A stretch of DNA of 64,000 nucleotides, taken from Pseudanabaena sp. Chao 1811. GTDB lineage: Bacteria; Cyanobacteriota; Cyanobacteriia; Pseudanabaenales; Pseudanabaenaceae. Under the pieces are notes generated by a model. The model searched no databases. It saw nothing but the letters and a program-made list of their open reading frames with translations, and was not told the DNA's origin. Where the stretch lies: assembly GCF_027942295.1 (NCBI RefSeq), contig NZ_CP101416.1, positions 1,612,001-1,676,000 of the forward strand, in the 5' to 3' direction. This document shows positions 1 through 64,000 of this stretch, in pieces; the stretch's first letter is position 1; every line of letters starts with the position of its first letter. Position numbers and translations under genes: made by a program.

Positions 1-180
1 GGCGATGTAACAGGTACTTATGATCACGATGCAAAGGATGTTTACGCACATTCCTTATGTTATCAATCTTCTGCAAGAAGATCACATCGTTCTGATGTTT
101 ATTACAAAAGACGTAAGGACAATTATAAAACATACCAAATGACTACCTTCATATGGCTTTTTTTCCAGTGTCAGTGTTAA
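1..180 (+). CDS. possible 3' end of a truncated unknown gene
   Basis: A reading frame is open from the first base of the window to a TAA at 178-180, giving about 59 residues rich in Tyr, Arg, Lys and Cys. Its start would lie outside the window. I recognise no family. It overlaps a second small frame at 153-287, so only one of the two, or neither, is likely to be real. Support is just the open frame at a window edge. Confidence 0.2.
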   Translation, partial: GDVTGTYDHDAKDVYAHSLCYQSSARRSHRSDVYYKRRKDNYKTYQMTTFIWLFFQCQC

Positions 181-287
181 TATCTTGGCTTTGCTTTATT
201 GCTAACAATACTGGCACTGGATGGATATTTGCTGCTCTTGCTTGTTTCTTATTAATTCAATTTATATATTATGGAGGATTTGACTAG
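153..287 (+). CDS. possible small hydrophobic membrane peptide (44 aa)
   Basis: ATG at 153, TAG at 285-287. The 44-residue product is strongly hydrophobic, with two potential membrane-spanning stretches (about residues 3-17 and 23-39) separated by a short polar Asn/Thr/Gly turn. No convincing ribosome binding site and no recognised family. Such a composition can arise by chance in T-rich DNA, so it is listed as a candidate only. From 288 to 424 I see no gene. Confidence 0.2.
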   Translation: MAFFPVSVLISWLCFIANNTGTGWIFAALACFLLIQFIYYGGFD

Positions 288-424
288 TTGCTTACTCACT
301 TTACGCAGAGAGAATATCTGTGTACTGTTTAATGTGAAATGGGTACTGAAGCGCCCATTTCATACTAACAAAAAAGACGCAAAGATAACTTTGATGAAAC
401 ATTAGCCGACTTTCAGGAATATTT

Positions 425-655
425 ATGACAGTACAAGACCTAGCGATCGCCAAAATCCAAAATCTTCCCAACGAACTCGCTCAGGAAGTAAGTGACTTTA
501 TTGACTTTCTCATGCTCAAGCAAGACAACCAACGCTGGCAGCAATGGACACAATTTAGCGAATCCCTGACCATCAGCGAATCTGACTTTAGCGACTACCT
601 CAAAAATCTAGAAGACTATGAAGAAAAACTAGTACGTGGAGAGATCCAATGGTAA
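425..655 (+). CDS. putative antitoxin of a MazEF-type pair (DUF2281-like)
   Basis: A 76-residue acidic protein. The N-terminal half (QDLAIAKIQNLP then EVSDFIDFLM) looks like the short helical VapB/DUF2281-type antitoxins, and the C-terminal tail (DYLKNLEDYEEKL) is charged, as expected for a toxin-wrapping tail. The stop codon overlaps the start of the following mazF-like toxin by 7 nt (649-655), the usual coupled arrangement. Expected role, from family knowledge: binds and neutralises the toxin and autorepresses the operon. The last 20 residues are repeated almost exactly in a second gene ending at 1558. Confidence 0.7.
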   Translation: MTVQDLAIAKIQNLPNELAQEVSDFIDFLMLKQDNQRWQQWTQFSESLTISESDFSDYLKNLEDYEEKLVRGEIQW

Positions 656-996
656 CAGTCGCCAGAGGCGATATCGTCCTATGTGACCTCAATCCCGTAA
701 TAGGCACAGAACAATCAGGCATCCGACCTGTCGTTATTGTCCAAAGCGATCGCGCCAACAGAGTTAGCCCCCATACAATCATCGCCCCATTCACAACCAA
801 AATTCGCCGCGCACTTTTGCCCTCTCACGTCTTTGTCCCCAAAGGCATCGGTGGTCTTTCTCAAGACTCAGTAATCCTCTGCGAACAGATTCGAGTAATT
901 GATAAAACTAGAATTCTCAAAGCAATCGGGCAACTAGAAGAACCATATATCCAACAACTAGCCCAAGCCTTAAAAACTATTCTTGATTTGCAATAA
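649..996 (+). CDS. mazF: MazF/PemK-family endoribonuclease toxin
   Basis: 115 residues, the normal length for MazF/PemK. Family hallmarks are the N-terminal RGDIVLCDLNPVIGTEQSG strand-loop, then RPVVIVQSD, the central IIAPFTTK, and the C-terminal GQL-type segment. MazF proteins cleave single-stranded RNA at short motifs; growth arrest when free of antitoxin is the family behaviour. The ATG at 649 overlaps the antitoxin stop, so the pair is translationally coupled. A degenerate second copy of this gene's first codons follows the repeated antitoxin tail at 1552. Confidence 0.85.
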   Translation: MVTVARGDIVLCDLNPVIGTEQSGIRPVVIVQSDRANRVSPHTIIAPFTTKIRRALLPSHVFVPKGIGGLSQDSVILCEQIRVIDKTRILKAIGQLEEPYIQQLAQALKTILDLQ

Positions 997-1002
997 CCGC
1001 AA

Positions 1003-1335
1003 ATGGATAAACTAGAAAACTACCGTCTATACATTCAAAATCTTCTGGAAAAGCATAGTCATTTTAAAGATCAAGACGATGTACAGAGTGAGTTGATTTT
1101 TGACACCGTGCGTGATCGCTATCAACTAATGCGTATTGGCTGGAAAGGCTTGAAGCGTGTCTATCATACTGTTCTGCATTTTGACATCAAAGACGGAAAG
1201 ATCTGGCTACAGCAAAATACAACTGATATTGACGTAGGACAAGAATTATTAGAATTTGGTATTCCCAAAGAAGACATAGTGCTAGGTTTACATCCTCCCT
1301 ACAAAAGACCCTATACAGGCTATGGAGTGGCTTAA
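1003..1335 (+). CDS. xisI: XisI-family protein (orphan)
   Basis: 110 residues matching the XisI family: N-terminal YRLYIQNLLEKH, the strand FDTVRDRYQLMRIGWKG, HFDIKDGKIWLQQNTTD, and the closing LGLHPPYKRPYTGYGVA. XisI was named as a controlling factor for excision of the fdxN element in Anabaena and usually sits directly after xisH. Here no xisH is present; the gene starts 6 nt after the mazF stop. Its role in non-heterocystous cyanobacteria is unknown. The family assignment is firm, the function is not. Confidence 0.85.
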   Translation: MDKLENYRLYIQNLLEKHSHFKDQDDVQSELIFDTVRDRYQLMRIGWKGLKRVYHTVLHFDIKDGKIWLQQNTTDIDVGQELLEFGIPKEDIVLGLHPPYKRPYTGYGVA

Positions 1336-1339
1336 ACAT

Positions 1340-1558
1340 ATGTCTAACTATCGCGCCTTGCATCAGGAAGTAGAACAAGATCTGAGCGATCGCATTACAA
1401 ACGACTGGCTCGAAGAAGCCGAATCACGCGATCATGATCTAACCAGTGGCGAAGTAATTGGCTATCCTGCCAGCCAAGTATTTGCAGACCTTCACGACTA
1501 TCTCAAAAACCTAGAAGACTACGAAGAAAAACTAGTGCGCGGTGAAATCCAATGGTAA
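1340..1558 (+). CDS. chimeric antitoxin-like protein with duplicated tail
   Basis: The frame is open from 1322, but ATG 1340 is preferred because it clears the xisI stop; the product is then 72 aa. The N-terminal part (YRALHQEVEQDLSDRITNDW) does not resemble the first antitoxin. The last 20 residues (DYLKNLEDYEEKLVRGEIQW) are identical to the tail of the antitoxin ending at 655. After its stop lies a short remnant of the mazF start, so no toxin partner is encoded. It may be an expressed orphan or a recombination by-product. Confidence 0.45.
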   Translation: MSNYRALHQEVEQDLSDRITNDWLEEAESRDHDLTSGEVIGYPASQVFADLHDYLKNLEDYEEKLVRGEIQW

Positions 1559-1591
1559 AAATCATCAGAAGCGATACCGTCTAATCGATCA
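1552..1591 (+). pseudogene. remnant of a second mazF start
   Basis: ATG 1552 overlaps the chimeric antitoxin stop exactly as mazF overlaps its antitoxin at 649. The ten codons read MVKIIRSDTV and then a TAA at 1582-1584, against MVTVARGDIV in the intact toxin. Similarity continues for only a few bases more. This is the broken distal part of a duplicated toxin-antitoxin junction. Confidence 0.6.
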
Positions 1592-1624
1592 ATCTAGAGT
1601 TTGCAAATTAGAGAGTTAACCCAC

Positions 1625-1918
1625 ATGAAAACAACAACCATCTCCCGCCATGTCACCCGTAACCCTGAAATCCTCTCAGGCGAACCAATCATCAATGGAA
1701 CCAGAACACCCGTTAGAGCGATCGTCGAAAACTGGCGCTTAGGAGTTAGACCAGAAGAAATTCCATTACACTTACCACATCTCAATCTCGCGCAAATCTT
1801 TGATGCCCTTAGCTTTTACCTAGACAACCAAGCCGAAATCAACGAATACATCGAACGCAACCACGTCCCCGATGAGCTAGTACATCCACTTATCAAAGCT
1901 AGACTAAATCAAAAATGA
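1625..1918 (+). CDS. DUF433 family protein (probable antitoxin component)
   Basis: 97 residues from ATG 1625; an in-frame TTG at 1601 exists but is less likely. The sequence ISRHVTRNPEILSGEPIING, TRTPVRAIVENWRLG and the HLPHLNLAQIFDALSFYLDN helix are the DUF433 signature, a small DNA-binding-like fold. DUF433 genes are commonly followed by a PIN-like DUF5615 gene and are treated as toxin-antitoxin components. Here the next frame starts at 1915, overlapping the stop by 4 nt, but encodes a truncated second DUF433-type protein and not a toxin. Confidence 0.75.
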   Translation: MKTTTISRHVTRNPEILSGEPIINGTRTPVRAIVENWRLGVRPEEIPLHLPHLNLAQIFDALSFYLDNQAEINEYIERNHVPDELVHPLIKARLNQK

Positions 1919-2031
1919 CAAATGCAGCCAAACTTCAAAACCTTCCAGCCTATACAGTAGCCGATGCCGCCCGTTACTTGCGAATTCCATCGGGTACATT
2001 ACAAGCTTGGCTATACTTTGACTGGGAGTAG
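1915..2031 (+). pseudogene. DUF433/MerR-like HTH gene truncated by an IS insertion
   Basis: ATG 1915 overlaps the preceding stop (ATGA). The 38 codons begin LQNLPAYTVADAARYLRIP and SGTLQAWL, the N-terminal helix-turn-helix of a common cyanobacterial DUF433-containing protein that is normally well over 100 residues. After TGGCTA (about 2012) the match ends and a stop follows at 2029-2031. The break lies at a TA dinucleotide, the target of IS630-type elements, and an IS630 transposase gene begins at 2084. Confidence 0.6.
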
Positions 2032-2705
2032 ACTTTATTTTTCAAAAGGGGAAGAATGGAAGAAACGTTAACTTTGTTCCAAGATGATCCGACTAACATT
2101 TACCAAAGAAGAAATAGATGCGCTACATTACGAAAGATTCCATCATCCGCATCCACGAGTACAGAGAAAAATGGAAGCACTATACCTAAAAAGTCAGAAC
2201 TACCCACACAAAGAAATCACAAAACTGCTAAGAATCAGTGAACCGACACTGTTGAGCTATTTACGAGATTATAAAGAAGGTGGGATAAGCAAACTCAAAG
2301 AACTAACCTTTAATCCCCCCCAGAGTGAACTAAAAAAGCATCAAGAAAGTATAGAGATATATTTTCGAGAACATCCACCCAAAACACTAGCTCATGCAGC
2401 AGCAAAAATTAGCGAGTTGACAGGGATTGTCCGAAGTCGAGAACAGGTGCGTCATTTCCTGAAATCGATGGGAATGAGTTGTCACCGAGTGGGTCTAATA
2501 CCTGCTAAGGCTGACCCAGCAGCACAAGAGGAATTTCTCAAAAAAAACTAGAACCACGCTTAGAGGAAGCTAAATCTGGACAAAGAGCCATTTTCTTTGT
2601 CGATGCGGCACATTTTGTCCTCGGTGCTTATTTAGGCTTTTTGTGGTGTTTTGAACGCTTGTTTGTCAAATCTGGGGCTGGAAGGCAGCGTTTTAATGTC
2701 CTCTC
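2012..2705 (+). mobile_element. IS630-family element, 5' part, with -1 frameshift site
   Basis: The first transposase frame is 2084-2551 (155 aa) with N-terminal HTH sequence (HKEITKLLRISEPTLLSYLRDYKEGG). It ends just after a run of eight A (2540-2547). In the -1 frame translation continues KLEPRLEEAKSGQRAIFFVD, AAHFVLGAYLGFLW and VKSGAGRQRFNVL, the start of the DDE catalytic domain with its first Asp. IS630 elements often use such programmed frameshifting. The frame ends about 2730 and the remaining catalytic domain (second Asp, Glu) is missing, so the element is inactive. The left edge is inferred from the break in the neighbouring gene. Confidence 0.75.
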
Positions 2706-3400
2706 TAGCGGGACAAGATTTTGCCTGTGCTGCTGACGCGATCGCTGCTGCTGAAAAATTATCAACCCAGATGAAATGGCACAAACTCGCAAATATTCAG
2801 ACAGTGGAAAAACCTCATTATGCAAAACGGGGGAAGCCACAACCCGATGCGATACCCATCAGCATTAGTTATCGAGTTACGGCGACCGTGATTCCTATAG
2901 ATTCTGAAATCTTGGCTCAGCGTCAGCGTTGTGGCAGGTTTATTTTAGCCACGAATATTCTTGATTCCTTACAATTTACGGCTGATGACGCTTTACGGCA
3001 ATATAAGGCTCAGCAGGGCACTGAGCGTGGTTTTCGTTTCCTCAAAGATCCTTTGTTTTTCACTTCCAGTGTTTTTCTCAAGTCCGCTAAACACATTGAA
3101 GCTTTGGGCATGATTATGGTGCTGTGTTTGCTCGTTTATAATTTAGCTCAACGTCAACTCAGACTTGCCTTAGCTATCGCTCAAGACACTATTCCTAATC
3201 AATTGGGAAAACCCACTAATTCTCCAACTTTGCGTTGGGTTTTTCAATGTTTTATGGCGATTCATTTAGTCTCTTTTCAGGGAATCACTCAAGTTTTTAA
3301 TTTGTCTCCTCTCCGCTTTCACATTTTGAATTTCTTTTCTCCTGCCTGTCAACGCTACTATCTCCTCCCTGTCACTGTTTCGTAATTGTTTTTTCCCTTC
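2706..3400 (+). mobile_element. IS1634-family transposase, 3' remnant
   Basis: Frame 2651-3385 is open, but its first ~18 codons are out-of-frame IS630 sequence. The family match starts near 2715 (DFACAADAIAAAEKLSTQMK) and runs to the end. It contains KPHYAKRGKPQ, RCGRFILATNILD, and the very characteristic TERGFRFLKDPLFFTSSVF and TLRWVFQCF of IS1634-type transposases. Roughly the C-terminal 220 residues remain; the N-terminal half is gone. Fusion to the IS630 fragment near 2705 shows nested insertion followed by deletion, or recombination between two elements. Neither is functional. Confidence 0.75.
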
Positions 3401-3430
3401 CATTACGAGCGGAATGTGGGTTTTACCCTT

Positions 3431-4435
3431 TCATTGCGATACAAGTAAATGTGCTGTGGCTAAACCACAAGCTCTCTGAATTGGAAGAGCTGCCGCTAAA
3501 TCAAAGGCAGCTTGTCTTGCGATCGCCCCATCAATAGTTGTCGTGACCACCACATCTAAACCAGATTGTAGGGCAATTAACGCAGCATGATGCGCTGTGA
3601 GGATACCGCCTAATGCCATTGGTTTGAGAATGATAATATCGGCAGCTTGGGTCTGAATCACTCGTTGTAGTTGAGCGAGAGTATTGACGGATTCATCGGC
3701 GGCAATGGGAATTGATTGCGATCGCCGCACTTCCGCCATACCCGCTAAATCAGCAGCAGCGACAGGCTGCTCGACATATTCGATGTGGAGCGATTCTAAT
3801 CTTTTTAAATTAGCGATCGCCTCAGCCACAGACCAGCCCTGATTAGCATCAATCCGAATTTGAATATCATTACCCACCTGCGATCGCACTGCTGCGACTC
3901 TTCGCCAATCCGATTCAAAATCTTGAGTACCGACTTTAATTTTGAGACAACGATAACCTTGCTCGATATAGGCTTGGGCTTTGGTAGCGGCAAGGTCAGG
4001 GGCGATCGCCCCCATCACCGCATTCACAGGGACTTGAGCGCGAACTGTACCATTGCATGAATTAGCTAATAATTGGGAAAGAGTTAGTTCTTGAGATTGG
4101 GCTAATAGGTTTAGTAAAGCTAATTCGATGCCATGTTTAGCCGCAGGTGTGCGATCGCAGTTTTTAAGTAAGTTCTCAATATCTTTTAGGCTTTTAATTT
4201 CAGCATTAATAAGTGACCTCTGCAATCCCTGTAAGACTTCTTCTGTTTCAGCCAATGATTCCATTCCAAATCCCACAAGTGGTGCAGCTTCCCCTAAACC
4301 AATCCGATTTTGGCGATCGCGAATCTCAATTACAAATCCTTCTCGATGGGAGAGTATTCCTAAGGCAGTCTGAAACGGTTCGCGAAAGGCAAAACGATAG
4401 AGATGAAATTGAATAGATTGGATTGTGAGATCCAC
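3431..4435 (-). CDS. enolase-superfamily enzyme, probable o-succinylbenzoate synthase (MenC-type)
   Basis: 334 residues with the mandelate racemase/muconate-lactonising layout. The N-terminal capping domain is FREPFQTALGIL. The barrel lysine motif is LKIKVG, metal ligands are in RIDANQGW, YVEQP and AADES, and the second catalytic lysine is in IIILKPMALGG. These residues fit o-succinylbenzoate synthase, the menaquinone/phylloquinone pathway step in cyanobacteria. Dipeptide epimerases share the same fold and motifs, so substrate cannot be fixed from sequence reading alone. The gene is alone on its strand between an IS remnant and a secreted-protein gene. Confidence 0.7.
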   Translation of the reverse strand: MDLTIQSIQFHLYRFAFREPFQTALGILSHREGFVIEIRDRQNRIGLGEAAPLVGFGMESLAETEEVLQGLQRSLINAEIKSLKDIENLLKNCDRTPAAKHGIELALLNLLAQSQELTLSQLLANSCNGTVRAQVPVNAVMGAIAPDLAATKAQAYIEQGYRCLKIKVGTQDFESDWRRVAAVRSQVGNDIQIRIDANQGWSVAEAIANLKRLESLHIEYVEQPVAAADLAGMAEVRRSQSIPIAADESVNTLAQLQRVIQTQAADIIILKPMALGGILTAHHAALIALQSGLDVVVTTTIDGAIARQAAFDLAAALPIQRACGLATAHLLVSQ

Positions 4436-4580
4436 AGTTAGAGAATTTAATTTAGAGTTTAGAAAATTTAGAGTTAAAGTCAGTTAAAAGTTATCAAAAA
4501 GTTATAAGAGTTGAAGCGAATAATAAAAATTATATTTTATAGATTATAGTCAGATGAAAACCTACTCTAGAGTGTTTAAC

Positions 4581-4925
4581 ATGATAATTAAACGCAGTCT
4601 GTTGGTCTCTACAAGCGTACTCGCTCTGAGTCTAGTCGCTAATGTTGCTTCTGCTTCTGCTGAACAATGGTATTTCTTCGTTAAGAATAATAGCAACTCT
4701 ACAATCAAAAGATTATTGGTAGCTGAGCCGAATAAAAGTTGGGGAGAGTTTGATATTGGTTCAGGCATTGCCCCAGGGGAAAACACTAAGATGCTCTGGG
4801 ATAGTTCCACCAACAATCAACAATGTAGACAATGGATCAAAGCTACATTTGCTGATGGTAGCGAAAGTACTCCATCAATAATCGACTTCTGTCAAAATCT
4901 AGACGATCCAATTGTATTCCAGTAA
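4581..4925 (+). CDS. small exported protein of unknown function
   Basis: The frame opens at ATG 4554, but ATG 4581 gives a classical signal peptide: basic MIIKR, a hydrophobic core, and cleavage expected after SASA, before EQWYFF. The mature part is about 88 residues, begins with beta-like sequence (WYFFVKNNSNSTIKRLLV), and carries two cysteines that could form a disulfide. I do not recognise the family. It is followed by a strong hairpin at 4944-4998 that probably terminates transcription. Confidence 0.65.
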   Translation: MIIKRSLLVSTSVLALSLVANVASASAEQWYFFVKNNSNSTIKRLLVAEPNKSWGEFDIGSGIAPGENTKMLWDSSTNNQQCRQWIKATFADGSESTPSIIDFCQNLDDPIVFQ

Positions 4926-4943
4926 CCTACGAACTAAGGTAGT

Positions 4944-4998
4944 GCTAAAAAGGTAAGGATGGGCGGCGCTTTGCGCCGCCCATCCTTACCTTTTTAGC
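4944..4998. terminator. 26-bp perfect hairpin, TTT loop
   Basis: Left arm 4944-4969 and right arm 4973-4998 are perfectly complementary, meeting in a GGCGC-TTT-GCGCC core, with A-rich and T-rich outer ends. It lies 18 nt after the small exported protein gene and could terminate from either side. Confidence 0.75.
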
Positions 4999-5066
4999 GA
5001 ATTAACTCTAAGCAGAAACTAGAAACTATTAGTAAAAAATCGCGATCTGAGTTTCTGTTAAGTATT

Positions 5067-5165
5067 ACGTGAGTTCGATAATGCCATTTGCGCAGCGCAA
5101 ATGGCGGAAAATGGTAAAAATCGCTAAGCGATTTTTACCATTTTCCGCTTTCGGTGAACTGACGT
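5067..5165. repeat. MITE-like repeat, family I, copy A
   Basis: About 99 bp bounded by ACGTGAGTTCG on the left and, inverted on the right, ACGTCAGTTC. Inside are two palindromes: 5083-5105, and 5104-5148 with 22-bp arms and a one-base centre. The same termini and two-hairpin architecture recur at 41371-41514 and 45637-45783. Confidence 0.6.
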
Positions 5166-5169
5166 GATG

Positions 5170-6459
5170 TTACGGGGAAGTTTCTAAAGTAGGGGTGGGT
5201 TTTACATATAGATCTTGTTTTAGCCCAGAATTATCAACTAAACCCGATCCTACTTCAGGTGGGAGATCTACAGTTTCTGTACAGGGTAGATCGATCATAA
5301 AGCAACTACCAACTCCAATTTGGCTAGTTACTCCCACATCACCACCATGTAGTTCGACTATGCGTTTTACAAAAGTAAGCCCTAAACCGATTCCTTCATA
5401 TTGACGATTAAGATCGCAATCAAGCTGCCTAAAAGATTGAAATAGCTTGTCAATATCCTCAGGAGCGATCCCAATCCCTGTATCAGTGATTTCAAAACGA
5501 AGATAAGTTTTTTGCCCCTTCCATTCTTGCTTCAAAATTGGAAATTTCACCGTTAAAGAAATGCTACCGCCTTGAGGTGTAAACTTGACTGCATTTTTCA
5601 ATAAGTTGATTAATGCTTGGCTGAACCGTCTCTTATCTACCCTGATGTCAGGCAAGTTGATTGGCAATTCATTGAGCAGTTGAATTCCTTTTTTCTGGGC
5701 TTGTTCTTGAATCAAAGCTAAACTAGCTTGGCAAAGTTGGTCAACACTGACGTTACTATAATCCAGATTGATTTGACCTGATTCAATTTTAGCAACATCT
5801 AGAATATCCGTAATCAAAGATAGTAAATGAGAAGCACTACTTTCTACAATTTGTAAAGCTTTAATTTGTTGTTCATTCATCCCTCCAAAAATTTCATCTT
5901 GCAATCCTTCAGTAATTCCTAAAATAGCATTGAGCGGTGTACGCAGTTCATGACTCATATTTGCTAGAAAGTAACTTTTGGCAACATTTGCCCTCTCAGC
6001 TTCTTCCTTTGCCTCCTTCAAAGAAACAATCTGAGCAGCAACTTCCTGTTCTAAATGTTGAGTGAGCTTATTTAGTTGCAAATGAGTTCTAATTCTTGCC
6101 AGTACTTCACGAGCTTGGAATGGTTTAGTCACATAATCCAATGCCCCTAGATCAAACCCCTTCATTTTGCTCTCTAAATCTGTTAAAGCAGTCATAAAGA
6201 TGATCGGAATGTGACAAGTTTGCGGATCTGCCTTCAAGTTTTGACAAACGCTAAAACCATTCATATCAGGCATTTGGATGTCTAACAAAATTAGATCGGG
6301 TAATATCCGCGATATTTGCAATAATGCACGTTCTCCACTAGTTGCGATCGCCACTTCATAGCCCTCTGCACTCAGCGTTTCCGAAAGCACATCGAGATTA
6401 GCAGGTACATCATCGACAATGAGAATTAGACTAGATGATTTATGCAGTTGGTCAGACAT
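5170..6459 (-). CDS. hybrid response regulator-histidine kinase
   Basis: 429 residues. The N-terminal receiver domain (about 10-125) has the acidic pair D16-D17, phosphoacceptor Asp60 in [13 protein letters not shown], and the KPF lysine. A short coiled coil follows. The HisKA box has His170 in [14 protein letters not shown]. The C-terminal HATPase_c has N box [11 protein letters not shown] and G boxes [10 protein letters not shown] and GIGLGLTFV. No membrane segment, so cytoplasmic. It starts 33 nt after the preceding transmembrane hybrid kinase, and the two are probably co-transcribed members of one phosphorelay. The input signal is unknown. Confidence 0.9.
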
Positions 6460-6491
6460 ATATTTACTCTTTTTCTAATGTAGTGTTGCCT

Positions 6492-8786
6492 CTAATGCTT
6501 CTCAAACTGCAAATATTGCATCATTAGCGCTTCAAGTTCTTCAATTTGAAACTGTTTTGCCATCTGGATGATCTTCATCGTAAAAGGCAAATAGCGATCG
6601 CTCTGTTGGTTTATCTGTTCCGCAATTTGCACTAATTTCATTAGTAGTCCCTTCTGGGTTAAATCCAAAAGTTGGCGCAAATACTCTGGAGGAGGAGCGA
6701 CTATCTCAATATCTTGCTCCTGATTGGCTGATGTCAGTGAGGGTAATGGCTGTGTTTGAGTATATTGCCATGACAATTGGAGGTGTTTGGCAATGAGCAT
6801 AAATAACTCCTCCGCATTGACAGGCTTAGGCAAGAAGTCATTACCACCCATATTTAAGCTTTTTTGGCGATCTATGTTAGATACAGATGCCGATGAAACG
6901 ATTACAAGCAATGATTTCGTAGACTCTTCATTGCGTAATATCTGCAAGAACTCAAAACCATCCATCACAGGCATGACAATATCGGTGATCACCAGATCAA
7001 TAGGCTGTAGTCGCAACTGCTCTAAAGCCTGTTGTCCATTTTCCGCTTCTATCACTTGAAAGCCAACAGCTTCCAATAAATCAACTAATACTGAGCGATT
7101 TTCCCAGCGATCATCAACAACTAGAATTTTACGGGATGCGCCATCATACCCAGTTATTTGCTGGTTAAGTTCGCTCAAAATAGTTTGAGTCCAGTTGCCA
7201 GACAGCGCAAACTCACTCTCAAAACTAAAGGTGCTGCCTACTCCTAGTTCACTCTCAACTTGAATTTGGCTCCCCATGATTTGCACAATTTTTTGGCTAA
7301 TCGCTAAGCCTAACCCTGTGCCTTCGATATAGCGTTTTTTGTCGCCGACTTGTTCAAACGATTGGAAAATATTCTCTAGATCCTTAGGGGCTATACCAAC
7401 GCCTGTATCTATAACTTGAAAAAGAATGCGCGTAGATGTTAAAAACGGAGTAGATGTAGTTACAGTAGGTTTCGCAATAAAGGTAACGTTACCATTGTGC
7501 TCAGTAAACTTAATCGCATTATTTAGAAGATTGAGCAACACCTGGCGCAGACGTTTTTCGTCAGCCAAAATGGCTGTGGGTAGATTTTCATCCACTTCAT
7601 AAATAAACTGGATATTCTTTTTGTCAGCCCTAACGCGACAGATTTCGGCTACATCTTGCAAAAAAGAAGGTAAATGAATCACCTCAATCTCTAGATCCAG
7701 CTTGCGAGCTTCAATTTTTGATAGATCGAGAACATCATTAATTAAGGTAAGTAAATGTGTGCCACATTGATGAATGATATGGATCCCATGCTGTTCTTTC
7801 TCAGATAGACCTTTAGAACGACTGAGTATCTGGGTATAGCCGAGAATTCCATTGAGGGGAGTACGCAATTCATGACTCATGTTAGCGAGAAACTCACTCT
7901 TAGCATGGTTTGCAGCATCAGCGATGTCTTTAGCTTCTTGAATCTTGTCTGTATAGTTTTGTTGTGCTTGCAGAAGATCCTGCACATAATAAATCATCTG
8001 ATTGAGAGAAGAAGCTAGTAAGCCAACCTCATCATTAGTTTCCACAGGAGCCTGAAGATTAAAATTTGATTCACTGGTAACTTGCAAAGCTACTTTATTT
8101 AAAGTTTGAATCGGACGCGCGATCGTCTGACTGATATACAGAGCAATAAAAACAGCAATTATCAGTGAGATACATAGACTTCCAATAATTATGTGGGTAC
8201 GGAGCTTTTCGGCATTAATTAAGCTCAGTTCAGCTATATTTTCTAATTTTTCCGATTCCTCATAAAATGTTCTGAGGCGATCGGGAAACTCAATAAACTT
8301 AACAAATTCTTTGCTTTGAACTAAATTGACAACTAGTGTTTGTAGTTTTTGACGATCGATTGGCTCACTACTGAAAATGGCATCACTCTCTTCAATAAAA
8401 TTTTTAGTAGTCTTCGAGAATTCTTTAACAGTTACTTCATAGTCCTGTAAGAGTGTTTGTAATCCTTCAAGAGTAGATAATTGTCCAGATTGATTATGAT
8501 TAGTTACCAGTGACTGTATTTTGTTAATGCGTTCTACTAGTTTCAAGCTTTCTTGCCGAAAAGCCTGTGGATTTTTAATCAGTGGTGTTAGTTGTTTTGC
8601 AGGGCGATTATATAAAATATCAACCTGCAATGTACTTAGCAATTTTCGTTCTCTAAAAGCATTTTGTTGTGCTTTTAAGGCTTTGTGTTGATAGTAGTTT
8701 CCTATAAGTAACCCCCCGACAGAACCGATAAAAGCTATTCCTAATGCAAGTACATAGCCACAAATTATTTTACCTTTGATTTTCAT
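6492..8786 (-). CDS. transmembrane hybrid histidine kinase (HAMP-HisKA-HATPase-REC)
   Basis: 764 residues. A membrane segment at about 7-29 and a second at about 197-220 enclose a ~165-residue helical periplasmic sensor region. HAMP follows ([10 protein letters not shown]), then a coiled coil, HisKA with His305 in [15 protein letters not shown], HATPase_c (N box [12 protein letters not shown] box [10 protein letters not shown]) and a receiver domain with phosphoacceptor Asp602 ([13 protein letters not shown]). The final ~100 residues are helical with no conserved His-phosphotransfer motif that I can see. It is the first gene of a two-gene unit with the kinase at 5170-6459. Signal unknown. Confidence 0.9.
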
Positions 8787-9093
8787 ATTCTCTATCTCTT
8801 TCTAGTTGACTGATTAACTATTAAAGTTATTAAGATGAATACCTCAACATAATTCAGTACAAGATCTAGAATCTGCTGCACACATAGTGTGGACAACAGA
8901 TTTTAGGGTTTTATATTTAATTAAGTTTGCTTACTTATTACTGTCAAAGCAGTCAAATATATCCCCCCGTTACCTCCTATTATAATTATTATTTATCTCT
9001 TTGTTATTATTTTTTTGATAACTATTATTGCTATTGAGCTAGATATAAGAATGAGAAATTGTTTATACAATTCAATATACTTAATATATTTAG
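8787..9093. other. AT-rich intergenic gap with no recognised gene
   Basis: 307 bp between the kinase start and the antiporter stop, strongly AT-rich near 8980-9090. Frames here are extensions of the antiporter's antisense and other frames. It presumably holds the kinase promoter (near 8787-8900) and the antiporter 3' end. I see no strong hairpin. Confidence 0.5.
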
Positions 9094-10365
9094 TTATTGT
9101 TGAGATGAATCTACTAAAAATGTCACTAGTGGTGAACACATAACTGTGGTCACGATCGCCATAATCACCATGATCGTAAATAAAGTTGGTGTGATTAACC
9201 CCTGCTCTAAACCAATATTTAAAATAATTAATTCCATCATCCCCCGCGTATTCATCAAAGCCCCCACGGTCATCGAATTGCGCCAATTCTCGCCTGAATA
9301 TTTAGCAGCAAGTGTACAGGCTAGCCCTTTGCCCAGTACTGCAATCAGGATAATTAGCAAGGCGATCGCCCATAAATGGGGTGAATTCAGTAGCCCCAAT
9401 TGCGTATTTAAACCTGAAAACACAAAGAAAATAGGTACGAGTAATGAGGTGGTGAGATATTCCAGATGCTTATGGACTGATTCGGCGAAATGACCGCGTG
9501 GCATGACAATCCCTAAAACAAATGCTCCAAAAATGGCATGAACACCTACAAAATCGGTGTAATAGGCGCAAACCATCATGATGATAAACACAAAGGTTAA
9601 GGTTTGCATCGTTACTTCACCATCACGTCTTGTCCAATAACTAAAGATGCGAAGAATGCGTTGCCCGAAGAACCACATGAAGATCACATAGGCTAATGTG
9701 CCACCGATCGCAATAATCGCCACGTTAATTGAGCTTTTAATACTGGCGAGAACTAAGGCTAGTAAACACCATGCGATCGCATCATCAAGGGAACCTGCGG
9801 CTAACACCAACGTACCGAGTTTAGTTTTGATTAACCCCCGTTCATGCAAAATTCTTGCCAACATCGGAAAGGCAGTAATCGACATGGAAGCGCCCATATA
9901 CAAAGCGGCTGCCCAAGGCGTAATGTTGGGACTGAATAAGTCCTTGCCATGCAAACCAAAAGCAGCGATCGCCCCCAAGCTAAACGGTACGAGAATTCCT
10001 GCGATCGAGACGATGCCTGCACTTTTTGCCCGATTGCGTAATAGATCCATGTTTAGGTCTAAGCCCACCAAAAACATGTAAATCATCAACCCAATTTGGC
10101 TGAGCGCATACAAAATCGACATCGAAGGATTCGGTAAGAGATGTGTTGCATCGGCAATAATTGGGCTTTTGGGAAATAGCCATTGCTGGAGATCTGGTGC
10201 AATTACACCAAATAATGAAGGTCCCAGCATAATCCCCGCCAACATTTCCCCTACGACCTCAGTTTGTCCTAAATAGCGTTTTCCAAAGTAAGACACTAAT
10301 TTGCAAGCAGACAAAATTACAGTCAATTGCAACAATAGCTCAAGCAGTAGTTCTGAATTTGTCAT
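9094..10365 (-). CDS. CPA2-family cation/proton antiporter (Kef/NapA-type)
   Basis: 423 residues, about 12 predicted membrane helices and little else. Family segments are GEMLAGIMLGPSLFG near the N-terminus, the AGSLDDAIAW stretch carrying the paired Asp residues used for ion translocation, and GALMNTRGMMELIILNIGL near the C-terminus. No C-terminal TrkA-N or USP regulatory domain, so this is the membrane-domain-only form. Likely exchanges Na+ or K+ for H+ in the plasma or thylakoid membrane; the ion cannot be read from sequence. The gene stands alone. Confidence 0.85.
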   Translation of the reverse strand: MTNSELLLELLLQLTVILSACKLVSYFGKRYLGQTEVVGEMLAGIMLGPSLFGVIAPDLQQWLFPKSPIIADATHLLPNPSMSILYALSQIGLMIYMFLVGLDLNMDLLRNRAKSAGIVSIAGILVPFSLGAIAAFGLHGKDLFSPNITPWAAALYMGASMSITAFPMLARILHERGLIKTKLGTLVLAAGSLDDAIAWCLLALVLASIKSSINVAIIAIGGTLAYVIFMWFFGQRILRIFSYWTRRDGEVTMQTLTFVFIIMMVCAYYTDFVGVHAIFGAFVLGIVMPRGHFAESVHKHLEYLTTSLLVPIFFVFSGLNTQLGLLNSPHLWAIALLIILIAVLGKGLACTLAAKYSGENWRNSMTVGALMNTRGMMELIILNIGLEQGLITPTLFTIMVIMAIVTTVMCSPLVTFLVDSSQQ

Positions 10366-10402
10366 AAATTCTGGTGCTTTAATAGGGCGATCGCAATAAA
10401 AA

Positions 10403-10426
10403 AAGTATCCTCTCGCAAGGATACTT
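10403..10426. terminator. short hairpin between the antiporter gene and clpP3
   Basis: Arms AAGTATCCT (10403-10411) and AGGATACTT (10418-10426) with a 6-nt loop. With the hairpin at 10453-10478 it makes a tandem pair downstream of clpP3. Confidence 0.5.
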
Positions 10427-10452
10427 GAAATATCGAGATATTACAAAAAAGA

Positions 10453-10478
10453 AAAAAAGGTGGTTTAGCACCTTTTTT
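10453..10478 (-). terminator. intrinsic terminator of clpR-clpP3
   Basis: Arms AAAAAAGGTG and CACCTTTTTT with loop GTTTAG, ending 5 nt from the clpP3 stop on the minus strand. The A-tract reads as a T-tract in the clpP3 transcript, the classic Rho-independent form. Confidence 0.8.
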
Positions 10479-10482
10479 AAGT

Positions 10483-11076
10483 TTATGGGGTTGATTCAAG
10501 AACGCGATCGATCAGACCATATTCCAGAGCTTCCTGTGAAGACATGTAGTAGTCACGGTTCATGTCCCGCTCAATTTTTTCGAGGGGCTGACCAGTGCGC
10601 TTAGCATATTCCTCATTCAACTTATGGCGAATGCGAATAATTTCCTTTGCCTCAATCTCAATATCAGAAGCTTGACCTCTTGTACCACCTGAAGGCTGGT
10701 GGATCATGATCCGTGCATTGGGCAGAGCATAGCGCTTACCCTTGGAGCCAGCCATCAGCAGGTAGGAACCCATCGAGGCGGCAAGACCAACGCAGATAGT
10801 GGTGACATCTGACTTGATATGCTGCATGGTGTCAAAGATTGCCAAGCCTGCGGAAACTGAGCCACCGGGGGAGTTGATATACATGTAGATATCTTTGTTT
10901 TGATCTTCAGAATCAAAGTAGAGTAGACGGGCAATGATCGAGTTTGCCATGCCATCTGTAACTTCTCCACTCAAAAAGATGATGCGCTCCATCGATAGAC
11001 GCTCGTAGATGCTGATCCACTGCGTAAAGGAGTCACCGGGATAGCGATAGGGAACTCTAGGAACACCGATAGGCAT
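10483..11076 (-). CDS. clpP3: ATP-dependent Clp protease proteolytic subunit (ClpP3-type)
   Basis: 197 residues, normal ClpP length, with an intact catalytic triad: Ser101 (GLAASMGS), His126 (MIHQPSGG) and Asp171 ([10 protein letters not shown]). Assembles into the barrel protease fed by an AAA+ chaperone (ClpC). In cyanobacteria ClpP3 forms a mixed core with the inactive paralogue ClpR, encoded immediately upstream. The number 3 is assigned from that linkage. The gap to clpR (11077-11161) contains a palindrome described separately. Confidence 0.92.
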
Positions 11077-11110
11077 AAGTTTAATTACGAATTAAAAATT
11101 ACGAATTACG

Positions 11111-11163
11111 AATTACGAGTTACGAATTACGAATTAATAATTCGTAATTCGTAACTCGTAATT
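11111..11163. repeat. 26-bp-arm palindrome built of ATTACGA heptamers
   Basis: Left arm 11111-11136 and right arm 11138-11163 are perfect reverse complements around a single A. The region 11083-11163 is made of repeated ATTACGA units. The right arm contains the clpR stop codon (11162-11164). It lies between clpR and clpP3 and could fold in the joint mRNA as a processing or attenuation element. Confidence 0.75.
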
Positions 11164-11866
11164 AAGAAACAAGGGCAGGAACAGCTTTCGGTAAGTCCTT
11201 AGTACTTTCGAGAACGCGATCGATGATGCCATATTCCTTGGCTTGCTCAGGAGTCATGTAGAACATCCGATCCATATCTTTAGTCAGTACTTCGGGCGTT
11301 TTACCAGTAGTACGCGATAGAATGCGTAACATCGCTTCGCGGTTAGTTAAGACTTCCTTTGCCTGAATTTGGAGGTCAGAGGCTTGTCCTCTGGTTTGAC
11401 GACGGGCTTGGTGCAGGACGATGCTGGCATTGGGCAAGCTGGCGCGGAAACCTTTAGTGCCACTGGCGAGGATCATCGCTGCTGTTCCCATGGCTTGTCC
11501 GAGGCAAATGGTATGGACGGGAGGCTTGATATAGTTGAGTGTGTCACAGATGGCAAAGGCTTCGGTTTCAAAGCCGATCGCATCACCTGTGTACCAAGAT
11601 GTCCCCGTGGAGTTGATATATAGGAAAATCGGTTTTTCAGGATCTTCGTATTGCAAATAGAGGAGTTGGGCGATGAGCAATTCTGTAACATCGACACCAA
11701 GCTGCTGTTTGTATTCGTCGGGTGATACAAGAGGCAACCCAAAGTAAATAATCCGCTCTTTTAGCAATAGCGAAGGTAAGTCAGGCGGCGGTGTGCGTCC
11801 GTATGACGAATCCCCGTAATAGGCGGCTTGTGCGGCTTGGGGAACAGAGCGAGAAGGTCGATCCAT
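11162..11866 (-). CDS. clpR: ClpR, catalytically inactive Clp protease subunit
   Basis: The frame opens at 11923, but ATG 11866 (MDRPSRSVPQAAQAAYYGD) gives the usual ClpR N-terminus and about 234 aa. Compared with ClpP3 the serine motif is changed: LGQAMGTAAM replaces GLAASMGS, putting Gly at the Ser position. His (IVLHQARR) and Asp (TKDMDRMFYM) are kept. This is the expected signature of cyanobacterial ClpR, a structural subunit of the ClpP3/R core. It is the first gene of a clpR-clpP3 operon. Confidence 0.9.
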   Translation of the reverse strand: MDRPSRSVPQAAQAAYYGDSSYGRTPPPDLPSLLLKERIIYFGLPLVSPDEYKQQLGVDVTELLIAQLLYLQYEDPEKPIFLYINSTGTSWYTGDAIGFETEAFAICDTLNYIKPPVHTICLGQAMGTAAMILASGTKGFRASLPNASIVLHQARRQTRGQASDLQIQAKEVLTNREAMLRILSRTTGKTPEVLTKDMDRMFYMTPEQAKEYGIIDRVLESTKDLPKAVPALVS

Positions 11867-12146
11867 GTTTATTCGTGTTAATGACACTAACACTGTTAGC
11901 TTATCACAGCGATCCCACAGCAATCGCCGATCTGAGCCAAGATTGATGTAGGGTTAGCCGCCTAAGTCTCGATCTTTGATGGCGATCGCCTCTAGTGTCA
12001 GCAAGCCAATTTTCTCGTTTTAATATCATTGATGTGACATCTAGAGCTTTTATCTTTGCTGCATCTTTAACTGCTAAGAGACTGCTAAGAGCGATCGCGT
12101 TGTCGTCTCAGCTTGCGGTTTGGTCAACTAGAAATTATTTAGCGGA

Positions 12147-12234
12147 GCAGTCAAGGCGGGTGAGTTGGGATGCATTTGAGAAAGTGTTGGCGAAAGTGCC
12201 TAATTGGGAAACTGATGAGCACGATCGCTTGTAA
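12147..12234 (+). pseudogene. possible antitoxin C-terminal remnant
   Basis: The last ~28 codons of frame 11995-12234 end SWDAFEKVLAKVP and DEHDRL, resembling the C-termini of short VapB-type antitoxins next to PIN-domain genes in cyanobacteria. The upstream part of the frame has no recognisable sequence, and no toxin gene follows. Assignment is from motif memory only. The surrounding gap 11924-12459 otherwise holds the direct repeat at 12263. Confidence 0.25.
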
Positions 12235-12262
12235 GCGATCGCCAAAAATAATGCCAATCTGT

Positions 12263-12390
12263 AGGGGTTAAGCATTTGCACCACAATATTCAAACTCCTC
12301 ACCACAATATCGATCCGCAAATGCTTAACCCTCTTTGCTCTCACCGATAAATTGTGACTGCGTTGTGAGGTTTGGGCGAAGCATTACCGT
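12263..12390. repeat. 128-bp direct repeat, copy 1, flanking the DUF2887 gene
   Basis: Nearly identical to 13333-13461. It starts AGGGGTTAAGCATTTGC, contains CACCACAATATTCAAACTCC and ends TTTGGGCGAAGCATTACCG. Within it GGGTTAAGCATTTGC (about 12266-12280) and GCAAATGCTTAACCC (12317-12331) form 15-bp inverted arms. The two copies have the same orientation and bracket one gene. Confidence 0.8.
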
Positions 12391-12459
12391 TTGATGATCG
12401 CAATGATCTGCGTAAATGGTGACGATATTCTTGCATGTAAAATTCGCTAAAATAATCCG

Positions 12460-13323
12460 ATGCGAACTGACACGATCTTTTTTCAGTTATTTCAAACCTT
12501 TGATGGCTTGCTATTTGAGTTGGTGGGATTACCACCCGAAACCGCAGCAGGATATCGCTTTACTTCTGTGGAAATTAAGGAAAAAGCCTTTCGCTTCGAT
12601 GGCATTTTTATACCAGAAGCATTGGATAAAAATATTTGGTTTGTGGAGGTGCAATTTCAAAAACGTGCCGAATTTTATTGGGAGTTTGTTGGCGAGATAT
12701 TTCTATATTTGAGCCAATACAAACCAGAGCATGATTGGCAAGCTGTCGCGATATTTGCAAAGCGCAATATTGAGCCTGAAGTACCAACACAATTTAGAAC
12801 ACTGTTTACTGATGGACATATTGGACGGATATATCTGGATGAGTTACCAGCAAATCAGTCGTTGCATTTAGAACTAGTGAGGCTGATCGTTGCCCCGAAG
12901 AAAGAAACAGTAGCTTTAGCAAAGCGGTTGGCTGGTCAGGTGGGGCAAGTAGATCGCGAGAGGATGATAGAATTTATTGAGACAGTTATGCTGTACAAGT
13001 TTCCCCAAATGAGTCGAGAGGAGGTTGAAGCGATGTTTACATTAGGTGATCTCAAGAAAACAAGGGTTTATCGGGAGGCAAAACTTGAAGGCAAACTTGA
13101 GGGCAAGCTTGAGGGTGAAAAGATTGGGACACAGCGTGGTCAAATACTAGGACTGAAGCAAGCTGTAGTAAGACTATTAACTCGAAAGTTTGGTAAGGTG
13201 ACGCTGAAGACGCTTAAGCGGTTGGATAAGCTATCGGCGGAGCAGTTGGAGGATTTGGCGGAGGCGGTGTTGGATTTTGAGAAGGTGGCGGATTTGGAAG
13301 CATGGTTGTCAAGTAGAAAGTAA
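12460..13323 (+). CDS. DUF2887/Rpn-family putative nuclease with DUF4351-like tail
   Basis: 287 residues. The N-terminal part (TDTIFFQLFQTFDGLLFELV, AFRFDGIFIP, NIWFVEVQFQ and YWEFVGEIFLYLSQY) matches the DUF2887 group of PD-(D/E)XK-like Rpn/YhgA proteins; the D...E-Q triplet around FRFDGIF and FVEVQF is the likely active site. A repetitive EGKLEGKLEGE hinge at about 210-220 is followed by a helical DUF4351-type tail (LLTRKFGKV, LSAEQLEDLAEAVLDF). Related Rpn proteins promote RecA-independent recombination. It is bracketed by direct repeats at 12263-12390 and 13333-13461. Confidence 0.8.
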   Translation: MRTDTIFFQLFQTFDGLLFELVGLPPETAAGYRFTSVEIKEKAFRFDGIFIPEALDKNIWFVEVQFQKRAEFYWEFVGEIFLYLSQYKPEHDWQAVAIFAKRNIEPEVPTQFRTLFTDGHIGRIYLDELPANQSLHLELVRLIVAPKKETVALAKRLAGQVGQVDRERMIEFIETVMLYKFPQMSREEVEAMFTLGDLKKTRVYREAKLEGKLEGKLEGEKIGTQRGQILGLKQAVVRLLTRKFGKVTLKTLKRLDKLSAEQLEDLAEAVLDFEKVADLEAWLSSRK

Positions 13324-13332
13324 AAAATTTGC

Positions 13333-13461
13333 AGGGGTTAAGCATTTGCACCACAATATTCAAACTCCTCACCACAATATCGATCGCGAAAAATGCTTAA
13401 CCCTCTTTGCTATCGCCGATCGCTTGTGGCTGCGTTGTGAGGTTTGGGCGAAGCATCACCG
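13333..13461. repeat. 129-bp direct repeat, copy 2
   Basis: Second copy of the repeat at 12263-12390, beginning 9 nt after the DUF2887 stop. Differences are a few substitutions and short indels. Weaker similarity extends to about 13495 (TAAATGGTGGCG against TAAATGGTGACG), so the original repeat may have been about 160 bp. The remaining gap to 13710 holds T/C-rich sequence, including a segment at 13666-13704 repeated inside the next gene's signal-peptide codons. Confidence 0.8.
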
Positions 13462-13710
13462 ATTGGAGGTTGTGGTAAAATGCCTAAATGGTGGCGGTAA
13501 TGCTGCGCCCCTAAGATAATTTTCACTTTCTACTTTTTCCTTTTTCCTTGCTTGGGTGAATGTTTAAAAAAATCGGGGAGATGGAAGTACAAGAAAATTT
13601 AGTGATATATTGACTGTGCGGATCGTAGGGTTGAGGATGTAATCGCGCCCAAAAGCCCCGAAAATCGACCACTTTTTTCTTTTACCTTTCTACTTTTTCC
13701 TTGCCAAATT

Positions 13711-16700
13711 ATGATGCCCCATCGCAAGAAATCATCTAAACTCGCCCACTTTTTTCTTTTGCCTTTTTCTCTTTGCCTTGTTGGTGGTGTGGCGATGAGT
13801 GAGGTGGTGCTGGCGCAAACAGCAGAGGAGCGCAAGGCAGAAGAAGATCGAGTCTTAAAGTCATGTCGCGATAATTTGGATGCTCAAAAGTTTCAGGAAG
13901 CATTATTGGCTTGTCAGGGGGCGTTAGAGGATTTCAAGAAAACTGATAACTTGAGGGGGCAGGGGCTTTCACTTAATAACATTGGTGTTAACTATAAAGC
14001 TCTCGAGCAGTATCAAAAAGCGATTGATAATTTTCAACAATCTCTAAAAATCGTAAGAGAAGTTAAAGATCAACGAATTGAAAGATTAGTTGTCGGCAAT
14101 CTGGCAAATAGCTACGAAAAGCTGGGCAATTATGACAAAGTGATTGAGTATCGGTTGCGCGGATTGGAGATGGTAAGGGAAGTTAAGGATCTCAATGGAG
14201 AGGCGGATTCACTCTATAATCTTGGGAATACATACCGTGACCTCAAACAGTATCAAAAAGCGATTGAGTACTACCAACAATCTTTGGTCATTGTGAAGCA
14301 GCTAGGCAATAAGAAGGCTGAGCAAAATGTTAATTTCATCATTGGGATTAGTTACATTTTATTAGAGGATGCTGTTAAAGGTCGAGAGTTTTTGTTGACG
14401 ACGCAAGAGTTAGCGAAGAAGATTGGAGATCGCGATACAGAAACAAAGGTGACTAATTTACTGAATGAAATTAGCAAACATGTATCGTCATCTTCAAATA
14501 GTCGTCGCAAAGCAGAGGCAGATCGACTGTTAAAGCAAGGAATTCAGCAATGTCAAACTGGACAGTGCGAGGCAGCATTACAGTCATGGCAGCAAACATT
14601 GACAATCTATCAAGAAATCAAAAATCGTCAAGGTGAGGGAAAGGCGCTGGGAAATCTGGGAGTTGCTTACTATAGTCTCGGCAAGTACGACAAAGCGATC
14701 GAGTTCCAATTGCAAAGCTTAGAGATTGCGCGGGAAATCAAAGACCGTCAAGGTGAGGGAGCATCGCTGGGAAATCTGGGAAATGTTTACAATGCCCTCG
14801 GCAACTATGACAAAGCGATCAAGTTCCAAATGCAAAGATTAGCGATCGCGCGCGAAGTCAAAGACCGTCTCGGTGAGGGACAGTCACTGGGAAATCTGGG
14901 AAACGCTTACGATTCCCTCGGCAAATATGACAAAGCGATCGAGTTCCATCTCCAAAGCTTAGCGATCACACGGGAAATCAAAGACCTTAGTGGTGAGGGA
15001 AGGGCGCTGGCAAATCTGGGAAATGCTTACAATCTCCTCAGTAAATATGACAAAGCAATTGAGTTCTACTTGCAAAGCTTAGCGATCGCACGGGAACTCA
15101 AAGATCGTCTTGGTGAGGGCGCATCGCTGGGAAATCTGGGAATCGCTTACTCTTCCCTTGGCAAATATGACAAGGCGATTGAGTACCATCTGCAAAGCTT
15201 AGCGATCGCGCGGGAACTCAAAGATCGTCTTGGTGAGGGCGCATCGCTGGGAAATCTGGGAATCGCTTACTCTTCCCTTGGCAAATATGACAAGGCGATC
15301 GAATATAAACTACAAAGATTAGAGATCTCACGGGAAATCAAAGACCGTCAAGGTGAGGGAGGGGCGCTGGTAAATCTGGCAAATGATTACGATTCCCTTG
15401 GCAAATATGACAAAGCGATTGAGTCTTATCTACAAGCTTTAGCAATCTTACGGGAAATCAAATACCGTCAAGGTGAGGGAGCAGCACTAAAAGGACTAGG
15501 AAACACTTACCAAAATCTCGGCAAGTCTGACAAAGCGATCAAGTTCCATCTACAAAGTTTAGCAATTGATCGGGAAATCAAAAACCGTCGAGGTGAGGGA
15601 AGTTCACTCGGAAATTTGGGAAATGCTTACTATTCCCTTAGCAAATATGACAAAGCAATCGAGTATCACTTACAACACCTAGCGATCGCGCGGGAAATCA
15701 AAGACCGTCGCGGTGAGGAAACAGCGCTGGGCAATCTGGGACTCGCATACCAGTTCCTCGGCAAATATGACAAAGCGATAGACTCACAACTGCAAAGCTT
15801 AGAAATCGCGCGAGAAATCAAAGACCGTCGCGGTGAGGGAAGATCGCTGAGTAATCTGGGAATCGCTTACAGTTCTCTTGGCAAATATGATAAAGCAATC
15901 GAGTTTTATCTGCAAAGCTTAGAAATAAAGCGGGAAATTAAAGACCGTCAAGGCGAGGGAATATCACTGGGTAATCTGGGAATCGCATACCAGTTCCTCG
16001 GCAAATATGACAAAGCGATTGAGTATTTGGATCAAGTATTAACGATCACACGGGAAATCAAAGACCGTCTCGCTGAGGGAGCATCACTTGGCAATTTGGG
16101 AAATGCTTACTATTCCCTCGGCAAATATGATAAAGCGATCGAGTACCAACTGCAAAGCTTAGAAATCACAAGGGAAATTAAAGACCGTAACGGTGAAGGA
16201 AAGGCACTAAATAATTTAGCTGAGGTTTACGAAAAACTAAATCGAGATCGAGAAGCGATGATTTCTTTTAGGCAAGCCTTGTCTATCGCTAGAGAGATTA
16301 GCGACAGAAGTAGCGAAGGCTTATCTCTTGGAAATCTAGGGGATATATCATCCAAAGTAAAACAACCCGAACTCGCAATCCTCTTTTACAAACAATCGAT
16401 CAACGTCCGCGAAGCGATCCGCAAAGACATTAGAAAACTCGATAAAGACATCCAACAATCTTACTTAGCCACAGTCGAAAAGACCTATCGCAACCTCGCC
16501 GATCTCCTCCTCCAACAAAACCGCATCATCGAAGCCCTCCAAGTCCTCGACCTCCTCAAAGTCCAAGAACTCGAAGACTACCTCAAAAACATCAAAGGTA
16601 GCGACAGATCCGCACAGGGAGTCAGACTATTAGCACCAGAACTATCTCTTAGCGATAAGCTGTTAGCTGTTAGCTTTGAGAATGCTCCAGAACTCAATCG

Positions 16701-17772
16701 ACAACTCGCCAATCAAATCCAACAACTTCCCAAAACCGAAATCAACAAAGTTCCCGACTACCTCAACCAAATTCCACAGGGAACCGTATTACTCTATCCA
16801 TTCATTTTAGGCGATCGCCTCGAAATCATCCTCTTTGCCCCCAACAATCTCCCCATCCGCCGCACCACCAAAATCTCCAAAGACCAACTAGAAACCTTAA
16901 TTGTTGATTTTAGGACAGGACTCCTTGATCCTAGCTCCGAAGACTTCAGAGAGCCATCACTACAACTCTATAACCTCCTGATTAAACCCATTGAAGCCGA
17001 ACTCGTTCAATTCAACGCCAAAACGATCCTCTATGCACCTGATGGACAGCTACGCTACATCCCCATCGCCGCACTCTATGACGGTAAACAATTGTTAGTT
17101 GAGAAATACCAGATTAGTAACCTCATCGCCTATACCCTCTCCGACTTTACACCACAACCTAAAAACGCACCCAACATCCTCGCAGGAGCCTTTGGTGGTA
17201 AAGCAGGCGATCGCAAATTTGGACAAACAGCCTTACCCGCAACCGTTAGAGAAGTCCAAGCGATCTCAAATTCATTTCAAAACTCAGTCACCCTCATCGA
17301 AGATCAATTTAGTCGCAAAGCCATTGAATCGAAGTTCAAAAACCATAATATTCTCCACCTAGCCACCCATGCCGAATTTAATGTTGGCTCTCCCGATCAG
17401 TCCTTCATCATCTTTGGTAACGGCGACAAAATCCGCCTCAATGAAATCACCGATTGGCAGATTCCCAATATCGATTTGATTATCTTGAGTGCCTGTCAGA
17501 CGGGAGTAGGAAAACTCGGCAGTGGCGTAGAAATCTTAGGCTTTGGCTATCAAGTCCAAAAAGCAGGCGCAAAACAAGCGATCGCTTCTCTTTGGTCTGT
17601 CAATGATGATGGGACTCAAGCTTTGATGGCAGCTTTTTATCGGGAACTGCAAAAAGGCGATGTCACAGCGATTGAGGCTTTGCATAGAGCACAAGTTACC
17701 TTGATTAAATCAGATAAGTTTAATCATCCGAATTACTGGTCAGCATTTTTTGCGATCGGTAATGGCTTGTAA
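13711..17772 (+). CDS. exported TPR-CHAT protein 1 (putative caspase-like peptidase)
   Basis: 1353 residues. The signal peptide has a basic start (HRKKSSK), a hydrophobic core and a likely cut after VVLA, before QTAEER. A long tetratricopeptide array covers about residues 40-890; 13 units between 14641 and 16200 are exactly 40 codons (consensus LGNLGNAYxSLGKYDKAIEF) and nearly identical. A linker (LDLLKVQELEDYLKN, GTVLLYPF) leads to the C-terminal CHAT domain with the predicted catalytic His1220 (HLATHAEF) and Cys1262 (LSACQTG). CHAT domains are separase/caspase-like cysteine peptidases. Exported forms are common in filamentous cyanobacteria, but their substrates are not established. It heads a run of three paralogues. 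Confidence 0.85.
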   Translation: MMPHRKKSSKLAHFFLLPFSLCLVGGVAMSEVVLAQTAEERKAEEDRVLKSCRDNLDAQKFQEALLACQGALEDFKKTDNLRGQGLSLNNIGVNYKALEQYQKAIDNFQQSLKIVREVKDQRIERLVVGNLANSYEKLGNYDKVIEYRLRGLEMVREVKDLNGEADSLYNLGNTYRDLKQYQKAIEYYQQSLVIVKQLGNKKAEQNVNFIIGISYILLEDAVKGREFLLTTQELAKKIGDRDTETKVTNLLNEISKHVSSSSNSRRKAEADRLLKQGIQQCQTGQCEAALQSWQQTLTIYQEIKNRQGEGKALGNLGVAYYSLGKYDKAIEFQLQSLEIAREIKDRQGEGASLGNLGNVYNALGNYDKAIKFQMQRLAIAREVKDRLGEGQSLGNLGNAYDSLGKYDKAIEFHLQSLAITREIKDLSGEGRALANLGNAYNLLSKYDKAIEFYLQSLAIARELKDRLGEGASLGNLGIAYSSLGKYDKAIEYHLQSLAIARELKDRLGEGASLGNLGIAYSSLGKYDKAIEYKLQRLEISREIKDRQGEGGALVNLANDYDSLGKYDKAIESYLQALAILREIKYRQGEGAALKGLGNTYQNLGKSDKAIKFHLQSLAIDREIKNRRGEGSSLGNLGNAYYSLSKYDKAIEYHLQHLAIAREIKDRRGEETALGNLGLAYQFLGKYDKAIDSQLQSLEIAREIKDRRGEGRSLSNLGIAYSSLGKYDKAIEFYLQSLEIKREIKDRQGEGISLGNLGIAYQFLGKYDKAIEYLDQVLTITREIKDRLAEGASLGNLGNAYYSLGKYDKAIEYQLQSLEITREIKDRNGEGKALNNLAEVYEKLNRDREAMISFRQALSIAREISDRSSEGLSLGNLGDISSKVKQPELAILFYKQSINVREAIRKDIRKLDKDIQQSYLATVEKTYRNLADLLLQQNRIIEALQVLDLLKVQELEDYLKNIKGSDRSAQGVRLLAPELSLSDKLLAVSFENAPELNRQLANQIQQLPKTEINKVPDYLNQIPQGTVLLYPFILGDRLEIILFAPNNLPIRRTTKISKDQLETLIVDFRTGLLDPSSEDFREPSLQLYNLLIKPIEAELVQFNAKTILYAPDGQLRYIPIAALYDGKQLLVEKYQISNLIAYTLSDFTPQPKNAPNILAGAFGGKAGDRKFGQTALPATVREVQAISNSFQNSVTLIEDQFSRKAIESKFKNHNILHLATHAEFNVGSPDQSFIIFGNGDKIRLNEITDWQIPNIDLIILSACQTGVGKLGSGVEILGFGYQVQKAGAKQAIASLWSVNDDGTQALMAAFYRELQKGDVTAIEALHRAQVTLIKSDKFNHPNYWSAFFAIGNGL
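14641..16200 (+). repeat. 13 tandem 120-bp TPR-coding repeats
   Basis: The coding repeat has an exact 120-nt period with no indels across 13 units, each carrying GGCAAATATGACAAAGCGAT-like sequence. Segments 15091-15179 and 15211-15299 are identical over 89 nt, indicating very recent unit duplication or gene conversion. Confidence 0.9.
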
Positions 17773-17795
17773 GTATAAGTAGCTCAACTTAATTA

Positions 17796-17860
17796 AACCC
17801 AAAAACTAGAAGTTTGTTCCGCCCGCGTAGCGGGCGGAACAAACTTCTAGTTTTTGGGTT
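17796..17860. terminator. 31-bp perfect hairpin after CHAT gene 1
   Basis: Arms 17796-17826 and 17830-17860 are perfectly complementary with loop GTA. The core is CCGCCCGC-GTA-GCGGGCGG and the outer arms run AACCCAAAAACTAG and its complement. It lies 23 nt past the first CHAT gene and presumably terminates it. Confidence 0.8.
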
Positions 17861-17939
17861 ACTACTGAATACGGAACAAAATTGCAATTTTTCAGACTAT
17901 TTTGAACGTAAAAGCATCTGGTGCTAAACAGAAATTTGT

Positions 17940-18935
17940 ATGAACTACCCAAAGATCATCGCGGCAAGTTTAGTAGCTTTAGTTCAAGCCTGTAGCACAA
18001 CTTCCACCAAGGCTCTAGACAATACCCCAATATTGCAGGAATCGATCACAGGATCTGGGAGTAAAGCTCAAGTTGCGCCTAATTCTGCTCAGAATCCAAT
18101 TAATGGAAGTTCTGCCCAAAAGATCAATACTACACAGCAAAATGCTGAATTTGAGCAACAGAGCAATGCACCTCTACCTGCCTCCTGTGCAAAAGAGGAA
18201 TACAAGAGTTTCTTTGAGCAGTTTGTGCGTGGCAAAGATGATCAGGGTAATGAGATTCGCTATACCTTTACATCGCCCTATGTGCAAGTTAGAGATTATC
18301 AAGATCCTAGTAAGCTTTTGGAGATGATGAGTAGGAAGAATGATGAATTTAGTATTTCTCTCAGAGATTACACTTGGGTACAGCTAGTTCCGTCTCAAGT
18401 TGACAATGCTCCCTATACACGTTTGAAGTTAGACATTCAGCGAGTGAATGATAAAACCTTTCGCGTGGATTACATCAAGGCGCAATACGCAGGAGCGCAT
18501 GAAAAGGAACGGCTAGTGCGAACCTATGGAGAACCCAATGCTTATATTTTTGAACATCGCAATGGTTGCTGGAATCTCACCCAAAAATTGCAATCAACTA
18601 ATCGATCGCCAAATGATAATGCTCCGACAAGTAGCAAAGCGGCGATCGCATCCCAACTAACGCAACAAATGCCCTATGGCGATTTACGGAATATTTTACT
18701 GAAGAATGGTTGGCAACCTGTAGTTACGCCAGATTGCAAAATCAACGTTGGTGGCAAAGCGGAAGTCTGCGATCAACTCCCTGAAGTCGAGGCATGTAGT
18801 GGCGATGGATATTGTCTAATGAATTTTGCGAATCAAAGTGATGGCTCAAAGCTGACGGTTACAACCTATGGCGACTATCGCGATTGGCGCACCACAGGTC
18901 AAGAGTCGAAATTGCGGGTGACACGTTGGCAATAA
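17940..18935 (+). CDS. putative lipoprotein of unknown function
   Basis: 331 residues. The N-terminus MNYPKIIAASLVALVQAC is a short lipoprotein signal with the lipobox cysteine at residue 18; Gln at -2 is unusual. A Ser/Thr/Asn/Gln-rich linker (to about 80) follows, then two globular parts: about 85-215 (YKSFFEQFVRGKD, RYTFTSPYVQVRDY, WNLTQKLQ) and about 230-330 (MPYGDLRNILLKNGWQPV), with cysteines that may pair. No family recognised. It sits between two exported CHAT genes on the same strand, which suggests but does not prove a common envelope role. Confidence 0.65.
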   Translation: MNYPKIIAASLVALVQACSTTSTKALDNTPILQESITGSGSKAQVAPNSAQNPINGSSAQKINTTQQNAEFEQQSNAPLPASCAKEEYKSFFEQFVRGKDDQGNEIRYTFTSPYVQVRDYQDPSKLLEMMSRKNDEFSISLRDYTWVQLVPSQVDNAPYTRLKLDIQRVNDKTFRVDYIKAQYAGAHEKERLVRTYGEPNAYIFEHRNGCWNLTQKLQSTNRSPNDNAPTSSKAAIASQLTQQMPYGDLRNILLKNGWQPVVTPDCKINVGGKAEVCDQLPEVEACSGDGYCLMNFANQSDGSKLTVTTYGDYRDWRTTGQESKLRVTRWQ

Positions 18936-18939
18936 CAGA

Positions 18940-18976
18940 AGTTAATTTCCCCGCCAAAGGCAGGGAAACTAACCAA
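18940..18976. other. imperfect hairpin before CHAT gene 2
   Basis: GTTAATTTCCCCGCC and GGCAGGGAAACTAAC pair imperfectly around AAA just after the lipoprotein stop. A probable weak terminator separating the lipoprotein gene from CHAT gene 2. Confidence 0.45.
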
Positions 18977-19065
18977 ACGCTATAGATGGCATTGAAGATC
19001 GAAAAAAATTCGGGTATCGTTTATTGAGACTGCGAAAAAGCATTTTACTAATCAGGTTTAAGGCT

Positions 19066-21714
19066 ATGAATCAAGGTTTGGGTATCGCCATTGCAGTATT
19101 GCTAGTTAGCTTACCTGTGCAGGGTGTGATCAGCGAGGCAACAATGGCTCAAGCAGCACCAGAAGACCGCAAAGTAAATGCAGATCAATTGCTTAATTTA
19201 GGTCGTCAAAAATATCAAGCTGGTCAGTTTGAGTCAGCCTTACAGGTATGGCAACAAGCCTTGGCAGTCTATCGAGCAATTAAGGATCGTCAGGGAGAAG
19301 GAAAGTCGCTAGATAATCTGGGAAAGGCTTACGAGTCGCTTGGTAAATATGATGAGGCGATCGCATCGCATACAAAGAGTTTAGAAATTGCGAAAGAGCT
19401 TGGAGAGCGTCGCAGCGAAGCAGAATCGCTAATCAATCTAGGTGTGGTCTATCGCTCTCGTGGTAACTATGCTCAAGCGATCGCATACCATGAACAGGGT
19501 TTAGCCATTGCCCGTGAAATTGCCGATCGCCGTGCGGAAGGCTCAGCCTTGGGCAATTTGGGCATGAATTACTATGCTCAGGGCAACTATCCGAAAGCGA
19601 TCGATTACCACGAACAGCGTTTAGTGATTGCCCGCGAAATCAAGGATCGACAAGGCGAAGGCAATGCAATGGGCAATCTTGGCAATGCCTACCGCGCTCA
19701 GGGCAAATTTGCGAAAGCCATTGAATATCAAGAAAAGCGTTTAGCCATTACTCGCGAACTCAAGGAAGTACGCGGCGAAGGACAGGCTCTCGGTTTCCTC
19801 GGACTAGTTTATCGTTCCCTTGGCGACTATCCCAAATCCGTCGAATATTACCAGCAGAGCTTAGCGATCGCGACCAAGATTAATGATCGACTAGGCAAAG
19901 CCAAGTCTCTGGGGTACTTGGGTAATGTGTATTACGATCTAGGGGACTATCCAGAGGCAATTAAATATCACCTATCCAGCTTAAAAGCTGCTCAGGAAAT
20001 TAAAGATCGGCGAGGGGAAGGAAAGTCCTTAGGATATTTAGGCAACGCTTATGAAGCTCAAGGGAAATATGATGACGCGATTAAATACTACAATTCCAGT
20101 TTAAAAATTGCCCGTGAAGTTAAAGATATCCGTGGAGCAGGAAAGACATTAAGCTCCTTAGGAAGTGCTTACTATCATCTGGGAGACTATAACCAAGCGA
20201 TTACCAATCATCGATCAGGATTAGAAATTGCGCGTAGTATTAAAAATCGTGATGGCGAGAGAATTGCTCTTAGTAATCTTGGTTTGACTTTCCAAAAATT
20301 AGATCAACCTGATTTAGCGATTGTTTTCTATAAGCAGTCAGTCAATGTCAGTGAATCCATCCGCCAAGATATTCGTAAATTAGATCGCGATTTACAGAAT
20401 TCCTATTTAAGTAATATTGAAGGTTCCTATCGCCGCCTTGCGGATTTATTGCTGAAGCAGGGTCGCGTGATGGAAGCGCTCCAAATTCTCGATTTGCTCA
20501 AGGTGCAAGAACTTGAAGACTATCTCAAAAATGTTAAAGGTAGCGATCGCTCGGCGCAGGGAGTGAGACTATTAGCACCAGAGAAGGCGATTAGCGATAA
20601 GCTATCATCAGTGAGCTTTGACAATAGCAAGGAAATCAATAGCCAACTTGCCAATCAGATCCAGAAACTTCCTAAATCAGAAATCAATAAAGTTCCTGAC
20701 TATTTGCAACAAATCCCACAGGGAACAGTCCTTGTTTATCCCCTAATTTTAAGCGATCGCCTTGAGATTATTCTCTTCTCACCAAATTCGCTACCCATTA
20801 GCCGCACTGTCCAAGTCTCAAAAGAACAGCTTGAATCTCTAGTTAGCGAATTTAGGGCAGGACTGAGAGACAGTTCTTCAGAAGACTATAAAGAACCTGC
20901 GATCGCTCTTTATAAAATCTTGATTAAACCCATCGAAGCTGAACTCACACAGGTGAAAGCTCAGACCATTCTCTATGCGCCCGATGGAACTCTGCGCTAT
21001 ATCCCGCTTGCGGCTCTCTATGATGGTCAAAAATGGATGGCGCAAAGGTATCAAATTAGCAATCTGATTGCCTATAGCCTCTCCGACTTTTCATCCAAGT
21101 CCAAAATCATGCCGAATATCCTTGCAGGAGCCTTTGGCGGTAAGGCAAGTGAGAAGAAGTTTGGACAGCAAGCCTTACCTGCAACGATTAAAGAAGTACA
21201 GGCGATCGCCAATACCTTCCAAAATTCCGTTGCCCTCATCGAAGACGAGTTTAGCCGCCAAGCTACGGAAGCTAAATTTAAGGACTATAATGTGCTGCAC
21301 TTTGCGACCCATGCCGAGTTTAACCAAGGTGTGCCAGACAACTCCTTTATCATTTTTGGCAATGGTGACAAAATTGGTTTAAGTGAAATCGCGGCTTGGC
21401 AGATTCCCCATGTGGAATTGATTGTACTCAGCGCTTGTCAAACTGGAGAGGGCAAGTTGGGAAGTGGCGTAGAGATATTAGGCTTTGGTTATCAAGTGCA
21501 GAAAGCAGGCGCAAAAACCGCGATCGCTTCTCTCTGGTCTGTCGATGATGTGGCAACACAGGTACTGATGAAGTCTTTTTATCAAGAATTTCAAAAGGGT
21601 AATGTCTCTACGACGGAAGCTCTAAATAAGGCACAAATTTCCTTAATTCGTTCATCAGAGTTTAATCACCCTATATACTGGTCAGCATTTTTTGCGATCG
21701 GCAATGGACTGTAG
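19066..21714 (+). CDS. exported TPR-CHAT protein 2
   Basis: The frame opens with a TTG at 19024; ATG 19066 gives a clean signal peptide (MNQGLGIAIAVLLVSLPVQG, cut expected near TMAQA) and 882 residues. About ten TPR units of 40 residues follow, with consensus LGNxYxxxGxYxxAIxYxxxSL, more diverged from one another than in paralogue 1. The C-terminal CHAT domain has His749 (HFATHAEF) and Cys791 (LSACQTG), with the same 42-residue spacing as the neighbours. The linker (LDLLKVQELEDYLKNVKGSD) is nearly identical to that of paralogue 1. Predicted periplasmic cysteine peptidase or scaffold; target unknown. Confidence 0.83.
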   Translation: MNQGLGIAIAVLLVSLPVQGVISEATMAQAAPEDRKVNADQLLNLGRQKYQAGQFESALQVWQQALAVYRAIKDRQGEGKSLDNLGKAYESLGKYDEAIASHTKSLEIAKELGERRSEAESLINLGVVYRSRGNYAQAIAYHEQGLAIAREIADRRAEGSALGNLGMNYYAQGNYPKAIDYHEQRLVIAREIKDRQGEGNAMGNLGNAYRAQGKFAKAIEYQEKRLAITRELKEVRGEGQALGFLGLVYRSLGDYPKSVEYYQQSLAIATKINDRLGKAKSLGYLGNVYYDLGDYPEAIKYHLSSLKAAQEIKDRRGEGKSLGYLGNAYEAQGKYDDAIKYYNSSLKIAREVKDIRGAGKTLSSLGSAYYHLGDYNQAITNHRSGLEIARSIKNRDGERIALSNLGLTFQKLDQPDLAIVFYKQSVNVSESIRQDIRKLDRDLQNSYLSNIEGSYRRLADLLLKQGRVMEALQILDLLKVQELEDYLKNVKGSDRSAQGVRLLAPEKAISDKLSSVSFDNSKEINSQLANQIQKLPKSEINKVPDYLQQIPQGTVLVYPLILSDRLEIILFSPNSLPISRTVQVSKEQLESLVSEFRAGLRDSSSEDYKEPAIALYKILIKPIEAELTQVKAQTILYAPDGTLRYIPLAALYDGQKWMAQRYQISNLIAYSLSDFSSKSKIMPNILAGAFGGKASEKKFGQQALPATIKEVQAIANTFQNSVALIEDEFSRQATEAKFKDYNVLHFATHAEFNQGVPDNSFIIFGNGDKIGLSEIAAWQIPHVELIVLSACQTGEGKLGSGVEILGFGYQVQKAGAKTAIASLWSVDDVATQVLMKSFYQEFQKGNVSTTEALNKAQISLIRSSEFNHPIYWSAFFAIGNGL

Positions 21715-21747
21715 AGATAAAGAATTGTAGTTACTACGAGGTGAGGT

Positions 21748-24700
21748 ATGCGTGGAAGTTTGGCGATCGCACTTTTGACCGTCTTATGTTGTGGGCAAGT
21801 GCAACTAGTCGTATCCGATGCTGCGCGATCGCAATCTATCCAAGATCGTAAAGCAGAAGCCGAACGGCTTTACCAAAAAGGAAATCAGCAATATCAAGCT
21901 AATAAATATCAGGAAGCATTACAAGCTTGGGAGCAATCTTTACAAATTTATCGCGAGATTAAAGACCGCAAGGGTGAAGGTAACTCATTGAATAGTCTAG
22001 GGAAGGCTTATGACGCACTTGAAGATTACCCAAAAGCGATCAAGTTCTATGAGCAGTCCTTGGTAATCTTGAGAGAGCTTAAGGTCATAGATCCCCTTGA
22101 TGAGAGTACAACACTTTTTCGCATAGGATATGCTCACTCAATTCTAAATCAATTCGAGAAAGCAACGATATTTTATGAACAAGCTTTAGCCATCAGGGCA
22201 AAAATCAGCGATCTCCCTCACGCCTACTTGAGAGAAGTTATCGGTGAACTTGTGCTTATTTATGCTGATTTAGGACAATATCCAAAAATAATCTCAGTTT
22301 ATGAGCAAGAATTAGCGATCGTGCGGCAGAGAAAGCTTCTGACGGAACAAGTAAGAGTAGTCTATAATCTCGCCCAAGCTTATCAATTTTCTAGAGACTA
22401 TGAACGTTCCATTAAGATGTATCAGCAAGCCTTGGTAATTGCGCGGGATCTGAAAGATCAGGAACAAGAACGTAACTTGTTAGATAATTTAGGTAACGTT
22501 TATCTGAAGGCAGGAAAATATGAGCTAGCAATCACAATTTTTCAGCAGGTGTTAGCCAGTTCAAGAATGTCTCCAGATCCTACTAGTCAAGCTGGAGCCA
22601 CAATCAGTCTAGGTGATGGCTATCGCAACTTGGGACAATACACACAGGCAATTAAGTTCTATCGACAAGGCTTAGATCTGTCTAGCAAACTGACAGATCG
22701 GATTGCTCAAGCAGGAATATTGGTTAAACTCGGTAACGCTTATCTGAAGTTAGGAAAATATGAACAAGCGATCGCGCTTTATCAGCAGTCTTTAGCGATC
22801 GCCCGCAGCATTGATCATCGAGATAGCGAAGGATTGCTTAGTAATATAGCTAGGGATCGACTTTACGATAGCTTGGGACAGGATGAAATCGCAATTCGTT
22901 TTTTTGCGCCACGATATTATGTGATTCTGCCAGAAATCCAAGCTCGGATGGCGGAAGGTATCGTACTCAGTAATTGGGGGCTAGCTTACGAAAGATTAGG
23001 TCAATTTGACAAAGCAATTGCCCTATATCAGCAAGAACTAGTAATTGCCCGCGAAATCAAAGATATAGCCCGTGAAGGAGCAGTACTCAGCAATCTCGGT
23101 AATGCCTATGACAGTTCCCAACAATTTGACAAGGCAATTGTCATGCATCAGCAAGCTTTGACGATAATGCAGAAAATCAAAGACAATGCTAATAAAGGTC
23201 GAGTACTGGTCAATTTGGCGAATACCTATCGCAATTTAGGTCAGAATGAGCAGGCGATTGAAATTTATCAACAAGCTTTAGCGATCGCCAGAGAAATTAA
23301 AAATCGCGATAGCGAAGGTACAGCACTCCGCAATCTGGGTATAGCTTATGTCAATCGTGGACAGCATCAGCAAGCGTTGGAGGCATATCAGCAAGCTGTA
23401 ACCATCGCTAGGGAAATCGGCGATCGCGACGGTGAAGGCACGGTACTTAGCAATTTGGGTAAATTACTGGCGATTAAACAACAACCTGAATTAGCTATTT
23501 TCTTTTACAAACAATCGATCAATGTCCGAGAGTCTATTCGCAAAGATATTCGTGGATTAAGCCAAGACGAACAGAAATCTTACCTATCTACGGTCGAAAA
23601 TTCCTATCGCGATCTTGCCGATCTCTTACTCAAACAAGGTCGCATTATGGAAGCCCTACAAGTTCTCGATCTTCTCAAAATCCAAGAACTTGAAGACTAT
23701 TTAAAAAATATTAAAGGCAGCGATCGCACATTACAAGAAGTAAGACTTTTAGAGCCAGAGAGAGCGTTTCGCGATCAGCAATTCGCGATTAGCTTTGAGC
23801 AAATACCTCATCTCAATCGCCAACTTGCTAATCAGATTCAGCAACTGCCGCAATCAGAGATCAACCAAGTCCCCACCTACCTCAACCAAATTCCCCAAGG
23901 GACAGTATTGCTTTATCCTTTGATTTTAAGCGATCGCCTCGAAATCATTCTTTTCTCTCCTAATACTTTCCCCATTAGCCGCACTGTCAAAATATCGCAA
24001 ACAGAACTAGAACCTCTAGTGACTGATTTTAGAACTGGACTACTTGATGCTGGCTCTGAAGATGTCAAAGAACCTGCGGCAAAACTTTACAACTTACTGA
24101 TTAAACCCATCGAATCTGAACTAGTTCTAGCGAAAACTACCACAATTCTTTATGCCCCCGATGGTATCTTGCGCTATATTCCCCTTGCGGCTCTCTATGA
24201 CGGCAAACAATGGCTAGCAGAGAAATGCCGCATTAATAATCTCATCGCTTACAGCCTCTTTGACTTTGCCCCAAAGCTAAACATTCAACCCAACATCCTC
24301 GCAGGAGCATTTGGCGGTAAAGCTGACGAGAAGAAATTTGGACAAATTGGCTTGCCTGCCACACTTAAAGAAGTGCAAGCGATCGCAAATTCCTTTAATA
24401 ACTCAGTTACTTTAATCGAGGATCAATTTAGCCGCCAAGCGATCGAGTCTAAATTCAAAAATCATAATATTCTCCATCTTGCTACCCATGCTGAGTTTAA
24501 TACGGGTACACCTGATAACTCTTTCATCATTTTTGGCAATGGCGACAAAATCCGTCTTAATGAAATCACTGATTGGCAGATTCCAAATATCGATTTGATT
24601 GTGTTGAGTGCTTGTCAGACTGGTGTTGGTACGCTCGGTGATGGGGTGGAAATCCTAGGCTTTGGTTATCAAGTCCAAAAGGCTGGAGCAAAAAATGCGA

Positions 24701-24891
24701 TCGCTTCTCTCTGGTCTGTCAATGATGAAGGCACTCAAGCCTTAATGGAAACATTTTATAGTGAACTCAAAAAAGGCGATGTCACACCCACTGAAGCATT
24801 GAATAGAGCGCAAGTTGCTCTGATCAAATCACCTAAGTACAATCATCCAAATTATTGGTCAGCATTCTTTGCGATCGGTAATGGGCTATAA
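21748..24891 (+). CDS. exported TPR-CHAT protein 3
   Basis: 1047 residues from ATG 21748, preceded by a good ribosome binding site (GAGGTGAGG) and only 33 nt after CHAT gene 2, so probably co-transcribed. Signal peptide MRGSLAIALLTVLCCGQVQL with cleavage expected before the SQSIQD region. About 13 TPR units follow, more irregular than in the other two (for example FAPRYYVILPEIQARMAEG interrupts the pattern). The C-terminal CHAT domain has His914 (HLATHAEF) and Cys956 (LSACQTG). The CHAT region is almost the same as in paralogue 1, while the TPR region has diverged, as expected if the TPRs choose the partner. Confidence 0.84.
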   Translation: MRGSLAIALLTVLCCGQVQLVVSDAARSQSIQDRKAEAERLYQKGNQQYQANKYQEALQAWEQSLQIYREIKDRKGEGNSLNSLGKAYDALEDYPKAIKFYEQSLVILRELKVIDPLDESTTLFRIGYAHSILNQFEKATIFYEQALAIRAKISDLPHAYLREVIGELVLIYADLGQYPKIISVYEQELAIVRQRKLLTEQVRVVYNLAQAYQFSRDYERSIKMYQQALVIARDLKDQEQERNLLDNLGNVYLKAGKYELAITIFQQVLASSRMSPDPTSQAGATISLGDGYRNLGQYTQAIKFYRQGLDLSSKLTDRIAQAGILVKLGNAYLKLGKYEQAIALYQQSLAIARSIDHRDSEGLLSNIARDRLYDSLGQDEIAIRFFAPRYYVILPEIQARMAEGIVLSNWGLAYERLGQFDKAIALYQQELVIAREIKDIAREGAVLSNLGNAYDSSQQFDKAIVMHQQALTIMQKIKDNANKGRVLVNLANTYRNLGQNEQAIEIYQQALAIAREIKNRDSEGTALRNLGIAYVNRGQHQQALEAYQQAVTIAREIGDRDGEGTVLSNLGKLLAIKQQPELAIFFYKQSINVRESIRKDIRGLSQDEQKSYLSTVENSYRDLADLLLKQGRIMEALQVLDLLKIQELEDYLKNIKGSDRTLQEVRLLEPERAFRDQQFAISFEQIPHLNRQLANQIQQLPQSEINQVPTYLNQIPQGTVLLYPLILSDRLEIILFSPNTFPISRTVKISQTELEPLVTDFRTGLLDAGSEDVKEPAAKLYNLLIKPIESELVLAKTTTILYAPDGILRYIPLAALYDGKQWLAEKCRINNLIAYSLFDFAPKLNIQPNILAGAFGGKADEKKFGQIGLPATLKEVQAIANSFNNSVTLIEDQFSRQAIESKFKNHNILHLATHAEFNTGTPDNSFIIFGNGDKIRLNEITDWQIPNIDLIVLSACQTGVGTLGDGVEILGFGYQVQKAGAKNAIASLWSVNDEGTQALMETFYSELKKGDVTPTEALNRAQVALIKSPKYNHPNYWSAFFAIGNGL

Positions 24892-24909
24892 AATAGAAAG
24901 TGTTATGAC

Positions 24910-24924
24910 AGGCGCTTCGCGCCT
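24910..24924. other. small GC hairpin after CHAT gene 3
   Basis: AGGCGC-TTC-GCGCCT, a bare copy of the hairpin core seen inside many longer hairpins of this window. No T-tract; weak terminator at best. Confidence 0.45.
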
Positions 24925-24957
24925 CAGATAACTTAACAAAGGTAAAGGGAAAAATAT

Positions 24958-25515
24958 ATGGTCATCGCAGCAGCAAAACCCCATAGCCTAGAAGCATTTC
25001 TAGAACTACCTGAGACCAAACCCGCCTCAGAATTTATCAACGGACAAATTACTCAAAAAGTCATGCCTCAAGGAGAACACAGCCGCTTACAAGTTAAGTT
25101 ATGTACAAATATTAACCAAGTTGTTGAAACCCCAAAGATTGCCTATGCTTTCTCGGAATTACGCTGTACTTTTGGGGGAGCATCGATTGTTCCTGATATT
25201 TCCGTATTTCGTTGGGAGAGAATTCCCCGTAAACCCTCAGGACGAGTGGTAAACCGTTTTGAAATATATCCTGATTGGGCGATCGAGATACTTTCTCCCG
25301 ATCAGAGACAAAATAAAGTGATAGCTAATTTGTTGCATTGTGTAGACAATGGCACAGAGTTAGGTTGGCTGCTCGATCCTGAAGATGAAAATATTTTGTT
25401 AGTGTTGCCTGAACGTCGCGTCCAAATTTTAGAAGGCTCTCAGTCTGTACCCGTACTTAGGGGAATTGACTTAACTTTGACGGTTAGCCAGATTTTTGAT
25501 TGGCTCAGTTTTTAA
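24958..25515 (+). CDS. Uma2 (DUF820) family putative endonuclease
   Basis: 185 residues. Uma2 landmarks are [10 protein letters not shown], the [12 protein letters not shown] strand with the acidic residue, [10 protein letters not shown] and LGWLLDPED. These are PD-(D/E)XK-type restriction-endonuclease-like folds that are extremely abundant in cyanobacteria, and their function is unknown. Start ATG 24958 is preceded by GGTAAAGGGAAAA. The stop lies in the leader region of hisG. Confidence 0.85.
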
Positions 25516-25576
25516 GACACAAGCAGCTATAAATCCAAAATATAGTTACAGCAACTCTATAGCTATAAAATGGACT

Positions 25577-26236
25577 ATGACCAACGCTGTAACCAACCAT
25601 TCCATGTTCACCTTCGCACTGCCCAAAGGCTCACTCTTAAAAGACTCAATCCGCTTACTCCAAGGCGTAGGACTCGACTTTAGTGGGTTTCTTGATCCTA
25701 CAAATCGTCAACTGCAAATTTTAGATCCCACAGGAACCGCTAGAGCCTTGCTGGTCAGAGCGCAGGATGTACCTGTATATGTAGAATATGGACAAGCCCA
25801 AGCAGGCATCGTTGGCGAAGATGTCTTGCGTGAAAAAACGCCCAAAGTAGCCAAATTATTAGACTTAGGATTCGGTGGCTGTCGGATGTCGATCGCTGTT
25901 TCAGGAGAGAGTCGCTATCGATCACCCCTAGATTTGCCACCCCATAGTCGCATTGCCTCAAAATATGTCGGTTGCGCCCGTGAATACTTTGACAGCATCG
26001 ATTTACCCGTTGAGATTATTCCCCTCTATGGCTCCGTTGAGCTGGGGCCAATCACAGGTATGGCTGAGGCGATCGTTGATTTAGTTTCTACGGGTAAGAC
26101 TTTAAAGGATAACGGACTGATTGAAATTGAAGTGTTGTATCACAGTACCGCGAGACTGATTGCCCATCCCCTGAGTTATCGCTTATATAGCGATCGCTTT
26201 AGCGAGTTAATGGAAAAGATGCAGGTTAAAGCATAA
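25577..26236 (+). CDS. hisG: ATP phosphoribosyltransferase, short form (HisG)
   Basis: First step of histidine synthesis (ATP plus PRPP to phosphoribosyl-ATP). The frame is open from 25496, but ATG 25577 gives 219 residues, the normal size of the short HisG_S form that lacks the C-terminal regulatory domain and needs a HisZ partner. Visible motifs are [12 protein letters not shown] at the start, the substrate loop [11 protein letters not shown], and the PRPP-binding stretch [26 protein letters not shown] 25604 is an alternative start. No other his gene is nearby. The stop codon is inside the hairpin arm at 26230. Confidence 0.92.
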
Positions 26237-26270
26237 AGAAAGGGGCGCTAAGCGCCCCTTTCTTTATGCT
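26230..26270. terminator. bidirectional hairpin shared by convergent hisG and prk
   Basis: Arms 26230-26249 and 26251-26270 pair perfectly around one A, with core GGGGCGCT-A-AGCGCCCC and AAAG/CTTT ends. Each arm contains the stop codon of the gene entering it: hisG TAA at 26234-26236 and prk TAA at 26264-26266 on the other strand. Both proteins therefore end in -KA. Confidence 0.85.
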
Positions 26271-27169
26271 TTGAGTTTCTTCGATTCAACTACAAGAGAG
26301 TCAATTAATGGCTGGAGAATCAATTCCATTGCCATGCCCATCTTGCCACCGGGGACAACCAAGGTGGTATGACGAGACATGAAGGAATCATGGATCATAT
26401 CTAGCAAATAACGGAAGTCGATTTGGAACTTCTCGCGGAAGCAGCGATTGGTGTGGATAATTACAAAGCTTTCATCAAGGGTGGGAATGTCGCGACAGAT
26501 GAAAGGATTGGAAGTATCAACGGTAGGAACGCGCTGGAAGTTGATGTGAGTATTGGAGAACTGAGGCGCAATGTAATTTACATAGTCGGGCATACGACGC
26601 AAAATTGTATCGACGATCGCTTCAGCACTATAGCCACGTTCAGCATTATCACGATGGATTTTTTGAATCCATTCTAAGTTCACAATGGGAACAACACCCA
26701 CTAACAAATCAACATACTGAGCAAGGTTAATATCTTCGGCGACTACACCACCATGCAAACCTTCGTAAAACAGCACATCGGTATTAGCTTCGATGCTTTC
26801 CCACGGGGTAAATTCACCAGGTTGATTGCTCGTACCTAAGCGACCATTGTGATACTCGGCTTCTTCAGGGCTGTGCAGATAGTAACGTCTTTGACCACCA
26901 CCAGTTTGACCATATTCCTGAAACAAAGCTTCGAGCTTATCTAGCAAATTGGCATTCAATCCAAAGTGGCTAAGACTACGACCTTCTGCCGCAGCTTGTT
27001 TCATGGCTTCGCGCATTTCTAAGCGGTTGTATTTGTGGTAGCTATCACCTTCAATAACTGCCGCTTGAATATTTTCTAAACGAAAAATATGTTCAAAAGC
27101 TCGCTTAACGGTGCTAGTACCAGCACCCGATGAACCTGTTACCGCAATAACTGGATGTTTTTTAGACAA
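26264..27169 (-). CDS. prk: phosphoribulokinase, class I (proteobacterial type)
   Basis: 301 residues. Phosphorylates ribulose-5-phosphate to ribulose-1,5-bisphosphate for the Calvin cycle. The P-loop is GSSGAGTST (residues 12-20), followed by VIEGDSYHKY, SHFGLNANL, YYLHSPEEAE, LFYEGLHGG and IVNLEWIQKIHRD. This is the sequence type of proteobacterial PRKs. The usual cyanobacterial/plant enzyme is about 330 residues with a redox-active Cys pair near residues 16 and 55. Those cysteines are absent here, so thioredoxin/CP12 control is not expected. It may be a second PRK or a homologue with a related substrate. Confidence 0.88.
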   Translation of the reverse strand: MSKKHPVIAVTGSSGAGTSTVKRAFEHIFRLENIQAAVIEGDSYHKYNRLEMREAMKQAAAEGRSLSHFGLNANLLDKLEALFQEYGQTGGGQRRYYLHSPEEAEYHNGRLGTSNQPGEFTPWESIEANTDVLFYEGLHGGVVAEDINLAQYVDLLVGVVPIVNLEWIQKIHRDNAERGYSAEAIVDTILRRMPDYVNYIAPQFSNTHINFQRVPTVDTSNPFICRDIPTLDESFVIIHTNRCFREKFQIDFRYLLDMIHDSFMSRHTTLVVPGGKMGMAMELILQPLIDSLVVESKKLKA

Positions 27170-27348
27170 ATTTTTTCTCCTTAAATTTATATATAAACCT
27201 TATTACCCTTGTGGGTTAAGGTGAGACGAAATTATTTAGAGATTGTGGAGATTACCAGAGGCACGTCAGCCAAAGGTGCAAATCTCTTAAACCATTTAGA
27301 ATTACTATACCTTTGTATATAGCGCCAAAGAAAGCAAAATTTGCGAAC

Positions 27349-28377
27349 ATGATTTCGGCTACATCTAAATTACAGCAAAAATTCGCTGAACCTTTAACTA
27401 TTGGCAATGTCACCCTCAAAAGTCGGGTGCTACAATCGCCATTGTCAGGAGTGACGGATTTGGTATTTCGGCGATTGGTGCGGCGCTATGCCCCAGACTC
27501 AATGCTCTACACCGAGATGATCAGCGCTACAGATCTGCATCATATGAAGGCTTTGCCGAAGCTTATGGAGATCGATCGCCATGAAACCCCGATTAGCATC
27601 CAGTTATTTGATTGTCGTCCTGACTTTCTTGCTGAAGCCGCCCAAAAAGCCGTATTAGAGGGAGCTGACACCGTAGACATTAATATGGGCTGTCCTGTGA
27701 ATAAAATTACCAAAAAGGGTGGTGGCTCATCGTTATTACGTCAGCCTGAACTAGCGGCGCAAATTGTGCGATCGGTGGTCGAGGCAGTTGATATTCCTGT
27801 GACAGTGAAAACACGCATCGGATGGGATGACAATGAAATTACGATTCTTGACTTTGCTAAGCGCATGGAGGATGCAGGAGCAAAGATGATCACTGTCCAT
27901 GCTAGAACGCGATCGCAGGGCTATACGGGTAATGCCAAGTGGGAATGGATTCGCAAGGTTAAAGAGGTGCTGACGATTCCTGTAATTGCCAATGGTGATA
28001 TTTTCTCGGTGGAAAATGCGATCGCCTGTTTAGAGCAAACGGGAGCCGATGGGGTGATGTGTTCGCGGGGAACCTTGGGCTATCCCTTTTTAGTGGGGCA
28101 AGTTGATCATTTTTTAAAAACAGGCGAACGTTTGCCTGACCCTTCGCCAATTGAATGTTTGCAAGTTGCCAAGGAGCATTTGCAAGGACTCTGGGACTAC
28201 AAAGGCATTCGCGGAATTAGGCAATCACGCAAGCATATGACTTGGTATGCGAGGGGATTTGCGGGGGCGGCAGTGTTACGAGATCGCCTCTGTCGGATCG
28301 AGTCTTTGCAAGATGGGATGGATTGTCTAGATGGTGCGATCGATGAGTTGCAGGTAGAGGTGAAACCACTTGTATAG
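27349..28377 (+). CDS. dusB: tRNA-dihydrouridine synthase (DusB family)
   Basis: FMN-dependent reduction of uridine to dihydrouridine in tRNA. ATG 27349 is chosen over the in-frame TTG at 27313, giving 342 residues. The TIM barrel shows LQSPLSGVTDLVFRRL at the N-terminus, the catalytic-cysteine loop DINMGCPVNKITKKGGGSSL, VKTRIGWDD, ITVHARTRSQGYTG, and the FMN-phosphate region VIANGDIFS and GVMCSRGTLGYPF. Unlinked to other tRNA genes here. Confidence 0.9.
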   Translation: MISATSKLQQKFAEPLTIGNVTLKSRVLQSPLSGVTDLVFRRLVRRYAPDSMLYTEMISATDLHHMKALPKLMEIDRHETPISIQLFDCRPDFLAEAAQKAVLEGADTVDINMGCPVNKITKKGGGSSLLRQPELAAQIVRSVVEAVDIPVTVKTRIGWDDNEITILDFAKRMEDAGAKMITVHARTRSQGYTGNAKWEWIRKVKEVLTIPVIANGDIFSVENAIACLEQTGADGVMCSRGTLGYPFLVGQVDHFLKTGERLPDPSPIECLQVAKEHLQGLWDYKGIRGIRQSRKHMTWYARGFAGAAVLRDRLCRIESLQDGMDCLDGAIDELQVEVKPLV

Positions 28378-28462
28378 ATAACATTGCGCCCGAGTCTTGG
28401 GAAATACAGTTTCAATCGCATTAGGAAAACCAGTAAAGTCATCGACACTTGCCATCAAAATA

Positions 28463-28570
28463 TAGCCGTAGCCAGTTATGTTAGGACAAAAACAAAAACC
28501 AGAAGAGAGTTGCGGCGCTTTGCGCCGCAACTCTCTTCTGGTTTTTATGTCTTAACTTACTTGGCTATAG
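28463..28570. repeat. MITE-like repeat, family II, copy 1
   Basis: Ends carry inverted ATAGCC / GGCTAT within longer similar termini (TAGCCAGTTATGTTA on the left; TAACTTACTTGGCTAT on the right). The interior is a perfect 25-bp hairpin, 28494-28546, with core GCGGCGC-TTT-GCGCCGC. The GAAGAGAGTTGCGGCGC arm sequence is shared with the hairpin at 51738-51790. Confidence 0.6.
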
Positions 28571-28654
28571 CTATATCTGTGACTCCACGGTTATGAATTT
28601 CGATGAGTACCGACAAATAGAATTTCGCTCCCTTATTGGGAGAAATCCACATCC

Positions 28655-28831
28655 TCAGTAATAGGAATCGCTCAACCTAAGATGTCGGTTTTGATCAATT
28701 GCAAGTTATCAGGATTCTCGGCTGTGAGGTTGTTTAGGTTTTTAAATTCTTTAGGTCGTGATGTGGAGATTGTGGTAAAAGATAAGCCTAAATCTCGTTC
28801 TCAAGCACGTACTCAGGTTATGATTAGATAA
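28655..28831 (+). pseudogene. XRE-type antitoxin/regulator, C-terminal remnant
   Basis: The frame around ATG 28682 reads GIAQPKMSVLINCKLSGFS, then RLFRFLNSLGRDVEIVVK and KPKSRSQAR, ending at TAA 28829-28831. This is the end of a helix-turn-helix domain plus the tail of HigA/XRE-type antitoxins. Upstream codons do not continue the family, so the N-terminal half is missing. No toxin partner is seen. Confidence 0.5.
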
Positions 28832-28986
28832 GGGGCTTTATTCTGATTGTTGGAAGTAGTGGTATAAATTAGCGATCGCCATATTCAGACGATTATTTAA
28901 CTACATCTTCTACTTTTAAAGCTTTTGCTATAATTCTAATGGCTAAGCAATATTCAATCAATTTAGCCAAAGACAAAGATATTTTT

Positions 28987-29317
28987 ATGATTATCGTTCG
29001 AGAGCCTACTACTTCAAAGAATCAGAGAAATGGCAGAACCATTCTTTGGTCTGAAAATTAAACTTGCAGTCGATGTGACTAGAGAAATTCTGGATGGTGG
29101 TGAACTTCATTTTGATTGTGAGCAGTTATTGCTAGATGCTGGTATTCAGCAAGAAAATATCTGGATTGCGGATTTGTATCCTCAAACGAAAGAGGTTAGG
29201 GTTGAGTCAATTATTAACATCCGTCCTCGTCAACAAAATATGACGATGGAAGTCAGGAATTTACAACTCAAAGTGAGAATTGAAAAAATAGTTCGTTATC
29301 TTCTGGAGGTGATGTAA
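28987..29317 (+). pseudogene. DUF5674 family gene with an N-terminal frameshift
   Basis: The body, in the frame opening at ATG 29030 (95 aa), shows LKIKLAVDVTREILDGGELH, FDCEQLLLDAG, ENIWIADLYP and INIRPRQQN, the DUF5674 pattern. The expected N-terminus (MIIVREPTTSK) lies at 28987 in another frame. Loss of about two bases near 29021 would explain it, since TCAAAG-CAAATC-AGAGAAATG would restore one frame. Translation from 29030 would give a protein short by about 17 residues. DUF5674 function is unknown. Confidence 0.6.
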
Positions 29318-29505
29318 TGGAACGCCAAAGTCTGTATGAAAGATTTAAACTTCTAAATTGGCAGCAGCAGGTAGGCAATATCGCTTCAACTCTCGCTATG
29401 CAGATTCTCCATTTAGCAATTGATTGGTGTGTGCCAAATGTTCCACAACAGTTTTTTCACCGCTTTGTTGACTATGGGCAGCAACTTTGTCGCGAAACCA
29501 ATTGA
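29317..29505 (+). pseudogene. truncated hypothetical gene following DUF5674
   Basis: ATG overlaps the DUF5674 stop (TAATG). The 62 codons start MERQSLYERFKLLNWQQQVG and contain IDWCVPNVPQQF, resembling a cyanobacterial protein often found beside DUF5674 genes, but the internal part and the C-terminus are missing. From about 29470 the sequence belongs to a DUF262 remnant on the other strand. Family recall is uncertain. Confidence 0.35.
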
Positions 29506-30017
29506 ATGCTTTCCGAAGTTGATGCTCTGAAGCATTCAATCCACGCACAGGCATGGCGACAAGCGGTACTAGATAGGTCTGATAAAAACGATTGTTATGA
29601 CGGTTTAGTTCTAGTTTGGAACGCGGTACGAGTGATACAGGATCAACATAACCGATGTAACTATTTTGGAGGTTTTCTTTACGTCTTTGATTTTTTTCAG
29701 GCTCGATCGCTAGGTTAACCAATTTTTGCAAATGATCGAGAGCTGCGAGAATAAGAATGCTAATTGTAGTTAAGCGCTGTTGCCCATCGATGATGTCAAA
29801 TTGCTTATTATTTAGAGGATTGCGGCACTAGATAGCCCATGTAATGTGCTGTCTCGCCATCTTCGGCAAATAGTCCGAGAATGTCTTGCCACAGGTCATC
29901 CCATTCTTCGTCTGTCCAAGAGTAATCGCGCTGAAATGGGGGCACACGATAAAGTAAGCCGTTACCTAATAACTGACGCAAGGTTTGATTGGATGTATTA
30001 AAGTTCATTGGAGACAT
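29480..30017 (-). pseudogene. DUF262 (GmrSD-type) gene, frameshifted and truncated
   Basis: The N-terminal frame 30017-29808 has FNTSNQTLRQLLGNGLLYRV, PPFQRDYSW and EEWDDLWQD, the DUF262 start with its QR motif. An extra A near 29814 (run CTAAATAATAAG) shifts the frame. The other frame continues QFDIIDGQQRLTTI, NSYIGYVDP, LNRHNNRFYQ and LRKAFNWFRDKV, then loses similarity near 29490. Full-length DUF262 proteins are several hundred residues and some act as modification-dependent restriction nucleases. This copy keeps about 180 codons and cannot be functional. Confidence 0.7.
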
Positions 30018-30104
30018 AATATCAATCCTTGATCGCTTCAGTTCTTGTCAGCGTCTTTAGGAATGCGCTAAATTTAACAGTTTATTTTCATTTTATACGA
30101 AGCT

Positions 30105-30157
30105 CAGCGAGGCGATTGTTACTCAAGCCTTGGGCTTGAGTAACAATCGCCTCGCTG
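30105..30157. terminator. 25-bp perfect hairpin between DUF262 remnant and hxlR
   Basis: Arms 30105-30129 and 30133-30157 are perfectly complementary (outer CAGCGAGGCGATTG, core CAAGCC-TTG-GGCTTG). It lies 12 nt downstream of the HxlR-family gene on the minus strand and can serve as its terminator. Confidence 0.7.
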
Positions 30158-30169
30158 TTTGGGGAGCAA

Positions 30170-30496
30170 TTACTGACCATACCAACGCTGAGCTAAATCA
30201 TCTAATTGCTCCAAAATAGTAATAAGTTCCTTTGCCTTTTCTGTTAATCCATAGGTTACTTGGGGTGGAACCGTGGGTTCGTAGTGACGATATAAAATCT
30301 CTTCCTGTTCTAACATCCGCAGGCGTTCGGTTAGCATCTTTGTGGAGATGCCTGCGATTTTACGTTTCAAGGCTCCAAACCTTGTTGGTCCCGAATTTGA
30401 GAGCACCCACAAAATATACATAGTCCAAGGACCTGACAATAAGTTCGTCAAAATACTCACGGGACAAGGATTAAGTTCTCGCGATCGCTGCACCAT
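30170..30496 (-). CDS. HxlR-family winged-helix transcriptional regulator
   Basis: 108 residues. The HxlR pattern is NPCPVSILTNLLSGPWTMYI with the conserved Cys11, FGALKRKIAGISTKMLTERL as recognition helix, and the wing ILYRHYEPTVPPQVTYGLTEKG-like stretch. Members are small dimeric repressors or activators that often sense electrophiles or redox state through cysteine and control a divergent reductase gene. Here the divergent gene encodes a flavodoxin-fold protein and the shared 114-bp gap has repeated operator-like sites. Confidence 0.88.
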   Translation of the reverse strand: MVQRSRELNPCPVSILTNLLSGPWTMYILWVLSNSGPTRFGALKRKIAGISTKMLTERLRMLEQEEILYRHYEPTVPPQVTYGLTEKAKELITILEQLDDLAQRWYGQ

Positions 30497-30500
30497 GACT

Positions 30501-30556
30501 AGTTACCCGAAAGTGCCTATTAGTTACGAAAGAGTACCTACTTTACTTTCGTAGGT
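30501..30556. promoter_or_regulatory. candidate HxlR operator, repeats in divergent promoter
   Basis: AGTTACCCGAAAGTGCCTAT (30501-30520) and AGTTACGAAAGAGTACCTAC (30522-30541) are similar direct repeats. TACGAAAG (30525-30532) faces CTTTCGTA (30546-30553) as an inverted repeat. HxlR proteins typically bind such paired sites near GTAC. Confidence 0.6.
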
Positions 30557-30610
30557 AGTTACTTTTAGTATCTAAATCATAACCCACATAAACAACTCAC
30601 AGAGGTTGCT

Positions 30611-31219
30611 ATGACAACGATCGCCATTGTTTATTTTTCTGGTTCTGGTCACACTCACTTAACCGCCGAAGCGATCGCTGAGGGAGTTCGCAAAGTTGGT
30701 AATCAAGTGGACTTGCTCCGCATTACTGGAGAGCAAATCACCAATGGACGTTGGCAAAACGACGAGATTATGACAAAACTTGATCGTGCCGATGCGATCA
30801 TCTTTGGTTCCCCAACCTACATGGGCGGAGTTGCTGCTCAATTCAAAGCATTTCTAGATGCAGCAAGTTCTGCTTGGTTTACCCAACAATGGAAAGATAA
30901 AATCGCTGCGGGATTTACCCACTCTAGTTCGCTCAGTGGCGATAAGCAGGGAACTCTGATGTATCTATCGATCTATGCAGCACAGCATGGCATGGTATGG
31001 GTAAGTGCAGGTGAGTTGCCTAGTCATTACCAAGGTAAAACCGATGGAGTCAATCGCTTAGGTTCGTTCCTTGGCATTATGGGGCAAACCCCTATGAATA
31101 TGTCTGGAGGAAATCCAGTTCTAGACTCAGGCGATCGCCTAACCGCAGAATATTTCGGGCAACGCATTGCTCAAGCTACCAAGCGTTGGCATCTAGAGAA
31201 AGTAGCGATCGCTGCTTAA
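30611..31219 (+). CDS. flavodoxin-fold NAD(P)H:quinone oxidoreductase (WrbA/NQO-like)
   Basis: 202 residues. N-terminal FMN-phosphate loop YFSGSGHTHLTAEAIAEGV, FGSPTYMGGVAAQFKAFLD in the second FMN loop, and SSLSGDKQGTLMYLSIYAAQHGMVWV further on. These fit FMN-binding flavodoxin-like reductases that reduce quinones or related electrophiles by two electrons. It is transcribed away from the HxlR regulator gene, which is expected to control it. Start ATG 30611 follows AGAGGTTGCT. Confidence 0.85.
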   Translation: MTTIAIVYFSGSGHTHLTAEAIAEGVRKVGNQVDLLRITGEQITNGRWQNDEIMTKLDRADAIIFGSPTYMGGVAAQFKAFLDAASSAWFTQQWKDKIAAGFTHSSSLSGDKQGTLMYLSIYAAQHGMVWVSAGELPSHYQGKTDGVNRLGSFLGIMGQTPMNMSGGNPVLDSGDRLTAEYFGQRIAQATKRWHLEKVAIAA

Positions 31220-31277
31220 ATTAATTCCCAAGAGAAATGCTAAAGAGGTGCACCAAATTTAGCAATCTAACTGCGTT

Positions 31278-32348
31278 TTATACAAAGATCAGCGATCGCT
31301 CTCCTGCGATGACTTCACCGATTCGATTGGTGGTAAATCCTTGATCTTGAAAATAGGCGATCGCCTGATCTACTTTTTGGGGATCAACGACTACCGCCAT
31401 GCCGATCCCCATATTAAAGGTATTGAACATATCGGCTTCTGGAACTCCCCCTTGTGCTTGTAGCCATTGGAATAGTGGCGGAATTTGCCAGCTATTGCGA
31501 GTAATCTGTACTGCTTGACCTTCACCGAGGCAACGGGGAAGATTTTCGGGTAAGCCGCCACCTGTGATGTGAGCAAGTCCATGAATGCCTAAATCAGCTT
31601 TGAGGGCAGCCAAAACGGGCTTGACGTAAATCTGGGTCGGTGTGAGAAATACTTCGGCGAGGGTTGAGTCGGCGGTTTCAGGAGAAATGGCTAACTTCGC
31701 GCCCCAACTGTAACCTTTAGTTTCGATGATCTTACGGACAAGGCTATAGCCATTGCTATGGATTCCCGAACTAGCTAGACCGATGACCACATCACCGATA
31801 TTCACCTGTGTGCCATTGAGCATTTCCGACTTTTCAGCGATCGCTACACAAAAGCCTGCTGCGTCATATTCGCCAACGCCATAAAATCCGGGCATTTCCG
31901 CAGTTTCGCCCCCCAACAAGGCACAACCTGCCATCTGGCAACCATCGGCGATCCCCTTCACCACTTCGGCGAGTTGATCGGGTTCGAGCTTGCCTGTGGC
32001 TAAATAATCTAGGAAAAATAATGGCTCGGCTCCAGAGGTCAGCACATCGTTAACGCACATGGCGACGAGATCGATGCCGATGGTGTCGTGCTTATTGGCA
32101 GCTTGAGCAATTTTGAGCTTTGTGCCCACACCATCCGTACCTGAAACCAGAACGGGTTGCCGATAACCAGCAGGAATTTCAAAACAGCCACCAAAACCAC
32201 CGAGATCGCCTAATACACCTGCACGATGGGTTCTGGCGACTGAATCCCGAATTTTTTCCACGAAGGTGCGTCCTGCTTCAATATCCACACCCGCCTGACG
32301 ATAATCCAAAACCTCTAACTCCCAAATTTCACGACCAAGCCATTGCAA
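31278..32348 (-). CDS. purM: phosphoribosylformylglycinamidine cyclo-ligase (PurM)
   Basis: Fifth step of purine synthesis: FGAM plus ATP to AIR. The frame is open from 32348 (356 aa). The conserved start [12 protein letters not shown] suggests translation may begin nearer residue 14 (TTG/GTG codons there). AIRS-family motifs are [38 protein letters not shown] and [13 protein letters not shown]. Unlinked to other pur genes; proC lies 20 nt upstream on the same strand. Confidence 0.95.
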
Positions 32349-32368
32349 CGCAATGGCTTAAAAAACTA

Positions 32369-33163
32369 CTATTTGCCTAACTCATCAGCACGACGAGTTG
32401 CCGCAAGTACGGCTTCTATCATAGCGGAACGCAAGCCCGCTTTTTCTAACTGAGCGATCGCTGCAATCGTCGTACCCGCAGGACTCGTCACTTGATCCTT
32501 TAACTGCGCGGGATGTAGCTTTGTTTCGGCAATTAATTGGGCTGTCCCTAAAACAGTTTGGGTCGCGAGTTGTAGTGCGATCGCTCTGGGCAAACCTGCT
32601 GCAACCCCACCATCCGCCATAGCTTCAATCATTACTGCTACATAGGCAGGCCCTGAACCTGATAGTCCAGTCACAGCATTCATTAGCGATTCGGCAACTT
32701 CTACCACCGTGCCAACCGCACCAAAAATCTTTCGGGCTAACCCTAGATGCTCACTTGTCGCCAAGGCATTTGCCGCGATCGCAGTTACTCCTGCACCTAC
32801 CTGAGCGGGTGTATTTGGCATTGCTCGGATAATTGACTTAGAGGGAAACATCGTCTCTAACTGAGCCAAAGTTACACCAGCTAAAATTGACACAACACAA
32901 GGTGCAGGAGAATCAGCTAGACCAATCGCCGCCGCATTTAACGACTGAGGCTTAACTGCTAAAAGCATTATCTCTGCTTCAGCAGCAACTAAATTATTGG
33001 GCGTAGTCTGTACGCCATATTTTTTTGCGAGGAGATCGCGACGCTCTGACATCGGATCACTAACACAAATATCGGATGGTGAGTAAATATTACTGGTAAT
33101 CAGACGAGACAAAATTGCCTCACCCATCACGCCGCCACCGACCAGACCAAGTTGAAATTTCAA
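32369..33163 (-). CDS. proC: pyrroline-5-carboxylate reductase (ProC)
   Basis: Last step of proline synthesis, NAD(P)H-dependent. 264 residues, normal length. Rossmann loop LVGGGVMGEAILSRL, then ADSPAPCVVSILAGVTLAQL, IIRAMPNTPAQVGAGVT and the dimer-domain signature GSGPAYVAVMIEAMADGGV with LKDQVTSPAGTTIAAI. Lies downstream of sepF and upstream of purM; the sepF-proC order is conserved in cyanobacteria. Confidence 0.95.
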   Translation of the reverse strand: MKFQLGLVGGGVMGEAILSRLITSNIYSPSDICVSDPMSERRDLLAKKYGVQTTPNNLVAAEAEIMLLAVKPQSLNAAAIGLADSPAPCVVSILAGVTLAQLETMFPSKSIIRAMPNTPAQVGAGVTAIAANALATSEHLGLARKIFGAVGTVVEVAESLMNAVTGLSGSGPAYVAVMIEAMADGGVAAGLPRAIALQLATQTVLGTAQLIAETKLHPAQLKDQVTSPAGTTIAAIAQLEKAGLRSAMIEAVLAATRRADELGK

Positions 33164-33188
33164 GAATTCACCAATAACTAACTACAAA

Positions 33189-33233
33189 CCAATAAGGTAG
33201 ATGTGGCGCGAAGCGCCGCATCTACCTTATTGG
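33189..33233. terminator. 21-bp hairpin between proC and sepF
   Basis: Arms 33189-33209 and 33213-33233 pair with one T-G mismatch; core GGCGC-GAA-GCGCC. It sits between two minus-strand genes downstream of sepF and could reduce read-through into proC. Confidence 0.65.
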
Positions 33234-33280
33234 TGTTTGATTGTTTTTAATCATAACGGCGATTGTTGTAATTAAGTTAA

Positions 33281-33865
33281 TTATTGTGCGAAACGACTCA
33301 CAGGGGCTTCAGCAGACCATGCAGGAGCGGGAGCCGCAGTTGGACGTACACGAGGCTGAGGCATAGGAGCATCATTGAGTACAGAAGACTGCGAAGTAAC
33401 TTGAACACAGGAAGGGGCAAATAGGAAAATACTGTCACCGATACGTTCTTGATGACCATCGAGGGCATAGGTTCCGCCTGCTACGAAGTCAACAGCACGC
33501 TGTGCTTGATCGGGGTCCATCATGGTGAGGTTCAGGACAACTGATTTGCGCTCACGTAATGCTTGGATTGCTTGAGGCATTTCTTCAAAGCTGCGAGGCT
33601 CCATTACCATTACTTGGGACAAACCATTTGTTGCACCAGGCATACCAATTACATTGCTCATACCGTCAGAAGTTGCTCTTAATGTTGTAGGACGTTCACG
33701 GGTGCGGCGAGTTTGTGGCTCCTCTGGTTCTGGGGCAGCGATCGCACCATTTTCTTCTTGGTAAATGTCTTGGTATTCACGGCTAGAGGCTTCGTCGTAC
33801 TCATATTCGTACTCTTGAGCTTCAGACAAACCAACAAAATCCTTGAGCTTTGTAAAAATTCCCAT
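33281..33865 (-). CDS. sepF: cell division protein SepF
   Basis: 194 residues. The N-terminal amphipathic membrane-binding helix is [15 protein letters not shown], followed by an acidic/Tyr-rich linker. The SepF beta-alpha domain (about 85-165) has [41 protein letters not shown] and [20 protein letters not shown] Pro/Ala-rich tail (about 175-190) follows. SepF anchors and bundles FtsZ; cyanobacteria lack FtsA, making this the likely tether. Monocistronic-looking, with a long AT-rich leader region upstream. Confidence 0.93.
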
Positions 33866-34731
33866 CGTAATTAACTCCTAGTGTTTGCTCCTCAGTTTTG
33901 GCTCGGAAACCGAAACATCATACTTCTAGACTAGATGAGGAGTGCAATCTATATAAAGCAATCTCATTAAAGCAAAGAGTTGCTTTGTCTAGGTATGTTG
34001 GATTGTTTTTACTGTCTAAAACAGTATTGACAAAATGTTTACCCGCAAACTTTAACCGATAACAGGGAAAAAAGATAGATAAACTTGTTAAATTTTTCAA
34101 ATACGACAAAATACGACTTTTCGTGCATAAAGCCTTGTTGTATATAGGACTTAACTACTTCAGTAAAGTATTTACCTATGAAGATATCCTTTTAATACTT
34201 AACAAGTTTTTAATAATTTGGCAAACTTACTTACCAATAAGGGATCTGCACAATCAAAGCTGTTCGCATTAAGAGTCTCTATGTGAGTCTAAATGATGAT
34301 AATTGGAGGATGTGATATCAAGATTTAGATTTGTTCAAATAGAGATACTCTGAGAGTCATTTGTATTAATAGTCGCAAAAGATTAAAAACATAACATAGA
34401 ATTGGTTAGCTATTTTTGCTTAGAACTAAACATAATTGCTGACCTTGATGCTGTTACTGGTTTACGATGCTTGCTAAGTATTCTAGGCTACAAAAAATGC
34501 GGATATTTAATGTTTTATTTGAAGGTTTTCAAACTGATTACTATAGAGAATTACCATAGTTACCATGAGTGTTACCAGATAAACGATTAAATATGCAGGA
34601 TTATTATTTAGCGAAGAACGCTAAAACTTATAACAGGTTTGGGGATATCTGGCAAGTAAAAAATAATTGATAGTGATTTTCAAGCAAGAGAGGTACAGAA
34701 GTTCGTTTTCCTGACGAAGGCAATCAGATCT
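33866..34731. other. long AT-rich intergenic region
   Basis: Almost 870 bp with no convincing gene. It must contain the sepF promoter and leader. A 62-codon frame at 34402-34590 has no start signal and no family, so it was not called. I see no strong hairpin before the repeat at 34732. A small RNA could be hidden here but nothing identifies one. Confidence 0.5.
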
Positions 34732-34847
34732 GACGGATACAGTCTGTTGAGGCTTAAAGTATCCAGAGAAATTTTTGAAAGTGCGGCTTCTCCGCACTTT
34801 CAAAAATTTCTCTGGGTTTCAATTCAGCGCTTTGCGCTGTATCCGTC
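34732..34847. repeat. MITE-like repeat, family III, copy 1
   Basis: 116 bp bounded by inverted GACGGATACAG (34732-34742) and CTGTATCCGTC (34837-34847). The interior has a perfect 24-bp hairpin (34763-34786 with 34792-34815, CCAGAGAAATTTTTGAAAG arm) and a second small hairpin CAGCGC-TTT-GCGCTG. The two hairpins and the spacer recur at 53432-53515. Confidence 0.65.
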
Positions 34848-34850
34848 GAG

Positions 34851-35765
34851 CTATGGTTGTGTTGGGGTAGAGGCTTTACTAGCTTCACGATCAATAGGCA
34901 AGATTAAAGGTGGGTTCTGATTATTTCCTAGAATTACGAGTTTTGAGTTTTGAGATTGTGCCAGTTTTTCGGTTGCCTCAATCTGACGCAATTGCAAGAC
35001 TGCAGGTGTTAACCCCTCCGCTAGAATTTTTTGAGCATCTGCACTACCTTTGGCTTCGATGCGCTTGCGTTCTGCTTCCTGCGTCTCCTTTTCTAAAATA
35101 AATTTCATCTGCAAAGTTTCTTGCTCTGCCTTAAGTCTTTGCTGAATTGCAACCTGCAAGGTTTCAGGAATTTTGACATTACGGAGGAGAGCCTCATCGA
35201 CAATGAAGCCAAGGGGGGCAAGTTGCGATCGCAGTTTTTCAGCAAGCTTCAAGCTAACTTCCTCACGTTTGGTTGCATATACCGCTTCGGCTGTATAACC
35301 AGAGACGATTTCCCGTGAAATTGACCGAAAGCGTGAGATTAGGATTTCCCTCTCTTCTAAGCCAATATTTTGATAAACACTTGCGGCTTTAGCAGGATCA
35401 ATGCGGTATTGAATGCTGACATCAATGCCTATGGCTAGTCCTTCCTTAGAAGTTGCGGCAATTTCTTCTTTAAGATCGCGCAGTCTTGTTGAAAATTGCA
35501 CCACATCAGCAAAGGGGTTGATTGCATGAATCCCTGCGTTTAAAGGACGATCGCTAACTTTGCCCTGAAAGTCTTCAACACCGACGCTTCCCGCAGGTAT
35601 GACCACCAATACACGGCTCAAAGCATTTATGCCTGTGGCTAAGGCGATTACCCCTGCGATCGCTTTGATTACTAGTTGGGTGACACGATGATCAACTAAA
35701 CGTTTGCTATTAAAAAATACAAGTATCGATACTAATGAGGCGATCGTCGAAACGATAAAGGACAT
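34851..35765 (-). CDS. prohibitin-family SPFH/Band 7 membrane protein
   Basis: 304 residues. A short N-terminal hydrophobic stretch (about 2-17) and a second at about 30-55 anchor the protein. The SPFH domain follows (VVIPAGSVGVEDFQGKV, INPFADVVQFSTRLRDL, IDVSIQYRIDPAKAASVY, FRSISREIVSGYTAEAVYA), then a Glu/Lys/Gln-rich coiled coil (about 215-270) and a short Pro/Thr tail. Prohibitins form large membrane rings; the cyanobacterial role is unclear. Single-gene unit; the family II/III-type hairpin ends just downstream. Confidence 0.88.
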   Translation of the reverse strand: MSFIVSTIASLVSILVFFNSKRLVDHRVTQLVIKAIAGVIALATGINALSRVLVVIPAGSVGVEDFQGKVSDRPLNAGIHAINPFADVVQFSTRLRDLKEEIAATSKEGLAIGIDVSIQYRIDPAKAASVYQNIGLEEREILISRFRSISREIVSGYTAEAVYATKREEVSLKLAEKLRSQLAPLGFIVDEALLRNVKIPETLQVAIQQRLKAEQETLQMKFILEKETQEAERKRIEAKGSADAQKILAEGLTPAVLQLRQIEATEKLAQSQNSKLVILGNNQNPPLILPIDREASKASTPTQP

Positions 35766-36014
35766 TTAGATATACCTGTGATGGGAAAACCCTGATCGCT
35801 GATTAATTTTCTAAATTATATCTACAGTCAATCTTGGTGAAAGTGTGGCAAAACACTCTCTTTGAATACAGCTATAAAATCTTGAAGGTAATGCTTTGCG
35901 GCACTTTCGAGATTTAGGACTGTAAATAGCGACGATCGCAGTTACAATCGAGAATATCCCGCATTATGAGGTCTTTCAGAGTGCAAATTACCGACGGTAA
36001 ATTGTTCTGAAACT

Positions 36015-37010
36015 ATGGAAATCGAAGCTTTGCGATCGCGCCAGTGGTTTAAGCTCATTTGTGGTGCGAGTTATCAACATTTACCTGCAATACGACATTT
36101 AGCGCTGATCTATACCTTGGCGGGAGCTGATTGTATTGATATGGCTCCAGACCCTGCCACCATTGCCGCAGCTAGAGAGGGAATTGCTGCGGCAATGGAT
36201 TTAGGCGCGACGCGATCGCCTTTGGTGATGGTTAGTTTTAATGATGGCGAAGACCCCCACTTTCGGAAAGCAGTTTTTGATCCTGAACTTTGCCCAACGA
36301 ACTGCTCAAGACCTTGTGAGAAAGTATGTCCCACCACAGCAATTAAATTTGGGAATGATTACAATGGGGTTATCTCTGATCTTTGTTATGGGTGCGGTCG
36401 TTGTTTGCCGCTATGTCCAGTGCAGATTATTCAAACTCGCGAACAGGTTTATGTCCCTGAAGATATTTTTGATGAAGTACTTAACCAAAAAGTTGATGCG
36501 ATCGAAATTCATACACAGCCCAACCGCACTCAAGAATTTGCTGCATTTTGGCAACGCCTAAGTCCGATCATTCCCAAGCTCCAATTGATGGCGGTCAGTT
36601 TCCCCGATTGCGAAAATTTACGGGATTATCTCATATCGCTAATCGCAGGAATGCAACCGCAGCCGCGATCGCTAATCTGGCAAACCGATGGTAGACCCAT
36701 GAGTGGTGATATTGGTGATGGGGCAACGAGGGCAGCCCTACAACTGGGGCGAAAAGTATTGGACTTTCAGCTCCCCCTTGGCTTTGTGCAACTCGCAGGG
36801 GGAACCAATGCCAGCACCGTTCCTAAACTCCGCCAAGCGGATATTCCCGTCGCGGGAGTCGCCTATGGCAGCTATGCTCGGAAAATCGTGATGGATTTTC
36901 TCGAAGATTCAGGGGTAGAAATTCCCGATCGCCTTGAAGAGAAATCTTGTCTACTCTGGCAAGCCGTAGCGATCGCCAAACAATTAGTTTCCCAAATCAA
37001 ACAAAACTGA
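36015..37010 (+). CDS. ldpA: LdpA, iron-sulfur protein of circadian light input
   Basis: 331 residues. An N-terminal barrel-like region (LICGASYQHLPAIRHL, GADCIDMAPDPATIAAAREG) precedes two cysteine clusters, CPTNCSRPCEKVCP (about 93-106) and CYGCGRCLPLCP (about 124-135), the pattern of two 4Fe-4S sites. A C-terminal domain follows (LIWQTDGRPMSGDIGDGATR, LAGGTNASTVPKLRQ). In Synechococcus elongatus LdpA senses redox and tunes clock period with light. The stop lies in a hairpin arm; the ycf45-like gene follows 61 nt later. Confidence 0.88.
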   Translation: MEIEALRSRQWFKLICGASYQHLPAIRHLALIYTLAGADCIDMAPDPATIAAAREGIAAAMDLGATRSPLVMVSFNDGEDPHFRKAVFDPELCPTNCSRPCEKVCPTTAIKFGNDYNGVISDLCYGCGRCLPLCPVQIIQTREQVYVPEDIFDEVLNQKVDAIEIHTQPNRTQEFAAFWQRLSPIIPKLQLMAVSFPDCENLRDYLISLIAGMQPQPRSLIWQTDGRPMSGDIGDGATRAALQLGRKVLDFQLPLGFVQLAGGTNASTVPKLRQADIPVAGVAYGSYARKIVMDFLEDSGVEIPDRLEEKSCLLWQAVAIAKQLVSQIKQN

Positions 37011-37037
37011 AAGTACTGCTTCGCAGTACTTTCAGTT
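37005..37037. terminator. 15-bp hairpin at the ldpA stop
   Basis: AACTGAAAGTACTGC (37005-37019) and its perfect complement (37023-37037) around TTC. The left arm includes the ldpA TGA (37008-37010). No long T-tract, so it may attenuate and not fully terminate before the next gene. Confidence 0.65.
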
Positions 37038-37071
37038 ATAAAACCTAACCGTAAAACCTTTAAAAAGCCTA

Positions 37072-38817
37072 ATGGACTCCATCCGCAAGCAAGTTACAGA
37101 CAACCTCGATCAACTCCTCGATATTCTGCCACCACGCATCAAAAATAGCCTTGAACTCTGCGGCGGGTTAGAACAACTTGTCGAAATTGTGATGGACTTG
37201 GGCAGGTTGCCAGAAGCAAGGTATTTTGACAGTACTAAATATTTAACCGATGACCCAATTACCAAAGAAGATTTAGCGCATTGTGTCAAACAGGTTGGGG
37301 AATTTGGCGGCGATAATCGTGCAGGTATTGAGCGCACCCTCCACCGCATCAGCGCTATCCGCAACCGCAAAGGCGAAATTATCGGCTTAACCTGCCGTGT
37401 CGGTCGGGCAGTCTATGGCACGATCGCCATGATTCGCGACTTAGTGGAAACAGGTAAATCGATTTTATTGCTCGGTAAACCGGGGATGGGCAAAACTACG
37501 GCTCTGCGCGAAATTGCCCGTGTCCTTGCCGATGACCTCAATAAGCGCGTCGTCATTATCGACTCATCCAATGAAATCGCGGGCGATGGCGATATCCCCC
37601 ACCCTGCGATCGGTCGCGCAAGAAGAATGCAAGTCTCTCAGCCAGAACTGCAACACCAAGTGATGATCGAGGCAGTAGAAAACCATATGCCCGAAGTGAT
37701 TGTCATCGATGAAATTGGTACAGAACTCGAAGCTCTTGCCGCCAGAACGATCGCCGAACGGGGTGTGCAGTTAGTGGGTACAGCCCACGGTAATCAACTT
37801 GCCAATTTAATCAAAAATCCTACGCTTTCGGACTTGATCGGCGGGATTCAGTCAGTCACCCTCGGCGATGAAGAAATGCGGCGGCGCGGCTTGCCCCAAA
37901 AGAGCATTCTCGAACGCAAGGCACAACCCACCTTTGATATTGCGGTGGAAATGTGGGAGCGTTACCGTTGGGCAGTGCATAGCGATGTCGCAGGAACCAT
38001 TGATATGCTCCTACGCGATCGCGACCCTGGGCGACAAATTCGTTCCGTCAGTGATGGGGGCGAAGTGACCACCACCGAGGAAAAGCCTAAAAATCCTGAA
38101 GTAATGCGTAATCCTGCGGTCAAGGGTTGGCGGGCAACAGGCAAGCTCAAACCCATCCCCCTCGATCCACAGGTACAGATGCGTTCTGAAGTTGCAAATT
38201 TGAGCAGCAAAATTAGTCAGACTTCAGTAGCAGAAATCAGCGAATCCAGCGATGAGGATATAGAGGAATTTAGCGATATTTCCTCTTATAGCGCTATCCA
38301 AGAGAGATTTGGCACACTCTATGTCTATCTCTATGGAGTCAGCCGCCATCAAACTGAGCAGGTAATTCAATCGATTAATTTACCGATCGAAGTCACCAAG
38401 GATCTCGATGAGGCGGATATTGTGTTGGCTTTGCGATCGCAAATTCGTACTAGTTCTAAAGTACGTCAAGTTGCCGAAGCACGGCAAATCCCGATTCACG
38501 CAATTAAAACCAGCACCCTACCCCAAATCAATCGTGCGCTCCGACGGATCTTGCATATCGATGAAAGCCCTGCCGACACGATTACTGATCTAAATATGTT
38601 TGCCTATGGCGACTCTGAAGACGAAATCGAAGCCCTCGAAGAAACTCGCCTCGCCGTTGAGCAAATCGTCATTCCTAAAGGTCAGCCCGTCGAGCTACTC
38701 CCCCGCTCATCAGTAATTCGCCGAATGCAGCATGAACTTGTTGAACATTATCAACTGCGATCGGAAAGCTACGGCTCTGAGCCCAATCGCCGTTTACGAA
38801 TCTTTCCAAATTCATAA
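37072..38817 (+). CDS. ycf45: Ycf45-like AAA+ ATPase with R3H domain
   Basis: 581 residues. The AAA+ core resembles SpoIIIAA: Walker [19 protein letters not shown], Walker [14 protein letters not shown] and [16 protein letters not shown]. Position about 290-330 shows [14 protein letters not shown] central acidic linker (about 370-405) leads to a second small domain ([19 protein letters not shown]) and the C-terminal R3H motif ([19 protein letters not shown]), a single-stranded nucleic-acid binder. Plastid-encoded homologues are called ycf45. Molecular role is unknown. Confidence 0.88.
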
Positions 38818-38830
38818 CGTCCGTTCACTT

Positions 38831-38907
38831 ATGGGCTGAGAGTTGCTGCTACGCAGCAACTCTTAGCCCATAAAACTTTAGAGGCAGTGCTAAGCACTGC
38901 CTCTAAA
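38831..38907. terminator. two tandem hairpins after the ycf45-like gene
   Basis: Hairpin 1: 38831-38849 with 38853-38871, one mismatch, core GCTGC-TAC-GCAGC. Hairpin 2: 38877-38891 with 38893-38907, perfect around one A, followed by A-rich sequence. Convergent with the minus-strand gene ending at 38951, so they can work for both. Confidence 0.7.
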
Positions 38908-38950
38908 AAATAATCTCAACACAAAAAACTCTATTAGGGTAATTAACCGA

Positions 38951-39403
38951 TTACCACAAAGCGGGCACAGGCGCAGCAGGTACTGCGGCTGGCGTTTCTA
39001 CTCTAGGAGCAGGAACGGCAGGGGCTGGCTCTTCAGGAGCAGCACAAGCATTAAATCCTTCAGCAAGTAACGACGAGCAATAGGAGCTTGGCAAATCACG
39101 GGTGCGAATAGTCGCATCACTAAGAGTTTGCAAGTCCATCATTTCCCGATGAACTGCTCGCATAGCATTTGCTTGACGTTCAATCCATTGATCCCTAAAT
39201 GTGGTTTGAAAATAGGCATCAGGTAAATTAGGATCAGAGGTCATATCCAAAACTTTGTTCTGTACCTGAGGGTAGGTAGCAGGAAAGTTCCGAGGATATT
39301 CATCCTGATCGGTAAGTCGGGGATCGGCAAGAGCCGCACCACTAGCTAGCAGCGTTGATGCTACAACTAGTGACGAAGCAAGCCAAGAGAACCGAGTACT
39401 CAT
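38951..39403 (-). CDS. exported protein of unknown function, Pro/Ala-rich tail
   Basis: The frame opens at 39421; ATG 39403 (MSTRFSWLASSLVVASTLL) gives a proper signal peptide with cleavage near AALA, before DPRLTD. The mature part is about 125 residues: a helical segment (DQWIERQANAMRAVHREMMDLQ) and two cysteines (YCSSLLAEGFNAC), ending in a proline/alanine-rich tail (about 128-150). Similar short Pro-tailed exported proteins are common in cyanobacteria, but I cannot name a family. Confidence 0.65.
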   Translation of the reverse strand: MSTRFSWLASSLVVASTLLASGAALADPRLTDQDEYPRNFPATYPQVQNKVLDMTSDPNLPDAYFQTTFRDQWIERQANAMRAVHREMMDLQTLSDATIRTRDLPSSYCSSLLAEGFNACAAPEEPAPAVPAPRVETPAAVPAAPVPALW

Positions 39404-39572
39404 ATAAATACACATCCTCACAGTTGGACGCTGACTAATGTAGCAGATCCAGTCAATTTATGGCTGGTTTCCTAAAATTTGGGTATGTGGGATTGGAGCT
39501 AGACTGCCAATTCAATTTTGTGTGGCGAAGGGAGTGGCAACCTTTAAACTTAGAAAAAGCATATAAACAGCT

Positions 39573-39753
39573 ATAGCCAGTTATGTTACAGCGCTTTGTA
39601 TTTAGATCTGAATCAAAACAACTCTTAAAAGTCTTGCATAGTAGGACTTTTAAGAGTTGTTCTATGGTTCTTTTGCAGGCAAAGTCTCAAAACAAAATCT
39701 ATAAAGAGAGTTGTGGCACAAAAGGCTGCAACTCTCTTTTGAGTTATGGCTAT
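39573..39753. repeat. MITE-like repeat, family II, copy 2
   Basis: Bounded by ATAGCC (39573) and GGCTAT (39748-39753), with the family II left end TAGCCAGTTATGTTA at 39574-39588. Inside are two hairpins: 39617-39633 with 39645-39661 (17-bp perfect) and 39703-39713 with 39729-39739 (AAAGAGAGTTG arm). It fills the 365-bp gap between the exported-protein gene and pyrE. Confidence 0.5.
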
Positions 39754-39787
39754 TAAAACTTGAAAACTCAGTACCTAAGTAAAAGTT

Positions 39788-40351
39788 GTGGAACATTCAA
39801 ATCGCGAAAAATTACTAGACCTGTTTTGCCGTCTTGCTTATAAAAGTGGCGACTTTACCTTATCGTCTGGTCAAAAAAGTACTTATTACATTAATGGCAA
39901 GTTGGTGACATTACATCCCTTTGGGGGATTATGGACAGGTCAGGTTTTATTGTCCAAGTTACCAGAAGGAACGGGGGCGGTGGCAGGTTTGACATTAGGT
40001 GCTGATCCGATCGTGAGTGCAGTTAGCGTTGTCTCTGCTTACGAAAATAAACCAATTCCTGCTTTGATCATCCGAAAACAACCAAAAGGACATGGTACAG
40101 GGGCATGGATTGAGGGACCAGAACTTGCGCCTAATACCAATGTGGTAGTGCTGGAGGATGTGGTGACAACAGGGCAATCAGCTTTATTTGCGGTCGAAAA
40201 ATTGCGTGATGCAGGTTATACCGTGACCCATGTATTAACACTGGTCGATCGCCAACAGGGTGGGGCTGAGCTTTACGCGAAGGAAGGTTTACAATTTGGT
40301 GCAGTATTCGATATTGGCGAAATTCAAAACTATGCAAAAGGGATAAGTTAA
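39788..40351 (+). CDS. pyrE: orotate phosphoribosyltransferase (PyrE)
   Basis: Pyrimidine synthesis: orotate plus PRPP to OMP. 187 residues starting at GTG 39788 (VEHSNREKLL), preceded by AAGTAAAAGTT. Motifs are KSGDFTLSSGQKSTYYING, LIIRKQPKGHGTGAWIEG for the flexible catalytic loop, and the PRPP-binding VVVLEDVVTTGQSAL. Normal length, no fused OMP decarboxylase. Followed by a 21-bp hairpin. Confidence 0.93.
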   Translation: MEHSNREKLLDLFCRLAYKSGDFTLSSGQKSTYYINGKLVTLHPFGGLWTGQVLLSKLPEGTGAVAGLTLGADPIVSAVSVVSAYENKPIPALIIRKQPKGHGTGAWIEGPELAPNTNVVVLEDVVTTGQSALFAVEKLRDAGYTVTHVLTLVDRQQGGAELYAKEGLQFGAVFDIGEIQNYAKGIS

Positions 40352-40376
40352 TTACAAGTACTTTGCACTTTAGTCT

Positions 40377-40427
40377 GAACTAATAGTTTCAAAGTACGGC
40401 TTAGCTGTACTTTGAAACTATTAGTTC
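40377..40427. terminator. 21-bp hairpin after pyrE
   Basis: GAACTAATAGTTTCAAAGTAC (40377-40397) pairs perfectly with 40407-40427 around a 9-nt loop. It lies 25 nt after the pyrE stop. The rest of the gap up to 40583 shows no further structure. Confidence 0.7.
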
Positions 40428-40583
40428 ATAAAAGTTAAGTCTCAGTTATTTTTTGGAATTTATATTTTTGTCTGAGGCAAAATATAAATTGCTATATAGA
40501 GCTTTTCTCGCACAAGATTTACAAGACGGGTGTTCCTAACCCCATGGTTATTTAATATAAAGATTTAATTACAGGTTTAAAAA

Positions 40584-41342
40584 ATGGTGATTACAAATCT
40601 ATTACATCGGTTGTGGTGCTTCGTTCAAGCATTGCCAAAGATAACAAACAGATGGCAAAGGCTCAGTTGTGGGGCGATCGCATTATTAATTAGTTTTAAT
40701 TTGTTGGCAGTTCCAGCTTTTGCTTTGCAGGTATCGGATATTCCCGACCTTTCCGAAATCAAGACACTGGCGGATCAGACTTGGGTGATTGATGACTCAG
40801 AAGTATTAAGTGCTTTGACCAAAAGTACAACCGCGAGTAAAGCTGCAAAACTAGCCGAACAGACGGGTATTGATGTGCATGTGGTGGCAATCCAGCGCAT
40901 TGATTTAGGACAGCCCACTTCCGAGTTTGCCTCCGAACTATTTGATAAATGGTTTCCAACAGAATCAGATAAAGCTAATCAAGTATTACTACTGCTTGCT
41001 ACAGAAGACCATCGCACTGCTATTCAAACTGGCTCTAAGGTAAAGGAGTTATTACCAGACAGCATTGCTACTAGTATTGCCGATGAGACAATGCTCTATC
41101 CTGCACGTAAAGCCAACTATAACCAAGCAGTTAATGAGGGTATCTCTCGCTTAGAAGCAGTGCTAAGGGGTAAACCAGATCCCGGTGCACCGCTTTTGGT
41201 GGTAGAGGAATCGGAGACCAGCAATTATGCAACAAAAGAGGAAACTGAAGCGAGTTCATCAAACGTAGTTGTGATCCTACTACTGATATTAGCCACACTA
41301 TTACCAATGGCAACCTACTATTGGTTGCAAGGTAAACCATAA
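40584..41342 (+). CDS. psb32: TPM-domain membrane protein, Psb32-like
   Basis: 252 residues. An N-terminal signal/anchor (about 24-46, ALLISFNLLAVPAFA) suggests export to lumen or periplasm. The TPM domain follows, with TWVIDDSEVLSALTKSTTASK, EQTGIDVHVVAIQRI, VLLLLATEDHRTAIQTGSKV and YNQAVNEGISRLEAVL. A C-terminal membrane helix (about 228-246) ends the protein. Psb32 in Synechocystis protects photosystem II from photodamage. Homology is clear, function by family. Confidence 0.83.
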   Translation: MVITNLLHRLWCFVQALPKITNRWQRLSCGAIALLISFNLLAVPAFALQVSDIPDLSEIKTLADQTWVIDDSEVLSALTKSTTASKAAKLAEQTGIDVHVVAIQRIDLGQPTSEFASELFDKWFPTESDKANQVLLLLATEDHRTAIQTGSKVKELLPDSIATSIADETMLYPARKANYNQAVNEGISRLEAVLRGKPDPGAPLLVVEESETSNYATKEETEASSSNVVVILLLILATLLPMATYYWLQGKP

Positions 41343-41370
41343 ATCATTAAAAATCATAAAACATTAAAAA

Positions 41371-41514
41371 AACGTCAGTTCGGGTTAAGCTGGCAAATTT
41401 TAAATCCCAAAAGAAAAGTCTTGCTACGCAAGGTTTTTCTTTTGGGATTTGAGAGAGGGTTTGCTACGCAAACCCTCTCTCAAATCCCGTTTCAAATTAT
41501 CTCGAACTCAAGTT
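41371..41514. repeat. MITE-like repeat, family I, copy B
   Basis: 144 bp. Left end AACGTCAGTTCGGGTTAAGC, right end (inverted) AACTTGAGTTCGAGATAATT. Two internal hairpins: one with TCCCAAAAGAAAA arms and core CTTGC-TAC-GCAAG, and one with a perfect TTGAGAGAGGGTTTGC arm around TAC. It matches copy C at 45637-45783 in reverse orientation, including GCTGGCAAATTTTAAA near one end. Confidence 0.75.
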
Positions 41515-41543
41515 AAAAAAGGAGCGCTTTGCGCTCCTTTTTT
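41515..41543 (-). terminator. terminator of the 833-aa gene
   Basis: AAAAAAGGAGCGC (41515-41527), loop TTT, GCGCTCCTTTTTT (41531-41543). The minus-strand gene's stop codon (41542-41544) overlaps the arm. On the minus strand it ends in a T-tract. Confidence 0.8.
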
Positions 41544-44043
41544 ATTCATAAACATCTTGTACTAAGTTTGGTGGAGTCACGGCGCGAGTCACGCGCACTT
41601 TATGGCTTTCTCTCTGAGTTTGAGCCTCGATCGCGATCGCTTCAAACGCAACATCGATACTGCTAAGGGGAATAGAAATATTCGTGCGGGTTTCGATAAA
41701 TTCTGTATTAGGAACCACACTAAAATCTAATAGCCAACGTGGACCATCAATAATTGTGCGAGTTTGCAAATCCTTAATCCAGAACTTCACAAAGAACTTG
41801 GGTGCGATCGCAGGTAAGCGGACAGTCACGATCATTGGTGTACCAGAGACGATTTCACCTGCGGGAACAAGCAACTCAGGGACTGGAATTGGCTCTTGCT
41901 CTGAGAGAGGCTGAGTTGAAGATTCTTGAATATTACGGATTGTTTGAGCCGTTTCAGAAAGGGCTGCCGCAGCCGCATTGGCACTTCCACTAACTGGAAA
42001 ACTATTAGAGTCAATAGGATCTTCCCAAACATATTCATTGAGAATATGATCGGAGAAATCGGTTTCTGGAGCAAGTAATCGGTCAAGTTCTAGATCAAGT
42101 TCGCGATCAAGTTCAGCGAGACTAGCTTCCTCAGCAATCGTAAGTGGTGGTTGATTGGGGTTATCTAAGTCAATTGATAAGCCCGATAGATTTTCAGGTA
42201 AGTGATCAGGAGAACTCAAGGGATCACTAGTTGGGAACTTGTCAAGCAGTAACTCTTCATTACGCTGACTTTCTTTTTGAGCGGCGATCGCTTCAGCTGA
42301 TAGAGTTTGGAGTTTATTTAGAAAACGATTGTTACGCCCACGCGAATTCTCAGACCTATTCTGACGAGGCAGTATTGGCGGATTGATAGATGCAGTTTCT
42401 CGTTTAGGTTTCTCTAATAGATCCTCATAGTTTTTGGGAAGCTCTTCCTCAAAACTATAGAATAGTTCGGGTTCCTCTGCCGATGGCTCAGTATTAGCAG
42501 GTTCTGAAAAATCAGTTAAGGCAAACTCTGCCTCTATTTGCTGTAACTCATCGAATTCTACCTGTGGAAAACTCTGCGGATATTCCTCGGATATAGGAAG
42601 ATTTTCAAGGTTAACAGGATTATCGATAGTCCTATTTTTGAGTGATGGTAACGGTGGTAACGATAAAGAAGTTGGTGGATGTTGAATCTGTTCTGGCTCG
42701 ATCTCAGAGGCTTTGGGCTTCCTAGAAGGTAAAGGCGGCAGACTCAACGAAGGTGTTGTTTTTGCTTTTGGGGTTGGTTCGGGTGTAGGATTTTGCGCGC
42801 CCCTTGATACCTGTGGAAAACTTTGTAAAGACTGTGGATAACTAGAAGAATTACTTGATTCTTCAATGTTTACAGCATCATAGGAAGAACTAGAGCTATC
42901 TTGAGTCTGATACTTCTGTGCTTCTTTCAGCATCTCAGGGAGAACTCTTGACGCAGGATAGGAAACGGCGATCGCCTGCTGGGTGATAAATAAGTCTCCA
43001 TACTGCTGAAAATCTTGCTGCGGATGAATCTGCACTTCTCCAATCAAGACTTGGATTTCCGATGGTGGTGGCACATTGACTTGGTAAGAAAATGGAATGG
43101 CTCCTGTTGCGGTATTGCGATTACCGATATTGGCGATCGCATAGCGCTCATGCACAACGACCTCAAGGGTTTGGGGATCCTTGAGGCTGACTTCAATCTC
43201 TCCGTTAGTATAAGCATCGCCAGCTAGATTGAAGCTATTATCGTCTTTGATAATATATTGAGGCTGTTGGAGGCGAAGTAAGATGCGTGGTTGTAGGGGC
43301 GCTTCAGAGGGAAGGTCAGACTGCTCACCTGCTAAGGGATCTGGATTTGCTAATTCATCACGATTGAGGCGATCGCTAGTAATTTCTTTAGAATTTGTTG
43401 ATTCCGAATCATCACTCTCATCATCTAGTTCATCGGTAAACAGTGCAAACTCTTCAAACATTGATTGCACTAGTTCAGTCGATCGCTGCTCAGCGATGTC
43501 TAGAATCGGGGAACTATAACTAAGCGGAGTTGGCTCAGTTTGCTCGATACCCAGTGCATTAGTATGTATCTCGTTGGGAAACTCTGACGGAGTTTCCGCA
43601 TCTTCTTCAGGGTCACTGTCAATATATTGCCATTCTGAACCAAAGTCCGCAGAGATGGGAATTACGTCAAACTTAACTGTTTTTTTCCACGGGGGAAGAT
43701 CATTCGCATTGTCCGATTCAGACTCATCCCCAGTATTAGATTGCTCAACATCAGATTTTACCGAGAGACAATCAATTTGCCATAGCCCCGGCACAAAATT
43801 GGTATAGGGCATAACGATTACCAAACCGTCATGGCTGAGGCGTTTGACTAATTTCTGCTGAAGAGGCTGATGCCGCACATCAGCAAGCGGACGATAGGCG
43901 ATCGCAATACCAACTAGCACGTTCGCTAAATCAGAGCGTGCAGCGAGTCTGTACTGCCCTTCCAAAATCTCCACAGTTGGAGATTCTAGGGGCAACCAGG
44001 ACTTGTCACCTTTTCGTTGTAACAAAAACTCCCAGTTTTCCAT
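41542..44043 (-). CDS. large conserved-looking protein of unknown function
   Basis: 833 residues, no signal peptide or membrane segment. The N-terminal domain (about 1-150) starts MENWEFLLQRKGDKSWLPLE and includes GQYRLAARSDLANVLVGIAI and FVPGLWQIDCLS. A second ordered region lies at about 245-360 (PLQPRILLRLQQPQYIIKDD, PFSYQVNVPPPSEIQVLIGE). A long disordered Ser/Pro/Glu stretch (about 365-690) twice carries SLSLPPLPS. The C-terminus (about 715-833) looks beta-rich (PAGEIVSGTPMIVTVRLP). I recognise no family; the layout suggests a cyanobacterial scaffold or adaptor. Confidence 0.8.
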   Translation of the reverse strand: MENWEFLLQRKGDKSWLPLESPTVEILEGQYRLAARSDLANVLVGIAIAYRPLADVRHQPLQQKLVKRLSHDGLVIVMPYTNFVPGLWQIDCLSVKSDVEQSNTGDESESDNANDLPPWKKTVKFDVIPISADFGSEWQYIDSDPEEDAETPSEFPNEIHTNALGIEQTEPTPLSYSSPILDIAEQRSTELVQSMFEEFALFTDELDDESDDSESTNSKEITSDRLNRDELANPDPLAGEQSDLPSEAPLQPRILLRLQQPQYIIKDDNSFNLAGDAYTNGEIEVSLKDPQTLEVVVHERYAIANIGNRNTATGAIPFSYQVNVPPPSEIQVLIGEVQIHPQQDFQQYGDLFITQQAIAVSYPASRVLPEMLKEAQKYQTQDSSSSSYDAVNIEESSNSSSYPQSLQSFPQVSRGAQNPTPEPTPKAKTTPSLSLPPLPSRKPKASEIEPEQIQHPPTSLSLPPLPSLKNRTIDNPVNLENLPISEEYPQSFPQVEFDELQQIEAEFALTDFSEPANTEPSAEEPELFYSFEEELPKNYEDLLEKPKRETASINPPILPRQNRSENSRGRNNRFLNKLQTLSAEAIAAQKESQRNEELLLDKFPTSDPLSSPDHLPENLSGLSIDLDNPNQPPLTIAEEASLAELDRELDLELDRLLAPETDFSDHILNEYVWEDPIDSNSFPVSGSANAAAAALSETAQTIRNIQESSTQPLSEQEPIPVPELLVPAGEIVSGTPMIVTVRLPAIAPKFFVKFWIKDLQTRTIIDGPRWLLDFSVVPNTEFIETRTNISIPLSSIDVAFEAIAIEAQTQRESHKVRVTRAVTPPNLVQDVYE

Positions 44044-44127
44044 GGCGGCGATCGCGAGTTAAATCGGTAAGGTGTGTTTAGTTGCAAATACTAACCCATC
44101 TGGGCAGGTATAGCAATTAAACAGAGC

Positions 44128-44170
44128 TGTGAAGTGTGAGTTTTATCTAAGGTAAAACTCACACTTCACA
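44128..44170. terminator. 20-bp hairpin downstream of the DUF4079 gene
   Basis: TGTGAAGTGTGAGTTTTATC (44128-44147) pairs with 44151-44170 with one mismatch around TAA. It lies 4 nt from the DUF4079 stop on the minus strand, in the gap before the 833-aa gene. Confidence 0.7.
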
Positions 44171-44174
44171 AGGG

Positions 44175-44666
44175 CTAGATCGAAAGCCCTAATTTCAGAC
44201 CTAAAGCCGCATGAACAAATAATAAGAGTACGATCGCACTACCTAGATAAGCATGGGCATTACGGAGTAATGGCTTATTACCCCCAAATCCAGTTAGAGA
44301 GATAGCTCCATTAATTGCCAACAAAGTCAGAACTACTGAGCCTGTGATGAAATGAGGACTCTCAAGAAGGGGTTTGCCTTGCATTACTAGGGAAAGTAAA
44401 CCACCACTGTAGCCTAGAGCCAAGAAAGTAGTCATTAACGGGGCAACCTTGCGGTGATCAGCTTTATTTTTAATCGCAACTTCAGTATCTGTGACCATGC
44501 GACCACGCCATCCTGAAATAGCAACAAATGATCCCATCGCAAAAATAACGATCGCCATGAAAAATGGATGTCCCCAGTGAGTCACTGGTGCAGGAATATT
44601 CAGAGATTTGAATTGATCGGCAATGGGCTGAAGGGACTCAGCCATCTTAGTAGCAAATTCAGTCAT
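44175..44666 (-). CDS. DUF4079 integral membrane protein
   Basis: ATG 44666 (MTEFATKMAESLQPIADQF) gives 163 residues; the frame extends to 44705 but overlaps a hairpin there. Four predicted helices: about 36-53, 76-98, 104-124 and 135-158. Conserved histidines (THWGHPFF, NAHAYLG, LFVHAALG) resemble heme-binding cytochrome-b561-like bundles; DUF4079 is a cyanobacterial/plastid family of unknown role. Heme binding is inference only. Confidence 0.82.
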   Translation of the reverse strand: MTEFATKMAESLQPIADQFKSLNIPAPVTHWGHPFFMAIVIFAMGSFVAISGWRGRMVTDTEVAIKNKADHRKVAPLMTTFLALGYSGGLLSLVMQGKPLLESPHFITGSVVLTLLAINGAISLTGFGGNKPLLRNAHAYLGSAIVLLLFVHAALGLKLGLSI

Positions 44667-44701
44667 AGATTTGTGCAGAGTTTGATGCAAAAGTGCAATG
44701 A

Positions 44702-44738
44702 ACAATTATTAAAAATCTTTACAATTTTTAATAATTGT
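44702..44738. other. AT-rich hairpin in the DUF4079 leader
   Basis: ACAATTATTAAAAAT (44702-44716) pairs perfectly with 44724-44738. Placed between the DUF4079 start and the carbonic anhydrase stop, just upstream of the chosen start. Confidence 0.55.
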
Positions 44739-44796
44739 AGCGGCTCTCTGGGATCTCGCTGTCATCAAATAACAACAAAAGTTTTGAAAAGTTTTT

Positions 44797-44835
44797 CCCT
44801 TTTGATGGCGTGGCTTTTCCACGCTATCAAAAGGG
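44797..44835 (-). terminator. 17-bp hairpin after carbonic anhydrase
   Basis: CCCTTTTGATGGCGTGG (44797-44813) pairs with 44819-44835 with one mismatch. It lies 10 nt from the carbonic anhydrase stop on the minus strand, and the A/T-rich flank on its left gives a T-rich run in that transcript. Confidence 0.65.
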
Positions 44836-44845
44836 GCTTTGTAAC

Positions 44846-45538
44846 CTAATTAACCACCATGCTATCGAGAGGATCAGACATATCTGTATGCAAAGATGGT
44901 TCGGGAAGATCATCAACTAACTGATGCTGTGGCGGGACATAGGAATGGCTCACCGAATCGTAGGCAAGCACTTCACCAGTTTCCAGATTGTAAACCCAGC
45001 CATAAATATTTAAACGTCCTTGATATAAACGAGATCGCACCAGTGGATAGGTTTTGAGATGATCGATTTGCGTTAATACATTTTCGGCACTAGTGATTTC
45101 TAGTAACTCTTTATTCCGTAAATGGCTATAGTTCTCTTTCACCAAGCGTCGCGTCCCTTCTGCAAGTTTTAGCCATTCATAAACGATCGGCATTTCTTCT
45201 CGCAAATGCTCCAGCTTTAATAAACCATTCATCGCTCCACAGTGAGTATGTCCACAGACAATCACCTGCTCAATCTCCAAGGATTGAATGGCATATTCAA
45301 TCGTTGCACCTTCACCGCTTAAACTACCATAGGGTGGGATAATATTACCTGCATTGCGCATAATGAAAAGCTCTCCCACATCCGCTTTAGTCAGCAAGTT
45401 AGGGTCAATCCGTGAATCAGAACAGGTAATAAATAAAACTCTCGGTTTCTGTCCCATTCCTAACTTCTCAAACAGTTCTAAATGGGATGGAAAATGATTA
45501 TCTTTAAATTCGCGCAAACCCCTAATTAGTTTTCGCAT
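44846..45538 (-). CDS. ccaA: beta-class carbonic anhydrase
   Basis: 230 residues. Reversible CO2 hydration, needed for the carboxysome/CO2-concentrating mechanism. Zinc ligands are Cys39 and Asp41-Arg43 dyad in ITCSDSRIDP, and His97 and Cys100 in CGHTHCGAM. Downstream are EYAIQSLEIEQVIVCGH and the C-terminal LNIYGWVYNLETGEVLAYD of the CcaA/IcfA type. The tail is shorter than the extended carboxysomal CcaA of some strains, so carboxysomal location is probable but not shown. No ccm genes nearby. Confidence 0.9.
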   Translation of the reverse strand: MRKLIRGLREFKDNHFPSHLELFEKLGMGQKPRVLFITCSDSRIDPNLLTKADVGELFIMRNAGNIIPPYGSLSGEGATIEYAIQSLEIEQVIVCGHTHCGAMNGLLKLEHLREEMPIVYEWLKLAEGTRRLVKENYSHLRNKELLEITSAENVLTQIDHLKTYPLVRSRLYQGRLNIYGWVYNLETGEVLAYDSVSHSYVPPQHQLVDDLPEPSLHTDMSDPLDSMVVN

Positions 45539-45636
45539 AGAAGCACTTTTATTACTTTATTTATTAACCATAGAAGCTACCACAATGCTTAGAACAACAA
45601 CGTAAACTAGAAATGCTTCTTTGCAATCAAATAGTT

Positions 45637-45783
45637 AACGCGAGTTCGAGATAATTTGCAACGGGCTTTGAGAGAGGGTTTGCGTAGCAAATCCTCTCTC
45701 AAACACCAAAAGTAAAAGCCTTGCGTAGCAAGGCTTTTACTTTTGGTGTTTTAAAATTTGCCAGCTTAACCCGAACTGACGTT
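45637..45783. repeat. MITE-like repeat, family I, copy C
   Basis: 147 bp. Left end AACGCGAGTTCGAGATAATT, right end (inverted) AACGTCAGTTCGGGTTAAGC, the mirror of copy B. Internal hairpins: GAGAGAGGGTTTGC arm with core TTTGC-GTA-GCAAA (one mismatch), and a perfect 23-bp stem with AACACCAAAAGTAAAAGCC around GTA. Its right end overlaps the stop codon of the glycosyltransferase-like gene (45782-45784). Confidence 0.75.
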
Positions 45784-46666
45784 AGTTATTCAAACTGCGA
45801 TCGCTATTAAATGTAAGTAAGAATTTTTTGATCTTACGAAGGTTGTAAAGAACAGTTCTGTAAATAAACAGAAACCAGAACATAAATGTTCTTTTTATAA
45901 TATATTGACGAGAATTATTAGAGCAGGTATGTAAATTCTCAATTGTTGATGCCTCTGCACAGTAAAGCTTATAGCCTAAAATCAAGAACTCCTTATCTTG
46001 CCAATAGGATTCACCATATTGGTTCAGGGTATCATTGCGGACATCACTGCGATGCAAATGATGGGAAACAATGCTTAAACAAGGATTAGCAACAACTAGG
46101 CTTGCTTCCACTGCGCGTTGGGCAATCATCTGATCACAGCCTAAAATACCTAAGTGGTAGTTAGACTGAAATGAGCGCAGTGGAGTACGGAATACCCAGC
46201 AATCATGGGAACCAATATCAGCTTTTTCAGTTAATACCCATTGATTTTCCCCTTCCTCGTCATAGCGAGAAATTGTCCAAAAAGAATCGCTAGAAATATT
46301 GTTAGCTAAATCCAGTCGGCTATTTTCATCAAAATAGATATCTGCATTACAGATAGCAATTACTTGATCGTTTCCAAGCTGATTTGCGATCGCAAAAAAA
46401 TCAGAATAAAGTGGTCTTTGATCAATTTTAATGATTTCTAACTTCTCGTCCTTAATTTCATTGAGCAAATTTAGATCTGCTTCATTATGGTTGTTTTTTA
46501 CTTCCAATAAGACTTTAATCTGTTTGATGGATGGATTGGATAGATTAATCTGGAGACATCTAAGATATTCAGCAAATCTTTTACTCTGACAAGGAATGTG
46601 AAAAGTCGTAAATAGCGTAACCATAGTTAGATCTTCAGTAATTCTAGATTCCCAATTCTGCATCAA
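45782..46666 (-). CDS. glycosyltransferase-like protein (GT-A-type) of unknown specificity
   Basis: 294 residues as opened at ATG 46666, which overlaps the gltA stop (ATGA); a start at codon 15 (MVTLFTTFHIP) is also possible. GT-A-like features are VTLFTTFHIPCQSKRFAEYL at the N-terminus and a DXD-like acidic strand VIAICNADIYFDENSRL. Further on, GSHDCWVFRTPL and HLGILGCDQMIAQRAV resemble acceptor regions. A C-terminal hydrophobic/basic segment (about 252-285, FMFWFLFIYRTVLYNLRKIK) may bind membrane. The overlap with gltA suggests co-transcription, not function. Confidence 0.55.
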   Translation of the reverse strand: MMQNWESRITEDLTMVTLFTTFHIPCQSKRFAEYLRCLQINLSNPSIKQIKVLLEVKNNHNEADLNLLNEIKDEKLEIIKIDQRPLYSDFFAIANQLGNDQVIAICNADIYFDENSRLDLANNISSDSFWTISRYDEEGENQWVLTEKADIGSHDCWVFRTPLRSFQSNYHLGILGCDQMIAQRAVEASLVVANPCLSIVSHHLHRSDVRNDTLNQYGESYWQDKEFLILGYKLYCAEASTIENLHTCSNNSRQYIIKRTFMFWFLFIYRTVLYNLRKIKKFLLTFNSDRSLNN

Positions 46667-47799
46667 CGCTCGTTGATGGGTACATAGGTTACATCATGTA
46701 ACCCTGTGTACATTTGGGTAGGACGGAACAATCGGTTATCGGAAAGTTGTTCTTTCCAATGCGCTAGCCATCCAGGTACACGAGCGATCGCAAAAATTGT
46801 AGTAAACAAATTACTGGGAATTCCCAACTTCTTGTAAACCAATCCCGAATAGAAATCAACATTAGGATGAATTCCCTTACTTGCAAGCTTCTCATAGGCT
46901 TGCTTTTCCAATTCTAAAGCAACATCGTAGTAAGGATCGTGACCGAATTTGTCAAACAACTCATGTACTAATCCCTGAAGGACAATCGCACGCGGATCTT
47001 TCACTTTATAAATACGATGTCCAAAGCCCATAAGCTTCTCTTTCCGCTCAATTTTGCGTTGGAGATAAGAAGTTACGTTATCGACGGAGCCAATTTCTTC
47101 GAGCATATTCATTACCTCCTCATTAGCTCCACCATGCAAAGGTCCAGCCAGAGTACCGATCGCCGAAGTCATCACCGCATAGGGATCAGTTAAGGTCGAA
47201 GCAGTCACCAAAGCGGCGAAGGTCGAAGCATTAACTGTATGCTCAGCATGGAGAGTCAAACATACATCAAAAATACGTGCCGCCAGAGGATCAGGAACCT
47301 TCTCATTTAACATGTAGAGAAAATTGGAAGCATAATCTAAATCATCACGAGGCATCACAGGATCATTGCCTTGACGCATCATGTGAAAGGCTGCCACCAT
47401 AGTTGGGACTTTAGCTAACAGTCTCACTGTTGCTTGATAGATATAGTCTAAGTCATGGAAATTCCCCAAAGGATAAAACATTCCCAACGCCGCAACACTA
47501 GTTTGTAGCGCATCCATAGGATGAGCATTATCTGGAAATGACTTAATCATGTCGCGAATACGATATTTGATTCTTCTTCTATGGGTAATATCGTGTTCAA
47601 ATTCATTTAGTTGAATGGCTTTGGGTAGATCACCGAAGATTAATAAGTAACTGGTTTCAAGGAAATTACTATACTTGCAAAGATCCTCGATACGGATACC
47701 CCGATATTCGAGCAACCCTGCTTGACCATCAACATAACTTATGTTTGATTGGGTGGCAGGCACTCCTTCTAAACCAGGCTTATATTCTCCGATTGCCAT
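46663..47799 (-). CDS. gltA: citrate synthase
   Basis: 378 residues. Condenses acetyl-CoA and oxaloacetate. Active-site regions are HAEHTVNASTFAALV, GPLHGGANEEVMNML, MGFGHRIYKVKDPRA and NVDFYSGLVYKKLGIP, containing the two catalytic His and the Asp. Length fits the short bacterial/cyanobacterial type II-like enzyme without the Gram-negative NADH-binding extension. First gene of a pair with the overlapping glycosyltransferase-like gene. Confidence 0.95.
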   Translation of the reverse strand: MAIGEYKPGLEGVPATQSNISYVDGQAGLLEYRGIRIEDLCKYSNFLETSYLLIFGDLPKAIQLNEFEHDITHRRRIKYRIRDMIKSFPDNAHPMDALQTSVAALGMFYPLGNFHDLDYIYQATVRLLAKVPTMVAAFHMMRQGNDPVMPRDDLDYASNFLYMLNEKVPDPLAARIFDVCLTLHAEHTVNASTFAALVTASTLTDPYAVMTSAIGTLAGPLHGGANEEVMNMLEEIGSVDNVTSYLQRKIERKEKLMGFGHRIYKVKDPRAIVLQGLVHELFDKFGHDPYYDVALELEKQAYEKLASKGIHPNVDFYSGLVYKKLGIPSNLFTTIFAIARVPGWLAHWKEQLSDNRLFRPTQMYTGLHDVTYVPINER

Positions 47800-47960
47800 A
47801 TATTAGCTACCTTACAAGATTGATTTTGTTGATTTCTGGGATTATTTTATCGTTTGAATGCTTATGATTACGCATCTAGTGCTGCAAGAATGTGTGGCAG
47901 ATTGCACTAACGCAATTTTAGCGCTGTAAAAATGCAACTTGTAAATACCATCACTTTCTA

Positions 47961-48005
47961 AAAACTGGTATGAGCGCAAGCATTGCTCACGCTCATACCA
48001 GTTTT
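47961..48005. terminator. 16-bp hairpin downstream of psbY
   Basis: AAAACTGGTATGAGCG (47961-47976) pairs perfectly with 47990-48005, with TTTT at the end. It follows psbY on the minus strand by 56 nt and precedes the gltA start region. Confidence 0.7.
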
Positions 48006-48061
48006 GCTTAAGGCTTAGATAGGCGATAGATTGTAACTATCTAAATTAACTATCTAAATTT

Positions 48062-48196
48062 TTATTGAAATGGGTTATTGCCATATTTGCCAAAGAGAGT
48101 AGCTTCACCCTTAATAACGGCTTTACCGAGGTTAAAGGCTGCCCAGAAAACTACCAAGACAACTGGTCCTAATACAACTAATACTCTCCAATCCAT
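48062..48196 (-). CDS. psbY: photosystem II protein PsbY
   Basis: A 44-residue gene, ATG at 48194-48196 and TAA at 48062-48064, with AAGGTG 9 nt upstream as ribosome binding site. The product starts MDWRVLVVLGPVVLVVFWAA, the hallmark PsbY N-terminus and single membrane helix, then FNLGKAVIKGEATLFGKYG. PsbY is a small peripheral subunit of photosystem II beside cytochrome b559. The C-terminal tail is somewhat different from the short forms I remember, which is normal for this variable end. Confidence 0.88.
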   Translation of the reverse strand: MDWRVLVVLGPVVLVVFWAAFNLGKAVIKGEATLFGKYGNNPFQ

Positions 48197-48356
48197 ATAT
48201 TTACACCTTAAATAAAATTAAATAGAAATTGCTTTTAGCCCCTATTATGACAGTAAATCTGTCCAAAAAGTAGATGAGCAGGGGCATGTCCCACTACTTT
48301 GTCAACGTTATTTGACTAGTTCGTGATATATGTCATCTGTCTAGTTTTAATTTTTT

Positions 48357-49196
48357 ATGGAATACTGGCAAGCTTTTATTTTGGGGATTGTGCAAGGACT
48401 GACTGAGTTTTTGCCTATTAGTAGCTCAGCACACCTGAAGGTTGTCCCCGCCCTTCTGCGATGGAATGATGCTGGAGTATCTTTTGATGCTGTGATCCAG
48501 CTTGGGAGTATTGTGGCTGTGGTGAGCTACTTCTGGAAAGATCTCAGCAATATTACGCTTGGGAGTATTGTGGCTGTACGCAAGAAACAGTACAAATCGC
48601 AGGAGTTTAAACTCGCTGTGGCGATCGCCTTAGGGACAGTTCCGATTTTATTTGGCGGCTTGCTGATTAAAGTATTGGTAAAAGATTACGACAACTCACC
48701 TTTACGGAGTTTGACCGCGATCGCGATCGCCTCAATCTTTATGTCGATCTTGCTTGCCCTAGCTGAGCTATTTGGACAAAATAGCCAAAAAGAAAAGCGC
48801 CATTTTCAAAGAGTCAGAGTTATTGATGGGATCTTGATGGGTTTAGCCCAAACGATGGCACTTGTTCCGGGGGTATCCCGTTCTGGTTCGACCTTAACCG
48901 CAGGTTTATTTCTTGGTTTAGATCGAGTTGCCGCCACGAGATTTTCATTTTTGTTAGGGATTCCTGCAATTACGATCGCAGGTTTGGTGGAGTTGCTGAG
49001 CATTATCAAAAAGGGCTTTGATGTTGGCGCAGGACAGTTAGCTGTTGGACTATTCTCTTCAGTGATTTTTTCCTACTTGGCGATCGCATGGCTCCTCAAG
49101 TTCTTTCAAACCCATACTACATGGGTGTTTGTTGGCTATAGACTAGCTTTTGGGGCATTACTACTCACAGGTGTAGGCTTAGGCTGGTTTAAATAA
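48357..49196 (+). CDS. uppP: undecaprenyl-diphosphatase (UppP/BacA)
   Basis: 279 residues, about eight membrane helices. Recycles the lipid carrier for peptidoglycan and polysaccharide synthesis by removing one phosphate from undecaprenyl diphosphate. Signature loops are GIVQGLTEFLPISSSAHL (residues 10-27) and LVPGVSRSGSTLTAGLFLG, holding the catalytic Glu/Ser/Arg. Overproduction gives bacitracin resistance in other bacteria. Start ATG 48357; no close RBS visible (TTTTAATTTTTT). Confidence 0.93.
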   Translation: MEYWQAFILGIVQGLTEFLPISSSAHLKVVPALLRWNDAGVSFDAVIQLGSIVAVVSYFWKDLSNITLGSIVAVRKKQYKSQEFKLAVAIALGTVPILFGGLLIKVLVKDYDNSPLRSLTAIAIASIFMSILLALAELFGQNSQKEKRHFQRVRVIDGILMGLAQTMALVPGVSRSGSTLTAGLFLGLDRVAATRFSFLLGIPAITIAGLVELLSIIKKGFDVGAGQLAVGLFSSVIFSYLAIAWLLKFFQTHTTWVFVGYRLAFGALLLTGVGLGWFK

Positions 49197-49210
49197 AACC
49201 CAAAATTTAG

Positions 49211-49340
49211 AATAAGGAATCGATTCTTAGTGGCACGGCAAAGCCGCGCCACTAAGAATCGATTCCTTATTAAATCTAAGTATGAATTCTCTAGATCAAC
49301 AAATAAATTTTTGCTAGAGCAAAAATTTATTTGTTGATCT
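49211..49340. other. two long hairpins in the uppP-rplU gap
   Basis: Hairpin 1: 49211-49239 with 49243-49271, 29-bp arms, one mismatch, core GGCACGGC-AAA-GCCGCGCC. Hairpin 2: 49293-49314 with 49319-49340, 22-bp perfect, AT-rich, loop TAGA. The first likely terminates uppP. The second lies 112 nt before the rplU start and could sit in the ribosomal-protein leader mRNA. Confidence 0.7.
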
Positions 49341-49451
49341 ACTGTATAGTTATAGATCGCACGATCTTTTATGCTCGGATCGGGTTGTTTGTAAAATTGG
49401 TGAACTTCACTCGCCAATACCTGTACGGCATCTACTGAATATTTAAAAACC

Positions 49452-49781
49452 ATGAGTTACGCAATCATTGAAACAGGCGGTAAGCAATATCGCGTCGAAG
49501 TCGGCAGATTTTATGACGTTGAATTACTTGAAGCCGAACCAGACAGTAAATTGACCATTGATAAAGTTTTGTTTGCCAACTTAGACGGTGACATTTCTAT
49601 TGGTCAGCCTATCGTTGATAATGCAAGTGTCGAAGTTACTGTACTGCGCCACCTAAAGGCAAAAAAAGTAATCGTTTATAAAATGCGTCCCAAGAAAAAA
49701 ACTCGCAGAAAGAACGGTCACCGTCAGCCCCTCACCCGCATCATGGTTGAAGCAATCAATCTAAGTGGTAAGGCTGCTTAA
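49452..49781 (+). CDS. rplU: 50S ribosomal protein L21
   Basis: 109 residues. Binds 23S rRNA with L20. L21 landmarks are SYAIIETGGKQYRVEVGRFY at the start, DNASVEVTVLRHLKAKKVIV and the basic YKMRPKKKTRRKNGHRQPLT. Forms an rplU-rpmA pair in the conserved bacterial order; the 68-nt gap holds a 13-bp hairpin. Confidence 0.97.
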   Translation: MSYAIIETGGKQYRVEVGRFYDVELLEAEPDSKLTIDKVLFANLDGDISIGQPIVDNASVEVTVLRHLKAKKVIVYKMRPKKKTRRKNGHRQPLTRIMVEAINLSGKAA

Positions 49782-49785
49782 GTAT

Positions 49786-49814
49786 ATAAAAAAGGCGCAA
49801 AGCGCCTTTTTTAT
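49786..49814. terminator. 13-bp hairpin between rplU and rpmA
   Basis: ATAAAAAAGGCGC (49786-49798), AAA, GCGCCTTTTTTAT (49802-49814), with T-tract. It lies 5 nt after the rplU stop, so it should lower rpmA transcription relative to rplU unless rpmA has its own promoter. Confidence 0.7.
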
Positions 49815-49849
49815 CAGTTTCTGTTAATCATTACGAGGATCAAAAACAA

Positions 49850-50116
49850 ATGGCACATAAGAAGGGTACAGGTAGTACAAGAAACGGTCGTGACTCTAAT
49901 GCTAAACGCCTTGGCGTAAAGCGTTATGGTGGTCAAGTTGTTAAAGCTGGCAGCATTCTAGTGCGTCAGCGTGGCACAAAGTTCCACCCTGGTAATAATG
50001 TTGGTCGTGGTAGCGATGATACTCTATACGCAACCGTTGACGGCATTGTCACCTTTGAACGTTTTGGTAAAACCCGCAAAAAAATTAGTGTTTATGCTCC
50101 TGTAGAAGCTGCATAA
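49850..50116 (+). CDS. rpmA: 50S ribosomal protein L27
   Basis: 88 residues. N-terminal [20 protein letters not shown] reaches the peptidyl-transferase centre; [20 protein letters not shown] and [19 protein letters not shown] follow. No N-terminal processing extension. RBS GAGG 14 nt upstream. Confidence 0.97.
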
Positions 50117-50143
50117 AGCATATACATCTATCGTCTGTGTTAT

Positions 50144-50196
50144 AAACCCAAGAAGAGAATGGCGACGCTTCGCGTCGCCATTCTCTTCTTGGGTTT
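50144..50196. terminator. 25-bp hairpin after rpmA
   Basis: AAACCCAAGAAGAGAATGG... arm at 50144-50168 pairs with 50172-50196 perfectly around TTC; core GGCGACGC-TTC-GCGTCGCC. The AAGAAGAGA arm sequence resembles that of the family II hairpins at 28494 and 51738. Confidence 0.75.
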
Positions 50197-50230
50197 TATG
50201 TACTAATACACTTGGTGGCAGATATATAAA

Positions 50231-50271
50231 GCCAATAAAAAAGCAGCGCTTAGCGCTGCTTTTTTATTGGC
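50231..50271 (-). terminator. 20-bp hairpin overlapping the response-regulator stop
   Basis: GCCAATAAAAAAGCAGCGCT (50231-50250) pairs perfectly with 50252-50271 around one T. The right arm contains the last codons Ser-Gln-stop of the minus-strand response regulator (stop at 50264-50266). Confidence 0.8.
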
Positions 50272-50752
50272 TATTTTTGAGAGCCTCATATTGCTGTAAA
50301 ACGCTTCTGAGTTTATCGATCTGAATTGGTTTGCTAATGTAATCATTCATGCCTGCCTTGCGACAGACATATTGATCATCATGGGTTGCATTGGCAGTAA
50401 TGGCAACGATCGCAATCGGTGACATTTGGGATTCAAGTTCCTGATTACGAATATATTGAGTTGCTTCTATACCATCCATTTCAGGCATCTGAATATCCAT
50501 GAGGATCAGATCGTAGGATTTATTGGCGATCGCTTTAATTACTTCTTGACCATTGCCCACCACATCAGCTTCATATCCCAAGTGCTTAAGTACACGCAGA
50601 GCTACTTTTTGATTGACAAGATTGTCTTCAGCTAACAGGATGCTCAAGGGGGTATGCACTGATGAAGAAGAGGAATTGCTGAGATCGTCACTAATATTGC
50701 AATCTGGTGTTTGATTGCTCGTTGACTGATCTAGGTTCCCTAAAGTATCCAT
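50264..50752 (-). CDS. single-domain response regulator (REC)
   Basis: 162 residues. A disordered N-terminal extension (about 1-35, Ser/Asn/Asp-rich) precedes one receiver domain: LLAEDNLVNQKVALRVLKHL acid pair, YDLILMDIQMPEMDGIEATQ with the phosphoacceptor Asp, and KAGMNDYISKPIQID with the Lys. The sequence type is that of receiver domains at the end of hybrid kinases, here free-standing without output domain. It lies 30 nt downstream of gatC; no kinase is adjacent. Confidence 0.88.
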   Translation of the reverse strand: MDTLGNLDQSTSNQTPDCNISDDLSNSSSSSVHTPLSILLAEDNLVNQKVALRVLKHLGYEADVVGNGQEVIKAIANKSYDLILMDIQMPEMDGIEATQYIRNQELESQMSPIAIVAITANATHDDQYVCRKAGMNDYISKPIQIDKLRSVLQQYEALKNSQ

Positions 50753-50782
50753 AACTTATAGTGGGTATACTGAGTTCTCTTG

Positions 50783-51073
50783 CTAACCCATGATTTGGGG
50801 GACACGGAAAAAGTCTTCCTCGCGATCAGGGGCGCAGTTGAGTAAGACTTCGCGATCAGCAAATGGTTGCAATATATCAGGACGAGTAATATTGACTGTA
50901 TTAACTGCTCTTGTGGTTGGTTCAACTCCTTCTAGCAAAGGATCTAGTTCATTTAACTGTTGAAAATAGTCCAAAATACTATCCAGTTGCTTAGTAAAGG
51001 AAATTTCTTCAGCTTCAGTTAGTTGTAAACGTCCCAAGCGGGCAACGTGGCGAACTTGCTCTCTGTCAATCAT
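50783..51073 (-). CDS. gatC: aspartyl/glutamyl-tRNA amidotransferase subunit C (GatC)
   Basis: 96 residues. Stabilises GatAB, which converts Glu-tRNA(Gln) to Gln-tRNA(Gln). GatC features are DREQVRHVARLGRLQLTEAE, FTKQLDSILDYFQQLNELD, GVEPTTRAVN and the C-terminal DFFRVPQIM. Normal length; gatA and gatB are elsewhere. Confidence 0.93.
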   Translation of the reverse strand: MIDREQVRHVARLGRLQLTEAEEISFTKQLDSILDYFQQLNELDPLLEGVEPTTRAVNTVNITRPDILQPFADREVLLNCAPDREEDFFRVPQIMG

Positions 51074-51124
51074 GATAATTACATAAATTATAAATTTAAA
51101 TAAGCTTAGTTGTGGTGTCCAACT

Positions 51125-51637
51125 TTAGAAGAAAAGATTAATATCAGCTCTACCTGTTGTTTTTAACCAGTTTTGCGCTTCGATATAGTTGTTAGGTGCG
51201 AGGCGGATGGCTCTTACCCAATGATCGGCAGCAGTGTTGAAGTATTCTTCCGCCTGTTCTTCATCCTGAGCATTTTCGCCTTTGTGGTGATAAATCACAG
51301 CAACATTGTTTAGAGCTTGGGGCATCCGAGGATTAAGATCGATCGCTTGCTCATAATATTCCAGAGCCTTGTCATGATCGCCATTACTAGCATGGATTAA
51401 GCCCATGTTGTAATAAATGTAGCTGCGATCATAGGCATTTTCTTCAAGTTTGAGAGCTTCTTCGTAGTTGCTTAAAGCTTCAGCATATTCACCATCGCCT
51501 TGGGCAGACATCCCATCACGGTAGTAGGCAAAGGCTTCTTTTTCTTTCTGACTTGCAGGAAAGAGTTTTAAAATCGTGTCAGCAATAACGGTAAAGGTTT
51601 GATCGACGAAGTTGTCATTACGTTGCGATCTAGGCAT
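51125..51637 (-). CDS. ycf3: photosystem I assembly protein Ycf3
   Basis: 170 residues. Thylakoid-associated chaperone for photosystem I assembly. Starts [20 protein letters not shown], then three TPR units ([61 protein letters not shown]) and the conserved C-terminus [14 protein letters not shown]. Length and motifs equal plastid ycf3. Single gene. Confidence 0.95.
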
Positions 51638-51724
51638 AGTTCTTTATAAATTGGCAGTCAGTTGTTAACCAGCATATCAAATAAAGATGTAGGGGTAATT
51701 CAGGAATTGCCCCAGATGCATTAG

Positions 51725-51790
51725 TAGCCAGTTATGTTAGCTAAAAAGCAGAAGAGAGTTGCGGCGCAACTCTCTTCTGCTTTTTAGCTA
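51725..51790. repeat. family II repeat, partial copy 3, acting as terminator
   Basis: Left flank TAGCCAGTTATGTTAG (51725-51740) is the family II end. The hairpin 51738-51762 with 51766-51790 has 25-bp perfect arms, loop GGC, with CAGAAGAGAGTTGC as in copy 1. The right arm contains the ABC permease stop (51784-51786). No right terminal repeat is seen. Confidence 0.65.
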
Positions 51791-52566
51791 GAAGCACTTG
51801 TATAAAATCTCAGCGCAAATTTCCAGAATTTATTTGAAGCATAAAGCAAGACGATCGCTAAAAAGCTAGACCCAATAATCCAGACTGCTTCACCACGTCC
51901 TAGCAAAGCTTCCGCAGGTACAGTGGTCAAAAAGGCGATCGGCACAACGAAGGTAAAAAAGAAACGGTAAGAAGCAGGATAAGCTGCCATCGGATATCTG
52001 CCAGCCTCCATCAGTCCTCGCAGAACCTCGGTAACGTTATAAATTTTTACAAACCAGATACTAGTTGCCCCCAACATAAACCAAATGCTATAGAGGCTGA
52101 TAAAACCAAAGGTGAGGGGAATTAAAGTTAATAGATAATTGCTAAGTGCTAAACCGAGCTTACTGCCTGCATAGAACAGAATACAGGAACCAAAAACGAG
52201 GTTAGGAAATCCCCAAGGCGAAATTACCCTTGCTGATAGCCAAAACTGGCTACTGATAGGCTTTAACAAAACAAAGTCTAATGTCCCGTTCTGAACATGC
52301 TCAACGATTTTACTGAGATTTGGGGCTAGAAATGTGGTCGAAAATCCTTCGAGGATCGTGAAGATACCAAGGACAACGATCGCTTCTTCCCAACGCCAGC
52401 CCGCAAAGGTGTAACCAGTGCGGTAAAACAAAAACAAACCAAATAAGCTACCTGCTAAGTTGCCGATACTACCAATAGCAGCGATCACAAAATTAATTCG
52501 ATATTCCAGTTCCGCAGCGATCGCCGTTGACCAGAACAGCTTAAGGGTATGTAGATATCTACTCAT
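51784..52566 (-). CDS. ABC-2-type transporter permease (DUF990/COG3694-like)
   Basis: 260 residues, six predicted membrane helices. Features are AELEYRINFVIAAIGSIGNL, EEAIVVLGIFTILEGFSTT, VEHVQNGTLDFVLLKPISSQF and the C-terminal VVPIAFLTTVPAEALLGRG. These permeases usually work in pairs with an ATPase; neither is adjacent here, so the partners are encoded elsewhere. Substrate unknown. Start GTG/ATG at 52566 fits MSRYLHTLKLFW. Confidence 0.82.
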   Translation of the reverse strand: MSRYLHTLKLFWSTAIAAELEYRINFVIAAIGSIGNLAGSLFGLFLFYRTGYTFAGWRWEEAIVVLGIFTILEGFSTTFLAPNLSKIVEHVQNGTLDFVLLKPISSQFWLSARVISPWGFPNLVFGSCILFYAGSKLGLALSNYLLTLIPLTFGFISLYSIWFMLGATSIWFVKIYNVTEVLRGLMEAGRYPMAAYPASYRFFFTFVVPIAFLTTVPAEALLGRGEAVWIIGSSFLAIVLLYASNKFWKFALRFYTSASS

Positions 52567-52645
52567 AATTTAATTTTGCATTAGAAACAGCCAAGAATGA
52601 AGACAACACCCTTGGCTATTTCTAATGTGAGCAATTAATTAGGCT

Positions 52646-52930
52646 CTAGGCGTAGCCACGACCTCTAGGGCGATCGTTAGTACGTTCACCACGAGGCTTA
52701 GCCTTATTAACGCGCAGGGTACGTCCCAGCCATTCAGCCTCATTAAGTGCAGCGATCGCAGCTTCTTCCTGAGCATCATCCTCCATATCCACAAAGGCGA
52801 AGCCCCGAACCCGACCTGTTTCTTGGTCGGTAGGCAATTGCACACGCTTTACAGTGCCGTAGTCTGAGAAAACGCTTGTCAAATCATCCTTAGCAGCTTG
52901 ATAAGACAAATTTCCAACGTAAATAGTCAC
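52646..52930 (-). CDS. RRM-domain RNA-binding protein (Rbp)
   Basis: 94 residues. One RRM: RNP2 IYVGNLSYQ at residues 3-10 and RNP1 RGFAFVDMED at about 43-52, followed by a short basic/Gly/Arg tail (PRGERTNDRPRGRG). This is the cyanobacterial Rbp family of cold- or stress-induced RNA-binding proteins, which affect mRNA location and stability. The long untranslated region upstream is typical for rbp genes but I see no defined element. Confidence 0.92.
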   Translation of the reverse strand: MTIYVGNLSYQAAKDDLTSVFSDYGTVKRVQLPTDQETGRVRGFAFVDMEDDAQEEAAIAALNEAEWLGRTLRVNKAKPRGERTNDRPRGRGYA

Positions 52931-53431
52931 AGTCAGTTCGCTCCAAAAAAGAGATCGATATAATAATTTAGCCAGTCTTCGGAAAAGACTCGCTCGATCC
53001 GAGATCTCACAAATCCAACCTAAATTTCAGCTTTGATATAAGTTTACCGTTTACCCGCAACAATTTGCGTAGGCTGTATTACAAAGCTTTGTATAAGTGA
53101 TGATATGCAGATATCAAAGTGGACAAAAAAATAAATTCCTTACTAGAAGCGGTATTTACGGCGATTTGAGACCACTTACAACCCTATTTTTCTGGGCTTA
53201 AATTCAAATTTCTTTCCAAAGGTATAGGTTAAATTAACTAGACAACGTGGGATTTTCCACTAAATTTCATCTTATTTAATAAGACATGAAAATTTTTTGA
53301 GAAATAGTTTTAAGAATTCTCTGTCAAAACAATATTGATAATCATGGATATTGCAAACTACATAAAAATTTATAGAAAATCATGAATGCACTTAATCAGT
53401 TATTGTCTCTTTTTGAAGTTTTGACTAAGTA
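52931..53431. other. intergenic region upstream of rbp and secD
   Basis: About 500 bp without a gene. It should contain the rbp promoter/leader (minus strand). The 60-codon frame 53382-53564 is created by the repeat at 53432 and is not called. Confidence 0.5.
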
Positions 53432-53515
53432 CAGAGAAATTTTTGAAAGCGTGGCGAAGTCACACTTTCAAAAATTTCTCTGGTTTTTAATTCAGCGCAA
53501 CGCGCTGTATCTGTG
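53432..53515. repeat. MITE-like repeat, family III, copy 2
   Basis: CAGAGAAATTTTTGAAAGCG arm (53432 onward) pairs with its complement ending 53482 with one mismatch. It is followed by GTTTTTAATTCAGCGC-AAC-GCGCTGTATCTGT (53483-53515), matching family III copy 1 in both hairpins and spacer. The outer GACGGATACAG end is not preserved on the left. Confidence 0.65.
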
Positions 53516-53616
53516 GGGTATGATGACAGATGTCTCAAAATATCCTCTGTTTAATCTAGCTTGAAGTAAAGCTACAAAAGCGATACAAAAGCTATACCAA
53601 AAAGCTATACAAAAAT

Positions 53617-55116
53617 ATGGGTAAACAAAGCCGCCTGCTTGCCTTCGTATTGGCAATCTTATTAGGGGCTGTGTATCTAATCGTCATGTATCCACCTAAA
53701 TTAGGTTTGGATCTACGAGGTGGCGCACAGCTTACACTCCAAGCAAAAACTAATCCTGAACAAGGTATTAATGAAATTACGCCGCGCATTATGGAAACCG
53801 CCAAGTTTGTGGTGGAGCAGCGTATTAATGGTTTAGGAGTTTCCGAAGCCACAATTTTGCTAGCGGGTAATAATCAACTGATCGTCCAGTTACCGGGGGT
53901 CAATGATCCTGCCCAAGCTGAGCGCGTACTTGGCACAACTGCTCAACTTGATTTTCGGAAGCAAAAAAAAGGCACGGAAGGTGAGCTAAGAGCAAGATTG
54001 CAAATTCTACAGGCAGCAACGGTTCAGCGCGAGATCCTCAAAAATTCTGGTGATCAAAAGGCGATCGCGGAAAATGAAGCCACATATAAAAAGAGCATTG
54101 AAGATCTTAAGGGCATCTTTGAACGCACAGGATTAACTGGCAATATGCTCAAAGATGCCGTTGCATCGCCGAGTGGCAATGGTCCCGACTCTTGGCAGGT
54201 TGCTCTAACCTTTGATGATAAGGGTGGTGATCTATTTGCTAAAACTACTGGCGAAATCGGTGGCACTGGCCGAGTCTTAGGAATTTTCTTAGATGACAAA
54301 TTAATTAGCTCTCCCTCAGTTGGTCCAGAATTTCAAGGTAAAGGCATTTCAGGTGGACGAGCCGTCATCACAGGCAACTTTACGTTAGATTCCGCAACTG
54401 AATTAGCGTTGCAGCTACGCGCAGGGGCTTTACCCGTACCCGTCGAAATTGTCGAAAATCGCACCGTTGGTGCAACCCTTGGGGCAGATAGCATTCTCAG
54501 CAGTATCTATGCTGGTGTATCAGGCTTAGCACTAGTCCTGATTTTTATGGTGCTTTACTACCGCATTTTGGGCGTAGTTGCCGATATTGCGCTAATTACC
54601 TATGCGGTGATTACCTATGCCTTGTTTAGCTTGCTCGGTGTGGTACTGACCTTACCAGGTATTGCAGGATTTATTCTCAGTATTGGGATGGCTGTGGATG
54701 CCAACGTCCTAATTTTTGAACGTACTAGAGAAGAGTTGAAAGCAGGACGCACACTTTATAAATCCGTTGAGGCAGGCTTCTATCGCGCATGGTCAAGCAT
54801 CCTTGATAGTAATGTAACTACCCTAATTGCTTGTTTAACTCTGTTTTGGTTGGGTTCAGGATTTGTGAAGGGCTTTGCCGTCACCCTTGGGGTAGGGGTA
54901 ATCGTCAGTATGTTTACGGCAATTACTTTGAGCCGATCGCTAATGTTAGCGATGATTAGTAACCCTCAATTCCGTAAGCCTGAATACTACGGCATGAAAG
55001 CTTTTGGCAAAATCTCGACAGTGACGACTGATATTGAAGCCGAGACAGAAGTAGTGGATGACCAAAACGATAAGACAGACAATACAAAAGACAATACAAG
55101 CGGTGCAGTTCTATGA
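53617..55116 (+). CDS. secD: preprotein translocase subunit SecD
   Basis: 499 residues. Proton-driven helper of Sec export, forming SecDF. N-terminal helix (about 7-25), then DLRGGAQLTLQAKTNP (the D1 motif), LPGVNDPAQAERVLGTTAQL, the periplasmic P1 domain and GRAVITGNFTLDSATELALQ. Five C-terminal helices include IAGFILSIGMAVDANVLIFE and the FWLGSGFVKGFAVTLGVGV region. The acidic linker tail ends in DNTSGAVL. The stop overlaps secF by 4 nt (ATGA). Confidence 0.96.
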   Translation: MGKQSRLLAFVLAILLGAVYLIVMYPPKLGLDLRGGAQLTLQAKTNPEQGINEITPRIMETAKFVVEQRINGLGVSEATILLAGNNQLIVQLPGVNDPAQAERVLGTTAQLDFRKQKKGTEGELRARLQILQAATVQREILKNSGDQKAIAENEATYKKSIEDLKGIFERTGLTGNMLKDAVASPSGNGPDSWQVALTFDDKGGDLFAKTTGEIGGTGRVLGIFLDDKLISSPSVGPEFQGKGISGGRAVITGNFTLDSATELALQLRAGALPVPVEIVENRTVGATLGADSILSSIYAGVSGLALVLIFMVLYYRILGVVADIALITYAVITYALFSLLGVVLTLPGIAGFILSIGMAVDANVLIFERTREELKAGRTLYKSVEAGFYRAWSSILDSNVTTLIACLTLFWLGSGFVKGFAVTLGVGVIVSMFTAITLSRSLMLAMISNPQFRKPEYYGMKAFGKISTVTTDIEAETEVVDDQNDKTDNTKDNTSGAVL

Positions 55117-56075
55117 GATTAGATGTAATTAAAAACGCGCGTCTTTACCTCACGATTTCCACAGCAGTGATTGTGGCGGGAATTGTGGCGATGGTGTTGT
55201 CCTTTCAGCAGTTAGGCTCTCCATTACGCTTAGGAATTGACTTTACAGGTGGTTCTAGTGTGACGCTTGGCTTAGCTTGTAATGGAGATACTTGTGGCAA
55301 ACCCATTGATATTGCGGTAGTACGTCAGGCCGTAGAAAGTAAAGGATTTGCGAATAGTGTCATCCAATTAGTTGAAGGCAAGGACTTAAAAGGAGTCTCA
55401 GTACGTACTGCGCATCTCTCGACTGAGGAGCGCGAAAAGCTGAAGTCGACACTAACGGAGTCTTTGAAACAATATGGCGAAGTCGATCCCAAAAAGTCAC
55501 AGCTTGATGAAGTTGGTGCAGCGATCGGTCAACAAGCGCTTCGGAATGGCTTATTGGCAATTTTGCTTTCCTTTGCAGGTATTGGTATTTATTTAGCATT
55601 CCGCTTTCAGCTAGATTATGCAACCTTTGCGGTGTTAGCACTCTTTCATGACATTTTCGTGACGGTTGGGACTTTCTCGATCTTGGGTTTGACTTTGGGC
55701 GTAGAGATTGACAGCTTATTTATTGTGGCGATGTTGACGATCTGTGGCTTTTCCGTCAATGACACCGTGGTAATTTACGATCGCATTCGCGAAAATGTAA
55801 AACTTGATACGGGTAACACGAGTTTTAACGATCTAGTTAATGCCTCGGTCAATCAAACTCTAGGGCGATCAATTAATACTTCACTGACAGCGACATTACC
55901 TCTGATCGCAATTTTCTTGTTTGGTGGTGCAACCTTAAGGTTTTTCTCCCTAGCTCTGATCATTGGCTTCTTATCTGGTGCTTATTCCAGTATCTTTAAC
56001 GCCAGTATCTTGCTGGCATGGTGGCGCAGTCGTCAAACTTCTAAACTCAACCAATCAACCGTCGAAGCAAACTAA
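55113..56075 (+). CDS. secF: preprotein translocase subunit SecF
   Basis: 320 residues. N-terminal helix (about 10-30), LGIDFTGGSSVTLGLA, the small periplasmic domain, and five helices with IAVILSF-like core: GIYLAFRFQLDYATFAVLAL, LTICGFSVNDTVVIYDRIRE (conserved Asp/Arg) and LGRSINTSLTATLPLIAIF. Overlaps secD (ATGA), so translationally coupled. A hairpin at 56081-56108 ends the operon. Confidence 0.96.
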   Translation: MRLDVIKNARLYLTISTAVIVAGIVAMVLSFQQLGSPLRLGIDFTGGSSVTLGLACNGDTCGKPIDIAVVRQAVESKGFANSVIQLVEGKDLKGVSVRTAHLSTEEREKLKSTLTESLKQYGEVDPKKSQLDEVGAAIGQQALRNGLLAILLSFAGIGIYLAFRFQLDYATFAVLALFHDIFVTVGTFSILGLTLGVEIDSLFIVAMLTICGFSVNDTVVIYDRIRENVKLDTGNTSFNDLVNASVNQTLGRSINTSLTATLPLIAIFLFGGATLRFFSLALIIGFLSGAYSSIFNASILLAWWRSRQTSKLNQSTVEAN

Positions 56076-56080
56076 GTCAT

Positions 56081-56108
56081 AGAAAGGCTCCCACATGGGA
56101 GCTTTTCT
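56081..56108 (+). terminator. secD-secF terminator
   Basis: AGAAAGGCTCCCA and GGGAGCTTTTCT pair around a short loop 5 nt after secF, followed by T-rich sequence. Confidence 0.65.
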
Positions 56109-56149
56109 GTAATTGCAACAGTATTCACATCAAAAAATGGCACTGAGTA

Positions 56150-56581
56150 ATGGATAGTGAAGATATTGATACGGTTTCTAATGAGCTAGAGGATTCATTC
56201 TCTGAGCAAATTCTAGAGCGTCAAGTGCAAAGGCTGATTGAGGTGCAAACCTATTTGCGATGGATTTTTGATGTCTTTTTATGGCTAACGGTGGGAACGG
56301 CAAGTATTTGGGCTTTGCGATCGGAAATAGAGCTATGGATTGCAGCCTTTACATGGGCGGCAGTCCGCATGAGTTTGGTTTATAATCGCTTGCCAATGTT
56401 GGGCTTGGGGATATGTATTGCGATGACTTTGGCAACTCTGGTATGGCAGAGTTCGATTATTTTGTGGGGGGTGAGTCCGAGAGAAAAGCGATCGCTAATT
56501 AATCAAGTCAAAAGCATCAGGGAAGCAGGGAAAAGTCATCCATTATGGCGCTGGGTCTGTGAAGAGAAGATTACCAACTAA
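56150..56581 (+). CDS. small membrane protein of unknown function
   Basis: 143 residues. An acidic cytoplasmic N-terminus (about 1-20) and the amphipathic RQVQRLIEVQTYLRWIFDV precede three hydrophobic stretches: about 37-55, 60-75 and 80-103. The C-terminal part is basic (REKRSLINQVKSIREAGKSH). No family recognised; a conserved cyanobacterial membrane protein is likely but not shown. Lies 75 nt after secF and after its terminator. Confidence 0.55.
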   Translation: MDSEDIDTVSNELEDSFSEQILERQVQRLIEVQTYLRWIFDVFLWLTVGTASIWALRSEIELWIAAFTWAAVRMSLVYNRLPMLGLGICIAMTLATLVWQSSIILWGVSPREKRSLINQVKSIREAGKSHPLWRWVCEEKITN

Positions 56582-56652
56582 GAAAACTTAGGACTGCCAT
56601 AATTTGAGTTCACATTCCTTTTTCAAAAAGCTCCCAAAGAAGACAAAAGCCA

Positions 56653-56934
56653 CTAATCTTTTGGTTTTAATGCATTTTTAAAGCCTAAAACCAGCAAAAT
56701 ATTAGTCATTGTCAAAAATGACTCCGCACTGCCATGTAGCCAATCAACATTAGCTAATACATCATGATATTGATTCTGAGCGTAAAGCCCTGCGGGAATT
56801 GTAATAGCTACAAATACTAAAGTTCCATAAAAGCCCCATAGTCCTAGCTTGGGAAATTGCTTTGATTTTGTGGCAAACCACAGAAAGGCAAGGTAGGGAA
56901 ATAGAGATAGTCCAAATAGGGTTTCTTGAGACAT
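56653..56934 (-). CDS. DUF3593 membrane protein
   Basis: The frame opens at 57009, but ATG 56934 (MSQETLFGLSLFPYLAFLWF) gives 93 residues with three helices, matching the DUF3593 family found only in cyanobacteria and chloroplasts, including TKSKQFPKLGLWGFYGTLVF and YHDVLANVDWLHGSAESFLT. It follows the DUF2499 gene by 7 nt, the usual pairing. Function unknown, possibly thylakoid membrane. Confidence 0.85.
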   Translation of the reverse strand: MSQETLFGLSLFPYLAFLWFATKSKQFPKLGLWGFYGTLVFVAITIPAGLYAQNQYHDVLANVDWLHGSAESFLTMTNILLVLGFKNALKPKD

Positions 56935-56941
56935 AGATTTA

Positions 56942-57247
56942 TCAAGTTTCGACGGATCGCGAAATCTTCCAGATGAAATAGGTAGCGATCGCCAAAGTAC
57001 AATTGCCAAATAGAGTCATAGCAGCTTGCACTGTCACTAGCCATTTCAGGGAATCAGCATTATCAAAGAAATGCCAAGTTACCGCACACATGGCACTGAC
57101 TAAAGCAGGAAACATACCCCATGCTAATCCACGCCATCCGCGATCGGGATTTTGCTTGTCATATTGCCAAATGAGCCAAATTGCTAAAGCCCATTCAATT
57201 ACGCTAGAAATATGGATAACCCATGTGGGTAAAGATAAAGAGTGCAT
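56942..57247 (-). CDS. DUF2499 membrane protein
   Basis: ATG 57247 (MHSLSLPTWVIHISSVIEW) is preferred over the frame start 57274; 101 residues, three or four helices. LIWQYDKQNPDRGWRGLAWGM and CAVTWHFFDNADSLKWLVTV are characteristic of DUF2499, a cyanobacterial/plant plastid family that sits next to DUF3593. The two small proteins probably form one complex; no biochemical role is known to me. Confidence 0.87.
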   Translation of the reverse strand: MHSLSLPTWVIHISSVIEWALAIWLIWQYDKQNPDRGWRGLAWGMFPALVSAMCAVTWHFFDNADSLKWLVTVQAAMTLFGNCTLAIATYFIWKISRSVET

Positions 57248-57292
57248 AATTTTGTTGATAATTTCTTGATACAAAGCGTCAAGAAATTATGA

Positions 57293-58270
57293 TTAATGTT
57301 TTGACTCGCGCATGGCTAAGAATTCACGAATTTGGCGATCGCTTGGTTGACCTGTGATCGCACCAACATCTAGCGTAGACAATGCACCTGCGGCACTAGC
57401 ATAGGAGATGACCTCTTCTGCAAATTGCGAATCCTGTAGATGTGTAAGCGGACGATGATAGATCTTGTGAATGAAAGCAGCTAAGAAAGCATCCCCCGCA
57501 CCAGTCGTATCGAGGGAATAGACAGGAAAAGCAGGATATTTACTTTGTTTTTCGCCTAAATAATAGCGACAGTCTTTATCGCCATTGGTAATAATGATGC
57601 CTTCAAGATGGCTATAGGCCTGTGCGATCGCCGCAGGACTAGTTAAACGAAATAGCAACTTGGCTTCATCTTCAGTCAGTTTTAAGAAATCGGTATATCG
57701 TAGCAACACTGGTAAAAGCTTTGCCACCTGTTCAGGATGCCTCCAAAACATCGCGCGCCAGTTGACATCAACGACCACCTTTACAAAATTTTCTTCGGCA
57801 AGCTTCAACGCTCGACCGATCGCCCGTGAAGTTAGAGGATTTGATAATCCAAGTGTCCCTAGCACTAAAAACTTCGCATCGGCAAATAAATGGGCGGGTA
57901 AATGCTCTGCCGATAGTAGAGTGTCTGCAAATACTGTCTTGGCATCACCGTTAAAGCGATTAAATTGGCGATCGCCTTTGGCATCACGGGTGACATATAC
58001 CTCACGGGTGGTGGATTCTGGATGCACCTGCACGCCCGAAGTTTCCACCCCTGCGGCTCCCAATTGCTTGAGTAGATCTGATCCTGTGGCATCTTGCCCC
58101 ACAGCACTAATTAGACTAACAGGTGTTCCCAGTTTGGCTAAACCACAGGCAACATTAGCAGGCGCTCCTCCTAAATAAGGCTTCCAAGTACTGACTTGGT
58201 CATAGGGAACACCCACATCTTCAGCAATCTGATCGATTAAGACTTCGCCAAGGCAAATTACACGCGGCAT
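57293..58270 (-). CDS. PfkB-family sugar kinase (fructokinase-like)
   Basis: 325 residues. Ribokinase/PfkB fold: N-terminal VICLGEVLIDQI, GGAPANVACGLAKLGTPVS (sugar-binding), and ATP/anion-hole motif LDTTGAGDAFLAAFIHKIY with the catalytic Asp. Sequence type resembles fructokinases of cyanobacteria, so fructose is the best guess. The start is 21 nt downstream of the cphA stop, same strand, suggesting one transcript; there is no obvious metabolic link with cyanophycin. Confidence 0.86.
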   Translation of the reverse strand: MPRVICLGEVLIDQIAEDVGVPYDQVSTWKPYLGGAPANVACGLAKLGTPVSLISAVGQDATGSDLLKQLGAAGVETSGVQVHPESTTREVYVTRDAKGDRQFNRFNGDAKTVFADTLLSAEHLPAHLFADAKFLVLGTLGLSNPLTSRAIGRALKLAEENFVKVVVDVNWRAMFWRHPEQVAKLLPVLLRYTDFLKLTEDEAKLLFRLTSPAAIAQAYSHLEGIIITNGDKDCRYYLGEKQSKYPAFPVYSLDTTGAGDAFLAAFIHKIYHRPLTHLQDSQFAEEVISYASAAGALSTLDVGAITGQPSDRQIREFLAMRESKH

Positions 58271-58290
58271 AGGCGACTTTATGACAATTA

Positions 58291-60879
58291 TTATTGCAAT
58301 TTAGACTTTCGCGATTCAATGATAGCAATAGCTGCATCCACTTTATCGGGGAATACAACGACAAGACTGCTTTGAGGAGCGCTATCCAAAGCGGCTGTGA
58401 GGGCTTCCGCTTCATCAAGAATTGTAATACAGGGAATATTGCCATTAACTTCTTCCACACCTTGACGGAGGAGATCAGCCACCACCCTTGGGCTACGTCC
58501 CCGCAAGTCCTTATCTTCTTTAATAAAGATGCGGCTAAACATATTTGCCGCTAGCTGTCCTAGTTCGATAATGTCTTCATCGCGACGATCGCCTGGTGCA
58601 CCAATTACACCGATCGCTTCACCTTCCCATTTTTGGATAAAATCGGCGATCGCTTTAAATCCCGCAGGGTTATGAGCATAGTCAACTAAGGCATGATATT
58701 TACCCAAGTCAAACAAGTTCATACGTCCGGGGGTTTGGGCGCTAGAGGCAACGAAGGTAGCTAATCCCTGACGAATCTGCTCGATCTTTACGTCTTGCGT
58801 AAAAGCTGCCAAACTTGCGGCGAGAGAATTTTGAATATTGAAAGCAGCACGACCACCAAGGGTTAAAGGCACATTAACAGCCTCTTCAATCCGCAGTTTC
58901 CAATCACCTTTGAGAATTGTTAAATAGCCCTCTTCATAGACTGCGGCTACCCCTCCTTGGGCAATATGGGATTGAATTAAAGGGTTATCAGGATTCATAC
59001 TGAAGTAGGCAACCTTGGCTTTTACTTCTTTTGCCATAGCGACAACCAATGGATCATCGGCGTTAAGTACGGCATAGCCGCTTGGTAAAGCCGTGCGTAC
59101 CACGACACTCTTGAGTCTAGCGAGATCCTCTATGGTATCAATGTCACCAATACCAAGGTGATCCGCTTGGACATTCATCACCACACCGACATCGCAGCCA
59201 TCAAACCCTAGTCCCGATCGCAAAATGCCCCCCCTTGCAGTTTCGAGAACCGCAACTTCAACGGTAGGATCGCGCAAAATCACTTGAGCGCTATAGGGAC
59301 CAGTCGTATCACCTTTTTCAACTAAGCATTCGCCAATGTAAATACCATCGGTGGTGGTGTAGCCAACCCGCTTACCTGTTTGCTTGAAAATATGTGCAAT
59401 CAAGCGCGTAGTTGTAGTTTTGCCATTCGTACCCGTAATCGCCACGATGGGAACTCGCGTCGGCGAACCTGCGGGGAATAGCATCTCAATTACAGGAGCA
59501 GCGACATTACGCGGTGTGCCAATGCTCGGCGCAGTATGCATTCTAAATCCGGGGGCAGCATTAACCTCAACGATCGCCCCATCGGTTTCGCGCACTGGCA
59601 AGGAAATATCTTCGGTAACAACATCGATCCCTGCAATGTCTAAACCAATAATGCGGGCAACCCGTTCCGCTAACCAAATATTTTCTGGATGAATCTCGTC
59701 GGTGCGATCCACAGATACGCCACCCGTACTGAGGTTGGCAGTTGCCTTGAGATAGCAAATCTGTCCTTTAGGAGGTACGGATTCGAGGGTAAAGCCTTGT
59801 CTGGCAAGGATATCTAGACTTGTGCGATCGATCTCAATGCGAGTGAGAACATTATCATGTCCATCACCACGACGGGGATCTTGATTGGTAATTTCAATTA
59901 GTTGGGAAATCGTGGATACGCCATCCCCCGTAACATTGGCAGGTACACGCTCAGCGACAGCAACAAACTTGCCATTAATTACCAAGACACGGTGATCGCG
60001 ACCTGTATGGAAGCGTTCAATAATTACTTCCTCTGAGACTTCCTGTGCCATGTCAAAGGCAGCGATCGCCTCTTTCACTGTGCGTACATCAATAGTGATC
60101 CCGCGCCCATGATTGCCGTTAAGGGGCTTAATCACAATGGGGAAACCGCCCACTTCCGCGATCGCATCTTCTAAATATTTAGGTGATCGGATCGTAGTTC
60201 CCCTCGGTACAGGGACACCCGAATCCCGCAAAATCTGCTTGGTTCCCTCTTTGTCACAGGCAAGCTCAACTGCCAAGATCCCTGTTTTATTGGATAAAGT
60301 CGCCTGAATCCGACTTTGATATACACCATAACCAAGTTGAATCATGGCACGACTGCCAAGTTCTAACCAAGGAATCTTTTGTGCTTTAGCTTCGGCAACA
60401 ATTGACTCGGTACTAGGTCCTAATTGTCCATCAAGGCGGATATCTCTTAAGTCCTTGAGATCCTCTTGTAACTCACTGGTGGCATAGGTTCCTGTTTCTA
60501 AAATACTAGTGCAAATCCTGACCGCTGCCCTCGCTGCATAACGTCCAGCCTGCTCAGTTTGATATTCAAAAACGACCTGATAAATATTCTGCTCAACCGT
60601 TGGTCGGATTGCCCCAAAATCCACCTTCATACCAACATAACCTTGCAGAGCGATCGCAATATCCTTGACTATCTCTGCTAAAAAATCAGCATCACTAATA
60701 TCTTGGCGTTGCGCAATATCCTTTCCCGCTAAACTTGGCAGAACCTTAGTCAGGTTTTGATAAAAGCTAGCCCGTTGTACTTGAAAACCCTCTAAATCTA
60801 GGCGTGCAACTACAAGCTGATGCCGTTGAATACTCCAATAGTTTGGACCCCGTAATGTTTGGATTTTGAGAATTTTCAT
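58291..60879 (-). CDS. cphA: cyanophycin synthetase (CphA)
   Basis: Makes the nitrogen store cyanophycin by adding Asp and Arg in turn to a poly-Asp backbone. ATG 60879 (MKILKIQTLRGPNYWSIQRH) is chosen over ATG 60885; 862 residues. Three parts: N-terminal domain (1-~160), ATP-grasp domain (about 200-480; DSGVPVPRGTTI, VIKPLNGNHGRGITI, VEVNAAPGFRMHTAPS), and a Mur-ligase-like domain with P-loop VAITGTNGKTTTTRLI, ETARGGILRSGL and YAHNPAGFKAIADF. No cyanophycinase gene (cphB) is in the window. Confidence 0.96.
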   Translation of the reverse strand: MKILKIQTLRGPNYWSIQRHQLVVARLDLEGFQVQRASFYQNLTKVLPSLAGKDIAQRQDISDADFLAEIVKDIAIALQGYVGMKVDFGAIRPTVEQNIYQVVFEYQTEQAGRYAARAAVRICTSILETGTYATSELQEDLKDLRDIRLDGQLGPSTESIVAEAKAQKIPWLELGSRAMIQLGYGVYQSRIQATLSNKTGILAVELACDKEGTKQILRDSGVPVPRGTTIRSPKYLEDAIAEVGGFPIVIKPLNGNHGRGITIDVRTVKEAIAAFDMAQEVSEEVIIERFHTGRDHRVLVINGKFVAVAERVPANVTGDGVSTISQLIEITNQDPRRGDGHDNVLTRIEIDRTSLDILARQGFTLESVPPKGQICYLKATANLSTGGVSVDRTDEIHPENIWLAERVARIIGLDIAGIDVVTEDISLPVRETDGAIVEVNAAPGFRMHTAPSIGTPRNVAAPVIEMLFPAGSPTRVPIVAITGTNGKTTTTRLIAHIFKQTGKRVGYTTTDGIYIGECLVEKGDTTGPYSAQVILRDPTVEVAVLETARGGILRSGLGFDGCDVGVVMNVQADHLGIGDIDTIEDLARLKSVVVRTALPSGYAVLNADDPLVVAMAKEVKAKVAYFSMNPDNPLIQSHIAQGGVAAVYEEGYLTILKGDWKLRIEEAVNVPLTLGGRAAFNIQNSLAASLAAFTQDVKIEQIRQGLATFVASSAQTPGRMNLFDLGKYHALVDYAHNPAGFKAIADFIQKWEGEAIGVIGAPGDRRDEDIIELGQLAANMFSRIFIKEDKDLRGRSPRVVADLLRQGVEEVNGNIPCITILDEAEALTAALDSAPQSSLVVVFPDKVDAAIAIIESRKSKLQ

Positions 60880-60975
60880 AGTCAAGCGTCTTTAAGGTGC
60901 ATCCAATGCCTAAGGTTCGAGTATTTAATCCTAGCGATCTTATGGATCATCATTTTGTATAAATTGAACCAAATT

Positions 60976-61008
60976 GGTATTTTCAGCATCTACGGTGCTG
61001 AAAATACC
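60976..61008. terminator. 13-bp hairpin between the GNAT gene and cphA
   Basis: GGTATTTTCAGCA (60976-60988) pairs perfectly with TGCTGAAAATACC (60996-61008), downstream of the GNAT gene and upstream of cphA on the minus strand. Confidence 0.6.
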
Positions 61009-61091
61009 ACGATTTGCTAATCAGATATTTACTGATTTGAAAGGCGAGGGAACTTCAGCCCATTACTCTTCAAATAGCAATAATCTAAATT

Positions 61092-62255
61092 TTAGAGTGT
61101 CTCATCAGTATGTTGATGCTGTTGTGGCAAGGTCTCAATTCTCCCTGGGATAGGTTTTTGAGTGGGCTGTAATCCCGATAACATCCGCGAGAGTTGTAAG
61201 CCATCAAGGACGGGCTTAGTCTCACGGATTTTATGCCAGACCGATCGCGCCATTAGCAAGGAATGACCTTGACGTTGCGCCTGAATTCTTTCCAAATAGT
61301 CCTCACGCTCAGGCTGATAGTCCGCCGAAGATAGTTGCAGACTTGCACCTTCAGGGGATTGCTTAATCACAATTTGAGCAATCTGCGAAGTTAGTTCGGG
61401 ATAGAGCCATGTATAAGCAGGATGTACCGTAAGCTGGCAATGGTGAACCAGTTTCTCATCGGGTTGATTGACCGTAGGACGCTGTAATAGCAAGTAAAAG
61501 TAACCGATCGCGGCTTTGCGTTGAGGCTCATAGACATAGCCCGACACATCTTGCAAATGGTTAATCAGCAAAGAACCGTGATTAATCAGCTTATCAAGCG
61601 CTTTGGAACGGAAATCATCGACATTAAGGTCATACACTTGCCGAATTTGTGGTGGCATCGCCGCAGTATCTAACTGATACAGCAAACTTGCATCGGCATT
61701 ACTAACAGGCATCAAGTTGGGAAGATCGGGAGAATGCTGTGCAATCTCCTTAAGACTATCAGCACTAATTTCCCAATCCGTAAATTGGGCAAGGGGTTGA
61801 AACCCATTCTGACGATAGAGGGCGATCGTATCTTTTTGATTAATATCAACTTGCAGTACCCAAGTTCTTGCCTCTAGACAAGATTCGAGGCAGTAGCGGA
61901 TTAGTTGTGTACCAACATTATGTTGACCATTCTGGGCTTCAGGCAACACAACAACACGATCAATTTTCCAAGTACTGCTGTTGTTATTAAACGGTGAAAC
62001 TCGAATAAAGCCTTGGATAATCCCATTACATTCTGAGACATAGGCACGGACATAGGGTTTCAGGAGCGTTTGCACTGGGGCAGGCAACCAACTCGCAAGC
62101 TGATGTAAGCTAATTTTCTGACGACTACGACATCCACTAAGATCGCTCACAGCAATCTGTTCGAGATCTTGGGGCGAAGCAAATCGCTGAATAAACTCTA
62201 GATCTCGATGTTGAAGCGGACGGATCGTATTACCAAGCACTGGGAAAGATTGCAT
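61092..62255 (-). CDS. GNAT-family N-acetyltransferase-like protein
   Basis: 387 residues. The N-terminal half has a recognisable GNAT fold: TIRPLQHRDLEFIQRFASPQ, IIQGFIRVSPFNNNSSTW, WKIDRVVVLPEAQNGQHNVG (acetyl-CoA loop) and LYRQNGFQPLAQFTDWE. The C-terminal half (about 200-350) repeats the pattern weakly (KAAIGYFYLLLQR, CQLTVHPAYTWLYPEL), so two tandem GNAT-like domains are possible. The tail is Gln/His-rich. Substrate unknown; a cyanobacterial family without a defined role. Confidence 0.75.
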   Translation of the reverse strand: MQSFPVLGNTIRPLQHRDLEFIQRFASPQDLEQIAVSDLSGCRSRQKISLHQLASWLPAPVQTLLKPYVRAYVSECNGIIQGFIRVSPFNNNSSTWKIDRVVVLPEAQNGQHNVGTQLIRYCLESCLEARTWVLQVDINQKDTIALYRQNGFQPLAQFTDWEISADSLKEIAQHSPDLPNLMPVSNADASLLYQLDTAAMPPQIRQVYDLNVDDFRSKALDKLINHGSLLINHLQDVSGYVYEPQRKAAIGYFYLLLQRPTVNQPDEKLVHHCQLTVHPAYTWLYPELTSQIAQIVIKQSPEGASLQLSSADYQPEREDYLERIQAQRQGHSLLMARSVWHKIRETKPVLDGLQLSRMLSGLQPTQKPIPGRIETLPQQHQHTDETL

Positions 62256-62378
62256 AACTGCTCGTGCTAGAAAAGAATTTAATAGATCTTAGGAATTGTT
62301 AAATTAGACGTTCACAGAGTGATCTTAATACATATCCCATAGAAGCAACCTGAAAAGCTATAAGTCTTCAGAAAAAAA

Positions 62379-62404
62379 GATGATGCCCTGCGTAGGGCAT
62401 CATT
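62379..62404 (-). terminator. hairpin after the nitrilase gene
   Basis: GATGATGCCCT and AGGGCATCATT pair around GCGT, with an A-tract on the left that reads as a T-tract from the minus-strand nitrilase gene ending at 62417. Confidence 0.75.
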
Positions 62405-62416
62405 GTCTAACTGAGT

Positions 62417-63250
62417 CTAATTAAAAAAGGTGCGATGTTGCAAAGATGGCATTTGGCGACGGATTTGATCGATGCGTGATGGTTGGATTTCTGCGATCGC
62501 TACACCTGTGCGATCGCCTGCATCGGCTAATACGATACCCCAAGGATCGATAATCATCGCATGACCGTGGGACTGACGACGTGGGGTGTGCATTCCTACC
62601 TGTGCAGGGGCAATTACATAACTCGTATTTTCGATCGCCCTTGCCTGTAATAAAACCTGCCAATGATCTTTACCTGTAAAGGCAGTAAAGGCGGCAGGCA
62701 CAAATAGGACATTTGCCCCATTTTTAGACAAATGGCGATATAACTCAGGGAACCTTACGTCATAACAAACCGATAGTCCCAAGTTGCCATACTGCTCTGA
62801 TCTATATACAGGGGGAGCTTCTTCGCCAGCAAGAATTGTTGCGGATTCCTGATAGGTATTGCCATCGGGCAGATTGACATCAAATAGATGCATTTTGCGA
62901 TAACGAGCCAATTCTTCGCCTTCGCGACCAATCAGCAGGGCGGTGTTGTACATCTTGATCGCAGAGGAATTATTGGGAGTAGCTACTGGCACAGGAAATC
63001 CACCACCAAGCAACAGAATTTGATATTTTTGGGCGATCGTAATCAAAAACTTTTCGCTCTTTTCGGCAATTTCTGTAGACTGTCTCGTCTTTTCACTTTC
63101 GTCACCCAAAAACGAAAAGTTTTCTGGTAAACAAACTAATTCTGCACCTCGATTTACTGCCAGTTGGATCAAATCTTCTGCTTGAGCAAGATTTTTGTCT
63201 ACATCTGAGACACTGGTCATTTGTACGGCGGCCGCCAAATATGACTTCAT
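62417..63250 (-). CDS. carbon-nitrogen hydrolase (nitrilase superfamily, Nit1-like)
   Basis: ATG 63250 (MKSYLAAAVQMTSVSDVDKN) is preferred over the frame start 63298; 277 residues. Catalytic triad: Glu in LVCLPENFSFLG, Lys in RYRKMHLFDVNLPDG and Cys in GLSVCYDVRFPELYRHL. Sequence type matches Nit1 amidases that hydrolyse deaminated glutathione (metabolite repair); other omega-amidases are possible. No operon partner visible. Confidence 0.85.
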   Translation of the reverse strand: MKSYLAAAVQMTSVSDVDKNLAQAEDLIQLAVNRGAELVCLPENFSFLGDESEKTRQSTEIAEKSEKFLITIAQKYQILLLGGGFPVPVATPNNSSAIKMYNTALLIGREGEELARYRKMHLFDVNLPDGNTYQESATILAGEEAPPVYRSEQYGNLGLSVCYDVRFPELYRHLSKNGANVLFVPAAFTAFTGKDHWQVLLQARAIENTSYVIAPAQVGMHTPRRQSHGHAMIIDPWGIVLADAGDRTGVAIAEIQPSRIDQIRRQMPSLQHRTFFN

Positions 63251-63373
63251 TGCAATCCTTAAAACTTTCCCACGTAATTCAATTGCGCTATACAGCACTT
63301 AATCTAGATTACCCTGCTATAGCGCTTTACGCTAAAAAACAATTGGGAGAGCGTTTATTGATGCTTGTCTCAA

Positions 63374-64000
63374 TTAGCCCAGTTTACCAGTGACAATATA
63401 AGCAACCCTGAGACCAACATTTGTTGCATGATCTGCCATCCGCTCTAGGTGATGAATTGCTAATACCATCAGCATTACAGGCTCTAGAGGTTCGCCAAAT
63501 ACCCTTTGGGAAGCTATGAGGTTATAGATATTCTGATAATCATCGTCAACGGCATCATCCTTTGCCTTAATTTGAAGACCGATATTTTCATCAAGGTTAG
63601 CTAAGGCTTCTAAACTCATGGCAAGCATGGCTCGGCAGCGATTAGACATAATCTCCAATTCACCAAGATAAGGGGATGGTGGGTAAGGAAAAAGCTTAAT
63701 GGCAATATCACCAAGATTTTCGGCATAGTCACCGATGCGTTCAATATCGCGGATTAACTGCATCAAAGCACTCAATAATCGCAGATCGCGAGCGACTGGT
63801 GACTGCAATGCAATTAAATTGATACAATCCATTTCAATTTGTCGATAAATTCGATCAATTTGCTTATCTTGAGGATCGATACGAGTAGCAGCTTCTAAAT
63901 CGCGCTCAAATAAAGCTGCATGAGCTAAAAGAAATGAATTTTCGACAAGAGCGCCCATTCGCAAAGAGTCTTGTTCTAGGCGATGGAGTTGACGTTCAAA
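63374..64000 (-). CDS. phoU: phosphate transport system regulator PhoU (partial)
   Basis: The reading frame continues past the window end; the visible codons start FERQLHRLEQDS at 64000, so an N-terminal piece is missing. About 208 residues are seen. PhoU repeats: LRMGALVENSFLLAHAALFE, LLSALMQLIRDIERIGDYAEN, EVxR-like metal-binding residues and MVLAIHHLERMADHATNVGLR near the C-terminus. PhoU links the Pst transporter to PhoR/SphS phosphate signalling. A short frame start at 63964 is not the true start. Confidence 0.9.
   Translation of the reverse strand, partial: FERQLHRLEQDSLRMGALVENSFLLAHAALFERDLEAATRIDPQDKQIDRIYRQIEMDCINLIALQSPVARDLRLLSALMQLIRDIERIGDYAENLGDIAIKLFPYPPSPYLGELEIMSNRCRAMLAMSLEALANLDENIGLQIKAKDDAVDDDYQNIYNLIASQRVFGEPLEPVMLMVLAIHHLERMADHATNVGLRVAYIVTGKLG

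Follow-up and report, generated by a model that had tools for sequence, protein, structure and literature searches.

The window analyzed here is the 64,000-nucleotide stretch at positions 1612001-1676000 of the single-contig 4.73-Mb Pseudanabaena genome labeled G000. It holds three short repeats, copies A, B and C, with AGTTCG-type ends and an interior of two hairpins. They are listed below along with comparisons to G021, a relative whose DNA is ~95% identical to G000 around the window.

5066..5166, + strand: copy A, family A MITE, 101-bp form; terminal repeat TACGTGAGTTCG / CACGTCAGTTCA
5083..5105, no strand: copy A hairpin 1, GCCATTTGCG-CAG-CGCAAATGGC (folding)
5106..5146, no strand: copy A hairpin 2, stem of 19 bp, loop TAA (folding)
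41365..41371, no strand: copy B left target duplication, TAAAAAA
41371..41514, + strand: copy B, family BC MITE, 144 bp; left end AACGTCAGTTCGGGTTAAGCTGG, right end AACTTGAGTTCGAGATAATTTG; site empty in G021
41404..41448, no strand: copy B hairpin 1, stem of 21 bp, loop TAC (folding)
41449..41483, no strand: copy B hairpin 2, stem of 16 bp, loop TAC (folding)
41514..41520, no strand: copy B right target duplication, TAAAAAA
45632..45637, no strand: copy C left target duplication, TAGTTA
45637..45783, - strand: copy C, family BC MITE, 147 bp; orientation opposite to B; same site occupied in G021
45669..45701, no strand: copy C hairpin 2, 3-nt loop GTA versus TAC in the G021 orthologue, i.e. inverted
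45702..45750, no strand: copy C hairpin 1, 23-bp stem; base ACACC/GGTGT versus AGCCC/GGGCT in G021, both arms changed together
45783..45788, no strand: copy C right target duplication, TAGTTA

Reading all three copies bears out the shared ends, the two hairpins and the common B and C sequences described in the first-pass annotation. The element it placed at 5067-5165 is also there, but its true span is 5066-5166, one base off at each end. GCTGGCAAATTTTAAA and GAGAGAGGGTTTGC are common to B and C in opposite orientation, and the window contains 6 occurrences of GTNAGTTCG where 1.2 are expected. The folding z-scores of the three copies range from -8 to -12 on either strand. On inspection of the flanks, no exact target duplication remains at copy A. 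Copy C adjoins a carbonic anhydrase gene. The open frame at 45782-46666 (- strand) has its stop codon at the junction with copy C, and the end of its protein seems to be set by the insertion.

Other repeats were noted in and near the window. Beside the copy C orthologue in G021 (locus L250, ~5605-5718) there is an extra insertion of ~110 bp with ends CTATAGCAATGTAAG and the hairpin GGCGGCAC-TTC-GTGCCGCC, which is missing at the matching G000 site and is probably another, unrelated MITE family. Elsewhere in the window, hairpin repeats form two pairs, 34764-34846 with 53432-53514 and 28494-28547 with 51738-51790, possibly further small repeat families. In the region 14000-23500, about three paralogous genes carry long arrays of directly oriented 120-bp coding repeats and look like genes for TPR-type proteins.

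A genome-wide search shows that the shared ends are not a matter of chance at the three loci. The 21-base BC end motif CAGTTCGGGTTAAGCTGGCAA gives 81 matches with up to 3 mismatches in the 4.73-Mb genome, against 0 for the reversed control. Combining end-motif, full-length and right-end searches, family BC is found at ~88 places in G000, some of them degenerate, and family A, searched for with its own sequence, at 53 or more, a lower bound taken among the matches listed; together the two occupy ~141 places genome-wide. Intact BC copies are mostly exactly 147 bp, and intact A copies mostly 113 or 101 bp. BC is present in 21 of 22 same-genus relatives and in none of 15 genomes of other families. 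With a length of 101-147 bp, no coding capacity, 12-bp terminal repeats and ~88 plus at least 53 places in a single genome, the elements have the size and copy number of MITEs. For these comparisons, sequence was taken as stretches around the copies and the transposases.

The 12-bp terminal inverted repeat AACGTSAGTTCG is all that A and BC share. Since only this repeat of ~12 bp is in common and each type recurs genome-wide in a large family of its own, A and BC are, as judged from their sequences, two separate MITE families and not one. The complete difference of one hairpin arm between copies, pointed out earlier, is real for A versus B and C, but it arises because A belongs to another family with similar ends and not from a swapped arm. 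The notion of conserved ends with interchangeable palindromes within one family is thus abandoned, as each of the two families has its own genome-wide copies. The conserved part of family A is hairpin 2 (5106..5146 in copy A). One BC/A hybrid, with a BC left end joined to an A-type interior and right end, was found at G000:C1:83061-83178; its G021 counterpart (L424) is a full BC copy adjoining A-like remains. It should be mentioned that deletion forms of BC also occur (L306, L218 and G000:C1:140031-140134), which retain a single hairpin (104 bp) or lack both (64-66 bp); they keep both ends and have apparent target duplications.

Exact direct repeats of 6-8 bp flank 68 of the 98 intact copies, compared to 0.3% of random positions. 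These target duplications are 92-94% A+T and nearly always of the form T...A. Their length is mostly 6 bp for BC and 7 bp for A, values that are ambiguous by about two because the element ends AAC...GTT share one base on each side with the repeat. Only 3 of the 98 copies overlap long open frames, versus 343 of 400 random positions. Empty sites were directly shown at two places, one in each direction. The site of copy B is empty in G021, with a single TAAAAAA versus two in G000, and the G021 copy L419 has an empty site in G000, where a single AGAGTT remains. About 12 BC copies could be paired by both flanks between G000 and G021, and most others are unmatched; the apparent pairs at 2269911 and 2192867 were left out because of mismatched flanks or duplications.

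Scanning the DDE_Tnp_1 transposase loci of G000 and G021 for the terminal repeat revealed ISa, an element of 1005 bp with two copies in G000 at about 1222098-1223102 and 4599632-4600636. ISa has an intact transposase and the perfect terminal repeats AACGTGAGTTCGACG, and one copy is flanked by the 8-bp duplication TGTAGTTA. A search of the genus with the ISa transposase located a second lineage, ISb, with ~52% protein identity to ISa and a length of 985-1008 bp, in three genomes of other species (G018, G011 and G020), with duplications TCAATTA, TAATCA and TAATTA. The full-length elements in the genus with MITE-like ends thus measure 985-1008 bp. They are recognized as IS982-family members by their length of ~1 kb, single gene, perfect ends of 12-15 bp and duplications of 6-8 bp, and the curated IS982 model NF033520 scores 257 bits for ISa and 264 bits for ISb (cut-off 130). 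The transposase with the same terminal repeat that the first-pass annotation suggested looking for therefore exists in two lineages. The ISb ends AGTTCGGGTTAAG and AGTTCGGGATAAG match the two distinct ends of BC, with 95% identity over 20 bp and 94% over 18 bp. In many family A copies the right end is AGTTCGACGAA, identical to one ISa end; the link between A and ISa consists of 13-17 terminal bases. Comparison of the MITE interiors to those of ISa and ISb found no convincing similarity, and no autonomous element lies closer than 3 kb to a MITE copy. When the genus was searched for terminal repeats whose subterminal bases differ from those of the MITEs, the hits were all solo ends or MITEs that had diverged or lost internal sequence.

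The reading of the repeats as non-autonomous elements is upheld by what is observed directly: the copy number, the target duplications, the occupied/empty polymorphism, and the ends held in common with full-length, autonomous IS982 elements. The elements are MITEs and, from the sequence evidence, most likely owe their movement to IS982-family transposases acting in trans. We consider it highly probable that these are MITE families with IS982-family ends, mobilized by an IS982 transposase. In the proposed mechanism, each MITE would consist of the terminal sequences of an IS982-family element, with two hairpins replacing the transposase gene. An IS982-family transposase would recognize the AACGTSAGTTCG ends and then mobilize the element, presumably acting in trans, with insertion into AT-rich intergenic DNA and duplication of a T...A target of 6-8 bp. 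Family A would be moved by ISa and BC by ISb. The stems would be kept complementary mainly by within-hairpin template switching during DNA replication, by which the 3-nt loops would also be inverted.

The assignment of a separate parent to each family has a competitor that we regard as possible, if doubtful, namely that in G000 the single transposase of ISa mobilizes both families via the common 12-bp end and ISb is unneeded. ISa is intact and occurs twice in G000, where ISb was not found, and all the elements have AACGTSAGTTCG in common. However, the asymmetric subterminal bases of BC (GGGTTAAG / GGGATAA) follow ISb and not ISa, and the predominance of 6-bp duplications for BC versus 7 bp for A hints at different transposases. 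G021, moreover, is rich in BC copies, yet has ISa as a fragment only. The transposase search found ISb in neither G000 nor G021, though BC is abundant in both, so that BC in these two genomes may now be an orphan or may rely on another IS982 transposase.

We have examined the BC hairpins in 69 ungapped copies from G000 and G021. Hairpin cells are 98.6% paired, and two-sided changes are found at 25 of 38 hairpin positions, far above the shuffled and slid controls. Covariation is likewise seen in the extended second hairpin. Either neighbor is a possible pairing partner of the middle segment GGGCTTT, which varies in step with both, and all three 4-base segments agree in 39 of the 69 copies. Among 17 comparable orthologous MITE hairpin loops of G000 and G021, 5 have 3-nt loops that are exact reverse complements, including hairpin 2 of the window copy C. 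The same is seen outside the MITEs. The G021 hairpins L427, L428 and L438, with stems of 10-19 bp, have AAA/TTT loops inverted relative to G000 (4110345, 4106032 and 4119535, respectively), and a terminator-like hairpin beside copy B is inverted in G020. These exact inversions between orthologues, together with the two-sided stem changes, lend inferential support to the earlier idea that the stems evolve by palindrome correction, and we infer that stem pairing is maintained by template switching rather than by selection on RNA.

Gene conversion between dispersed copies, or selection for RNA structure, could in principle produce the complementarity and the loop inversion in place of intra-hairpin switching. 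Conversion would have many donors to draw on, with loops in either orientation, and some orthologous copies differ along longer tracts, e.g. 3231582. We nevertheless consider this origin rather unlikely, although gene conversion may play a part in the MITE hairpins themselves: exact loop flips also occur in hairpins that are not part of MITEs, such as the one beside copy B, two-sided changes outnumber G-U intermediates in the BC stems, and RNA pairing is unaffected when a loop is inverted. Template switching may extend further. The hairpins of the genus could be self-correcting DNA palindromes, in which frequent template switching or hairpin inversion flips loops between ~95% identical relatives and a change in one arm of a stem is copied into its partner; to this broader proposal we give an even chance. 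If it is true, arm copying would reach even the base that the two MITE hairpins have in common, and stem covariation would arise without selection for RNA. Strong base-pair covariation, usually taken as proof of a functional RNA, is explicable here by a mechanism of DNA replication.

It is very improbable that the host has domesticated the repeats as structured RNA or DNA units that it retains for a function of its own (at transcript ends, in termination or as REP-like binding sites), with mobility a thing of the past: the folds are very stable on both strands, the copies are intergenic and stem covariation is strong, but sites are occupied or empty in both directions between ~95% identical relatives, target duplications are present, the ends are those of full-length IS982 elements, and the free inversion of loops, likewise in non-MITE hairpins, indicates that structure alone is no proof of function. 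REP/RAYT elements were ruled out, since the ends, duplications and parent are of the IS982 type. A known terminator or RNA family was also ruled out, as no Rfam model matched the window at its gathering score.

A literature survey, with subscription journals barely covered, found no publication naming both Pseudanabaena and miniature inverted-repeat elements. The repeats are best filed as an already known kind of element, with A and BC as new families. For an abundant cyanobacterial repeat, likely parents can now be named, a pair of sister IS982 lineages, each of which has a hairpin MITE of its own. Nezha is a small, high-copy, hairpin-forming non-autonomous element. Nezha of Anabaena/Nostoc and the MITEs of Microcystis NIES-843 are cyanobacterial MITEs cited in a review (PMC10969869). 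The Pseudanabaena elements resemble both in being small, high-copy, hairpin-forming, non-autonomous and cyanobacterial, but come from another host genus, and the likeness is by description and not by sequence.

IS982-derived MITEs are known from Cardinium, in which MITECca01/02 have ISCca4 as parent (PMC9769881). As in that system, the copies described here are numerous, derived from IS982 ends and mostly intergenic, with a parent still in the genome. In contrast, MITECca01 is ~240 bp long and belongs to an endosymbiont (PMC9769881), whereas the Pseudanabaena elements are 101-147 bp and spread across one cyanobacterial genus. The Pseudanabaena set also differs from MITECca01/02 in comprising two families with two sister IS982 parents and two long internal hairpins. 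These hairpins form a large natural set of replicates for dating loop inversion and arm correction between sister strains. Footprints of template switching, namely multi-base compensatory changes and loop inversions, have been described in organisms including bacteria (PMC8794818). In that study of RNA genes loop inversion is rare, with 69 cases in total, compared to the 5 of 17 MITE hairpins seen here between just two close relatives; loop flips between close relatives are unusually frequent for these hairpins.
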